Below the pieces are notes generated by a model, which saw only the letters and a program-made list of their open reading frames with translations, had not been told where the DNA came from and did no database searches. From contig NC_087078.1 in assembly GCF_026151205.1 (NCBI RefSeq), positions 7,518,675 through 7,582,674 on the forward strand: a stretch of DNA of 64,000 bases, written 5' to 3'. The position numbers were made by a program, and so were the translations under genes. Of the stretch, positions 1 to 64,000 are shown piece by piece. This DNA comes from Bolinopsis microptera. Lineage: Eukaryota > Ctenophora > Tentaculata > Lobata > Bolinopsidae. Each line of letters starts with the position of its first letter. The first letter of the stretch is position 1.

Positions 1-822
1 AATATCTAGGTATCTCAATGATTCTTTATAAAAATTCGGAAGTTGACCAATATTCAACCTAAATTTATAGATTTAATCTAAATTCTAACAAATAAATGCA
101 GTCTTACACTTTTCGTATCACTTATTATATGTTTTAAATAATCCCCTCCAAGTCTTACAATTTCGTATCACTTATATGTTTTAAATAATCCCCCTCCAAG
201 TCTTAAACTTGTTTGTATACAGTATAACGAATCAAAAAGTAAAAAAATCATTATGTGGAAATAAAAGTCCTCGCAGTTAAGCTTCTTGATTTGATTGGAT
301 ATTCGGAGCTTCACCAAAGTGAAACCTTTCTTTTATTGATAAAAATGATTTGATGTTAAACTTAGGAACGTGAGTACCCCCTTCGGATAATAATCTCTTC
401 TTAATAAACTGGCGTGGACTAATGTTTAAAACTTGATGTTTAAATTCAGGACCTATAAATAGGAGTATATCATAATAATATGATAATATTATTATCAAGT
501 CTGAGAAAAGTATACATATGCGACTGTAGTATGTAACTCTATCATTTGTTAGGCCTAAACACGAAGTTCTCATGGTAAACTTTTGTCATGGGTCAGCTGG
601 TCCAACAGCAGCTGCACTACGATCTAACAATTCAGTACTTTAAATAATGTTTAATTCAATAAACCCGCATTCAATCAAACCTAAGTAGCCCTTTAGTTTA
701 GGTGATGTCGAGTTTACCGTTATTTAACGTTTTGACAAAGTTAGCGGCATACTTGAAGGACAAAATAGATAAATTAATAACAAATTATGGTGCACATAGA
801 ACTGCCTATTAAGTATTAATAG
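1..822. other. AT-rich non-coding stretch
   Basis: I see no convincing gene. The one structure is a direct duplication of about 50 bp at 101-202: a segment with TTTCGTATCACTTAT followed by ATGTTTTAAATAATCC occurs twice, with small indels. The short reading frames here show no recognisable domain. Confidence 0.5.
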
Positions 823-1326
823 TTTGGGCTGTAGCCAAGTTTTGTGCTGTAGCCAAGGTTTGTGCTGTAGACAAGGTTTGGGCTGTAGTTAGGGTTTGGG
901 CTGTAGCCAAGGTTTGGGCTGTAGCCAAGGTTTGGGCTGTAGCCAAGTTTGGGCTGTAGTTAGGGTTTGGGATGTAGCCAAGGTTTGGGCTATAGCCAAG
1001 GTTTGGGCTGTAGCCAAGGTTTGGGCTGTAGCCAAGGTTTGGGCTATAGCCAAGGTTTGGGCTGTAGCCAAGGTTTGGGCTGTAGCCAAGGTTTGTGCTG
1101 TAGACAAGGTTTGGGCTGTAGCCAAGGTTTGGGCTGTAGCCAAGGTTTGGGCTGTAGCCAAGTTTGGGCTGTAGTTAGGGTTTGGGCTGTAGCCAAGGTT
1201 TGGGCTGTAGCCAAGGTTTGGGCTGTAGCCAAGTTTGGGCTGTAGTTAGGGCTTGGGATGTAGCCAAGGTTTGGGCTGTAGTTAAGGTTTGGGATGTAGC
1301 CAAGGTTTGGGCTGTAGCAAAGGTTT
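823..1326. repeat. 18-bp minisatellite (about 28 units)
   Basis: Tandem array with consensus GGGCTGTAGCCAAGGTTT. Some units carry GTAGTTAGGG instead of GTAGCCAAGG, and some are 17 bp because one G is lost. The 17-bp unit followed by the TTAGGG-containing variant recurs near 941, 1157 and 1227, so there is some higher-order structure. The period is divisible by 3, so every frame is open without being coding. The array has no telomeric repeat proper. Confidence 0.95.
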
Positions 1327-2545
1327 CAACTGACTACAGAGGCCTGAGCCCATTAAATATACACCATCTCATTACATATTCACTCAATAAATGTGTTGTG
1401 ATTGGTTTAAAACTTGATACAACTCCTGACGTTAGCGCATCTTTTAACAACCGCTATTAAAAGTACACTAATCAGAGATCTAATCATTTCCTGATGCAGT
1501 TCGTACGTGATTAACGTACTAATGACTAGTTACATACTAAAGTATTGTTTATAAGACTCTTAATACACTATACATCTTAATGGAAAGCGGAGGCATCAGT
1601 TTATCCCATTAATAGCAGCATTACAGCAAACCACGTACATTGAACAGGACATCTTCACAAACGGAACGAAGGGACAGAGTACTTTACAACATTCACTTAT
1701 CCACTTAACTACAAAACAAACTACAAAACAAAAGAGGCAAACTGATAAAACACACCATAGTCACTGTCTTTGTAGTAGCGGCAGGTACATTCACAACGTA
1801 CCTCAAGGCTCAGTGTTAATCACGAACATCACATACGAACATAGCTAATTATAGATCACGAATAGCTGGTACAGGCTAGTGATCGGGGTATCAATAAATT
1901 CGATGGTCTTGTTATAGGTACCGCCCGTATTTACACTTAGAATCGAGTTGGAGAATTAGCCATATCATTTTCGGTAGGTAAACCACGCATACATATTATT
2001 ATCAAGACATCAGAATACGTGATATAGGGACGTAACCATTAATTGTTCTGGTGTTCAACATTCAACATTAATTTCGTGTTACACTCATACAGTTTCAATC
2101 TACTCGGGTTACCAAGACTCATTCGTTTATCGCTTACAAACAGCAAAGCAAGCACTCAGCACATTTGCTGTCCCGTGCTCACGTTTGAAGCAGCAGATCA
2201 AAAGAATAAAAGAACAATGCAAGTACGTCAGAAACAGATACGGATAATTGTAGACTGTGGCAAAATTTAATTATCAACCGCAAAATAGTGGAAAGAAACA
2301 TTCTGCAGAAGACTAATGGGTAAGCAAATCTGTACAACAATCTTCTTGGATATAAGCAGACATAAGGAGCAATCTTACAGAGCACACAGCTATGTATATG
2401 CTATATTAAATTCTTACCGCGAGCGTGACTCTCGCCTAAAATATGATTTCCCAGAAATCCTGGACGTCACGCACGCGATTCGCAGAAACTTGCAACTTCA
2501 ATGATTCAGCATGCCATATATATTATAGCAGGTCGCAACATTGAG
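1327..2545. other. No gene recognised
   Basis: AT-rich sequence with short open frames only. I see no splice-supported exon, RNA gene or clear repeat. Confidence 0.4.
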
Positions 2546-2640
2546 TTGTCACGTGTCCCTGTAAATACAGTCACGTGGGTCGTTACGCAGCCAATGATCG
2601 CGCGTATGTAGCCTCACGTGGGCTGCCCAAGCCACTGCGA
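2546..2640. promoter_or_regulatory. E-box (CACGTG) cluster with CCAAT box
   Basis: Three CACGTG palindromes at 2550-2555, 2572-2577 and 2615-2620, plus a CCAAT at 2591-2595 and CpG-containing sequence, lie within 75 bp just before the long (CT)n tract. CACGTG is the classic bHLH-zip site. The clustering suggests a promoter or enhancer, but no gene is recognised on either side, so the role is inferred only. Confidence 0.3.
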
Positions 2641-2774
2641 GATGTGCATCACGAAATGAACCGCACATGGGTAAAACAATTAGCGTAATGTGGCTGGTCG
2701 TGGCCATTTTATTGTCACGAACAACTCGGATATCACGCACGGGCTGTTATATAGGCCTGACTAAGCCGGTGCTT

Positions 2775-7920
<5,146 letters not shown>

Positions 7921-7986
7921 GGGAAGTATCTGTGCAACCCCACAACCAAGTCTACTCTTGGTTTTAGGGCTGCACAGATACTGCCC
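7921..7986 (+). ncRNA. Candidate hairpin, miRNA-precursor-like
   Basis: Two arms of about 26 nt starting AGTATCTGTGCA and ending TGCACAGATACT pair with about three internal mismatches around a 6-nt loop (TCTACT, 7951-7956). The outer GGG/CCC ends extend the stem to about 30 bp. The length and few bulges resemble a short pre-miRNA, but the loop is small and the other strand folds equally well. It could instead be a small MITE. Confidence 0.3.
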
Positions 7987-10900
7987 CACTCAATTCCCAA
8001 TCCAAAACTGGACACCTTTTAGGTTACATAACTCAATGCACTCAATGATGGTAGCCATAAAGCACATCACTCCATTTGTATCCTTTAACACACTATGATT
8101 TATTAAAACATTGTTACAGGCATTATTACTCAAATTTCTATTAAAATGAAACTGTAACCTTGCAGTGCAGAGTATGAATCAACCCCGAAATGTTGCTATT
8201 TAACAATTAACATAGCAATTAGAAAGATAGATTATTGTGTTTATCCTTAGAATTCTATTAGTTGTATAATGTAAAACCGGTATAGTGTTGGAATTGTTCT
8301 CTGAATTTTGTAAAATTGATCCAGAAGATCAGAAAGGGATGCACTTATGCATCAAAATGTTATGTATCCCAAATTTCTTGTTCCCAAGGTATTACATTTT
8401 TCACTCAGTGAGTGTTTCTGATTAAAGTATGAGTGTTGGGTGTTTGTCATGTAATGTAGGGCTGATCAGTGGTCAGTTATTTTGATTGATAATTAACTGT
8501 GACATAATGGGACTGTTGAAAAGCACTGCGCTATTTCTATTCCGTTTGGCTCTGCTAGTTGCGCTTGACCACGCGCTACATGTACGTCATATCATTGATC
8601 ATGTTTTTATTTGTTTAGATACAAGCTTGTCACGTTTGGCCATCATAATTAAAGTGAAGTAAATAATTCAGTATCTTAATTAGGTGGCTGCATTTTGTTT
8701 TGAGTTTAGTAGGTCCTAGTATTTATCCCTATGCAGTCACTCAGATAAGTTTTATACCAGGACACTTCAACAAAAACACATATTCTGCCCACAATAAGGG
8801 GCCATAATTGTTTCAATTATGCAAATGTATAGGATTATTATTATCATTACCTTGATGCAGTTATCTGTGCACATATGAATAGTCCAAATATACATTTTTT
8901 TAAAAATTGTGCATAAAAAGCGGCCACTTTGTTGATTTTATTTGGATTCGATCTAAGTACCACTGATCTGATATTATTTTCATTGTCGGGCTGAAATAAA
9001 ACTTGTGAAAATTCCAAGAATGCACTGAGCACATTTATGCGCATTGCTAAGCATCTGGCTAATTCAATACTGCAACTGGCTAATGTATAATTGAGATAAT
9101 TAACATGACCTTTATTCAGATGACGGTAAGATGATTTCGATGATGTCAAAACCGTTGGAGAGATGGATGCCTCATCTACCCCTGGTTGGCTCACAATACA
9201 TATGATTATTCTGTTTGATATTTTTTCCTCCTCTCCAATCATTGTTGGTCTTCAGCTGTATGAGGTAATTTATTTCAAACAACTAAGCCTGATGCAAATG
9301 ATGTTAAATATTATTAAGATCTGTCTTTCTTGTATGATCACATAATTCCGTGTTCTTGATGGAAGGCCACATGCACTGTTTTCAAACTTTAAAACAACGA
9401 CCAAGCACTGTGTTGTTTTTGTTCTAATCATGATCAGTTTATAGTTATCTTCTGATCTATTTAATTTGAAGGTTTTTAAATGAGCATGTGCTTCGTTACT
9501 TTTAGGATAAACTTACTTGTCGCTAGCTGCTGTAATGGCTACATTGTTATTTGTTGTGCTAATGATACCAAAATCGTAGAATAGAGAGAGAGAGAGAGAT
9601 TGTGCTGACTGAAATAGTGGTGACTGGAGAACTCAGAAATACAAATCTGTGCAACATCTTAAAATTCCTAGTTTGATAGCCCTTACAACTCCCTCTGACA
9701 CACACCGTTTGGTAAGTACTGTAATACTATTTTAAATAGTCCTTAGATAAAGAGATATTGGTAATATTTTACCGGGGGAGGAGGGGGACCCCGGGATCAG
9801 GTACTGAGTACTGTTAACTGTACGTGACGTTGGGGTGATGTGTCATATATTCTTCCAAAACACAGTTAGTACTTTTGTACTAAGTGGTGGATCTGCTGCT
9901 CATTTCCCAGAAAAACAGTTTGTACTGTATGCTACTAAATAGTGAGTCTTAGGTCTAATTTGCCCAAAAACAGTTAGTAAATTAAGATATAATTTATTAA
10001 ACAGAGTGCGATTGATCTTTTGTATAATTTTAAAAAGTGGCCTTTGGCTTTGTTGACTTTTCCGTTTGAGAAGGTGCAGTGTTTAATTTATTTTAAAATG
10101 TATTTCAACTACTGGTTCTTAAATGATGTGTGATATGTATAGTACACATTACATACATGCCATGTGTGTAATTGTAATCTGTAAACATGTGGGCGTGTGT
10201 TAGTGTATGTTTTTAATTAAGCATAGATATCTCAACTGTTAGTTTCATTGTTTACATTCAATATCGGATCCTTTTAAAACTAAAAAGTCATATTTAATGA
10301 GCTGTTTAAAGCAATTTCTGGGTGGGTATCTTATTTTATAAACCAAGACATAGTACAGTGATTTCTCAACAGTTAGTACCACAAAAGCCGGTAAAAGGGG
10401 GTGGGTGTCTTAATTATTATCCTAAAAACAGTTAATACATGATCCCTTACCCCCGGCCCCCCGGCCCCCCCCCCCCGGCCCTCTTGATGTGGTATCTCCT
10501 CTATTTCAGAAGTCTTGGCCCAGATTTCTCTGGTCTACTAGACGTGGAGCACAGGTGTAAGTCTACTTCAAATGTTTGTTGAGAGTGTCGGTTGAGTGTT
10601 AGCAAATAACTCTTTCCAACGTAGATTGATGGCCATTGCAGAAATATTCTCCTGTACCGTAGCGAGTAGATCATCTTTTGCTTTCTTGGACCAAGACTGA
10701 GTGCTGTGTTGTGAGTGTGAGTAGAAATGGTGACCTTTCCTCTTCGGGGGCGGGGGAGGAGTGGTAGTGAAATGTTGATGGGGAAGCGGGAGAAGTAGAG
10801 AGGGAGTTGTGGAGTATTTTGTGGAGCGGTTTGAGGAACAAACTAAATAACCTTCGAATAGATTTCGTAATTCCTGCTAGCATTGTACAAAATTTCAGGG

Positions 10901-11880
10901 ATTAAATCCTGAAAAGTAGCGAATAGTATTGCCGATCAGGCCAGGACCATGTAAAAGTGTAACATTCCTTCTCCGAGAACAAATGTAAGTTGAAGCAAAA
11001 TTACTATTGCCAATTATTTGCCAATGCTGATGAAAAAATGTTATTAAGATTTAGAAAGTTCCGAGATTATTATCTATCATACAATTTTGACACAACTCAC
11101 GACTTGCTGAGGTTATGTTTCAAATTCGTTTCACATTATTAATCTTTGACAGGGAGTTAATTCTGCCACAAAAGAAAAGAATGAACTGATGAACTCGTTC
11201 ACACTACCCCTCGCTCTTCAACTGTTGGAGAAAACTTCCTTCTATCGCTGCTCGCAACACAGCAGAACTTGGTTTAATTCTGTGCGCTAAAATTTTGCAA
11301 ACGAGGCCTAAAATACTGTTATGTAGGATAGACTGTTATGTAGGATAGACGGAATCGTTTCAGTAACTTTCTTGATCATCTTTAGAAACTCTTTCAACAA
11401 CATTGATAAAGTCCAGTTTGCCTGCTGAAATTTCAGAATCTTGCTCTACTTTACGGAAGGCGCGAATGTAAAATCTATGAATTGTAAAAAAAGCAATCAA
11501 TGTCAGTTAAGAGTTAAAATTTGAATATGCATGATATGGTCGGTCGAATATAATATAATGAATTGATCCAAAGCCAGCAGGCTTTTCGCACTGGCCAGTA
11601 TTGCTTTTTGAAGGTAAACGCTACAATGCTCATCAAGGAGCAAATCCTGGTTCGCGTAACCAATATCAAACGCATCATGGAATCCATTTTCTGAGATAGG
11701 ATTCACATTTAATCATCAAAACTCTTCTTACTGATTGTTCAACAGAATGAGAGTAAGTAGTGGTAGTTTTGAATCATTTTCAGACTTTCAATATCGATGG
11801 GGTTTGAGAATAATTGGGCCTTGGGAACATATTTCCAATCCGGAGTTATGGCAAATTACGTGTTAGTAATAATGTCAATG
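7987..11880. other. No gene recognised
   Basis: Mostly AT-rich sequence. It contains a (GA)n run at about 9583-9599, a C-rich low-complexity patch at about 10449-10482 and a short GC-rich palindromic patch near 9774-9796. A 131-codon minus-strand frame at 8847-9242 has no recognisable motif and was not called. Confidence 0.4.
8525..8590. repeat. Dispersed GC-richer repeat, copy B
   Basis: Diverged copy of the 6101-6169 repeat in the same orientation. It shares CTGCGCTATTTCTAT, CCGTTTGGC and TACGTCAT. Confidence 0.5.
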
Positions 11881-11889
11881 ATTATATCT

Positions 11890-12500
11890 GTGTTCGTGTA
11901 TTAATCTAACTACTGACTTTATTTGTTTATCTCAATAAGATATTGTATTTAACTTATATTTATAAATAATATAGATAAAGCAAAAGCATTCGACCAGATG
12001 TGGGTTTGAGTCTGGCCAGGTGTTGAAATCTTCGAAATCTTTGAAATCGTAGAATTTAACCCCTGGTCAGACTCGAACCCACACTGAGTTTACATATTGC
12101 TTGTGTCAATATATAGAATTGGTCTTTTGCTGTCATGACCGAGCCATTGTGGTAACTGGTCGTTTTGATACTATGTGTTATTATATTGTGCTACAATGCA
12201 CTATTCGATCAAACTGATAACATTTTCAATTGTTATATTGTTAAGATTGGCGTTCAAAATTGCACGCGAATGTATTACAATAACACAGAAACATCGTCTT
12301 TGATCATCTCTATCTCTAAACCATTCTGTCGTGCCATTCTGGAAATTTGCACACATAAAGCTAAGATGATGTCCAATATATTCTGAGTTTTCTGGGAGGG
12401 CTAATAATGAGGTTCTCTTGCAGTGGTCTGTCGAAAACTGATTACTTTACGCACATTTTATAGTCAACTTTATTACGTGTCAGTACTCAGTAATAAAGTG
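11890..12500 (-). repeat. Tandem repeat copy 1 with tRNA-like hairpin
   Basis: First of two neighbouring copies of a unit of about 600 bp. Near its start, 11999-12030 and 12053-12084 form an imperfect inverted repeat. Read on the minus strand, the unit has an A-box-like TGGCTCGGTCATGA and, about 60 bases on, a B-box-like GGGTTCGAGTC, as in tRNA-derived SINEs. The rest of the unit is about 75-85% like copy 2 by eye. Probably a SINE-like or tRNA-derived element in tandem. Confidence 0.5.
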
Positions 12501-12517
12501 AATGATGGAGTATTATA

Positions 12518-13090
12518 TTTGTGGTAGTGTTTTAATCTAACTAATAACCTAATTTGTTTATCTCAATGATATCTTATATTTATAAACTTAATGGATAAAG
12601 CAAAAACATTAAGCTGGATGTGGGTTCGAATCTCACCGGGATTTGAAATCGAAGATTTCAACCCCCGGTGAGAATCGAACCCACATCCAGCTTACTACTC
12701 ACATTGAAAGCATCCAAACAGTCCACTGATCTCATGATCGAGCTATTGTGGTAACTAATCTTTCTAATACTATGTGTTATTATATTCTGTTACAATGCAC
12801 TATTCTATCAAATCTCTAATATTTTCAATGCTTACAATTGGCGTTCAATGCTTACATCTTACAATTGGCGTTAAAAATTGCACGCGAATGTATTAAAATA
12901 ACACAGAAACATCGTGTTTGATCATCTCTATCTCGAAACCATCTTGTCGAGCCATTCTGAAAATTTGCACACATAAAGTTGAGATGATTTCCAATATATT
13001 CTCAGTTTTCTGGGTAGGATAAAAATGAAGTTCTCTTGCAGTGGTCTGTCGAAAACTGATTACTTTACGCACATTTGATAGTCAACTTCA
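12518..13090 (-). repeat. Tandem repeat copy 2 with tRNA-like hairpin
   Basis: Second copy of the unit. Its palindrome is nearly perfect: 12611-12650 pairs with 12654-12693 over about 40 bp with a 3-nt loop. On the minus strand a D-arm-like CTC...GAG follows TAGCTCGATC, and a T-arm-like GTGGG-TTCGATT-CTCAC follows about 60 bases later. No matching acceptor stem is seen, so this is not a normal tRNA gene. The downstream part carries a short internal duplication of the motif CAATTGGCGTT (12834-12872). Confidence 0.5.
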
Positions 13091-13895
13091 TCAAAAAGTT
13101 AACTGATAAAATTTATACTGGGATGCAGAACAAAGGATTCTCTTTAAAACTGAAACATGAACTAATGATATGCCAAGTAAAGATAGAGCTGGAAGCCAAT
13201 GGGAATCATGATGAAATATTTGCCTGGCAACACTCAGCGCGCGAAAAATCTCTAGTGCAATGCGCTTCCAGTGGTCCCATCGTGAATCGTATCCCGAACG
13301 AACGATTCTTACTTTAATTGAACGAATATTTTACCTAAATGATCACTCAACATAGTCAAGTTCTTCTTTTATATGTAATATTATACTCCTTTTCAATCAC
13401 GATTTTCTATAAAGTAATATTTGCAGCTAGTCCTAGACTCAAGATGGGTTGAGACCACTTTGATCTGCATTAAATCTGAAAGCTTCCGTTCTTTGCGTGA
13501 TGAACCTTGAGACGATGACCTAAAGGGTGATACAACAGTGAAGCAATTGCTAGTTGGTATTCACTATTCATGAATATTGAATACCGAATTGTTCCAACTT
13601 TTAATGAATATGTGTGACTTAGTGAATAAAATAGCAATAGAAAAGTTAAAGATGTTTTGTGGTCCTGTGTGTGGTTAAGTTAACAGCAAGATGAAAGGGA
13701 ATCTGGGGAAATATTTAAACGGTTCTGAAGAAAATAGCGATAATTGATAGTGGAGATCAAAGACAAGGTCGCAACTTTTAAAAATCTCGGACTTCAAAAG
13801 TAAATGATATATAGCATGTCTAGTGACGTATAGAATATTGCATAATCCCTAATAGTAGGTTATTTATCGTACGTGCTTTTCCCTTTACAATCATT
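13091..13895. other. No gene recognised
   Basis: Short frames only. A plus-strand frame at 13075-13317 has no recognisable domain and overlaps the end of the tandem repeat. Confidence 0.35.
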
Positions 13896-14474
13896 ATGCT
13901 GGTAATCGTTGGAATCTTTTATTTATGTCGTTGTCCGCCCGAATTTAACGGTGATAATTGTGTTTGTGACCAGTTACAAGGTTTACAGAATGAATATTGG
14001 ATACCAAATGTATGTCCCCAAAAAACATCACAGAAGTGCTCAGCACCTGGATGCAAGACTTGCCCGGTATTGTTCGATCTTGACTCTAAGATCATGGTCA
14101 ACGGCATGGAGCTTAATCTAGACGAATCCCTCACGTGCAAAGATAAGCACATTATTTACGTTGCACAATGCCAGCAGTGTAGGACTATTGAGGGATCTGA
14201 GGACACTTACTTTGGGCAGACGTTGACTCCATTCCACATTAGGCTCAATGGGCACCGGAACAAGTTCAACATTGACGACCGTGCCCTCTACGAGCACTCA
14301 GCCTTATCAATGCATTGTTACGATGTACACAAGGACACTTTCAGTTTTGACTGTTTCAAATTCGGGATTGTGAAAAAGACTAAACCTTCCCTATTAGATA
14401 GGGAAGAGGCTAGATTTTGTGCAAAGTTTAGAACTAATGTTTGGGGTTTAAATAGGATGGAAATTAAAAGATAG
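13896..14474 (+). CDS. GIY-YIG endonuclease ORF (Penelope-like element)
   Basis: A 192-codon frame. Its middle and C-terminal parts match the GIY-YIG endonuclease that follows the reverse transcriptase in Penelope-like retroelements. A zinc-knuckle-like C-x4-C-x2-C (CSAPGCKTC, about residues 49-57) comes first. The IY of 'IIYVAQC', the YFG of 'DTYFGQT', the Arg/His of 'IRLNGHR' and a downstream acidic 'DREEAR' follow in the expected order, so the catalytic residues look intact. No reverse transcriptase is visible upstream, so the element is 5'-truncated or the ORF stands alone. The first 20 or so residues may not be genuine coding sequence. No frameshift or stop breaks the domain. Confidence 0.7.
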   Translation: MLVIVGIFYLCRCPPEFNGDNCVCDQLQGLQNEYWIPNVCPQKTSQKCSAPGCKTCPVLFDLDSKIMVNGMELNLDESLTCKDKHIIYVAQCQQCRTIEGSEDTYFGQTLTPFHIRLNGHRNKFNIDDRALYEHSALSMHCYDVHKDTFSFDCFKFGIVKKTKPSLLDREEARFCAKFRTNVWGLNRMEIKR

Positions 14475-15394
14475 TTTTTTTGTGGTTTTTACCAATATCT
14501 GTAATTAATTAATTTTAACAATTTTGTGCCAATTTTGCGTCATTTTTCCTTATAAATTTTATCTACCACGTTATCAGTGAAACAATTTTATCGTATTCCA
14601 ATTGCTGATCGACTTTCATGATATTCTCTAATCATGACCTTTTTATAAATTTTTGAATCTCTTTGACTGAGTATTATGATTGATTTTATCTGACTAATTT
14701 ATTTCTTTTTTGTAGGCTCTAGCGATGTAATAAACGAAGTTTCCAAGCCAAATTTGTGTGTTTCCCTTCGTGTCCAAAATCAATCATATTGGATACCAAG
14801 GAACAGTATTGTTAGGAGATTGGCTTACTTCTAGGTAAAACGGATTGGCTTGCTTCTAGGTAAAACGGGAAAACGGAAGAAACTATCGACAGTCCTAATG
14901 ACGACTGAGAAAGATTGCTGACGTAGGTGAGACTACTAGCTACCTGAAAGAGAGAGACCTTGTGGCGGCTGGAAAATATTGCTGACGTAGGTGAAAGAAC
15001 TGATGAGTCCTGCGAAAGGGCAAAGTGTGTTGCCGCCCCAACAAGGGTTACGCACAGTAACAACGCTACAAGGAGTCCGATCAAAGGATGATCCATGATT
15101 AGAATGCACTACAAAACAACAAAACAGATATGTGGTTCCAGGACCTCCGATGAGGGGTATAGGATCAAAGGTCACACAGGATTAACAGCTTTAGAACCAT
15201 CGAGAATAATTGGAAAATCTTATAACCTTACAACGTGTTAGTAGTGTAGGATGCAGAGGCAACATGCAGGTGCGGGAATCACGCACCTAGCTAAACCAAT
15301 CACCAAACTTTTAGCCTTTAGGTACCATCAGGTTGGGTTATTCTTGAACAGGTTCGTGTAGTTTATATATACTAGCAGGAACCCGTCTACCCTA
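14475..15394. other. Possible 3' flank of the Penelope-like element
   Basis: Non-coding. 14819-14868 holds two copies of a segment with TTGGCTTACTTCTAGGTAAA, and 14908-14995 holds two copies of ATTGCTGACGTAGGTGA. These short direct repeats could belong to the element's long terminal repeat, but I could not define boundaries. Confidence 0.3.
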
Positions 15395-15462
15395 AAGTGG
15401 TGTCAAGACTCGAGAGACTAAAATAATTATTACCTATTTAATTTGCGTTTTTGACACCACTT
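15395..15462. repeat. 12-bp inverted repeat, 44-bp spacer
   Basis: AAGTGGTGTCAA at 15395-15406 is matched by its exact reverse complement at 15451-15462. Could be a short hairpin or the ends of a tiny element. Confidence 0.5.
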
Positions 15463-16248
15463 GGGAGTCCAAATTTTGGGCACTAAAATTCTTATTCCTT
15501 GGCCAATTTTTTACTTTTTCATGCTGATTTGAAGGCCATTAAAGCATTTGACCCAGTCAAAAAAGTTTCAGTTGTATATCTTTTACGGTTTTTGCGGAAA
15601 GTCGCGTTAAAGTTGATGCCATGGTGTCAGTAAAATGGCACGGAACCATATATATCGTCTCGCTTTATATATAGTAAGATAGTATAGTAGTATTATATAT
15701 AAACTTTGCCTTACACGATTGTTGAGTTTAACATAATAAATTATTCTTAAGGTTAATGTTTTACACCGAGTTCCGTGACAATTCAGTATGTGTAATTTAC
15801 AATTAAATGGGCAGGATGACTGGAGCTTCTTGGGCTGTTAATGAACAGAATTGAGGGGAGTATTCAATATAGTAATTTACAACACTATTCTAACACATAG
15901 TGTTTATAAAATGAAACGCGTAACAAACTATAAAATAATCTAACTATGACTATAACTCTTCCATATCTAATTGTGACTCAATCTGTTGAGTGTTGAGGGA
16001 TAGCAGTGCGACATCAAGCACACCCTGGTAGTCTGATCTGTTGCCAGGATCTCCAAGCGGTGCAAATAAAGAGATGTTACAGGGGTTCCACTGGAGGCTG
16101 GAGCAAGTCTGGCGGATCACCAGGGGTGTACGCGCCCAGAGAGCACACGGGGTGCGAGATAAAGAAGGACATCTTTAGTGATGCAAAAGAATTGAGGATG
16201 CTGTAGGACGAAGATAAATAACCTGCCCAATTCCCTGAGCATATCTAA
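15463..16248. other. No intact gene; possible retroelement remnant at right
   Basis: The left part is AT-rich without features. A plus-strand frame at 16006-16206 lies just before the reverse-transcriptase remnant and may belong to the same dead element, but I cannot align it to a domain. Confidence 0.3.
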
Positions 16249-16428
16249 AGCACTGCTGAGAGGCTGGATACTATAGGTTGGTCAGATAGCTCCAAACATG
16301 TTATACTGGTTGAACTGACGTGCGGTGATGAGAATAACTTCAGTGAACAAGTGACTAAGTGGAAAGGAAAGAAAACCGATATATTAGAGAGCCAGTTGCC
16401 GGGATCATCAGCTGTGACTGGACGGTGA
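16249..16428 (+). pseudogene. Degraded non-LTR retrotransposon tail (RT C-terminus)
   Basis: A plus-strand frame of about 60 codons encodes 'GWSDSSKHVILVELTCGDEN' followed by a Lys-rich stretch. This resembles the region downstream of the reverse transcriptase in animal non-LTR retrotransposons, where a 'vLVELTvpwe...' strand is followed by 'KxxKY'. Stops bound it on both sides (TAA at 16246, TGA at 16426), so it is a fragment. A later part of the same kind of protein lies in the minus-strand fragment at 29615-29956. Confidence 0.45.
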
Positions 16429-16938
16429 ATCTCTTTACAGTGGAGGTTGGTTGGAGAGGTTAATGAGTTTTGGAAGAAATTGCTGTTGAAAGACATACAG
16501 TTTTAAGGTTATTATTGTTTTGGTTATTATTGTTTTGGTTTTCTGTAGTAACCGAGATAATCGACATGCTTTTAACGGACAAACAACTAAAATCAGAGCG
16601 CAAACTTGTCTAAATGGTAAATATCCAAATGTCGATTTAACCAAGTTTCTCTTTAATGTAATACACATCATCTTAACCATAATTTACCATATAAGGGAAT
16701 ATTTAATGCACTGCAGTTATAATCAAGATAGAGAGTGAACACTTTGATCTCCCGAAAGCAAATGGCAGAACCTCTAATACTTTTGCCAGACACTTAATGT
16801 AGCGCTATCTCTTGGAGAAGTTAAAAAAGTTAAAAAAGTACAAAATTCGAACAAAGATATTGTAGTTGAAATGCACGAACAACTGCGCAAAACGATACAA
16901 AGATTTGCTTGATATAGCATGTCATGTCACGAGGGTTA

Positions 16939-17223
16939 CAATACTTGGACACATGTTCATCCAGGCCACGAAAGGAACAGGCAAGTAACAAATATAAAAT
17001 GTTCCTTTTCTACCAAATGTACAGTGTAAAATAATGATTGAAACAACCTGACCCTTGCCTCATGATCAATTTGGCTCAAGATTAACATGTTTCATAACAA
17101 AGGAAGGGAGGGAACCCTCTCTCTCTTTCTCCATTCAAAGCGCTGTAATTGGAGTTTGTACGTGGCCCAGGCGACGAGTGTCCATCGTGATTAGTATACC
17201 GATTGATAGAACACATACGAGTA
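16939..17223. repeat. Duplicated segment, copy 1 (unexpanded)
   Basis: Starts CAATACTTGGACACATGTTC and ends near ACACATACGAGTA. It matches 17441-18256 on both flanks. Between the flanks this copy holds about 98 bp of ordinary sequence with a short seed CCCTCTCTCTCTTTCTCC (17114-17131). Confidence 0.85.
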
Positions 17224-17576
17224 ATGATAAGTTGGTCAGCAATAAAGGGCACCTAATGAAACCCAAAAACGTCAAAAATCCTTTGAAAGCTTCTTGAATC
17301 TAGTGTCGGCAGATCGATTTTTTTTCATACGGACCTGTTTGTACTAAAAGGAGGAGAGTGTGCAGTGTTATGAATATAATTACGCTTTCATTTAACTACT
17401 TTAACTATTTTACTTTCATTCAACTTCCAAATCCCTATACCAATACTTGGACACATGTTCATCCAGGCCACGAAAGGAACAGGCAAGTTACAAATATGAA
17501 ATGTTCCTTTTCCACCAAATGTATGGTATAAAATAATGATTGAAACAACCTGACCCTTGCCTCATGATCACTTTGG

Positions 17577-18201
<625 letters not shown>

Positions 18202-18256
18202 ACGCGACGAGTGTCCATTGTGATTAGTATACCGATTGATAGAGCACATACGAGTA

Positions 18257-19212
18257 TTAATAACGAAGAGCACATACATAATAAGAACCAATGATAACCC
18301 ATGATAACCAATAATAACCAATGATAACCAGTGATATACCTGATCAGTTACAGGCACATCGTATTCCTAATGATTAGAATTAATGCTGGGACTATTTCCA
18401 AGAGGGGGAAAAGGTGCAGGAGAACACCTGGCACATAATCCGCCAAGACATCTGATCCAATACAATTTCTAAGAAAGATTACAGACTATTGGAGAGCTAG
18501 TTTCTAAGAAACACCCCAGGTCGAGCACATTCTACTACTTCTGCGGAACAAGGGAGTTCAGCACTGTTACACTCCTGCATTTTTTTGAGGTTATACATTA
18601 TCTCCATTTGAACACAAGTCTCAAGACACTTACACTTACAGGTTTAAGTTCTTGAGAACAGCTAGAGGGTGATTTAAAAAAATAGCTTACGACTGGAGCT
18701 GAGAGGAGACCAATAGTAGAGACAGATCGATCTACTGACACAAGAAGCTTCCAAAGGGTTTTTGAGTAGGCTGTACTGTAATTGGTTATGCAACTTTAAT
18801 ATTGTGTGGTTTACGTTTTTCAGTTTTTTTTTTCACTTTTACCACTTTTTGCCACCTTTCCTGTTTGTCAAATATCTTTAGTTGTGAATAATATAAGGTT
18901 GCAGATTGATCGAGGGTGATTATCTTATCAGAGAGAAAAACTTTTGTGGAGAGACTTGTAAAATTTCGAAATATTTTGTTCGCAAAAAGTGATCAAATTG
19001 CAAGAAACGTGGAGAAAACTGCTTTTCAGAAAAAAGAAAAAAACTGCATCATGAAAACGTCTACTTGGCCTCGTCGCTCATTGTCACCTCAAAGATGGCA
19101 AGAGAAGACCAGGAAGCCCAAAATGTCCACTCTTCATTTGCTAAGCGAGATACTTCAAATCACCCCATATTATGTCAAGGTCGGCTAAAAGTGGCAAGGG
19201 GAGCAAAGAAAC
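18257..19212. other. No gene recognised
   Basis: 18283-18338 has an imperfect run of ATGATAACC/ATAATAACC units. A 90-codon plus-strand frame at 18916-19188 is Lys/Arg-rich but has no recognisable domain and was not called. Confidence 0.35.
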
Positions 19213-19286
19213 GGTAATAATCAATTCAGTTAATAATTCAGTTAATAATCAATTCAGTTAATAATCAATTCAGTTAATAATCAATG
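19213..19286. repeat. Short tandem repeat, AATCAATTCAGTTAAT unit
   Basis: About four imperfect copies of an 18-bp unit built around AATCAATTCAGTTAAT. Confidence 0.8.
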
Positions 19287-19963
19287 AGTTCCAGGAGAGT
19301 CAGGATTTCTTGGAAATTGCTTAGAGACGACAGGACAGATCGAGAAGGATTTTTCGCATTTATTTGATAGTTTGGATAGTAGGATCGAGCCAAATTTTAT
19401 TGAATTGTGTTTGGCCATTCTAATTATATTTGTCCTGAAAAATGAGAGTTGTAGCTTCTCAGATAACCGAGATACGAAGCATAACGAGTTTATTCATTAC
19501 GTTTGATCAGGTTAACCACCTTACCGTAGCATTACCTTACCGTAGATATTTACTTCACGGCTAGGAAAGATTCGTAGATTCCTCTACTGGGTTAACTTCC
19601 GGTTACCTGATTAAGATTTGTATGAAGTCTTGACTCCCATACCATTGTCGGTCCACTTAGTGTCGGGGTGCAAACGTGAGGTAAAGTAAGATCATTTCCA
19701 GAAATTCCAGAAATCCTCCATAAATTGCAGAATGTTTAAGGGCTGTTCCACACCAATTATACAGTCTTAAAATATTTCTTGTTTCATTGAATCATTCAGT
19801 CGGTCTTAGCTAATTTATCATTCGATCCCACCGCCAGCTCATTTCCAGACTTGTGTCTTATTTTCAATTTTCAATTTTCTTCGTCCATCAAATTTTCCTT
19901 AACGTCACTTATTCAGGTTATTCTTGACTTTTTCCACCAAGTGACCCTTGAAAACATCATATA

Positions 19964-21119
19964 GGGTAAAGCACATAATTTTGTCATTTTTTGGCAATTT
20001 TCCGACTGCCTGATATAAACCATGGGTTTTAACCTCGTCTGAAATTCCGATTTAGATGAAACCTCCACCATGTTATAGTAGACAGTCTAGGCAAGTTCTA
20101 ACACAAAAATGATCGAAATTGCTGGGGTTGAAGATGTTCAAAAAAATTATTTTGAAAAAATGACAAAATTAGGTGACTTTACTTAATTTTGTCACCCCGA
20201 ACCTAATTTTGTCACTTGAAGATTGTGCAAAAAGTAACCGTTTCTTGGTATTTTAGACTACCTGGATGCATCATTCGAGCGCTTTTTTACCAACATTGAC
20301 CTCAAAAATCCCAAAGATATGATGTTTTCATAGTTTTGTAGCTTGATGAAAAGATGACACTTTTTGGGTATCTAATCTTAGAAAATAGCCCCCAAATGCC
20401 CCTGAAACCACTCGCATCTTAAAAAACGATTGGTTCTAGGTCTAGGTTGAAATTTTCATGTCTGTAGATAGATCACTTGCTTAGTAATTTCATCAAATAT
20501 TTTTTTAGTCATTTTAGATTGAAAAAATCAGATTAGATCATCTATATTTCTCGGCGAAAATATGCTATTATAAGTGTTATGCTATTATAAGTGCCTTATA
20601 CATATCCTATGGGCAAAAAAACTTCAGAATAGTTGTATAAGGCCATTTTCAACACAATCTGTGATTTACAAGAAATTTGAAAAAGGTCGATTTTTTTGAC
20701 AAAATTAAGTACTTTTGGCAAAATCGAACCTAATTTTGTCACCCTCTGTAACTTGAACAATAATTGCGCTAGAGACTTGAAAATTTGTACGTATACTTCT
20801 GCTGTAGAAGATATTTGAAATATGCAATGGCATGAAGCTTGCTCAATTACTTTTGAAATAGCAATAAATCAAAATTTTGAAAATTCCTTAAGAAAACCTT
20901 AAGGATCTTATTTATTTTTCGGGTTAACAGTTTCGCCTTCATTTTTTACACAGATGCAAAAGAGCTAGAAACTTAAACTTTGTAGGAGCAGTTTCAGCAA
21001 AGTCTAAGCTTTCTTTTTATACACAAACCTTTTCTTTCAAGCTGAAATTCCGAGCCGAGGCAGTTTTTCAGAGCAAAATGACAAAATTAGGTACCCTGAC
21101 AAAATTACGTGCCTTACCC
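19964..21119. mobile_element. TA-flanked non-autonomous element, 1156 bp
   Basis: The left end GGGTAAAGCACATAATTTTG (19964) and the reverse complement of the right end, GGGTAAGGCACGTAATTTTG (to 21119), form a terminal inverted repeat of about 24 bp. TA flanks it on both sides (19962-19963 and 21120-21121), as with Tc1/mariner-type insertions. The motif CTAATTTTGTCA, in both orientations, recurs inside near 20160, 20186, 20203, 20698, 20732 and 21079. No transposase frame is present. Superfamily assignment rests only on the TA flank. Confidence 0.6.
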
Positions 21120-21685
21120 TACTAGTAGAGTTTTCTGTGCCTCCGGCAGACCAAGGAGAACCTTTCCGTCGTTAACTTATGGCACAATAAAGTTCTCATA
21201 GTTTTCATATTCTGGACAAAAAGTTCGAAGTGGAAAAATGTTCGAAAAAAATTCAACGGACTTTAACTTGGACGGACCTTAAATGAACGGACTTTATTTG
21301 GACGGATATTAAGATGAACGTTAGGGCCTCCAGCGCTCAATTAATGTCCGTCCAAATAAGGTCCGATAATTAATGGTAGCCATTTTCACTGTTTTAAAAT
21401 GCCATAAGGCTACTGAAGACCTTAAAGCAGATCCTTTAATTCAATGTCCTTGTGTATAATATATATATATATATATATAGTATATAACATTTACTTCATG
21501 AAGAAAAAAAAGGCAAAATATCATCATATTCAGGATAACACATCCAATTTCGAATTATAACTTTGTATCCATTAAACGAAAATTTCCACACGTCTCCGGA
21601 AAATTCCCCGGTTTTGAAATATTCAGATTAAAAACTCAACAGACTATATTATCAAACAATTAAATCTATTTCAATGAACTCTGAC
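21120..21685. other. Intron or intergenic sequence; (TA)n
   Basis: Lies downstream of the last visible BTB-BACK exon on the minus strand. It contains a (TA)n run at about 21458-21478 and short inverted GGACGGAC / GTCCGTCC motifs at 21274-21363. No continuing exon was found. Confidence 0.4.
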
Positions 21686-24600
21686 CTTGTATATGTGTCT
21701 GATCCTTCCAATAGCTTGTTACACGAGTGGTGGGAGGCGTAGAGACTGATACTCACACAGTTCTCAATAGTTATCCGGTCCAACAGGAACTGCTCGCATG
21801 CATCTTGGATCTGAGTGGTAGGAGAACGTTAAAAACAACCAGCGGGAAATAATATTTACGCTATTTTTGTTGTAACCGTGACAGTGTAATTTTGTTTTAA
21901 CCACTCAAGAGTTTAATACCACCTTGATCAAGTAGATATAATACATGATGAACTTTAACATACATTGCAACAAATACGGCTGTTTTAGAAACTAACGACA
22001 GATTATTTCATGTTCTTTTATAATTTGTTGCACAAAAATTACTCTACAATACCAGCAAAACACTCCGTTAATTAATTGATTAATCATAACAGAATAATTA
22101 TCGCTCACCTCCTGAAAATCCAGAATACTTGCGGCAGAGAGCAAGGCTTTAACATTATGAGACTCTATCACTATCTCAGAAGTGTAGCAATAATCTATTA
22201 ACCTCTCAAAAGCTTCTCCGCATACACCTACAATTGGAAGAGGTTCTTGAAAAATATTATAATTATTATTTTTTGAAATTGGTACACTACTTATACATTG
22301 AAATTGATACATCGTTAAAAAACGCTCAGAGCATTTGTTCATCGCCAGCAAGAAGTAACCAGAATTCTACTAAATAATACAGACGAGGACTCATTCTACA
22401 ACAGACAGGCTAAATATGGTATAATTGGAATTTAAATCTTTAACTTATACACAGAGAAATAAACTATTTCAGGATTGATGGTCCACATTAAAAAGCGATG
22501 GCCGGTGTCGTCATGACCGCACCCGCTACGGCGCTACCCCCGATATGCGGAGGTCTGCATTTTCCCAAATTCCTGGACAAGTCCGATTAGTGTATCATCC
22601 CGTTCAGTCGACGCGAAAAAATATTTGGTGGTATAAAATGGGGGGGGGGGGGGGGGGGGGGCAAAAAGCTGTCTGGGGCGGTAAAGAGGAAGGTCTGACC
22701 TTTTTTAGGTAGACGGCAAACTAATTTAGCGGGGGTGGCACATAGGTATTGGCGATGGCTATCCAGTATTGTTACATGCGGTAAAAAGAAATTGCACCGT
22801 TCGAAATGCTTAGTGTTATCTGATAAGAATTCAATTTAACCCCATACTTTTTGCATTCAAATTATTATGAACAAGATTCTCGCATGATTGCAACTGATAG
22901 TCTGAAAACAGATTAAGTGACATTTACATTTTACAGAGTACGTAAGGAGGTTAACCTCACCAGACCATTAAATTATAACATTTAAGAAATATTCTACAAG
23001 AATAACAAACCTTTTATGGGAACTTGTTTCGCTGACGACTCTATCATACCAATGTTGAACATGCACTTAAAGTACGAAGTGTTAGCACATAGTACTGCTC
23101 TGTGGGCGTTTATCTGACGGCCCTCACAGAGAAACGTAATATCGCATAATGTCTCACTCTGAAACGGAAAGGTGTGATTTGTTTGGTCGTATTTGGTCAA
23201 TTTGTTGCTGTGAAGTTTAAGACTACGTTGAAAAACAAGCGGGTATTATTCTTCTGCTGTAATAAAATACAGTTTTAAGGGGGGGGGGGGGGGGGGGGGG
23301 GGGGGGTGTCATGTCCGTCTATGTCCGCCTATGTCCTGTCCTTTTTGGATTCTATGAGACAACGGACGTGTTTTTTGGGACACGGACGGACACAGACGGA
23401 CATTGGCGGACTCGGACGGACATTTGCGGACCCGGACGGACATTGGCGGACTCGGACGGACATTGGTGATTATTAGCTCAGGAGGAGGAGGACTCAGGAG
23501 GAGGACTGAGGAGGACTGAGAAGGAGGAGGACTGAAGAGTACTGAAGAGTACTGAGGAGGATGGCTGAGGAGGATGGCTGAGGAGGATGGCTGAGGAGGA
23601 TGACTGAGGAGGATGACTGAGGAGGATGACTGAGGAGGATGACTGAGAGGGAGGAGGAGGATCAGGAAGACCCAGGAGGAGGACGAGGAGGAGGACCCAG
23701 AAGGAGGACCTAGGAGGAGGAGGAGGAGAAATGAGGAGGATGACTCAGGAGGAGGAGGACTCAGGAGGAGGACTGAGGAGGACTGAGAAGGAGGACTGAG
23801 GAGGATGGCTGAGGAGGATGGCTGAGGAGGATGACTGAGAGGGAGGAGGAGGAGGAAGAGGAGGAAGAGGACTGAGGATGAGGAGAAGAAGGACTGAGGA
23901 GGAGAAGGAGGACCCAGGAGGAGGAGGACCCAGGAGGAGGAGGACCCAGGAGGAGGACCCAGGAAAAGGCGCAAGGAGGAGGAGGACTGGGGAGGAGGAG
24001 GACTGTTGAGGACTGAAAAGGAAAACTGAGGACGAGGAGGAGGAGTAGGAGGAGGACTAAGGAGGGGAGGAGGAAGAGGACTGGGGAGGATCAGGAAGAC
24101 CCAGGACCCAGAAGGAGGAGGAGGAGGAGGACCCAGGAGGAGGAGGAGGACTGAGGAGGACTGAGGAGGAGGACTGACGATGACTGAGAAGGAGGAGGAC
24201 TGAGGATGGCTGAGGAGGATGGCTGAGGAGGATGACTGAGAGGGAGGAGGAGGAGGACTCAGGAGGAGGACTTAGGAGAAATGAGAAGGAGGACTGAGGA
24301 GAACTGAGGAGGAGGAGGAGGAGGAGGAGGACTGAATAGGAAGAGGAGAAGGAGGGGGACTGGGAGATGACTGAGGAGGAGGAGGACTGATGAGAAGGAT
24401 GAGGAGGACTGAGGAGGAGGACTGAGGACCGAGGGGGAAGAGGAGGAGGACGAAGAGGAGGAGGAGGACCCAGGAGGAGGAGGACCCAGGAGGAGGACTG
24501 AGGAGGACTGAGGAGGATCGCTGAGGAGGATGACTGAGGACTGAGGGGGAAGAGGAGGAGGACGAAGAGGAGGAGGAGGACCCAGGAGGAGGAGGACCCA

Positions 24601-25442
24601 GGAGGAGGAGGACCCAGGAGGAGGACTGAGGAGGACTGAGGAGGATCGCTGAGGAGGATGACTGAGAGGGAAGAGGAGGAGGAAGGAGGAGGAGGATGAG
24701 GAGGAGGAGGAGGAGGAGGAGGACTGAATAGGAGGAGGAGGGGGGACTGGGGAGGACTGAGGAGGAGGACGGAGGACTGAGGAGAAGGATGAGGAGGAGG
24801 ACTGAGGAGGACTGAGGAGGACTGAGGACTGAGGAGGAAGAGGACTGTTGAGGACTGATGAGGAGGACTGAGGACGAGGAGGAGGAGTAGGAGGAGGACT
24901 GAGGAGGGGAGGAGGAAGAGGACTGAGGAAGATCAGGAAGACCCAGGAGGAGGAGGAGGAAGAGTAGGAGGAGGAAGCATCTAAATGTAATTTCCATTTT
25001 TGTCCGTTTTTGTCCATTTTTGTCCGTTTTTGTCCGCTCTATTTTTTGTCCGTTTTGAAAATATAGGGTACCGAACGGACAAAAAACATGATCCCCCTAT
25101 AACAGCAAAAATTGAACATTTTATTTAGCAATTTAGGTGTCCATTAATGTCCGCTTATGTCCGTCTATGTCCGCCTATGTCCGCCTATGTCCGCCTATGT
25201 CCGTCTATGTCCGCCTATGTCCGCCTATGTCCGCCTATGTCCTGTCCTTTTTGGATTCTATGAGACAAGCGGACATAGAGGGACGTGACACCCCCCCCTT
25301 TAAGGGTAATGTAAGTCAAAGAGAAACTCAAGCAAACATTATAACTAACAGTTCTTAGAGCGTTGAGGTTCTTCAGCACAATGTCGGAATGATTTGCACT
25401 TTTGTAGTGAAATAGAATATCTTTCTTGGGATCCTTCTCCAT
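21686..25442 (-). CDS. BTB-BACK (Kelch-like) protein, 5' part
   Basis: Four minus-strand exons join in frame: 25350-25442, 23011-23158, 22109-22227, 21686-21810 (161 codons plus 2 nt). Exon 1 starts at an ATG and encodes the helix before the BTB domain ('[11 protein letters not shown]'). Exon 2 gives the BTB core '[10 protein letters not shown]...AHRAVL', exon 3 the second half ('[16 protein letters not shown]', '[10 protein letters not shown]') and exon 4 the start of BACK ('[20 protein letters not shown]'). KLHL proteins of this kind are usually substrate adaptors for Cullin-3 ubiquitin ligases. Donors (GTTAGT, GTTTGT, GTGAGC, GTCAGA) and acceptors fit. The rest of BACK and any Kelch repeats were not found downstream. 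Either they lie beyond long introns or the gene is truncated. Intron 1 (2191 bp) contains the TTAA-flanked insert. Confidence 0.8.
22640..22661. repeat. G homopolymer run, 22 nt
   Basis: Run of 22 G inside intron 2 of the BTB-BACK gene, with GC-rich sequence around it (22500-22740). Confidence 0.9.
23462..24975. repeat. GGA-rich purine tract, about 1.5 kb
   Basis: Imperfect GAGGAGGA, GGACTGAGGA and GACCCAGGA units give strong purine asymmetry over about 1.5 kb. In the pre-mRNA of the overlapping minus-strand gene it would be a very long pyrimidine-rich segment. The Ser/Pro-rich minus-strand frames across it are artefacts. Confidence 0.9.
25130..25255. repeat. 10-bp tandem repeat TATGTCCGCC
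   Basis: About 11 units of TATGTCCG(C/T)C at the right end of the insert. A shorter run of the same unit lies at the left end (23310-23338). (TGTCCGTTTT)-like units at 25007-25047 appear to be a variant. Confidence 0.85.
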
Positions 25443-26471
25443 CCACGCATCCTTTCCCTAAATTACTGTGAAAATGTCAAGAAAGGATGTTGGTTTACGC
25501 TGAAGAATTGGTGTCAGCGACTAACAACAAAATTGATTTTTCATAGCGAAACTTATGAAATGTTCACTGTTCAATTAGGCTACTTTTATAAAATGATAAG
25601 CTCCAGTTTTCCATGTGAATGGATTCGGCAGAATTCCTTATTCAAGGGTACGGAACCCTTAAAAGTAACAACGACACAGTCTAAACTCTAAGGAAACCGA
25701 ATAGGTCAGGTTACAACCAATTTTCTGTCACGTGCAATTTATCACAAACTTTTTATATCGTTTTAAGTGTTCCTGTGATGTTCACATGTGACCAATTAGA
25801 GTGGAGCGACGCTGCATCGTTGCACAATAGTTGACTTATGTCCAAGATTGAGTAAATGTTCTGCAGTGAAATTGGTCCACGATAACAATGTAGGGCGAAA
25901 TGTGACACATTACGTTTTTTACACTTAATCGGTGCAGTAGTCGAGTAAATCAGGCCTTTGTTGATTTTATAAATAATTAAAATATGATAAATTAAATTAT
26001 GCCGCGCATACAGCAAGTGCCACTCAGCGTGTTTTTAATACTAAAATGTCATCGCGCGCTACAATATTTTTGGTAGAAGACCGTTTTAAGGCTAATTGCC
26101 AGACACGTTGCTCTGACAGAAAAGCGATAAGTAGTGAGGCGCCTCCTTGAAAATTGGGTTCAGCACAATTTCACTACGCTTCGTTTAAGTGCACTACATG
26201 CAAGATATGGGTCCAGGATAACACCTAGGAACTCTCTGTGAAGATACAGGGAGACTGTGAAGAAATGCCGTGCTTCAAAAAGTTAACTTGCTCTTTGAAT
26301 GGTCTCCGGATAAATTGGCACTTTTTCAAAATACTTACGGTTACGAGGCAACTGGTTTACAAAACCCAGCATTTGAGTCAGAAAAGAATTAAATTCGAAT
26401 GAATCAAATTATATATGATAATAATGGCATTTGCCCGATACAAATTGTTATTAAATCACATCAAAAATATA
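25443..26471. other. 5' flank of BTB-BACK gene; no other gene seen
   Basis: Presumed promoter side of the minus-strand BTB-BACK gene. I see no clear TATA box. An 87-codon minus-strand frame at 25753-26016 has no recognisable domain. Confidence 0.35.
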
Positions 26472-27042
26472 TACTCTAGTAGCAGGGAATAGTTGAGTGT
26501 GCACTTCGATGTGTACTATTTCTGACAACACAGGGTTGTTTGTTAGGTCATTCTTAACCAAAATCGTGTGGGTGCACAATTTGTTTCGCTAGAGACAACC
26601 CTACAGGGCAAATTTTCTAAATTACCCTCAGTCGCGTATACGAGATTTTCGTATTTCGGCTCCTGAAGGTCATAGAGACTTCAATTTTAGCTTAAAATTA
26701 CCGCAATGGCCATATTTATATACAAGTTATGAAGCAACATAAGGTCTCCAGTGCTTTGTTTTATAGATATTGACAAAAAACTGTTTTTTGGCTCAGCGAA
26801 CCAAAAATGGCATTGAATTTTGGTAACTTCAACTAGGAAGGTCGTAGAGACTTGAATTTTAGCTTAAAATGACTGCAAATATCACATTTATATACAACTT
26901 ATAAAGCAATATAAGCCCTTTAATGCTTATTTGTTAAGATATCGACAAAAATCAGTCATTTGGCTACACGCGTGAGGAAAAATACCAAATTGGGCAAATT
27001 CTTTGGTCTTTTTTTGACAAGTTTTGTGCTCAAGTTATCAAA

Positions 27043-27258
27043 ATGTGCTTTGCAGTTGCAGATCGGGTGTTTTCTTCCAATATGGGTCTCGGTATAAATC
27101 CGGAAGCACCCGGTTCATGGGTGATAGGGGTTAAAAATCCTGAAATATCAGGCGATGGGCAAGACAATTGTCTGAATTTGGTTATAAAATCACTCTTTGC
27201 TCTTTTGGGTTTGCTTTTTTCCGTTACATCGATCCGATTTCTAAATTCTAACTACTAA
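27043..27258 (+). other. ORF within left arm of element A
   Basis: A 71-codon frame ('MCFAVADRVFSSNMGLGINP...') that is repeated, reading outward-to-inward, in the right arm on the minus strand (within 30290-30607). I do not recognise it. A Gly-rich stretch and a hydrophobic 'LFALLGLLFSV' stand out. The identity may simply reflect the young age of the arms. Confidence 0.25.
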
Positions 27259-27312
27259 TCATCCCCCTCTACATCATTCTCTTTTACATCCATGATTTCT
27301 ATAAGTTCTTAA

Positions 27313-28954
27313 AGCCCATATCCAAAAAATTTGTAATTTCCTACATTCTCAATTTTTTCGTTTTCTGTGGCCCGCTCGCTTCGCTCGCATAAAGAGTCTT
27401 TGTATTCGCGCGGTTCAAAGATTTTTCATGGCGGATTCCAGATTCTCAATTTTACTTTTTTAGGGCCCGGAATGCTTTTTAATAGATAATCCTAGGTTAC
27501 TTTTGGGGGCGAAGCCCCCGAAAATTTTGGAAATTTAAACTAGAGTTGGCCTCCTGGAACGAATCTGACAATGGAGAACGATTTTAGCATACTATTTTCT
27601 GATTTCAATTTTTATTCGGATAAATTGTCTGGATTCTAGAATCCCTAAACACTTGGCTTAACTAAAGCACGAAATAGGAGACAGCATGAAGTATCAAGAG
27701 TTTATAATTTTGGCAAAAATGTTTTCTCATCTACTACCATCACTTTCTGCTTTCAAGCTATAAACTAATACAGGGTTAAGGGAATTTGGAGAAGGAAGCA
27801 AGTATGAGACCAAATATTCAAGAAACAAGGAATTTAAATTTTCCAAAAATATAATAATGACTATAATTAGTATTTACTATTTAAATAAGATAGGAAACGC
27901 AACAAAGAATGCTTATGCATTATGCATGTTTAGACGTATTACATCAACTCATAATACTATATAATGTTCTTTGAACTCCTGACATAAAGTTATTACTATT
28001 GCATTGATGACCGTTCACAACATTACATGATTGATAATGCTATTATCAAAACTGGAATGGTAGTCTATATTGGGATTTGCAGAAGTTTTCTATAGCCGCC
28101 CCCATCCCCCCATGGGTGGTTTTCAGAAAAGAGTGGTTTCTTGCCATTCTCGTAGCAACCTGTTGAACAAGCTTTTCACCCTCAGCAGAACATGGTGATG
28201 GGGCCATCAGCCTAATCTGGAGCTCTTTTTGCACTCTTCTGTCATCCCTATCTGTAATTCTTATAAGATGATTGGACCTCGGATTTAGACTTGAACTTTG
28301 GACGATTCATGATTAATAGGAAGTTCAACAACCCAATGTAAGCAACAAAAGCAAGCGGGCAGAGCGACTAATTAAAAAACTAGAAAAAGTCCAATTCTCA
28401 CGCCCATTCTAGCATCATCGTACAGATTAGTTAAAACGCCCTGTTTTTCTGATATTTTCTCACGCCACACGAATTTGGGCTGGGTGTGTGCAGTGTGATA
28501 CACACATTGAAGACGTGATGTGTATATGCTACTGCTTGCCAATACAGATATCGGGTGACACTGTAGACATATCCGGTTTCATAGACTAGATAAGTAGATA
28601 GTAAAATGTTAATAAAGTAATTATGACAACTATTTATGTCGTGTACGCGAAAATGCCCCAATAATTAGCATCTGGTTAGTGGTTACTTGATGCACAGATT
28701 TTGTAGCTAATAGCAACAAACTTTGGTCTGTGAAACGAAATTTGATAGACTGGATCAGTGGATCCCTGACTGAGGACATTTAAATAACGGTCCAGCAACT
28801 TTTAGTCTGCTCTTTCACTTAAATTCCTACTGAAATATTATCGAAAATTCTCAGAGTTGGCTCTCGAATTTCCTACTTTTTGTCAAAAATTTCCTACTTT
28901 TAAAAATTTCCTACATTCTTAGAATGCGAGAATGCGGGTTTTTGGATATGGGTC
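27313..28954. mobile_element. TTAA-flanked element C nested in element A
   Basis: TTAA at 27309-27312 and 28955-28958 bounds 1642 bp with inverted ends: AGCCCATATCCAAAAA at left, and GACCCATATCCAAAAA as the reverse complement at right. TTCCTACATTCT motifs lie just inside both ends. It interrupts the left arm of element A. It contains a hairpin GGGGGC-GAA-GCCCCC (about 27507-27521) and a 62-codon minus-strand frame of unknown nature (28046-28234). No transposase. Confidence 0.6.
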
Positions 28955-29614
28955 TTAAAGTTACATCCGGCATGATGTAAAGTCTATATCAAAGCATTTT
29001 AATGTGGTCTTAACAAGTTGCAAGATATTCAAGTTCACTAATAAAACAAAGATTGTAGGTTATCCTTCTTTTACATATTGAGTAATTGTGGGCTTTTTGA
29101 GGGGGAGGCTATAAAATGGCCAACTATAACTTTAACGTAAACGACCCAATAATAATATTAAACGTAGAATGAAACTACTTAACACTTATACAGATTCATG
29201 GTATCCTGTTTCAAAACGCTTGCTCCTGATTTTTAGCAACAATATCGACTGACCCCACGACGTTGTAATATAAAGGTACATCTTAAGTTGCCATCAAATT
29301 ATTTGCGTTGACATTTTAAACATTTTGAATCGGGGGATCAAAACGTAACTTTTTGATTGCAGATAAAAGATGTGGATGCGGATGTTGTACAATGTACATT
29401 GTACATTAACGTCATCTTAAATCTATTTTGAATGGAGTATTATACAGTAGTTCAACTATATAATTGCATATTCAGTATTCACCTACAAGCATAACTGCTT
29501 GGGGTGATAAGGTACATCTTTGAATGATAGTAGGGTCTTTCGGCGACACAGCAATATCACTTTCATGGTAGTCCCCGGCTTATGACAGGTTCTTACTTAC
29601 ATTCTACACTTCTA

Positions 29615-29956
29615 CTATGCAATTACTAGCCTCTGGACCAACTCCCGATCATCTGTCCATATAATGGTGTTTCTGGACAGATAGATGGTGTATGATGCCC
29701 TCATGCTAATTTCAGCGATCTTCATGCAGGCCTTTTTCTCTTTAGTGTTAACGTTCAGGTAGTTCATAAAGGTTTGGAGGCTGCAGTTGTAAATGCCTCG
29801 ATTTCCAACTTCTACTGTCTGGAGCTTGCAAGCCCATCCGATGGCTTCTATCTCTTCTGTCAGCTGCTGATATCTCTTCATCTTCTTTTTTAAATCTTGA
29901 TCAGCAAAGTTCTCCTCATTCAGATGCACTTTCTTCGCTTTATCTGAATAGATCAC
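29615..29956 (-). pseudogene. Non-LTR retrotransposon fragment (C-terminal to RT)
   Basis: 113 codons containing 'KRYQQLTEEIEAIGWACKLQ' followed by 'VEVGNRG'. This matches the pattern 'KYxxLxxxLxxxGWxVxxxxvEVGxRG' that ends many animal non-LTR retrotransposon polyproteins. No RT domain is adjacent, so this is a dead fragment carried in element A. Confidence 0.55.
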
Positions 29957-31394
29957 TACATCTGGTCTCAGTGGTATTACCCTAATGTAATGTCTAACAA
30001 TAACGTTTATGAGCGCTAAAATTTCGAACTAGCTAACTGCGGACCATATTCGGAGGAGAAATTTGGGGCAGTTTTTTGCTAGGAAATACTAATTTAATCG
30101 AATTGTAACCACAAAAATTACTCCCAATAATATTCTTATGGAAAGTGTGAATAAATATTAAATATTTTAGATAAAACAGGTTTGACTATGAAGTTGCGTC
30201 AATAATCATGTAAAGAATAATAGATAACCTACAATCGTCGTTTGGTAAACCAATTTGGTATCTTTCCTCACATGTGTAGCCAAAATTACTCAATATGTAT
30301 TAAAAGAAGGATAACCTACAATCTTTGTTTTATTAGTGAACTTGAATATCTTGCAACTTGTTAAGACCACATTGAAATGCTTTGATATAGACTGATGATT
30401 AGTAGTTAGAAATCGGATCGATGTAACGGAAAAAAGCAAACCCAAAAGAGCAAAGAGTGATTTTATAACCAAATTCAGACAATTGTCTTGCCCATCGCCT
30501 GATATTTCAGGATTTTTAACCCCTATCACCCATGAACCGGGTGCTTCCGGATTTATACCGAGACCCATATTGGAAGAAAACACCCGATCTGCAACTGCAA
30601 AGCACATTTTGATAACTTGAGCACAAAACTTGTCAAAAAAAGACCAAAGAATTTGCCCAATTTGGTATTTTTCCTCACGCGTGTAGCCAAATGACTGATT
30701 TTTGTCGATATCTTAACAAATAAGCATTAAAGGGCTTATATTGCTTTATAAGTTGTATATAAATGTGATATTTGCAGTCATTTTAAGCTAAAATTCAAGT
30801 CTCTACGACCTTCCTAGTTGAAGTTACCAAAATTCAATGCCATTTTTGGTTCGCTGAGCCAAAAAACAGTTTTTTGTCAATATCTATAAAATAAAGCACT
30901 GGAGACCTTATGTTGCTTCATAACTTGTATATAAATATGGCTATTGCGGTCATTTTAAGCTAAAATTGAAGTCTCTATGACCTTCAGGAGCCGAAATACG
31001 AAAATCTCGTATACGCGACTGAGGGTAATTTAGAAAATTTGCCCTGTAGGGTTGTCTCTAGCGAAACAAATTGTGCACCCACACGATTTTGGTTAAGAAT
31101 GACCTAACAAACAACCCTGTGTTGTCAGAAATAGTACACATCGAAGTGCACACTCAACTATTCCCTGCTACTAGAGTAATATCTAACGCTTATAAATTCT
31201 TTTTGATACAAAAAGCTTGGGTCAAACTTTTTCAAATGTTAACGGTAAGATGTTACAAAGATTACTCATAAAGAACAGTCAAAACGTTCAAGTGCTAAGA
31301 AGAAGAAAAAAAATCTGTCTGTTGCAAAACAATTCAACGAAAAACAAAAAAAAACATGAGATAAGAATCCAGAGAATGTCACATGTACGGTAGA

Positions 31395-34300
31395 TTAGTT
31401 AGCTGGCGGCTTGTTAGCAGCAATGTCAGCGAGAATTTCCTTGTCTTCGACCACAGTGGGACCACACCTCATGTTCCAAGGAACAGATACGTCTATCTTT
31501 GCTGGATATCTCAGTCCTGAATGATGATCAAAAGCTGATTTTTCGGGTCTAGAAAAACGATAAAAGTATCACTACGTCAAAGTAATAACACTACTACAAG
31601 TATGTTGGGTGAGTAGAGAGTATATTCAGTGGCGTAACATTGCCTGTTGGCGCCCCCCCCCCCCCCCCGCCGAAAAAGCGCCCCCCTGTTGGCGCCCCCT
31701 CCCCTTTTGGCGCCCCTCCCTAAAATTGGACAAATTAGGTGATTTTAGAAGATATGCCGGTAAAATCTCTAAAAAAGTGTGTTTCTAGAGCAAAACGAGC
31801 AGTTTTGCTAGTACCTCAGTTAAGTTTTTCTAAATTGTCCCACATTCAAAGGACGATTTGGCGCCCCCCTAAGATGGCGCACAGCGGGGTCAGCGGGGCT
31901 CTACGTTACGCCACTGAGTATATTATTGAATTTCGAAATACAAAAAGTTTGCTCACCCAAGTTTTCCATGATGGTAGCAAATTCCTCCTCTGATTTCGTC
32001 AGTCTGGGATTGTACAGCTTCTCCTCTCTCACCGAGCTTTGGGTTCTTCCTGGTAGAATTATCATTAATATTACAAGTTATAAGATTGAGTAACTCTAAT
32101 ACTATTATTAGAATTATCATGATTTGATTATGAACTAATCTTTCGTGCGTGTCTCATCTAGTTATGTAGGTACACAGTGTACTTGAACATACACTCAGTT
32201 TTTTCGATAAAGACGGTTAATTTTGGCATAGGCTTCAGAGCCTTTAATTTTGACCATTTTGAAGGCTTCACCGTCTTTAAATTTGCTGGTAGAAGTATAA
32301 GGTCAAAGTGTGAAATGTGCTTTATTACATCCGATCTATTTTGAGACCTGCTGTGGCGCTGTTAATTTTGTTTTTCATTTGAAGGCTCCACCATTCTAAA
32401 GGGCGTCTTTATAGGATAAACTGAGTGCACTACATCTTGAGTTAAGTAGGTTAAAGGGCGTCTTTATAGGATAAACTGAGTGCACTACATCTTGAGTTTA
32501 GTAGGCTAAAGAGCGTCTTTATAGGATAAACTGAGTGCACTACATCTTGAGTTAAGTAGGTTAGTTGAGAAATGAGATAGGAGAAATGAGATAAGAGAAA
32601 GCTCCTAACTAAACAACTTGGTGGTCTAGCTTTGTACATTAAAGGTACCTCATTTTTCAAAATAATCTAATATGCAGCTTTCGGTTTATATTAACTCATT
32701 AAAGTGATTTGCTCATGAGAATATTTATAAACTATCGTATCTTCATTAAAGAGGAAGGGATATTGGACAAGGAATTGATGTACTTAATAACTTAACGCTT
32801 AACTTATATTTGATTGACTAAGTAATTAACTAATTAATCACCCACCCTGGTAGTCGTGAGCAGGGTACACACTAAATTCCTCAGGTAAACTAAACACTCT
32901 GCTGTGAACAGAGTGATAGAGTCTTCGTGCGTCACCCTGCTGGAAATCTGTTCTGCCACAAGCTCTTATCATCAGCGCATCTCCTGGAACAGATTCACCA
33001 TTTGTAATTGGTGCTATATTTTGTTACTTTACTGGTTATGGTGGCTTTTATATCATAACTTGTTGTTTGCATACTGCTTACATTATCCTCGACCACAATC
33101 ACAGCTCAATATGCCAGGAATGTTGTTTACCAGTGAAGCACATTCCGTGAGAGTGAAGAACGAAAGTCATACACCCGTCCGTGTGTCCGGGAGTACTCCT
33201 GGCTTCCAACTCCAGATTCCCTGTAAGATTATTTTAGAACGAAAAGTTGTTAGGATGAATCTCTAAGAGAAACTATCTGAGGTATCATATTTATTAAATT
33301 AAGAGCATGTAATTTTCAGAAAAATGGCTGCATGTTATACGTACCTATCTTAACTTTCTCGTTATCATTGAGAAACAGGTCAGCCTTTGCAGCTGATGCT
33401 TTGGAGATTATAGTCTGACAACCAGTAGCGGTACGTAGTGCAGCAGTCCCTGGGGGAATATCACGTGACTATCACGTGTTCATACGTCAGTCGTCATCAC
33501 TGAGTGAATCGACACACGAGGCTTATACAAATGAGAGGCAAGAATGAAATATGTAAAGTTTATGAACTGATAGCAATTCACCTTTCAAAATTTGCTCCTT
33601 CATAAAAAAAATTATTGATTTTTACTTTCCACACACTATTTTCAACTCACCCTGTATTGTAGTAAGCACGTTTAAACTGTAAAATAATGTACATAATTTA
33701 TCATATTATGCGCTTGACTTCTTGAGAATATACATTTTCAAACAATCAAAATCAGTAAAGGTATCGGGCTTTACTGTAGATAGAGTGTTAATAACAATCT
33801 ACCTACAGTAAAGGTATCGGGATTTACTGTAGATATAGTGTTAATAACAATCTACCTACAGTAAAGGTATCGGGCTTTACTGTAGATAGAGTGTTAATAA
33901 CAATCTACCTACAGTAAAGGTATCGGGCTTTACTGTAGATAGAGTGTTAATAACAATTAACCTACAGTAAAGGTACCGGGCTTTACTGTAGATAGAGTGT
34001 TAATAACAATCTACCTACAGTAAAGGTATCGGGCTTTACTGTAGATAGAGTGTTAATAACAATCTACCTACAATAAAGGTATCGGGCTTTACTGTAGATA
34101 GAGTGTTAATAACAATTAACCTACAGTAAAGCCCCGATTTACCGTCACGTTTGCTTTACCTGTCACATGTGCTTTACCTGTCACGTGTGCTTTACCTGTC
34201 ACGTGTGCTTTACCTGTCACATGTGCTTTACCTGTCACATGTGCTTTACCTGTCACGTGGTCAGCATGGCAGTGAGTGTTGAGAGCATATTTGAGTTGCA

Positions 34301-34706
34301 GATTTAGCTCACTGATCATCTTAACATCTCGACTGACTTTCTCGTAGACGGGGTCTATTATGGCTGCTAAACGTGTAACTCCACAGCCTGCCATGTTTTA
34401 ATGTACAGTTTAAATATTATGATCGTATTTTTTAGATCATATGATATTAATCGTGTGGAGAACAGTATCCTTAAATGAGAGTATGTCAAAATCTTGCACA
34501 TAATATTCCAAATTATGTTAATTATTAAAATGAATATTTGATGGTTACTTAAAACGAATGTTGGACCCTGTGATATGATATGAAAATTAACATAAACGTG
34601 AATAAAAATGATGTAAATAAAAAAGTAAATAAAAGGAATTACCGATTATATAAGTGTACGTACTGCTCGTTGAGTCGAAAAGCTGCCGAAATACCAGTCC
34701 TGACAT
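31395..34706 (-). CDS. ETHE1: ETHE1-type persulfide dioxygenase, complete
   Basis: Seven exons join in frame: 34643-34706, 34250-34387, 33345-33449, 33131-33220, 32846-32983, 31957-32049, 31395-31516 (750 nt, 249 residues). ETHE1 oxidises glutathione persulfide to sulfite with a mononuclear iron in mitochondrial sulfide breakdown. The beta-lactamase-fold ligands are present: 'THCHADH' (exon 2), 'STPGHTDGC' (exon 4), '[15 protein letters not shown]' and 'YPAHDY' (exon 5). The C-terminus has 'NPRLTKS' and 'VPWNMRCG'. The start ATG gives '[19 protein letters not shown]', directly at the domain, with no obvious mitochondrial presequence. Exon 2 ends in a series of six repeated donors. Introns carry a hAT MITE, a 55-bp repeat and a 53-bp minisatellite. 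All introns are phase 1. Confidence 0.92.
31627..31916. mobile_element. hAT-type MITE in ETHE1 intron 6, 290 bp
   Basis: The ends CAGTGGCGTAACAT and its inverse ACGTTACGCCACTG carry the classic hAT terminal sequence. They are flanked by a perfect 8-bp target duplication AGTATATT (31619-31626 and 31917-31924). The interior has a C-run and repeated TTGGCGCCCC motifs. Removing the element and one duplication copy leaves an intron of about 142 bp. Confidence 0.9.
32192..32428. mobile_element. Small element with CACTCAGTTT ends in ETHE1 intron 5
   Basis: CACTCAGTTTTTTCGATAAA at 32192 faces its inverted counterpart, ending TTTATAGGATAAACTGAGTG, near 32403-32428. The interior is about 190 bp. Target duplication is unclear. 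Its right end continues into a three-fold tandem repeat. Confidence 0.45.
32401..32563. repeat. 55-bp tandem repeat, three copies
   Basis: Units start near 32401, 32456 and 32511, each with GGGCGTCTTTATAGGATAAA and CTGAGTGCACTACATCTTGA. The unit contains the right terminal repeat of the 32192-32428 element, so the array looks like amplification of a transposon end with its flank. Confidence 0.9.
33755..34131. repeat. 53-bp minisatellite in ETHE1 intron 2, about 7 copies
   Basis: Unit starts at 33755, 33808, 33861, 33914, 33967, 34020 and 34073. Each unit junction contains a palindrome CAGTAAAG...CTTTACTG around GTATCGGG, flanked by TA in most copies. The last unit runs into CAGTAAAGCCCCGATTTACC, which resembles the end at 41198. 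Confidence 0.95.
34160..34254 (-). promoter_or_regulatory. Tandem array of six 5' splice donors (ETHE1 exon 2)
   Basis: An 18-bp unit, on the minus strand CACGTGACAG|GTAAAGCA, repeats six times. Every copy contains an identical GACAG|GTAAAG donor, placing candidate exon ends at 34250, 34232, 34214, 34196, 34178 and 34160. A seventh, degenerate GACG|GTAAAT follows. The unit is 18 nt, so each later donor adds six residues (KAHVTG) in the same phase, directly after the HxHxDH metal-binding motif. Confidence 0.8.
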
Positions 34707-34708
34707 TA

Positions 34709-37700
34709 CTAAAAACACAGTAACTTTATAATATTGTTAATAGGAGTCAGAAAGGTTTCAAATGTGGATATTTGCATATTATGTTAGTGTAATTAATTGT
34801 GTACTAGTGGTCTGTAGCTGGGGTGGGGGTTCTAGTTTACTAAAGATCAATATAAATGACAATGACATGTAATTGAGCCTGAAAATAAACCTTGCACGTT
34901 GCAAAATCTAATGTATCAGATTCAAATAACAACATTTACATTGTACATCATCGTCAAATCTAATTAAATGTAGTTTGCTGTTCGTGTGAAATAAAACCGA
35001 TTTTAAAGTTATTGACCAGATGTTTATACGGAAATACTGAACAATGGCAAATGAGCAGTGAGCACTGAAGACGTTAAGTAAAAATAAACTTTAATGTAAG
35101 AAGCTTTAGCAACTTGAAGCAGAAGCAGTACAAGAATAAAAGCTATCAACATGAAATGCAGGAAAATGCATTGTTCTAGCAATACAACGAACGAAAGGCA
35201 ATTTTACTTTTGCTTTCGTAAATATGTGAGATTCCTTAACATAAACTGATGGACGAGTGAATGTCCAACTTTAAAGCTCATTTCGAGTAATGATGTAACA
35301 TGCATGACAGTGAAAGCAGTATTAATGACATTCTCACTTTTCAGAACTAAGTGCCTAATATAATTAAGATATAACATTTAAACAGTTTTATTCCTGTTCC
35401 ATATGATCGAGGATAGTCAGGGCTACAAAACCTGACCAAGTTTAGCTCAATCCAGTACTGCGCGTTCGAGATATGAGGTTAAATATACCAAAAATAGGGG
35501 TTTTCTGGTGTGACATCATTGTAAATTTTTTGGAGTATAACCTCAATATCTCACAAACTATCCATTTGTGGTCTTTCTGAGTTACACTATCTGTTTCCTC
35601 TGGCAATTTCGGTTCAGAGTCAATTAAGTTTGAAACAAAATCTCATTATATGTGAAAGTACTGAGGATGTCAAGTTTGTAACAAGCGCGCGCGCGCACAC
35701 ACATATGACCTCATATCTTCCACATTTAATGATTTTTCATGGAAATTCTTTCACCATCCTGTAGCACTCATGTGCTGAGTAGGATAGCATTCAAATCATG
35801 TCTTTAAAAGCTTTTGATAAATACTGAGGGAGAAAATTCATGCTTGTAACAAGCGCGCGCGCGCGCATGGCCCAAGCCAGACTATATCAATGGACGGGAG
35901 GATTAAAGTACTTTCATACACACCAGCATGCTCATTGATGGCTTAAAATGAAGCTAAGACATACTCCTATCAGATCCAGCATAAGTTAGATACCATAATA
36001 ATCATTAAATGTGTCTAAAATGAGGAAGCTTTGACAAGTGCGACTGGTTTTGGCAAATTTTGGTATAAAATGGGCCCTGAGATCATATTTTTCTCATTAA
36101 AATCACATATATCACGGATATTTATGTGTGTTGGGTGTATCCTCATTGGTATCAACCATTTCAATCATCTAGAGCAGCTTTCCTGATTCTTTATCTCATG
36201 AAAATGGGCAAAAAAGCTCATAAATAGTCCAAAACCGGTCATTTTCGCCGCTTTAGTAACCTCATTCCTGGCACCCAGAACACTTTGGGTACTCAAAACA
36301 TGATTTTTCGGATACCTCAGACCCCTAACTAGCACATGGAGCCAGAAAGAACAGCATGTAGGGACTTCTAAATTTCCATGGTTGAGAACCCAATGTCGCA
36401 CTATTCGTTCATTAATCCTGCTTTCACTGATGGAAATTAAGGGAAAAGATTACTCCATTGCTGGAATTTACTAAGATTTCTTTATCTAAAGCACAAGTAT
36501 TTGTCACGACACAGTGCAGCACAACCTAATAAACCTAGAACAAGACGTACAGAGGAGTGAGGTAATAGTACATGGAGAATTACACAATGCTGAACGTAAT
36601 TGAGTTTTAGTGGTTCACAGACCAGCAGTGACTATTCTAGAATAACCTGAAAATGGGTTTCACCACACAAAGAACATTCTCCGAATAAAATATATTATAT
36701 TCTTCAGATTGCTCCAGGTTGTCCAGATGGTGCTCTGTTATAATATCTAATTTTATTTTGCGAGCGGAAGAGCTGACTCGTATATGGTAGACTGTTCTCG
36801 AACACTGCACAGCTGGCAACACATCAGTCCCAAAAGAGTCACATCATAAGATAAGTGGGATCTATTTATAGATTTTGGTAAATAGCCAGTTTTTAAAAGT
36901 TGGAACTAAGTAAATTTTGGGATGGTAAATTACAGTAAAAGTGATACAACTACAAATCCTTTTTGACGAACTTTAGAATTACTATCCTTATACTTACCTA
37001 TAACTGATATGACAAATATTGTGTTGCTAAGACACGTGTTCATATTCGAATCTCGTGGTATGTTGAAGAATTAGCAAGCGTACAGACAGTCTTAGATCTA
37101 TAGTATGTATAAAAGTAGTACATAAACAAAATATGCTTTAAGAATTTAAAAGCTAGAAAAAAACTGAAAATCTAAAATAATAGTTAGAAACTGTTGGAAT
37201 GCGTGCTCTCCCTTGATTACATGACCTTATGATGGTGAAACGAAAGCTATCTAGTTTTGAATTCCGACTTTTGAGCGTCTATACTTTGCTGTCAACTCAA
37301 CATAATCTTTCGTGATAACAAGCATTGTTAATACCTTATATGGGCATAAACAAAAAAAAATTGCTTCTGCTCATGTCACAAGACTTAATTGAGTTACAGA
37401 TCAGATATTATAATATGTATAGATAATCGGTTAACACCTAACTATCCTTTTTAACAGTTTCTAAAAAATGCATTGCCTCCCATTGCCTAGCATGGTCTCA
37501 AGATCCGTGAATAAAACAGTCATTTCACCGTTTAAAATTTCAAAATAATTATGCTTATCAAATTGTATACAGAATAAATCTGTCATTAAAATCCATCATT
37601 TATGTGTTTTTGTTTAAATAATTATTTAAAATGCCTAGGTATTACTAAAACTAAGTATTAGATACAAATGCACATTTCTTCAGCTACCGTGCAGTGTGCT

Positions 37701-37811
37701 ATATAAAAAATATATTATAAAATGCCAACAGAAACATGCCAAGAGTAAAAATACATTGATTAAAACGCAAACAAATGCTACTAATTGATTACCTGCAACT
37801 ATTTATCTAAC
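34709..37811. other. Gap between rhodanese and ETHE1
   Basis: No recognised exon. Two (CG)n runs, each preceded by TTGTAACAAG, lie at 35678-35702 and 35845-35869. The short minus-strand frames at 36165-36401 and 36637-36822 have no recognisable domain. If the rhodanese and ETHE1 exons were spliced together, this would be a 3.1-kb intron. Confidence 0.4.
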
Positions 37812-38108
37812 TCATACTAGCTTACTATACCCGCCATCAACAACAACAAACACTTCACTAAATCCCGCCTCCGCAAGCGATTTGGCCACCACCCCTGCAC
37901 GCTTCCCCATCTCACAATGTACCAGAACTTTCTGATTCCTGCTCTGCTCCAGCTCTGCTACTGTATCAGGATTAGTGTGTTCCAGGTGCACTACTGATGG
38001 CAGTGTCAGGTGACCAGCGTCCCACTCTTTTTGAGAACGTACGTCTACGATAACCTGGAAGTCGTTGAGACGAGACTTTGCTTGCGATGGCGTGAGTTGA
38101 GTTGCCAT
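37812..38108 (-). CDS. Single-domain rhodanese (sulfurtransferase)
   Basis: 98 codons from ATG (38106-38108) to TGA, unspliced as drawn. It has the rhodanese entry 'VIVDVRSQKEWDAGHL', the active-site loop 'HCEMGKRAG' with the catalytic Cys in a C-x4-R loop, and the closing 'VFVVVDGGY'. Such domains move sulfane sulfur between persulfides, thiosulfate and thiol acceptors. The protein stops a little early compared with usual domains, which continue past 'GG' to a Trp. It lies 3.1 kb upstream of ETHE1 on the same strand. A strong alternative donor, A|GTAAGC at 37826, precedes the stop and is phase-compatible with an acceptor just before the ETHE1 start codon. Confidence 0.85.
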   Translation of the reverse strand: MATQLTPSQAKSRLNDFQVIVDVRSQKEWDAGHLTLPSVVHLEHTNPDTVAELEQSRNQKVLVHCEMGKRAGVVAKSLAEAGFSEVFVVVDGGYSKLV

Positions 38109-38892
38109 ATTCTGTGCTTAGTGTTAGTGAATTTGAATTGAGGGGTGCTGTAGTTTTTAATCTGATTCAATTCACGTTAAATTCATTAAATCCCGCCAAA
38201 TACACGAATTTGGTGAGATTCTGTCGCCCACTCCATTTCAAATCCGTTTAATTAGTTATGGTTGTTGAAAATTGTATGGCATAGTTTCATGAGAAAAACA
38301 TCTTATTGATAGGAAAATTCAACAATCAAAGTTCAACAACAGCAATCCATTTACATATAATACAATAAATAACAATAAACCATAAAAGCTGAAAAAATGA
38401 CTGAAATTAATTTTGATAATAACAACAAGCATGAATAAATTAAAACGACTAAAATTCCCTCAAATAAAAATAAATGCACATCATAAAATGTGCAGCCACA
38501 AACAAGCTTAAACATAGAAATATATATATTTCTTCTTGAAAACTACTTCTAATCGATAAAACGGTAATATAATAAAGATAAAATCGCAAAGGTAAATAAA
38601 GCTAAAAATACAGCAAAAACCAACACTCTTCAATCTTTATAATAATTGTGACATCAGAAAACTATTGAGCCAAAAAAGCAATGTCCACCGATTACCAAAT
38701 AATAATCTAAACAAAAGCCTTAATTAATAATAATAACTAAATACGTGGGCACTTTAAGTATAATCATTATTTTACGATTCAATATCGAATCTGCCTTCTC
38801 GCAAACTAATTTTATTAAATTAACATTTTCAAAATTCCAACACCATAAATTAAATGCAATATCATACTATCCTGTACAACTTCTTTAAAAGG
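38109..38892. other. AT-rich spacer between zinc-finger gene and rhodanese
   Basis: Presumed 3' flank of the zinc-finger gene and 5' flank of the rhodanese gene, both minus strand. No other feature seen. Confidence 0.4.
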
Positions 38893-39807
38893 TTAAACGT
38901 CCATACCATGCACCTCCCTACTATGATGAAGCCGCGCGGAGGCAGTAACAAACTCCGTCTCACAGCTATCACACCTAAACATTTCCACATCCCTATTAGC
39001 AGCAGTGGGGCTCATAACAGAAGCCAGGTGGTTGTTTCTCTCCATGTGGTTCTTCAGGGACCTGTACGTGACAAACTCCTCCTCACACTCCAAACATTGA
39101 AATGTTTTAAGTGACAGTTCCGCTTTTATACTGTCCAGTGCGTGACTGCTGGATGGGTACACGTGGACGCCACGTGATCTGTGCAGCCTCCGTTTTTTAG
39201 TGGTTAATTCGACTGGTATCTTTCCGACCATTAAGGCTTTTCTGTTGAAAGTGTCCTTGCCGAATACGAATCTTTTTATGTTTTTTTGACTGTGAGTTTT
39301 CTCTTTGAAAAAGTTTTTGTTAACCATCCTTAAAGGCCGTTCCTGGTCCTTACTGGATGAAACTGTGGCTGGAGTAGTCGGCAGGAAGTGAGACATCATG
39401 TGCTCGTTAAAAGGGTCCAAGTTCATGAAGCTTTGTCCACAAAAAGAACAAGTGTGATTTGAAACATCCTTGAACGGACGCGAAACTTTACCCTCGTCCA
39501 TCACCACTTCAGCCACCATACCATCAACATCGTCTACGTTTTCAACGTCTATATAGTAACTCTCACAACTTTCAGTATGTTTTCTGGAACCAACTTGAGG
39601 ACTCGTCGACGGTATTTCAGAATCACTTTTCAGGAGATTATCATCCTTCAAGAGATTATCATCCCTCAAGAGACTATCACAACAAGTATTGCTGATAATA
39701 TCAGTTGGGTCAATAACTTTAGAATGTGACTGAACACTGAGGGGGACACCCTCACTACTTGGAGAGTAGAGCAATGGGCTCATTGCAGAAGAGGGAGATA
39801 ACATCAT
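38893..39807 (-). CDS. C2H2 zinc-finger protein, three fingers
   Basis: 304-codon unspliced frame, start ATG ATG at 39807, with an in-frame TAA about 50 nt upstream. Three C2H2 fingers: 'CSFCGQSFMN...HMMSH' (about residues 121-141, C-x2-C-x12-H-x3-H), 'CLECEEEFVT...HMERNNH' (about 240-262, x5 between His) and 'CDSCETEFVT...HSREVH' near the C-terminus (x4). The fingers are widely spaced and lack TGEKP linkers, and the N-terminal third is Ser/acidic-rich. The family was not identified. It could be a DNA-binding regulator or a protein-interaction zinc finger. A splice acceptor at 39915 suggests a 5' UTR exon (39808-39915) after an upstream intron. Confidence 0.8.
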   Translation of the reverse strand: MMLSPSSAMSPLLYSPSSEGVPLSVQSHSKVIDPTDIISNTCCDSLLRDDNLLKDDNLLKSDSEIPSTSPQVGSRKHTESCESYYIDVENVDDVDGMVAEVVMDEGKVSRPFKDVSNHTCSFCGQSFMNLDPFNEHMMSHFLPTTPATVSSSKDQERPLRMVNKNFFKEKTHSQKNIKRFVFGKDTFNRKALMVGKIPVELTTKKRRLHRSRGVHVYPSSSHALDSIKAELSLKTFQCLECEEEFVTYRSLKNHMERNNHLASVMSPTAANRDVEMFRCDSCETEFVTASARLHHSREVHGMDV

Positions 39808-40911
39808 GATAGTATCTTCTTCTGTTTTAGTACTGTCTTCATGCTCCAGTTGTTAGGGTTTGTACTCTGCATTAGGGACGTAGCGTACTCTTGCGTTAAC
39901 GTGCTGTTCAGTTATCTGAAAATATTTCAAACATGAGCTGCTTGGAAGATGGAAAAAAGACCTACCGCTGTGATAGAAAATAGAAGGATAGAAAAGCTAC
40001 ATTTTTAAAAAGTTGACACTTAGAAGGCAAAATTCTCTTTCAGCGGATATATTTTTGATATGTTGTAGTGGACAAGAAATAGAGGCAAATATTCATAAAA
40101 AACGAAATTACAATTATTGTATTAACATGCTACGTAACAGAAACACAATCTCAATAGATACACCAAGCTTCCAAAAGAAAATAATTATACACTTTCAGCA
40201 AACAATTTGGTGATAAACAAGATCGCTAAATGTACGATCCATCTAGACTTGATTACTGGGGGAGAGGCGACGTGAATTTAATTTAGTCACGAGCTCAACA
40301 GTTGATAATGTGTACTTGTTCTAATGGGGCACACGCCCAACACATTATATAACTCCGACTGATTAAGTAGTAAGCAGCATTTAGTGATCAATATTATTAA
40401 TTTTAAGTGTTATTTTGTTTTTTTAAGTTAAATTTTACGTCACCTCCGCACCGGTATTTACTTATTTCATACAACACCTTCAGAGGCAGATACAGTAATT
40501 ACAGTGTAATCAAAATGCACATTCATCTAATCTAGAGGTAAATCACATTTAATACCACACAAAGGAATTAACTCTCAAACATACCTATACTACTGCATCA
40601 ACGCGGGCCATCACCAAAATCACTTCAAGACAAACCATGCGAATCTAAAGTACTATCTATTGAAAAGAGAGAGAGAGAGGCTCTACTAGCAGTAGCACTG
40701 GATCTAAGTACACAAGTCCTTACTCCTTAGCACATGTAATGTAATGGCCTCTCTCTCTCACATTCACAACCTCCTACCACTGAATTTCACTATCTCACTA
40801 CTGCTCCTACTCTCCCTTTCTCACTCTCTATAATCTCTCTCTCTCGCTACCTCTCTGTGATATACCTCTCTGTGCAGCATAACAATAGTTACACAGGAAA
40901 CCACGTTTAAC

Positions 40912-40913
<2 letters not shown>

Positions 40914-40963
<50 letters not shown>
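40914..40963. repeat. (GA)n microsatellite
   Basis: About 50 bp of GA repeats. Smaller GA/CT runs lie within 250 bp on the left. Confidence 0.95.
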
Positions 40964-40967
<4 letters not shown>

Positions 40968-41197
40968 AAGCACACATTACGTACTTTAAAAGGCGCGTGG
41001 TAATATAAAAGCTCTCACATAGCTTGTAACAATTAAATATTTTAGATGGTGTGGAGGGTTGTGTTATTTGGGTGTTGTTCTTCAATGTTAAAGGTATGTT
41101 ATGTTGTGAAACCAAATCAAGCATTACGATAACGATAAGGGTTGTTTCAGATGAATGTACGATATTTGCCCAGATAAGCAGGTGGGTTTGCCCAGTA

Positions 41198-41279
41198 CAG
41201 TAAAACCTGATTTACCGCGGAGTTTGGGGGAAAGGAAACATCTGCGGTAAATCGGGGATCGCGGTAAATCGGGGTTTTG
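41198..41279. mobile_element. pogo/Tigger-like terminal repeat fragment
   Basis: TA (41196-41197) is followed by CAGTAAAACCTGATTTACCG. Within 82 bp there are two inverted GCGGTAAATCGGGG motifs, the last followed by GTTTTG. This resembles pogo/Tigger-type ends (CAGTRAAACC...), here a very short or internally deleted copy. Confidence 0.4.
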
Positions 41280-42093
41280 TTTGTTTACATTATGCATGTT
41301 AAGCCCTACTTGGGGGAAAGGAGATGGCCGCGGTATATTCCCCTTCCTCTTCTCTCCAGAAAATGCAATGTCTCTTAAAATGATAATATACAGGTGTCAG
41401 TTCTTAAGCGGACAGCTAATCTAATCTACATTATGTTACAGTGGGCGAGGTACATGTTCCCATCAGAAAATGGATTGCGTTATAATTTGATTATTAAAAT
41501 CACAAGCTTTGTAATATTAGTGAGGCAAAATGTTAATACTTTAGTGAATCGTTATATATAGTTATACTGTATGTTTTAATTATACAAATTAGTTAAAAGA
41601 TAATGAAATATCTGTGAATTTAAATACCCGACGATTTACTGAACCCAAAATCAACATAATATCGTTCAATTAAAACGTTTAATAAAATAGCTTTAATGCA
41701 GCCACTTAAAAACCGAATTATTACTTATCAAATTCAGTTAAACGACATATCTTCATTCTACCAAGATCGCTGATTTAACTAAAATAATTATAATCGCGAA
41801 CTTTGCTTCCACAAAAACTTTCAAAAAATTGTTAAAAACTCTTATCAAGATAATATGTTACAGGAGCAACAAGATAACGCAGGAAAGAATCAACTTAAAT
41901 AAAACTGCCAACTTCCTCTACCTGTTTACAGTTCCTATCAAACTCTTCTCTAAAACACTTCTTTTTTAATACCCCACTTTGTTAGACCTCAGTTCAGAAA
42001 TCACTGTATCTCCATATTCGCTGCTATATCATATATAATAATGTGTTTAAAATCTCTCAGACATACAGAGATCCGTGCACCATCTCCCCTGTT

Positions 42094-45000
42094 CTACTTG
42101 TGTATGATGTGCATGGGGTCGAGTTCAAAGGTAGACTGTATGGTCCCGCTGGCACCTCCAGAAGGTCGCTGACCGGCCCGGGGGTCCCTGTTGTCGTCTA
42201 TCTGTATCCTGCCCTCCAGGTAGTCTTGAATCTCGTTCAGTGTCATTACTCCTACCAGCTGACCTGGGGGTTTAGTGTGAGTTGCTATGTTGCTATGTGT
42301 GTAATATGGAAACAGCATCTTCACCTGAGGTAAAAATGCCATCTTCACTTGCCATTATCAACAGGTAAACATACCATTATCAACAGGTAAACATGATATC
42401 TTCACTTGAGGTAAACACTAAACATACCATTATCAACGGGGAAACATGACCCGAACTGCTGATTTAACTCAGAGCGCGATCCTTCATTTTGGGTATGAAG
42501 CCAAGTGAAGGAGAATAATAAATTGTGATCATGTTCTATAGTGGAGTCTGGTTGTACTAACCGACTTCAGTGATGTAGGCATGACTGAGAGACAGAAGTC
42601 CAAAGAGTGTGTGAGCCTTGTAGATGCTGGTTGTATCCACAAGCTGAAAGGGAGCACCGTCCATTGGACACTTGGAGAAATCCATCCTTTTGTCAAGCTG
42701 GGACTCGTACCAAGTCGTGTAATCTAACAAATAAGGGGATTTAGTAACTTTGGACAATATAAAAATAGAGGAAATTTGGCTACTTCGATAAAAGAGGAGG
42801 TGAGGGTTTTTGGAAAAAGAGATGTATAATAATATGGGAGTAATATATTGCAGGTTTACAGAAAACTAGGTTGTACAATGTACATTGTACAATTTAAAAG
42901 AACTCCTTTAAGACCAGCCTACAACACACATTAATTCCATTAGACCTCACAATTCTAACAATATCTAATCAGTTATCATTGATAGATGAAGCCATTCAAA
43001 TTTCGGTTTTTTTCTTATTTCTGAGATTTGAGAATACGTAGTCCCTCCTGAGAAGACAGATAAGTGACTTCGTGGAAATCACCCCAGTGCTCTGGTGAAT
43101 TTATATCTTAAAGTCACGTGAGTAGACGACTGTACCACGTGATAATTTACTGTATCACATGATAATTTTAATGTAGCACGTGATAATAACTAGTCCCTCA
43201 TGGCGAAATCCTATCTAACATGTAATATAAGTGCTGATCATCTCACGGACCCACGATCTAAATTTTCTGAATTTTATCCCAGAATTACACAAAAACAGAA
43301 ACTAAACGGCAAATTATCCCGTACTAACTGATTCTTGCTCCGATGAAGTTATATTTATTACCTTGGGTGGTGACGCCGTCCGGTACACCAAGTAGAGTTG
43401 AAGTTACAGGAACGGCACTGGCTTTGCTGTTTGCGCTGTGCTGAAATTCACATTCGGTTAAAATTAAGTCATAGCTATGTGATCACATTAAATTATTGTG
43501 GGCTTTTTTCAAATATGAAAAGAGGAAGATGTTACCCTTTTACTGAACAGTGAAGAGTAATGAGAATTAAATAATGGAAGGGAATTAAAAATATCTAATA
43601 TAGGTACCCTAGTGATGGAGCCGAAAATGGCAGCTTTGTTGTCCACAACGGGCCTGTCTCCATACTTCTCCAGATCTTTAAGATCCCCGTACGAAACACT
43701 TGGCGACTGCAGCTGAGGGAGCGACCGGTTAATACTTGATACAATATTATATTTCATAAGATAATTACTATTAATTAAATTGGTAAAACGAATTATGATT
43801 CAGAAATGGATAAAATGTCAGTGATTAAGCGACCATTTAAAAAACAGCAGCACAGTCGTAATAATGGTAGTCTCCAATGTTTCCCTGTCTACGCCATCAG
43901 GAGTTAACAAAAGTTGTTTTAGAGATTATTGTATATAATTGCAAATCAATGAATCGCGGTACAAGATTTTTCAATTTCTTGTAATCTGTGAGGTTTAAAG
44001 CTAAAAAAAGTAAATCTATTTTATAACAACAATTCAACCTTGGATTCGACTGTAAAACACACTTATTAAATCAAAACAGATAGAGCAGATGTGTAAATTT
44101 AGATAGCAAAAGTTCAAATTAAATTTTGGCAACCGATTCGACATTGTCTGTTATCGCACAAAGTTTTGCCAAAGGGAAAAAAAGTAAAACGAAATATACA
44201 TTATTTATATAATACTAATTCTATTCAACTGGTTAGAATATTCTTGGGCTAAAACAGTAAACTGTAAAACACACCAAAAATGCCAATAGCTTAAGGGGGG
44301 GGGGGGGGGGGGGGGTTCACCCTGATTTTTTTGTGAAACTTAGTTTCGAGATAGCAGTTGCCCAACAAACTAGGACCGGTGACCGAACTTTTGAGGGGGT
44401 CCCGGACCCCAACCGCCAAACGGTGCTTGCGGGGCAGCCACGCCCATATTTGATCCAAATTAGGCCCAATTTAGCCAAATACCCTGAACATGCCCAAAAC
44501 CCAGATTTTAGGTGCTCTACTTGTAGCTAGTGGTCCCCTGAACTCGTATATGAATTTTCATCAAGATTGGACAAAAAATGACTGAGTTATGAGCCAAAAA
44601 CCATATGACCATATTTGGGCATACGCACCAAATTTGATCGATTTTGGCCCATAAATTGGTCAAATATCAATATTTTTGAATGAAAACAACTTTATATGGA
44701 AGATAAGCCTATACTACAGATTCTCTATGATTATCAGCTCAATATCTATCTAACTGTGGATTCTGTGTTCAAATAGTTGCAAAAAATGAACAAAATCGCC
44801 CATATCTCAGTTCGCGATATTTGCAAAACTGACTTCGCTCAAAACAATAGAACTCAATAGGGTTTCAATATTTTTTCATGAAATTTTCAGAATCGACGTA
44901 GAATCGCCTCATGACCTTAAGTTTTGTATTAGAATTTTGAGTTAGGCCTTTAAAAAAATTTGGCGGCCAAATTCTGAAAAATGCCCGGCAAATTTCAGAA

Positions 45001-48000
45001 TTTGGCCGCCAAATTTTTTTAAAGGCCTAACTCAAAATTCTAATACAAAACTTAAGGTCATGAGGCGATTCTACGTTGATTCTGAAAATTTCATGAAAAA
45101 ATATTGAAACCCTATTGAGTTCTATTGTTTTGAGCGAAGTCAGTTTTGCAAATATCGCGAACTGAGATATGGGCGATTTTGTTCATTTTTTGCAACTATT
45201 TGAACACAGAATCCACAGTTAGGTAGATATTGAGCTGATAATCATAGAGAATCTGTAGTATAGGCTTATCTTCCATATAAAGTTGGTTTCATTCAAAAAT
45301 ATTGATATTTGACCAATTTATGGGCCAAAATCGATCAAATTTGGTGCGTATGCCCAAATATGGTCATATGGTTTTTGGCTCATAACTCAGTCATTTTTTG
45401 TCCAATCTTGATGAAAATTCATATACGAGTTCAGGGGACCACTAGCTACAAGTAGAGCACCTAAAATCTGGGTTTTGGGCATGTTCAGGGTATTTGGCTA
45501 AATTGGGCCTAATTTGGACCAAATATGGGCGTGGCTGCCCCGCGGGCACCGTTTGGCGGTTGGGGTCCGGGACCCCCTCAAAAGTTCGGTCACCGGTCCT
45601 AGTTTGTTGGTCAACTGCTATCTCGAAACCAAGTTTCACAAAAAATTCAGGGTGAACCCCCAGCCTTAAAGAGGACATTGAATTAAATGATGGTGCAAAC
45701 GCACAAATCAAGCGCTTGGTAAATTTGAGATGCTGCACACGCGTTAATGAGGCGGAACACAAGGAAATATTTTATGAGGACAGCTAGAACTGACTGAAAC
45801 AAACCATCGATGAGAACTCGGGGGGAGTGGAACCTTGTGATGAAGAACTCTGAAACTGTTAGGACGGGCTTAAAGACACAAACTATTTTAAGACACAATC
45901 TTCAACCTCAAGAATCAAAATATTTTAAGACACAATCTACTAGGTACTTCAAGACACAAACTAGGACAATTTACTATTTTAAGAACCAAACAACTATTGC
46001 AAAACGCAGAATGCTGAATATAATTACATGTCTTGGCACATTTGTTGACCAAGCAATAAACGGGCTTGTGATAAAACTCATCAGTCATCATGTCTTCAAG
46101 TTAGCGCTTGAATATTTATGCTGTGTGTAGTTAGACAAACGACAATTTCAATGAACATATAATTCAAATTTTTTCTAAAGCTTCTAAAATGAAAGACTTA
46201 AATACTCCATGGCTTATTTATCAAATTTATTTCACAAAATATATGGAGATGATTATTCAAACCCCAACAATCCTACAAAAGTAAACTAAAACAACAATTT
46301 ACCTGATTGTACTGTAGGGCACGCTCAAGTGCGCGCTCTAAGAACACTCGTCTGATGGAGCCGAGGAAGGTCATGCTCTCCACGTTATCAACAATGGGGA
46401 ACGACCTGTAGTCTGTGGTCTGTAACATCTGCTGGATCTGAAAACAAGATTACTTTTAGAATTTTTTAAATTTTTGGATGTAGAGTGATAGACGAAAGCT
46501 GGATCAATTAGTAGCTTACATGCTCAAAAGTAGCCATGCGAAATTTCCGTAATTAAAATACATATTAGATCATATTATTATTTTCTTCAAACCTGTCTGC
46601 AGGTTGATTCGTAGCTGCAAAAGATAATATCTCGTCTCATGATATCTTTAACATATTTGTTGTAAAGGTGAGTGTGTTTGGAGCTTATCTCCGGAAGATA
46701 CGGTAACTTCTTAATCTGAGATAGGATCTAATTTTAGTATTGAAAATTAAAAGTTAATCGTAAATTTGGACAACGTAATTTCTAAACGCCGTAATATTAT
46801 CTAAACATTCAAACAGTACCCTTCACAATCCTCAGTAGCTCTGTAGTTATATACTATATAATATATTATTGTCAGTCAACGCGATAACGCAGTATAATAT
46901 CTACACGTTAAAATATGTCCGTTTTACGATCCTACGCTACAGTTTACTCCAGTAGCAGGGAGGAGTTGAGTGTGCACTTCAATATATAGAGTTTTTTGCT
47001 CAAATCACCGAACGCCGCATGTTGTGTCGCTAGTCTCAATCCAGTGGGGCCACGCCCATATTTCATATTAGGCGAGTATATGGGAAATTTGTATATCAGC
47101 TTCTGAAGGTCTTAGCCCTTAGGGACTTAAACTTGGGCTTAAAGTAACCGCAATGTCCATGTTTATATATTAGCACTACGATGGTCATGAAGGCCCAAAA
47201 TGTTACTTGGGGGGGGGGGGGGGGGGGGGGGGGGGGAGAATCGAAAAAAACCGATTTTCACTGGGGTGCAAGTAAAAGAAATATGCTATATATTATAGAA
47301 AGTAAGTGAAATCGAGTATGCAGTTTGGTGTCTAAAATTTTTCTCGGAACAGGGTCCTTTGTAAGGACAAAAAGACATCGCGATTTTTTCAGTTCTCCGC
47401 GACAGATCGCGCATTTTCCTTTAAATCTGAGGACCAAATATCACATTCTCTGATTCTCTATGAGTATATGGAACCAATCGGCAATCACATCCACAGCCTT
47501 CCGAATGTAGGTACGGACCTCAAAAAACCGATAAAATATTTTCGGCTCACACTGATCAGGGTAACATGAAACGTGAACAAAAGAAGTTTCCAGCATGAAC
47601 CGTAGAGAAAGTGGTTTCTAGGAATCTACTTTCACAAGCATGGCATCTCTTAACCCACTCGCCTGCTGACGTAACCTTTTCAGCCTAAAAATTTCCTAAA
47701 ACTTGACCACTATAAACATAAATTTGACCAGACATAAAATTTAACTAGACATAAAGTCATACAATGGATAGGTGAAATCAGTACATTGTTATTGATTGTC
47801 ACTTGTCAGATGGTACACGTACCCTAGTTCGACACGCACTGTAGTTCGAGAGAACTTCGACTGGATGAAAAGGATATTCATAAAGACAAATTGACCTGTC
47901 AAAATTTTGTTATCAAATTCGAATACTGTACATCAGATTTTATCAAAATCGAAAAACCTGAAACTGAGTGAGCACCACAAAACTGTGTTCATTTCACCTG

Positions 48001-51000
48001 ATCGGTCACCTGAGGAGCAAGCCAGACATCATCTGCTCGTTTTGGAGATGAAAGAGAAGGCAAAGAAGGATTTGAAGAGACGATATTATATCAGAAGTGG
48101 TATTATTTGTTGTGAGGACAAGATATCATAGTGAACGATGCATAATCATGGAGTTTTTCTTGTGTGTGACTTAACGGGTGATACTCGTAAATTTTTTGTT
48201 CTAATTATATAAGACCGTCGACGAGTCTAACTCGGCGCACGTCTTGGTAGTTTATAAACCTTAGGTGTGACACAATTTGTTATCTTTTATTGTCAAATAA
48301 AGTACATTGGTTCTTAAATTTTTATGAGATCCCAGTTTATATATTTAAATAAAAACTTTCTGCTCTGAGGAGGAGAGAAAGTTTTTGTGGAGAGCCGCTC
48401 AGACATGGGCACCGTATTGTGTAAATTATTTAGGCATATTTTATGCAATATCTTTGTCGCATACGAGCGGGGTAGTAAATATTGTGTTTCGTTTCGTAAT
48501 TTAGATTATCTATCAATTTAGCTTTCCAATTATTTAGCTTTCCATTTATTTTGCCTTTCACTTATCTCATGCTGTATAATTAATACTATGAGTAATATGT
48601 GCACATTATGCAATCTTATTGGGAGCTGATTGAGACAATTGATCACTACAAGTTGGTGTCTAACTGACCTCAGACTCAATTGTTAGTTAGCACAATGTTA
48701 GACTAAGTGGACAAATAAAAGGCTATCGTGGTGCCCCAGGTAACTCCTACTCCGTTTTATAGATCTAGATTGTAGAGTATGCTATATAAATATTGACCAC
48801 ATGCACATACCACACTAGATATAATCACAAACAGTCTATTTTCTGTTTGCTAGACCGGAACCAAACAGGAGAATTAAAATTATACTGAAAGGTTCTGAAA
48901 TTTCCAACTGCTGATTGCTAGATGGCAGAAAATTGTTTTTAAAATTACCTAAACGTTTTGAAATTCTGATTTTCGTGCACTTGCCATTGAACCTGTGATG
49001 CTACGATAAGGACACGGCAATAGCCGTTGGATCACAATCAGAAACTATTTGTCGAACTAGAGTTCGACACGTACCGGAGTTCGACAGAAAGTCGAACTAG
49101 AGTGCGAATCTTGTCAGATACTTGTCACAAACGTCGTCTGATCTATAGTTATTGATTTGTGTTTTGCCTGTTAGTGAACAATGGACCGCTTTCTAAAACT
49201 TACTGGGCGGCGAGAGCACCTTTGATCTAGGCGAGATACTGGCCGGGGCCGGGCGTGGTTTGATTATTTCTAAGAAAAAGGAATTCCGATAATTTCTTAG
49301 TTTTTTATTTTTTTATTTTGTATATTCTTTATCAGTGCAGTTTTTTCTGCTCATTTTGGGTTAAATTGACTACCAGCCAAAGGCCCGGGGTCAAGATTGG
49401 GGTTAAATTTAATTTATAAAACTTTGTTAGATTCAATATTTAATTGCAGTTAGATTGTAGATAAGATAAGGAGCAAATTTTTAAATGAAAATTAGGCATA
49501 ACCCGGAAAATCAGATGAGATAAGGAGCAAATTATCATATAACATTGTTCATGAACTAATTTGTGCTGCACGGTGTATTATCAAAAGTACGGACTTTTTT
49601 CAAATTCAAGCATTTTACCAACTTATAAAAATTTCACATGAAACGAACTTAAATCACGATTCTAAATTGCGCGTGCAATAGCATTACACATACGCGCTGA
49701 CCTTCACAGACCCAAAATTTTAGGCAGGATCAATATTTTGAGGTAAACATTTGAGATCAGTATCACATCATCATGAGACATAAGCCGATCAAATTGAATA
49801 GTTAACGAATATATGACATCTAACTAATGTAAAATCCGGATTGGAGTATTGTTTATGAGTCGCATTGTTGTAATGTATTCTGTGTAAAATTATCTTTATC
49901 CCGGTTACTGCGACAAGTAAAAATGCTCTTATTAGGGAAAGGAGTTTACTCGACGTTTCAATGTAACTACATCGTATTCATGATCTAAAAACAAATTCAA
50001 AACGTAAAAAACATATATCTGAGGCAAAATTTGTGTACATTAATTTATTTTAATCAATCAACTTTATCCAAAAATGTGATATAAAAAAGTCAACAAAATT
50101 CATAACAAAATTAGTTTATACGACGACAAACTTTTATAGTAAATACTGTACAAGACTAAATATACTACACATGATACAGGATCATGCAATGCTACAACGG
50201 TGAACAGGTGCATGATGTGAAGTGTGTAGGTATGTATCTAGTGTGGAGTGATCACAGTTTACATTGAAACGTCGAGTAAACTCCTTTCCCTAATAAGAGC
50301 ATTTTTACTTGTCACAGTAACCGGGATAAAGATAATTTTACACAGAATACACATCTAACTAAGCACTGCAAATAGTAAATACATTATAAATCTAGAAAAT
50401 ATATCTAGAGTATATTTATTTTACTCGCACCCCAGTACAGTGGAAATCGGTTTTTCTGAATTTTTCCAAAGTAAGCATTTTGGGCCTTCATGACCTCCAC
50501 AGTGCTAATATAAACATGTGCATTGCGGTCATTTTAAGCCCAAGCTTAAGCTCGTAAGTCCCTAAGACCTTCAGAAGCTGTGGCCCCACAGGGTTGGGAC
50601 TAGCGATACAACATGCGGCCCTCGGTGATTCGATTTACCAATGACCTATTTAACCCGATTAAGCAGCAAAAAACTCTATACATTGAAGTGCACACTCAAC
50701 TCCTCCCTGCTACTGGAGTAGTAGCTCTGTTTAAATCAGCACGATGAGTGACAACAAGATGAGTTGCGCTTATCTCAGAAAATCTAACCTGAATAATAGA
50801 ATCGTAGATGCTGGGTTGAAGCCACTGAGCAGCAGCGTTTGCGATCAGCACAGCTATCATCACAGGGATTATGTGGGATATTTGTCCCGTCAGCTCGAAC
50901 ACTATCACAGATGTGCTGATGGTGTGAGTCACTGCACCGGAGAATGCTGCCGCGCCAACTACCGCGTAACCTCCTGGACAAGGCAAATTGACGTTCTGAT

Positions 51001-52993
51001 TTTTTTTTTTCTTCCTGATTTTATTATTTTGTTCGGAAACTTTAAAAAGAACAATCTCAATCTGTAGAAGAAATTACTGAACAAGTTTTTGCACGTACCC
51101 GGTTGAATAAAGAAGTTGTTTTGTCCCTCGTGAATACCCTCCGGGAACCACGCCGTCATAGCTTCCCCACATAATCTACCATACGCTGCTCCCAACACAA
51201 ATATCGGGAAAAATACTCCCGCCGGGACTGGTAATGACACGCAGAATGCAGTCATAACAAACTGAAGAGAAAAGGTTGAAAAAGGGAGCTGGATAGGTGT
51301 TCAAAGTTCAGATAGTTCATAAGATGCTAGAAAACTACAAATCTAAAAAAAAAAACTGGGCAAACTAGATTGTTTTAAACCTAGAAAATGATTGTCAAGA
51401 TTTTGAAAGTCCAATAATCACCTGGAAGACTATGAAGAAGAGAAGAGATACGAATATGTTAGGATCAGCCCACACAGCTTTTATATCTTCATCTGTTGTT
51501 ATACTCCAACTTTGATCGCTGAGAACGGTTTGATATAAGTGACTGATCAATTTGATTATTGTACAATAATATTTACATTTTTCAACAATTATGTTGTATC
51601 TTTATAAATATACGACAGACCTCATCCCCATAATATAGAATCTAGAAGAAATATGGACCATGATGGATTCAACAGGATTTCTGATGACTTAAAACGTCCT
51701 CTATCAGGTAAGATAAGAATAAAAGATAGGCATGATACTTCAACAACTAACAAAGAGTCTCAAAGCCCATGACACTGCAATGTGCTCGGACAGACGCTAA
51801 TATTATGCATCACTAATAATGCTAGTACCTGAAAGTTAACTTCTAACTGAGGTCAACATGGTTTACTACAACAAATCACAGACCAAATGTTGGGATTTTC
51901 ACTGGTAACTATTAAATATCGACAATTATAGCCAGCTCAGTTTACAGTGCAGATTTACATGTCGGCTGGATATACAGTCACAATCCTGGCCTAGAAGTAG
52001 ACTAACACACCTAATAATAATAATAATTTGAAATTTAAGAACACCGCTATTAAGATAAAACTTATACTCAGCAGTGTTAAAACTAGTCATCCCAGAAAAT
52101 AACATGAATACTAAGTTAAGAAAAGTAACTTATGCTTAAAAATATATCGTCAATACTACAGCGAGAAAAAAAAAAAAAAAACTCTTGCCCCACATTTAGT
52201 TACTGCTCACCTGAACATGTGCTCCAAACTGTCCTTCTGAGTGAGCTTACCACCCATAAACTGTCCGAGCCAATCAGGAAACGATATTATCATGACGACT
52301 AGTGTCACTATACACGGGTACACGAACCTGCAGTGTTACCTTCGTTACTGATCTATACAATTACAACTAGACAACGAGGTCACGACCATTGCATGCGTGG
52401 TGACTCCATGAGTGTAATTCATTATTCAGTTATAACAGTTACCAATCAAACCGGAGAAATTCCAGTACTTAAAATCTTTCTCTAAAGTGCATTTTGAGGG
52501 TCAATTTCACATCAAAACTGACTTGTTTTTGTGGAGGAATATTTTGTGGCCATGATTCCTGATCAAGAAGACGATCTTTCTGTGCATGTAAACGAAGGTA
52601 GCTCCTCCAAGCCCCGCCAACAATCCTACACGATGATTATTAGTTAATGTTTTATACTATCAACTTGATTTTGTATACAGTTCATATAACTCGAGGGAAA
52701 TGTTTCTTTCCCTTCCTTAGAAAAGTAACGAGAGACACGTGAATTGCATAACATTACATATTATATGAACATTATCTTAGTAAACATTGCACAATGCACA
52801 AACCCATCAAACTGAAAGCGACCAGCTCCAGAGGGTCGAAGGGGAAGTCCCCACTGAAGTTGGTGGGGTAGAGTGTGGTGATGGTGGCCTCGTTACTAAT
52901 CCACACATCCATCATCCTGAATACAAAACTACCGCACACTGCTGTGAAGAACCCTCTCCAGTAGTTCCGGACTGCGAAATAGGTCGATGTTAC
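42094..52993 (-). CDS. ClC-1/2-type chloride channel, 3' twelve exons
   Basis: Twelve exons join in frame: 52804-52993, 52523-52625, 52211-52327, 51422-51518, 51099-51261, 50789-50973, 46593-46715, 46303-46437, 43608-43712, 43362-43440, 42562-42723, 42094-42263 (1629 nt, 542 residues, ending TAG). The start matches mid-membrane ClC-2 ('[15 protein letters not shown]'). It continues with the selectivity segment '[20 protein letters not shown]', '[18 protein letters not shown]' and the conserved Tyr of '[10 protein letters not shown]', then CBS1 ('[19 protein letters not shown]') and CBS2 ('[20 protein letters not shown]'). Plasma-membrane chloride conductance is the family role. The N-terminal third, with GSGIP and the gating-glutamate GKEGP motif, is absent. 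The first exon here begins with a normal acceptor, so upstream exons must lie beyond 64 kb or are lost. Confidence 0.9.
43115..43190. repeat. Intronic CACGTG repeat cluster
   Basis: CACGTG at 43115-43120, 43136-43141 and 43177-43182, plus CACATG at 43156-43161. The last three sit in imperfect repeats of GTA(C/T/G)CACRTGATAAT. Lies in a chloride-channel intron. Could be an E-box enhancer or simply a minisatellite. Confidence 0.4.
44295..45665. mobile_element. 1.37-kb palindromic TTAA-flanked element in ClC intron
   Basis: Arms 44295-44979 and 44993-45665 are near-perfect inverted copies around a 13-nt spacer. TTAA flanks both ends (44291-44294 and 45666-45669). Terminal sequence is GG..GGGGTTCACCCTGA. 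The left end carries an expanded G-run of about 20. No transposase. The same peptide frame appears in both arms on opposite strands as a by-product. In the channel's pre-mRNA this would fold into a hairpin of about 670 bp. Confidence 0.85.
47907..48131 (+). pseudogene. LINE-type ORF fragment
   Basis: A 74-codon frame containing '[20 protein letters not shown]' followed by a Lys/Arg-rich stretch and 'YYIRSGII'. This resembles the 'yisPDrtpeEraxxxxLvxelkxrr...yiirxgkIv' region common in animal LINE ORF1-like proteins. No flanking ORF2. Treated as a remnant. Confidence 0.5.
49874..50351. mobile_element. Small inverted-repeat element nested in element B, about 478 bp
   Basis: About 90-bp inverted repeats, from TGTATTCTGTGTAAAATTAT through GTTACTG(C/T)GACAAGTAAAA to GACGTTTCAATGTAA, lie at about 49874-49969 and 50259-50351. 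Possibly TA-flanked. The target duplication is not certain. Confidence 0.65.
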
Positions 52994-53484
52994 CTGGGAG
53001 GGGGGAGGAATTTTTAGTTCTTATAATTAATTTTAGCTTAATATATTGTTGTTGATTTGAAACACAATTGAAATTATTAATTACTAAATAGTATTCACTA
53101 TTTAGATATACTTTTTAGTAACTCTACTACAGCAAAGTAATGTATATTATAAACAATCACTGTAGATTATGAGCTCAGTAAACTAGCATTCGCAGATTTA
53201 ATATCTTGCCAGACCCCTACATAACCAGAGATAGTAACGAGAGTCGAGACGTCTCACAAATATATAACGGTTAATTGAACAGTATTATTAATAATGCTAT
53301 ATTATAGAATATATCTTACAAAATATGGTACAGATGTTCGGATCACCGTCGATTATTAAAACAGGAAACCCTAGTATCCTATCATCGACCTGTCCTGTAA
53401 TCTTATCAGGATACAAAAAGACTGATCTGGGCGTTGTTTAAAATCACGCATCTTTCACGCGTTACTCCTAACACTGGCCCTTCA
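52994..53484. other. Between chloride channel exon and lectin gene 1
   Basis: I searched the minus strand here for earlier ClC exons (GSGIP, GKEGP regions) and saw none. The right part (from about 53430) is the conserved upstream region of the lectin genes. Confidence 0.5.
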
Positions 53485-53520
53485 TTACATAAAGGATCTC
53501 ACTAGCTGTCCACGTCAGTC
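53485..53520 (+). promoter_or_regulatory. TATA/Inr core promoter, lectin gene 1
   Basis: TTACATAAAG (53485-53494) lies about 28 bp before TCAGTC (53515-53520), which fits the initiator consensus TCAKTY. Predicted start is at the A of 53517, giving a 5' UTR of about 43 nt. The same arrangement precedes genes 2 and 3. Confidence 0.6.
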
Positions 53521-53559
53521 CAGTTACATTTTGTAGATCGATATCTCAACCGAGTCACT

Positions 53560-54995
53560 ATGTTACGTTTTATCCTCTCTGTGTTGTCGGTTATTGCTGT
53601 ACTGTCGGGATCCACTGTCGCAGCCAGTGATAGCAGGAGTTATACAGCTCTTAAGTTTGCTTATGATGGAAATAGTTTGGTAACATATAGCCCGGACATG
53701 ACCCCCTTCACAGACAAATTTACTATTTGTGTGTGGGTTCGCAAACTCCAGTCAGGGAGAAACCCGTCCCCATTTGCTTATAAAGGTTACGAGATATTCG
53801 TGACAGATAGCGGCTACTACAACATGCTGTTTAGATCCACCTCCCTGGATGGTGATCTGATTAGCAAGTTTACCTCACCAGTAGGTACATGGTTTATGTA
53901 CTGCTCCACGTGGAGCCTCGCTTCTAGAACCTTCAGAGTCTACGTTAATGGTGAACTAGCAGGTACCCAGACCACACCTTCTGGGAGGAAGCTGCAAACA
54001 AGTGGAGCATTAACCTTAGGGAATTATTCACCAAATAGCGGTCATCATTTTGGTGGCGAACTGTTTAATTTTAACGTATACTCTAAGGAGCTGACAGCTA
54101 CAGAAGTAGCTGCCATGTCTTCAGGTGGTCTCTGTACAGAGATACCTGAACAGTTGGAGGAGTATAGAGTTATAAAGTGGGAAGATATTGTGAAGCTGAG
54201 TAGGTCTGGTACTGTGCAGGACTTCATCGACCCATTATGTGCTGATTCTGATGAACTGCAGAGGACGAGAGGAAAGCTGGAGTTAGCCGTTAGTGAAAAG
54301 AGTACTCTACAACTTTCCCTAAACAGGACGCAGATAGAACTACAGGAAGTTCAGGGGCTGTTCAACTCAACCCAGGAAGAACTAGTTGGGGTAAAGAGAG
54401 ACCTAGGGGAAATGGGAGGAGAGCTGAATGAGACAAAAAGTCAGCTTGAGGACACAAAGTTGGAGTTGGAGGATACTAAGTTGGAGTTAAAGAACGTCAC
54501 CGAGTCTAAATGTGCGCTTCATAAAGGCAACCTAACGAAGTGGGATATGTTTTATTCGCCCGCTTATTATAATAAAACATTTACTCGCCGACTATATCAA
54601 CAACTCACCACAACTTGGGACTCTATTAGCAGTAAGATATAAGCAGTATACTATAGTTAACATTATATTATATTTTATATGACAATTTATATTTATATTG
54701 ATCACTTTTGAAAAATTGATTTGTGCTTCAAAAAACACTGGTAACAAAATCGTATCTTCTAATAAAACGTACACACATAAGATATATTATAGAATACCAT
54801 TTAACTCTTGCAACATCTCAAACTCGCTCATTAAGCCAATTTATGCTATCTACATATTATTAATATTTGTAAACGAGTTCTCACTTCTCCTTTTATTCAG
54901 GTAAACTGTTTGGTATGACGATAACTGACAAGGTAATTGAGCTGATTAAAGATCTGGAGGACGATCAGATCGATCACTGCGGGGACTTATCATAA
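53560..54995 (+). CDS. Secreted pentraxin-like/coiled-coil protein 1
   Basis: Two exons: 53560-54631 and 54901-54995 (388 residues). A signal peptide (about 1-22) leads a pentraxin/LamG-type jelly-roll (about 28-210). The strand 'FTICVWVR' and the near-signature 'MYCSTWS' match the pentraxin HxCxSWxS, with Met in place of the His. 'FRVYVNGELAG', 'FNVYSKELTATEV' and 'YRVIKWEDIV' also fit. About 235-320 is a Leu/Glu-rich coiled coil with N-glycosylation sites (NRT, NST, NET, NVT), suggesting an oligomeric secreted lectin. Exon 2 encodes 'FGMTITDKVIELIKDLEDDQ' and ends CGDLS. Reading through the donor gives a shorter form ending SSKI. The donor A|GTAAGA and the acceptor CAG are strong, and exon 2 is conserved in all three copies. 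The ligand is unknown. Confidence 0.85.
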
Positions 54996-57316
54996 AGCCT
55001 AGCTACAGAGATAATCTTACTAAGGTACTGACCAAACTTAACTTTTCTGAGTTAAACTAAAACCATAATTTTCGTTACATGGTTATTTACATAAATTAGC
55101 GTAGTAATCTGTAACTGTAAATATTAAATAATAATGCAACTTTTGTAATATATCTTCAAATCAGGTGGTACTGAAGAAGAGACTGCGAGCTTAACTTATG
55201 GGAATCACGGTGTTCTTCTACTTCAATAATAGACATTATTAATTGTAAACTTTAATTATGTTCCTGACTTTTTTTAAACTATTAACTGTACCGCACTTAG
55301 TTGACATGTTTATTGTGCTACTATTACTAGTAAGTTTCAGACAATATTATCATAGTCAAAGTATTATTTGAAACGTTTATCTTATCTTTTAGTACACTAC
55401 AGTGTTATGTTACATGCTATAAATAATAATAGGCAGTAGTTGATAGATGATATTTCTATTCGATTAATTTTTATATGTTGGATTCTAGGTTTTGAATTCA
55501 GATTTAAAAAAAAATTTAATTTATATGCTGAGTTTAAGTAGTCGGACAAAATATTGTATTACCAAATTTACCAATGAATGTATTAGAAGGTTGAAAAACT
55601 GGTGTTTTTTATTGATTTTATTTTAACTGTCTGTGTCCTACATCTGCTTTTCAATGTTAAACCGATAAGTTATTTACAATGATTATGTAAGTGGTTACTT
55701 TAAATAATAATAACTTATATTACTAGTTATTAATACTAGATATTTGTACAAGTTATTGTATGAAACATGGACATTGTATTTCTTACCAGTATGTAATGGA
55801 CTATGATAGTCAATAAATGTTATTATCATTTTTGTATCTTTGTATCTTTGTATCCTAGTCATGCAATATTATTTTCTCTAACTCTCTAATTTGATGTTTC
55901 ATTCCTAAATACCTAATTATTATTCAATAATAAAAAACAGTACAAAATACTAAATTTTTATAAATGAAATTAATTTTTTTTTCAAATAATAATCGAGCAG
56001 CTAAGTGTTTAATATACACATTTTATAAGCGTCTAAATTCTATAACGTTTTGTGTCTGACTAACTTAACCTTGATTTGAAAAATCTTTAAAACTAATAAA
56101 CTCATGCTGATGTATCAAACTTATTATTATTAGGATGCAACCAACAAACACTAATTATCTCAGACATCACGTATGCCTGATGCCTGCTTAAAAAATACCC
56201 CCTTCACATCAAAACGTTAATTCCACCCTAATAGCTAGTAGTATAATATCGTCCATTATATAGCCTTGACGACGTTTGTAATCTTAGATTTAGCCGCGTC
56301 GTAAGTACCATCCTTCTGTCAAACAATCGACAATTAGTAGTTGTATCTAACAAAATCATAAACCACTGCTAAATCTTTCGAATTTTAAATACTTGGTGAC
56401 GATTCCGATAAATATATTAGTACCACTTCATAAATTATACTACTTTAAGTTATTAATACTATTAACTATTACTATATTGTACTATTATTATAGAGCTATA
56501 GTATAAATAAGTGAATGTTAGGCTACTCTTTATCTCAATACAAGATTCAATTCCGTACTTTTATTCAATTAGTCCAAATCCTTTACAAATGTCGTACTTA
56601 CGCAATATATATTTTATTATCGTATATAAAGTCCGGTACAGTGCATAACGCAGATTACTCTGCTGCTCGCCAAGTTAGACCCGTTCTTAAATTTAAAACA
56701 ATAACAAGTGTCAAAATATTGACAGTAACCATTGATCAGGTCGGTTACAGAGCTGTATGCTAATACTTTCACGTTTTTTTCACGTATTTTAAAATTCATG
56801 TTTACTACGTAATTAAGTAATTTATCAATATACACAGTTGGGGATCCAGGAGCAGTCGGGGCATGAACCAAAAATCAGCTGGGGCACAATCTCGGTTAAG
56901 TTTTCACTTTTCAGACTAAAATTAATATTACGTGCGTTGTAAATTTAAGTCAATCAAGATAAAAGTGTTATCGACATTACAGATCACTCACTACGAAAAG
57001 ACAATTATATTTCAAACGAATTCCCTGGATTTTATACTCATGAACTCGCTTCTTTGTGATAAACATGGATAGTTTGAGGTACAGTCATGAGTCAACCTTC
57101 GCCAAGGGCTGTTATCTTTATACTCTGAATTCAGGTTCATATTATAAAGGGGTTAATATAATCATTTCTGAATTTGGCACACTACACTTGTCCATTAGTC
57201 CTTCATTTCTTAATTAAGATAACAGAATACACATTAGTCGATGACGAAAGGCTGATCTGGGCGTTGTTCAAAGTCACGCAACTTTCACGCGTTACTCCTA
57301 ACACTGGCCCTTCATT
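54996..57316. other. 3' UTR and spacer of lectin unit 1
   Basis: A possible 3' UTR intron uses AAG|GTACTG near 55024 and ATCAG|GTGG near 55165; both sites are kept in the other units. An AATAAA lies near 55812. The rest is AT-rich spacer, almost identical to 58829-61149. Confidence 0.4.
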
Positions 57317-57350
57317 ACATAAAGGATCTCACTAGCTGTCCAGATCAGTC
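57317..57350 (+). promoter_or_regulatory. TATA/Inr core promoter, lectin gene 2
   Basis: TACATAAAGG (57317-57326) and the initiator TCAGTC (57345-57350) have the same spacing as in gene 1. Confidence 0.6.
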
Positions 57351-57392
57351 CAGTTATAATATTTTGTAGATAGATATCTCAACCGAGTCACT

Positions 57393-58828
57393 ATGTTACG
57401 TTTTATCACTTCCGTGTTATCGGTTATTGTTGTACTGTCGGGATCCACTGTCGCAGCCAGTGATAGCAGGAGTTATACAGCTCTTAAGTTTGCTTATGAT
57501 GGAAATAGTTTGGTAACATATAGCCCGGACATGACCCCCTTCACAGACAAATTTACTATTTGTGTGTGGGTTCGCAAACTCCAGTCAGGGAGAAACCCGT
57601 CCCCATTTGCTTATAAAGGTTACGAGATATTCGTGACAGATAGCGGCTACTACAACATGCTGTTTAGATCCACCTCCCTGGATGGTGATCTGATTAGCAA
57701 GTTTACCTCACCAGTAGGTACATGGTTTATGTACTGCTCCACGTGGAGCCTCGCTTCTAGAACCTTCAGAGTCTACGTTAATGGTGAACTAGCAGGTACC
57801 CAGACCACACCTTCTGGGAGGAAGCTGCAAACAAGTGGAGCATTAACCTTAGGGAATTATTCACCAAATAGCGGTCATCATTTTGGTGGCGAACTGTTTA
57901 ATTTTAACGTATACTCTAAGGAGCTGACAGCTACAGAAGTAGCTGCCATGTCTTCAGGTGGTCTCTGTACAGAGATACCTGAACAGTTGGAGGAGTATAG
58001 AGTTATAAAGTGGGAAGATATTGTGAAGCTGAGTAGGTCTGGTACTGTGCAGGACTTCATCGACCCATTATGTGCTGATTCTGATGAACTGCAGAAGACG
58101 AGAGGAAAGCTGGAGTTAGCCGTTAGTGAAAAGAGTACTCTACAACTTTCCCTAAACAGGACGCAGATAGAACTACAGGAAGTTCAGGGGCTGTTCAACT
58201 CAACCCAGGAAGAACTAGTTGGGGTAAAGAGAGACCTAGGGGAAATGGGAGGAGAGCTGAATGAGACAAAAAGTCAGCTTGAGGACACAAAGTTGGAGTT
58301 GGAGGATACTAAGTTGGAGTTAAAGAACGTCACCGAGTCTAAATGTGCGCTTCATAAAGGCAACCTAACGAAGTGGGATATGTTTTATTCGCCCGCTTAT
58401 TATAATAAAACATTTACTCGCCGACTATATCAACAACTCACCACAACTTGGGACTCTATTAGCAGTAAGATATAAGCAGTATACTATAGTTAACATTATA
58501 TTATATTTTATATGACAATTTATATTTATATTGATCACTTTTGAAAAATTGATTTGTGCTTCAAAAAACACTGGTAACAAAATCGTATCTTCTAATAAAA
58601 CGTACACACATAAGATATATTATAGAATACCATTTAACTCTTGCAACATCTCAAACTCGCTCATTAAGCCAATTTATGCTATCTACATATTATTAATATT
58701 TGTAAACGAGTTCTCACTTCTCCTTTTATTCAGGTAAACTGTTTGGTATGACGATAACTGACAAGGTAATTGAGCTGATTAAAGATCTGGAGGACGATCA
58801 GATCGATCACTGCGGGGACTTATCATAA
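57393..58828 (+). CDS. Secreted pentraxin-like/coiled-coil protein 2
   Basis: Exons 57393-58464 and 58734-58828 (388 residues). The mature protein differs from protein 1 by a single visible change (Lys for Arg in 'ELQKTRG'). The signal peptide differs at two positions and is instead identical to that of protein 3. So the 5' end of this copy shares history with copy 3 and the body with copy 1, as expected from unequal crossover or gene conversion. Same domain order, glycosylation sites and optional read-through end SSKI as protein 1. Confidence 0.85.
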
Positions 58829-61148
58829 AGCCTAGCTACAGAGATAATCTTACTAAGGTACTGACCAAACTTAACTTTTCTGAGTTAAACTAAAACCATA
58901 ATTTTCGTTACATGGTTATTTACATAAATTAGCGTAGTAATCTGTAACTGTAAATATTAAATAATAATGCAACTTTTGTAATATATCTTCAAATCAGGTG
59001 GTACTGAAGAAGAGACTGCGAGCTTAACTTATGGGAATCACGGTGTTCTTCTACTTCAATAATAGACATTATTAATTGTAAACTTTAATTATGTTCCTGA
59101 CTTTTTTTAAACTATTAACTGTACCGCACTTAGTTGACATGTTTATTGTGCTACTATTACTAGTAAGTTTCAGACAATATTATCATAGTCAAAGTATTAT
59201 TTGAAACGTTTATCTTATCTTTTAGTACACTACAGTGTTATGTTACATGCTATAAATAATAATAGGCAGTAGTTGATAGATGATATTTCTATTCGATTAA
59301 TTTTTATATGTTGGATTCTAGGTTTTGAATTCAGATTTTAAAAAAAATTTAATTTATATGCTGAGTTTAAGTAGTCGGACAAAATATTGTATTACCAAAT
59401 TTACCAATGAATGTATTAGAAGGTTGAAAAACTGGTGTTTTTTATTGATTTTATTTTAACTGTCTGTGTCCTACATCTGCTTTTCAATGTTAAACCGATA
59501 AGTTATTTACAATGATTATGTAAGTGGTTACTTTAAATAATAATAACTTATATTACTAGTTATTAATACTAGATATTTGTACAAGTTATTGTATGAAACA
59601 TGGACATTGTATTTCTTACCAGTATGTAATGGACTATGATAGTCAATAAATGTTATTATCATTTTTGTATCTTTGTATCTTTGTATCCTAGTCATGCAAT
59701 ATTATTTTCTCTAACTCTCTAATTTGATGTTTCATTCCTAAATACCTAATTATTATTCAATAATAAAAAACAGTACAAAATACTAAATTTTTATAAATGA
59801 AATTAATTTTTTTTTCAAATAATAATCGAGCAGCTAAGTGTTTAATATACACATTTTATAAGCGTCTAAATTCTATAACGTTTTGTGTCTGACTAACTTA
59901 ACCTTGATTTGAAAAATCTTTAAAACTAATAAACTCATGCTGATGTATCAAACTTATTATTATTAGGATGCAACCAACAAACACTAATTATCTCAGACAT
60001 CACGTATGCCTGATGCCTGCTTAAAAAATACCCCCTTCACATCAAAACGTTAATTCCACCCTAATAGCTAGTAGTATAATATCGTCCATTATATAGCCTT
60101 GACGACGTTTGTAATCTTAGATTTAGCCGCGTCGTAAGTACCATCCTTCTGTCAAACAATCGACAATTAGTAGTTGTATCTAACAAAATCATAAACCACT
60201 GCTAAATCTTTCGAATTTTAAATACTTGGTGACGATTCCGATAAATATATTAGTACCACTTCATAAATTATACTACTTTAAGTTATTAATACTATTAACT
60301 ATTACTATATTGTACTATTATTATAGAGCTATAGTATAAATAAGTGAATGTTAGGCTACTCTTTATCTCAATACAAGATTCAATTCCGTACTTTTATTCA
60401 ATTAGTCCAAATCCTTTACAAATGTCGTACTTACGCAATATATATTTTATTATCGTATATAAAGTCCGGTACAGTGCATAACGCAGATTACTCTGCTGCT
60501 CGCCAAGTTAGACCCGTTCTTAAATTTAAAACAATAACAAGTGTCAAAATATTGACAGTAACCATTGATCAGGTCGGTTACAGAGCTGTATGCTAATACT
60601 TTCACGTTTTTTTCACGTATTTTAAAATTCATGTTTACTACGTAATTAAGTAATTTATCAATATACACAGTTGGGGATCCAGGAGCAGTCGGGGCATGAA
60701 CCAAAAATCAGCTGGGGCACAATCTCGGTTAAGTTTTCACTTTTCAGACTAAAATTAATATTACGTGCGTTGTAAATTTAAGTCAATCAAGATAAAAGTG
60801 TTATCGACATTACAGATCACTCACTACGAAAAGACAATTATATTTCAAACGAATTCCCTGGATTTTATACTCATGAACTCGCTTCTTTGTGATAAACATG
60901 GATATTTTGAGGTACAGTCATGAGTCAACCTTCGCCAAGGGCTGTTATCTTTATACTCTGAATTCAGGTTCATATTATAAAGGGGTTAATATAATCATTT
61001 CTGAATTTGGCACACTACACTTGTCCATTAGTCCTTCATTTCTTAATTAAGATAACAGAATACACATTAGTCGATGACGAAAGGCTGATCTGGGCGTTGT
61101 TCAAAGTCACGCAACTTTCACGCGTTACTCCTAACACTGACCCTTCAT
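58829..61148. other. 3' UTR and spacer of lectin unit 2
   Basis: Near-identical copy of 54996-57316. One of the few differences is at about 60904 (T for G, compared with 57071). No other gene seen. Confidence 0.4.
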
Positions 61149-61182
61149 TATTTAAAGGTCTGTATAACTGTCCAGATCAGTC
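61149..61182 (+). promoter_or_regulatory. TATA/Inr core promoter, lectin gene 3
   Basis: TATTTAAAG (61149-61157) replaces the TACATAAAG of genes 1 and 2. The initiator TCAGTC (61177-61182) is kept at about 28 bp. The block between them has diverged, so the two elements look selectively retained. Confidence 0.6.
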
Positions 61183-61224
61183 CAGTTATAATATTTTGTA
61201 GATAGATATCTCAACCGAGTCACT

Positions 61225-62684
61225 ATGTTACGTTTTATCACTTCCGTGTTATCGGTTATTGTTGTACTGTCGGGATCCACTGTCGCAGCCAGTGATAGCA
61301 GGAGTTATACAGCACTTAAGTTTGCTTATGATACAAATAGTTATGTATCATATAGCCCGGACATGACCCGTTTGGCAGACAAATTTTCTATTTGTCTTTG
61401 GATAAGGCAACCGCAGCCACGAAATACTTCCCCATTCGGCTATAATAGTAACGAGTTATTCATGACAGACGACGGCCGCTACAACAGACTGTTTGGTTCC
61501 TCCTCCCTGGATGGTGATCTGATTAGCAAGTTTACCTCACCAGTAGGTACATGGTTTATGTACTGCTCCACGTGGAGCCTCGCTTCTAGAACCTTCAGAG
61601 TCTACGTTAATGGTGAACTAGCAGGTACCCAGACCACAACCTCCGGTAGGAAGCTGAACACAGGTGGAGCATTGGTATTGGGCAATAAGTATGTAAATTC
61701 AGGTCACAAATTTGGCGGCGAAATTTATAACTTTAACATATACTCGAAGGAGCTGACAGCTACAGAAGTAGCTGCCATGTCTTCAGCTGGTCTCTGTACA
61801 GAGATACCTGAACAGTTGGAGGAGTATAGAGTTATAAAGTGGGAAGATATTGTGAAGCTGAGTAGGTCTGGTACTGTGCAGGACTTAGAAACAAGATGTG
61901 ATCCTAACATTTTAGTTGAACTGCAGAGAACGAGAGGAAAGCTGGAGTTAGCCGTTAGTGAAAAGAGTACTCTACAACTGTCCCTAAACACGACGCAGAC
62001 AGAGCTACTGGAAGTTCAGGGGCTGTTCAACTCAACCCAGGAAGAACTAGTTGGGGTAAAGAGAGACCTAGAGGTGATGGGAGGAGAGCTGAATGATACC
62101 CTAGTGGAACTTAAGGGAGTCAAGAGGGAGCTCGGAGGAGAGTTGAATGAGACAAAAAGTCAGCTTGAGGACACAAAGTTGGAGTTGGAGGATACCAAGT
62201 TGGAGTTAAAGAACGTTACTGAGTCTAAATGTGCGCTTCAGAAAGGCAACCTGACGAAGTGGGACTTGTTTTATTCGCCCGCTTATTATAATAAAACATT
62301 TACTCGCCGACTATATCAACAACTCACCACAACTTGGGACTCTATTAGCAGTAAGATATTAGCAGTATACTATACTGTATAGTTAACATTATATTATATT
62401 TTATATGACAATTTATATTTTAAATATTGATTACTTTTTAAATTAACTGATTTGAGCTTCAAAAATCACTGGTAACAAAATCGTATCTTCTAATAAAAGC
62501 CAATTTATGTTATCTACATATTATTTAATATTTATATATGTTAACGAGTTCTCACTTCTCTTTTTATTCTCACTTCTCTTTTTATTCAGGCAGACTGGTT
62601 GGAATGACGATAACTGACAACTTTATTGAACTGATGAAAGAAATGGATGACGATCAGATCGATCATTGCGGGGACCTATCATAA
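61225..62684 (+). CDS. Secreted pentraxin-like/coiled-coil protein 3
   Basis: Exons 61225-62350 and 62590-62684 (406 residues). The signal peptide is identical to protein 2. The jelly-roll has two divergent blocks (about 37-92 and 138-165), separated by a block identical to genes 1 and 2 ('SLDGDLISKF' through 'GELAGTQTT'). The coiled coil carries an extra segment of about 18 residues around 'ELNDTLVELKGVKRELG'. Exon 2 is diverged but keeps the reading frame and the ending 'DDQIDHCGDLS', which supports the splice model. The read-through stop of genes 1 and 2 is mutated (TAA to TTA), so an unspliced form would end differently. Confidence 0.85.
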
Positions 62685-64000
62685 AGCCTTTCTACAGAGA
62701 TGATCTTACTAAGGTACTTTTCTGAGTTAAACTAATACCATAATTTTCGTTACATGGTTATTTATATAAATTAACGTAGTAATCTGTAACTGTAAATATT
62801 AAATAATAATGCAACTTTCGTAATATATCTTCAAATCAGGTGCTACCGAAGAAGAGACTGCGAGCTAAACTTATGGGAATCACGGTGTTCTTCTACTACA
62901 ATAATAGACATTATCAATTATTGTAATCTTTAATTAAGTTCCTGACTCGTATTTTTGAAAACTATAGTATACTGAAATTGTACCACACCTAGTTTACATG
63001 TTACTACTATTACTAGTAAGTTGACAATATTATGAACTAAGTATTATTTATGTATGTAATTGATAATAAATTAAAAAATTTAAATTTTAAACTCAAATTA
63101 CAAATTATGATTCATATGCTGAGTGGAACAAAATATTGTATTAACCAATGGATGAATTAGAAGGTCATTGAACTGAAATGATAAACACGTGTATTTCAAT
63201 ATTCTAGGTTAATTTGGAGAGTTTGCGCATTGACTGATAGACCTGCATCTGTTGATGCATTTAAATTTGAAACCTTTACAGTAAGTTATTTTAAAATGAT
63301 TATGTATGTCTAACTTACTAGTAACTGTATGAAACATAGACAGTGTATTTATTACCAGTTGCAGTTATGGACTATGATAATCATGCAATACAATTTTCTC
63401 TAATTTGATGTTTCATTTCTAACTTCCTAATTCTCTAATAAAAATCACAAAATATTAACTTTTTATAAATGAGTTTAAGTTTATCTCAAATAAACATCCA
63501 GCAGCTCAGTTTTTGAAATACACATAACATCTATCTATATTATATTTTAAACTTGACGAAATTTCCCCGGCAACGGGGACATAGAAGAAAAAACACCGAA
63601 AATCGACCTCAAAATGACCCTCTGGTGAAGCCAAACCCAGCTCGCAAATGGAGTTGAAACCTCGCCATTTTTAGCAGGGTTGTAGAAAAAGGATAGGAAT
63701 AGGCTATAGCATTCTTAGAATTTTGATTTAGGCTTTAGATTTTTTATAATTAACGTCGGAAGTGAGGTTAAATAATCGTTAGAATAATGGCGTTATTTTA
63801 GCAAAGGTTTACTGCGCTGTTGCGTAGCAACGATAAAAATGCACGTGCGCGAGCAAGAACATCTTAACTACGCGCGTTGTTATGCTGTATGCTACGTCAT
63901 AACTTCAAAACTAGCTCACATTTACGCTCACGCTATGACTTATATTCATAACTTTGGTTGTGATTGGTATTTTTGATGCGGTAAAAAGTATCGTTTTGGG
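62685..64000. other. 3' flank of lectin gene 3; repeats at the end
   Basis: Diverged third-unit spacer up to about 63530. Near 63540-63590 a stretch with ATCTATATTATATTTTAAAC followed by the hairpin CCCCGGCAACGGGG resembles Helitron termini in other animals. After 63780 there is a GC-richer patch of unknown origin. No gene recognised, and no earlier ClC exon. Confidence 0.35.

Follow-up and report, generated by a model that had tools for sequence, protein, structure and literature searches.

Tandem repeats that straddle exon–intron boundaries have been described in human segmental duplications, where, in the passages of that report drawn on here, boundary minisatellites lead to new introns or to repeats that are retained in young paralogues (PMC2812944). 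The array described below likewise is a minisatellite at an exon–intron boundary that could alter splicing; unlike the human cases in those passages, each of its units holds both an exon tail and a donor, its host, ETHE1, is a conserved enzyme gene of which one copy was found, and arrays built in this way occur on further genes of one genome. Tandem splice sites of the NAGNAG and GYNNGY types provide a second counterpart, with closely spaced competing sites that produce in-frame length changes, as those of ETHE1 would (PMC8055015, PMC2423196, PMC2279118, each cited for selected sections), and the cited section of PMC8055015 describes minor tandem sites as mostly weak and ascribes them to noise. 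Unlike such pairs, ETHE1 carries six identical sites, 18 nt apart, that derive from tandem duplication. It shares with tandem splice sites the close grouping of alike sites with standard dinucleotides (six GT donors), and its 18-nt pitch lies outside the spacings of about 2-12 nt that a survey of tandem alternative splice sites reportedly covered. Zhuo et al. are said to have described, in 2007, intron gain by tandem duplication. Duplication of a segment containing AGGT is able to create introns (PMC4974935, in the part cited), and the ETHE1 array likewise consists of tandem copies of an AG/GT junction (the slash marks the exon–intron boundary throughout); unlike in intron gain, no new intron appears to be implied, the spacing is 18 nt, and the copied AGs, inspected by eye, lack a pyrimidine tract. 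No report of arrays with an exon tail and a donor in every unit was found in the parts of the open-access literature consulted.

ETHE1 is a sulfide-detoxifying gene, and its homolog in the ctenophore Bolinopsis microptera lies within a 64,000-nt stretch of contig NC_087078.1, C7 in the contig numbering used below, which was analysed as a whole and is referred to here as the window. On the basis of homology and GT-AG ends, the gene was assigned seven coding exons on the minus strand (31395-34706; Table 1), encoding 249 amino acids without stops, and its internal introns are phase 1 throughout with GT-AG ends. The best PDB match of the protein is human ETHE1 (4chl, E 2.7e-85), Pfam Lactamase_B matches with an E value of 2.1e-16, and the family motifs, including HxHxDH, are present in an intact frame; among the 25 matches listed from NCBIfam, a prokaryotic library, none rose above the cut-off. 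The alignment with human ETHE1 begins at residue 4, and an additional 5′ exon may lie upstream of the ATG, since the latter is preceded by an acceptor-like ...TTTTTAG. One copy of the gene was found in the 264.65-Mb genome, seven of seven matches of the protein lying inside it, and no array-free paralogue that could serve as an ancestral control was found among the protein matches across the genome. When spliced at the first donor, the protein aligns with the human persulfide dioxygenase (PDB 4chl) without a gap through the metal motif and across the junction, the unusual part here being the donor of intron 2 only.

Table 1. Coordinates of the ETHE1 coding exons and of the tandem arrays at the start of intron 2 (window positions)
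Feature	Positions	Strand	Basis
ETHE1 coding exon 1, ATG at 34706	34643..34706	-	homology, GT-AG ends
ETHE1 coding exon 2, HxHxDH motif, ends at donor 1	34250..34387	-	homology, GT-AG ends
Six 18-bp units CAYGTGACAG/GTAAAGCA, one donor each	34152..34259	-	TRF and sequence comparison
Degenerate seventh unit, donor GACG/GTAAAT (34143), U1 pairing -5.5	34134..34151	-	sequence comparison
Second minisatellite, ETHE1 intron 2, 7.2 copies of a 53-bp unit	33753..34131	-	TRF and genome search
ETHE1 coding exon 3	33345..33449	-	homology, GT-AG ends
ETHE1 coding exon 4	33131..33220	-	homology, GT-AG ends
ETHE1 coding exon 5	32846..32983	-	homology, GT-AG ends
ETHE1 coding exon 6	31957..32049	-	homology, GT-AG ends
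ETHE1 coding exon 7, with stop	31395..31516	-	homology, GT-AG ends

Coding exon 2 ends in six identical ACAG/GTAAAG donors on the minus strand, in frame and at a pitch of exactly 18 bp, whose last exonic bases lie at 34250, 34232, 34214, 34196, 34178, and 34160; these positions confirm the six identical donors that an earlier note on this DNA had reported. Each unit combines 10 nt of exon tail with 8 nt of intron, and the array thus crosses the boundary: the exon end reads ...CAC GTG ACA G/GTAAAGCA, and the unit repeats start at CACGTG. The sole difference among the six units is a C or T at one CpG, the silent third base of a His codon, which reads C T T C C T from unit 1 to unit 6. The same note had placed every donor in one phase, which holds for the six, whereas the seventh, spaced 17 nt from the sixth, runs into a stop and is therefore out of frame with the others. 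Including this copy, the array spans 34134-34259; TRF gives it a score of 203 (18 bp x 6.7, 95% matches), and its unit length and copy number are those of a minisatellite (units of roughly 10-100 bp, at least three copies). Twenty dinucleotide shuffles of the window yielded one array in total (period 10-70, at least 2.5 copies), with a score of 43 versus the real 203. Throughout the 264.65-Mb genome, an exact donor pair at 18-bp spacing occurs at five overlapping places, all of them at this locus, and, when up to two mismatches are allowed, the 18-bp unit occurs at 49 places as against 18 for the same word reversed, its six exact matches being the ETHE1 array. Near matches of the unit (L064-L067) were judged by eye only, and two of them, at C5:6399737-6400202 (L064) and C12:10410803 (L065), are 16- and 19-bp arrays with a CACGTGACAGGT-like core away from ETHE1.

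Intron 2 is 800 nt long, of which the 53-bp minisatellite fills 379 nt and the donor array 112 nt. The 53-bp unit of its second minisatellite holds an 11-bp inverted repeat (CTACAGTAAAG and CTTTACTGTAG); the possibility that this repeat is a dispersed element was ruled out, as all 10 of its genome matches fall at the ETHE1 locus. Elsewhere in the window, an 18-bp unit (GTTTGGGCTGTAGCCAAG) is present in 28 copies at 822-1326, and three tandem gene copies about 3.83 kb apart (53560-54642, 57393-58475, and 61225-62382) encode an apparently secreted protein, the first copy, on which the search was run, containing a Laminin_G_3 match. The word CACGTG is over-represented across the window, with 22 sites, including 33462 and 33473 outside the array, as against a mean of 5.9 and a maximum of 11 in 50 shuffles.

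Computed joins to exon 3 show that donor 1 yields the ordinary protein and donors 2-6 add one to five copies of the hexapeptide KAHVTG; all six joins are stop-free, and HVTG is recreated before exon 3 in each in-frame isoform. Among the best 80 of 162 prokaryotic relatives, no protein has extra residues inserted anywhere after positions 51 to 88, and a gap occurs only at residue 82, in two of them. One relative (L076) was modelled with AlphaFold from a 28-sequence alignment (mean pLDDT 89.7); in that model the point of insertion, which follows residue 68, lies within a helix (63-76) behind HxHxDH. The hexapeptides would accordingly enter a helix next to the active site in this model, and not an active-site loop as had been suggested. 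His79 of human ETHE1 is presumably the first His of the HxHxDH-type motif here. The iron ligands of the human enzyme are His79, His135, and Asp154 (PMC12926118, in the excerpt cited). Because the family length accommodates no insertion and the site falls inside a modelled helix, donor 1 would be required for a normal enzyme, and forms with extra KAHVTG are likely damaged.

The six donors, with A at +5 and G at +6, are of middling strength, each pairing with U1 at -8.8 kcal/mol on a scale where the six donors of the ETHE1 gene range from -5.3 to -10.1 and a perfect site reaches -14.5 kcal/mol. The canonical U1 5′ end, on which these energies are based, was found in all eight U1 loci read, out of 10 genome matches. 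Predicted accessibility is also alike among the six donors, at 0.12-0.34 depending on site and window, with donor 2 the highest, and their predicted openness is well above the regional median. Masking of some donors by RNA structure was considered and dropped, accessibility not placing donor 1 first. Given equal U1 pairing and similar predicted accessibility, no computed property therefore singles out donor 1. U1 is cited as covering 23 + 12 nt (PMC6002489, in the section used here), more than the 18-nt pitch, so that adjacent sites would not both be bound and at most every second one could be occupied.

A genome scan for places where three donor words lie close together located sister arrays on other genes. 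One of them follows a urocanase exon (L060, G000:C1:24323700-24330000, about 1471-4786) that ends in FPEELVTYGGNGQ and, with the next exon joined, matches Urocanase_N (E 2e-29) and aligns with PDB 6uek without a gap over the junction. Behind this exon stand 94 copies of a 35-bp unit in which 11 nt of intron are joined to 24 nt copied from the exon tail (exact when compared with the copy three units on). The first donor is CCAG/GTTAGG (-7.9), and 44 of the 94 units carry CCAG/GTAAGG (-11.8), which pairs better with U1; with boundaries set at fixed 35-nt steps, the first of the 95 is the only one from which the frame stays open into the following exon. A few kb downstream, on the same strand, the urocanase core domain has three matches, the sole ones found in the genome; two are stop-free and one spans two TAA codons. 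In RAB23, a P-loop exon (L156, G000:C1, from 22077418) ends in GNGAVGKSSMIQ and, joined to the next, has Rab-23 as its best PDB match (E 1.2e-22), gapless across the junction. Behind it come 32 donors (31 with GTAAAG) spaced 19 bp apart except for a single gap of 26, and donor 1 is the only one of the 32 tested that keeps the frame. The copied exon tail comprises 17 nt in RAB23 and 10 nt in ETHE1 (up to two mismatches). The last RAB23 donor is stronger (-11.6), and later copies in the sister arrays are overall equal to or stronger than the first.

Two further arrays possibly abut exons. At L055 (G000:C1:12061700-12066900), a 24/25-bp CAG/GTGAG array stands right behind what may be the end of an exon, itself located downstream of a LIM-domain ORF; the LIM match is the upstream ORF, the candidate exon is without a match, and only 2 nt of exon recur. 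At L164 (G000:C7:19457560-19458100), an open frame for which no homology was found ends in TTCAG/GTAAAG and runs into a donor array with a period of 21-24 bp. In total, the flanks of 16 arrays, ETHE1 included, were inspected, comprising nine of nine among the listed CAGGTRAG-triplet matches and seven of eight among the listed CAGGTAAAG matches (C9:8061163 left out); two of the 10 arrays listed for CAGGTGAGT are covered, and none of the eight listed for CAGGTAAGT. In this set, an exon confirmed by homology stands at the start of three arrays (ETHE1, urocanase, and RAB23), a possible exon at that of two, and no exon was recognised in 11. A Pfam scan at seven of these loci, which took in 148 of 168 ORFs (at least 40 aa and on the strand of the array, with low-complexity ORFs removed beforehand), produced two matches, both weak (E 0.0009 and 0.0018); L162, L163, L165, and L166 were inspected by eye only. 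On C8 (7268823-7269127), the unit of a 37-bp array, GTAAGT...TTATTTCAG, resembles a miniature intron with both splice signals.

Donor words are over-represented in the tandem arrays of this genome, with counts dominated by a few long arrays. Three CAGGTRAG in a row occur at 912 places versus 99 for the reversed word, CAGGTAAGT at 170 versus 0, CAGGTGAGT at 89 versus 7, and CAGGTAAAG at 141 versus 57. When neighbouring places are grouped by eye, the 99 of the reversed word fall into 10 arrays genome-wide, and the first 100 of the 912 matches, covering C1 and 1 Mb of C2, into nine. Word abundance in the window, a small background, does not account for the excess, the counts there being 2 versus 1 reversed and, for a shorter word, 7 versus 9; a count of 15 versus 2 was inflated by U1 genes among the loci, and isolated donor words inside array loci, a biased set, number 9 versus 0. 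The excess may reflect donors seeding arrays, or the purging of arrays elsewhere in genes.

Taken together, the ETHE1 array is probably a boundary-spanning minisatellite of which donor 1 is mostly used, the other donors being tolerated decoys with at most minor use. A tandem duplication across the exon 2/intron 2 junction, taking in 10 nt of exon and 8 nt of intron, may have been the starting event, and slippage or unequal exchange could have expanded it to six or seven units next to the 53-bp minisatellite. The spliceosome would then pick donor 1 in most cases, and donors 2-6 would be decoys of minor use at most. Support for this reading comes from the sister arrays: if the urocanase and RAB23 genes are functional, as is assumed here, their first donors must be used, and since donor 1 alone is open there despite later copies of equal or greater strength, donor 1 of ETHE1 is read as the one used. 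All three arrays would be explained most simply as minisatellites across a boundary that persist by virtue of first-donor choice. The in-frame pitch (18 = 6 x 3) would have arisen by chance, making leakage less harmful in ETHE1 than in urocanase or RAB23, as only the 18-bp pitch is in frame. With pitches of 18, 19, and 35 bp, one of the three exon-abutting arrays is in frame, and the period is divisible by 3 in nine of the 23 tandem arrays of the window (ETHE1's included), so that an in-frame array at ETHE1 is no sign of selection; moreover, an 18-mer of the local composition is stop-free with a probability of about 0.66.

Appreciable use of several donors (say more than 10% together), adding 6 to 30 residues as splicing noise, is unlikely. 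It would be consistent with six identical donors of equal U1 pairing and similar predicted accessibility, and with joins that are all in frame and stop-free, so that nonsense-mediated decay would not mask the products. Tandem sites are also common in human genes, where the minor site is usually at least 10-fold below the major one (PMC8055015, section cited); against such leakage, the insertion would fall in a conserved, modelled helix, and in human genes selection disfavours in-frame tandem sites where the protein is structured (PMC2279118, section cited).

That the array acts at the level of DNA or pre-mRNA, as a cluster of E-boxes (CACGTG/CATGTG) or as a set of U1 sites speeding splicing, appears very improbable. 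E-box words are present in all six units (CACGTG in units 1, 4, and 5; CATGTG in 2, 3, and 6), and arrays with a CACGTGAC core exist elsewhere (16-bp on C5, 19-bp on C12); the E-box role is opposed by the window-wide enrichment of CACGTG (22 sites, shuffle mean 5.9), by the coding nature of the copied sequence in ETHE1, and by the absence of CACGTG from the urocanase and RAB23 units. An E-box cluster as the main function of the array was therefore rejected, the word being common in the window and missing in the sister units.

Even less credence is given to a length tuner, in which repeat number and donor choice would adjust an active-site loop under selection. The shared phase, the open frame, the restoration of HVTG before exon 3 in all in-frame isoforms, and unit differences that are silent only would suit such a device, whereas the absence of an insertion in the best 80 of 162 relatives, the position within a helix in the L076 model, the confinement of variation to one CpG C/T, and the non-coding nature of the urocanase and RAB23 arrays past donor 1 all speak against it. 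Of the two readings offered in the earlier note, a tuner or a neutral array spliced at its first donor, the conserved length, the position inside a modelled helix, and the sister arrays favour the second and not the first. Similarly remote is the use of donor 6 as the main site, which would give a normal protein with 30 extra residues: of two comparable competing donors, the one nearer the intron is taken to be preferred (PMC6002489, section cited), and the out-of-frame seventh donor has decayed, as this choice would suggest, whereas the conserved length of the ETHE1 family and the inability of downstream copies in urocanase and RAB23 to code run counter to it. Tandem repeats are a known cause of assembly errors, and an artefact is nonetheless hardly conceivable, the array being about 125 bp, presumably below the usual read length, with units that carry the C T T C C T states and a degenerate end.

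Returning to the preferred reading, in which donor 1 is mostly used, first-donor choice in three arrays fits awkwardly with the intron-proximal preference, which would predict donor 6. The title of a 2010 paper by Hicks et al. reportedly states this preference between donors. The mechanism of choice among equally good donors is stated as not known in the cited section of PMC6002489. It is conceivable, and put forward here with more doubt than confidence, that 5′ splice sites seed minisatellites repeatedly in this genome and that splicing keeps the exon-adjacent first donor in spite of dozens of identical or stronger copies further on, the reverse of the intron-proximal rule. If so, the arrays of ETHE1, urocanase, and RAB23 would amount to three natural measurements of a first-in-line rule, with all six outcomes visible in mRNA in the case of ETHE1. 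Each ETHE1 donor leaves a distinct in-frame mRNA, and RNA-seq would therefore read the choice directly; more broadly, real exons that carry 6, 32, and about 94 near-identical donors in a row offer a natural test of donor choice. Their recurrence suggests that minisatellites can erode the ends of exons, with the gene surviving if the first copy is intact and chosen.
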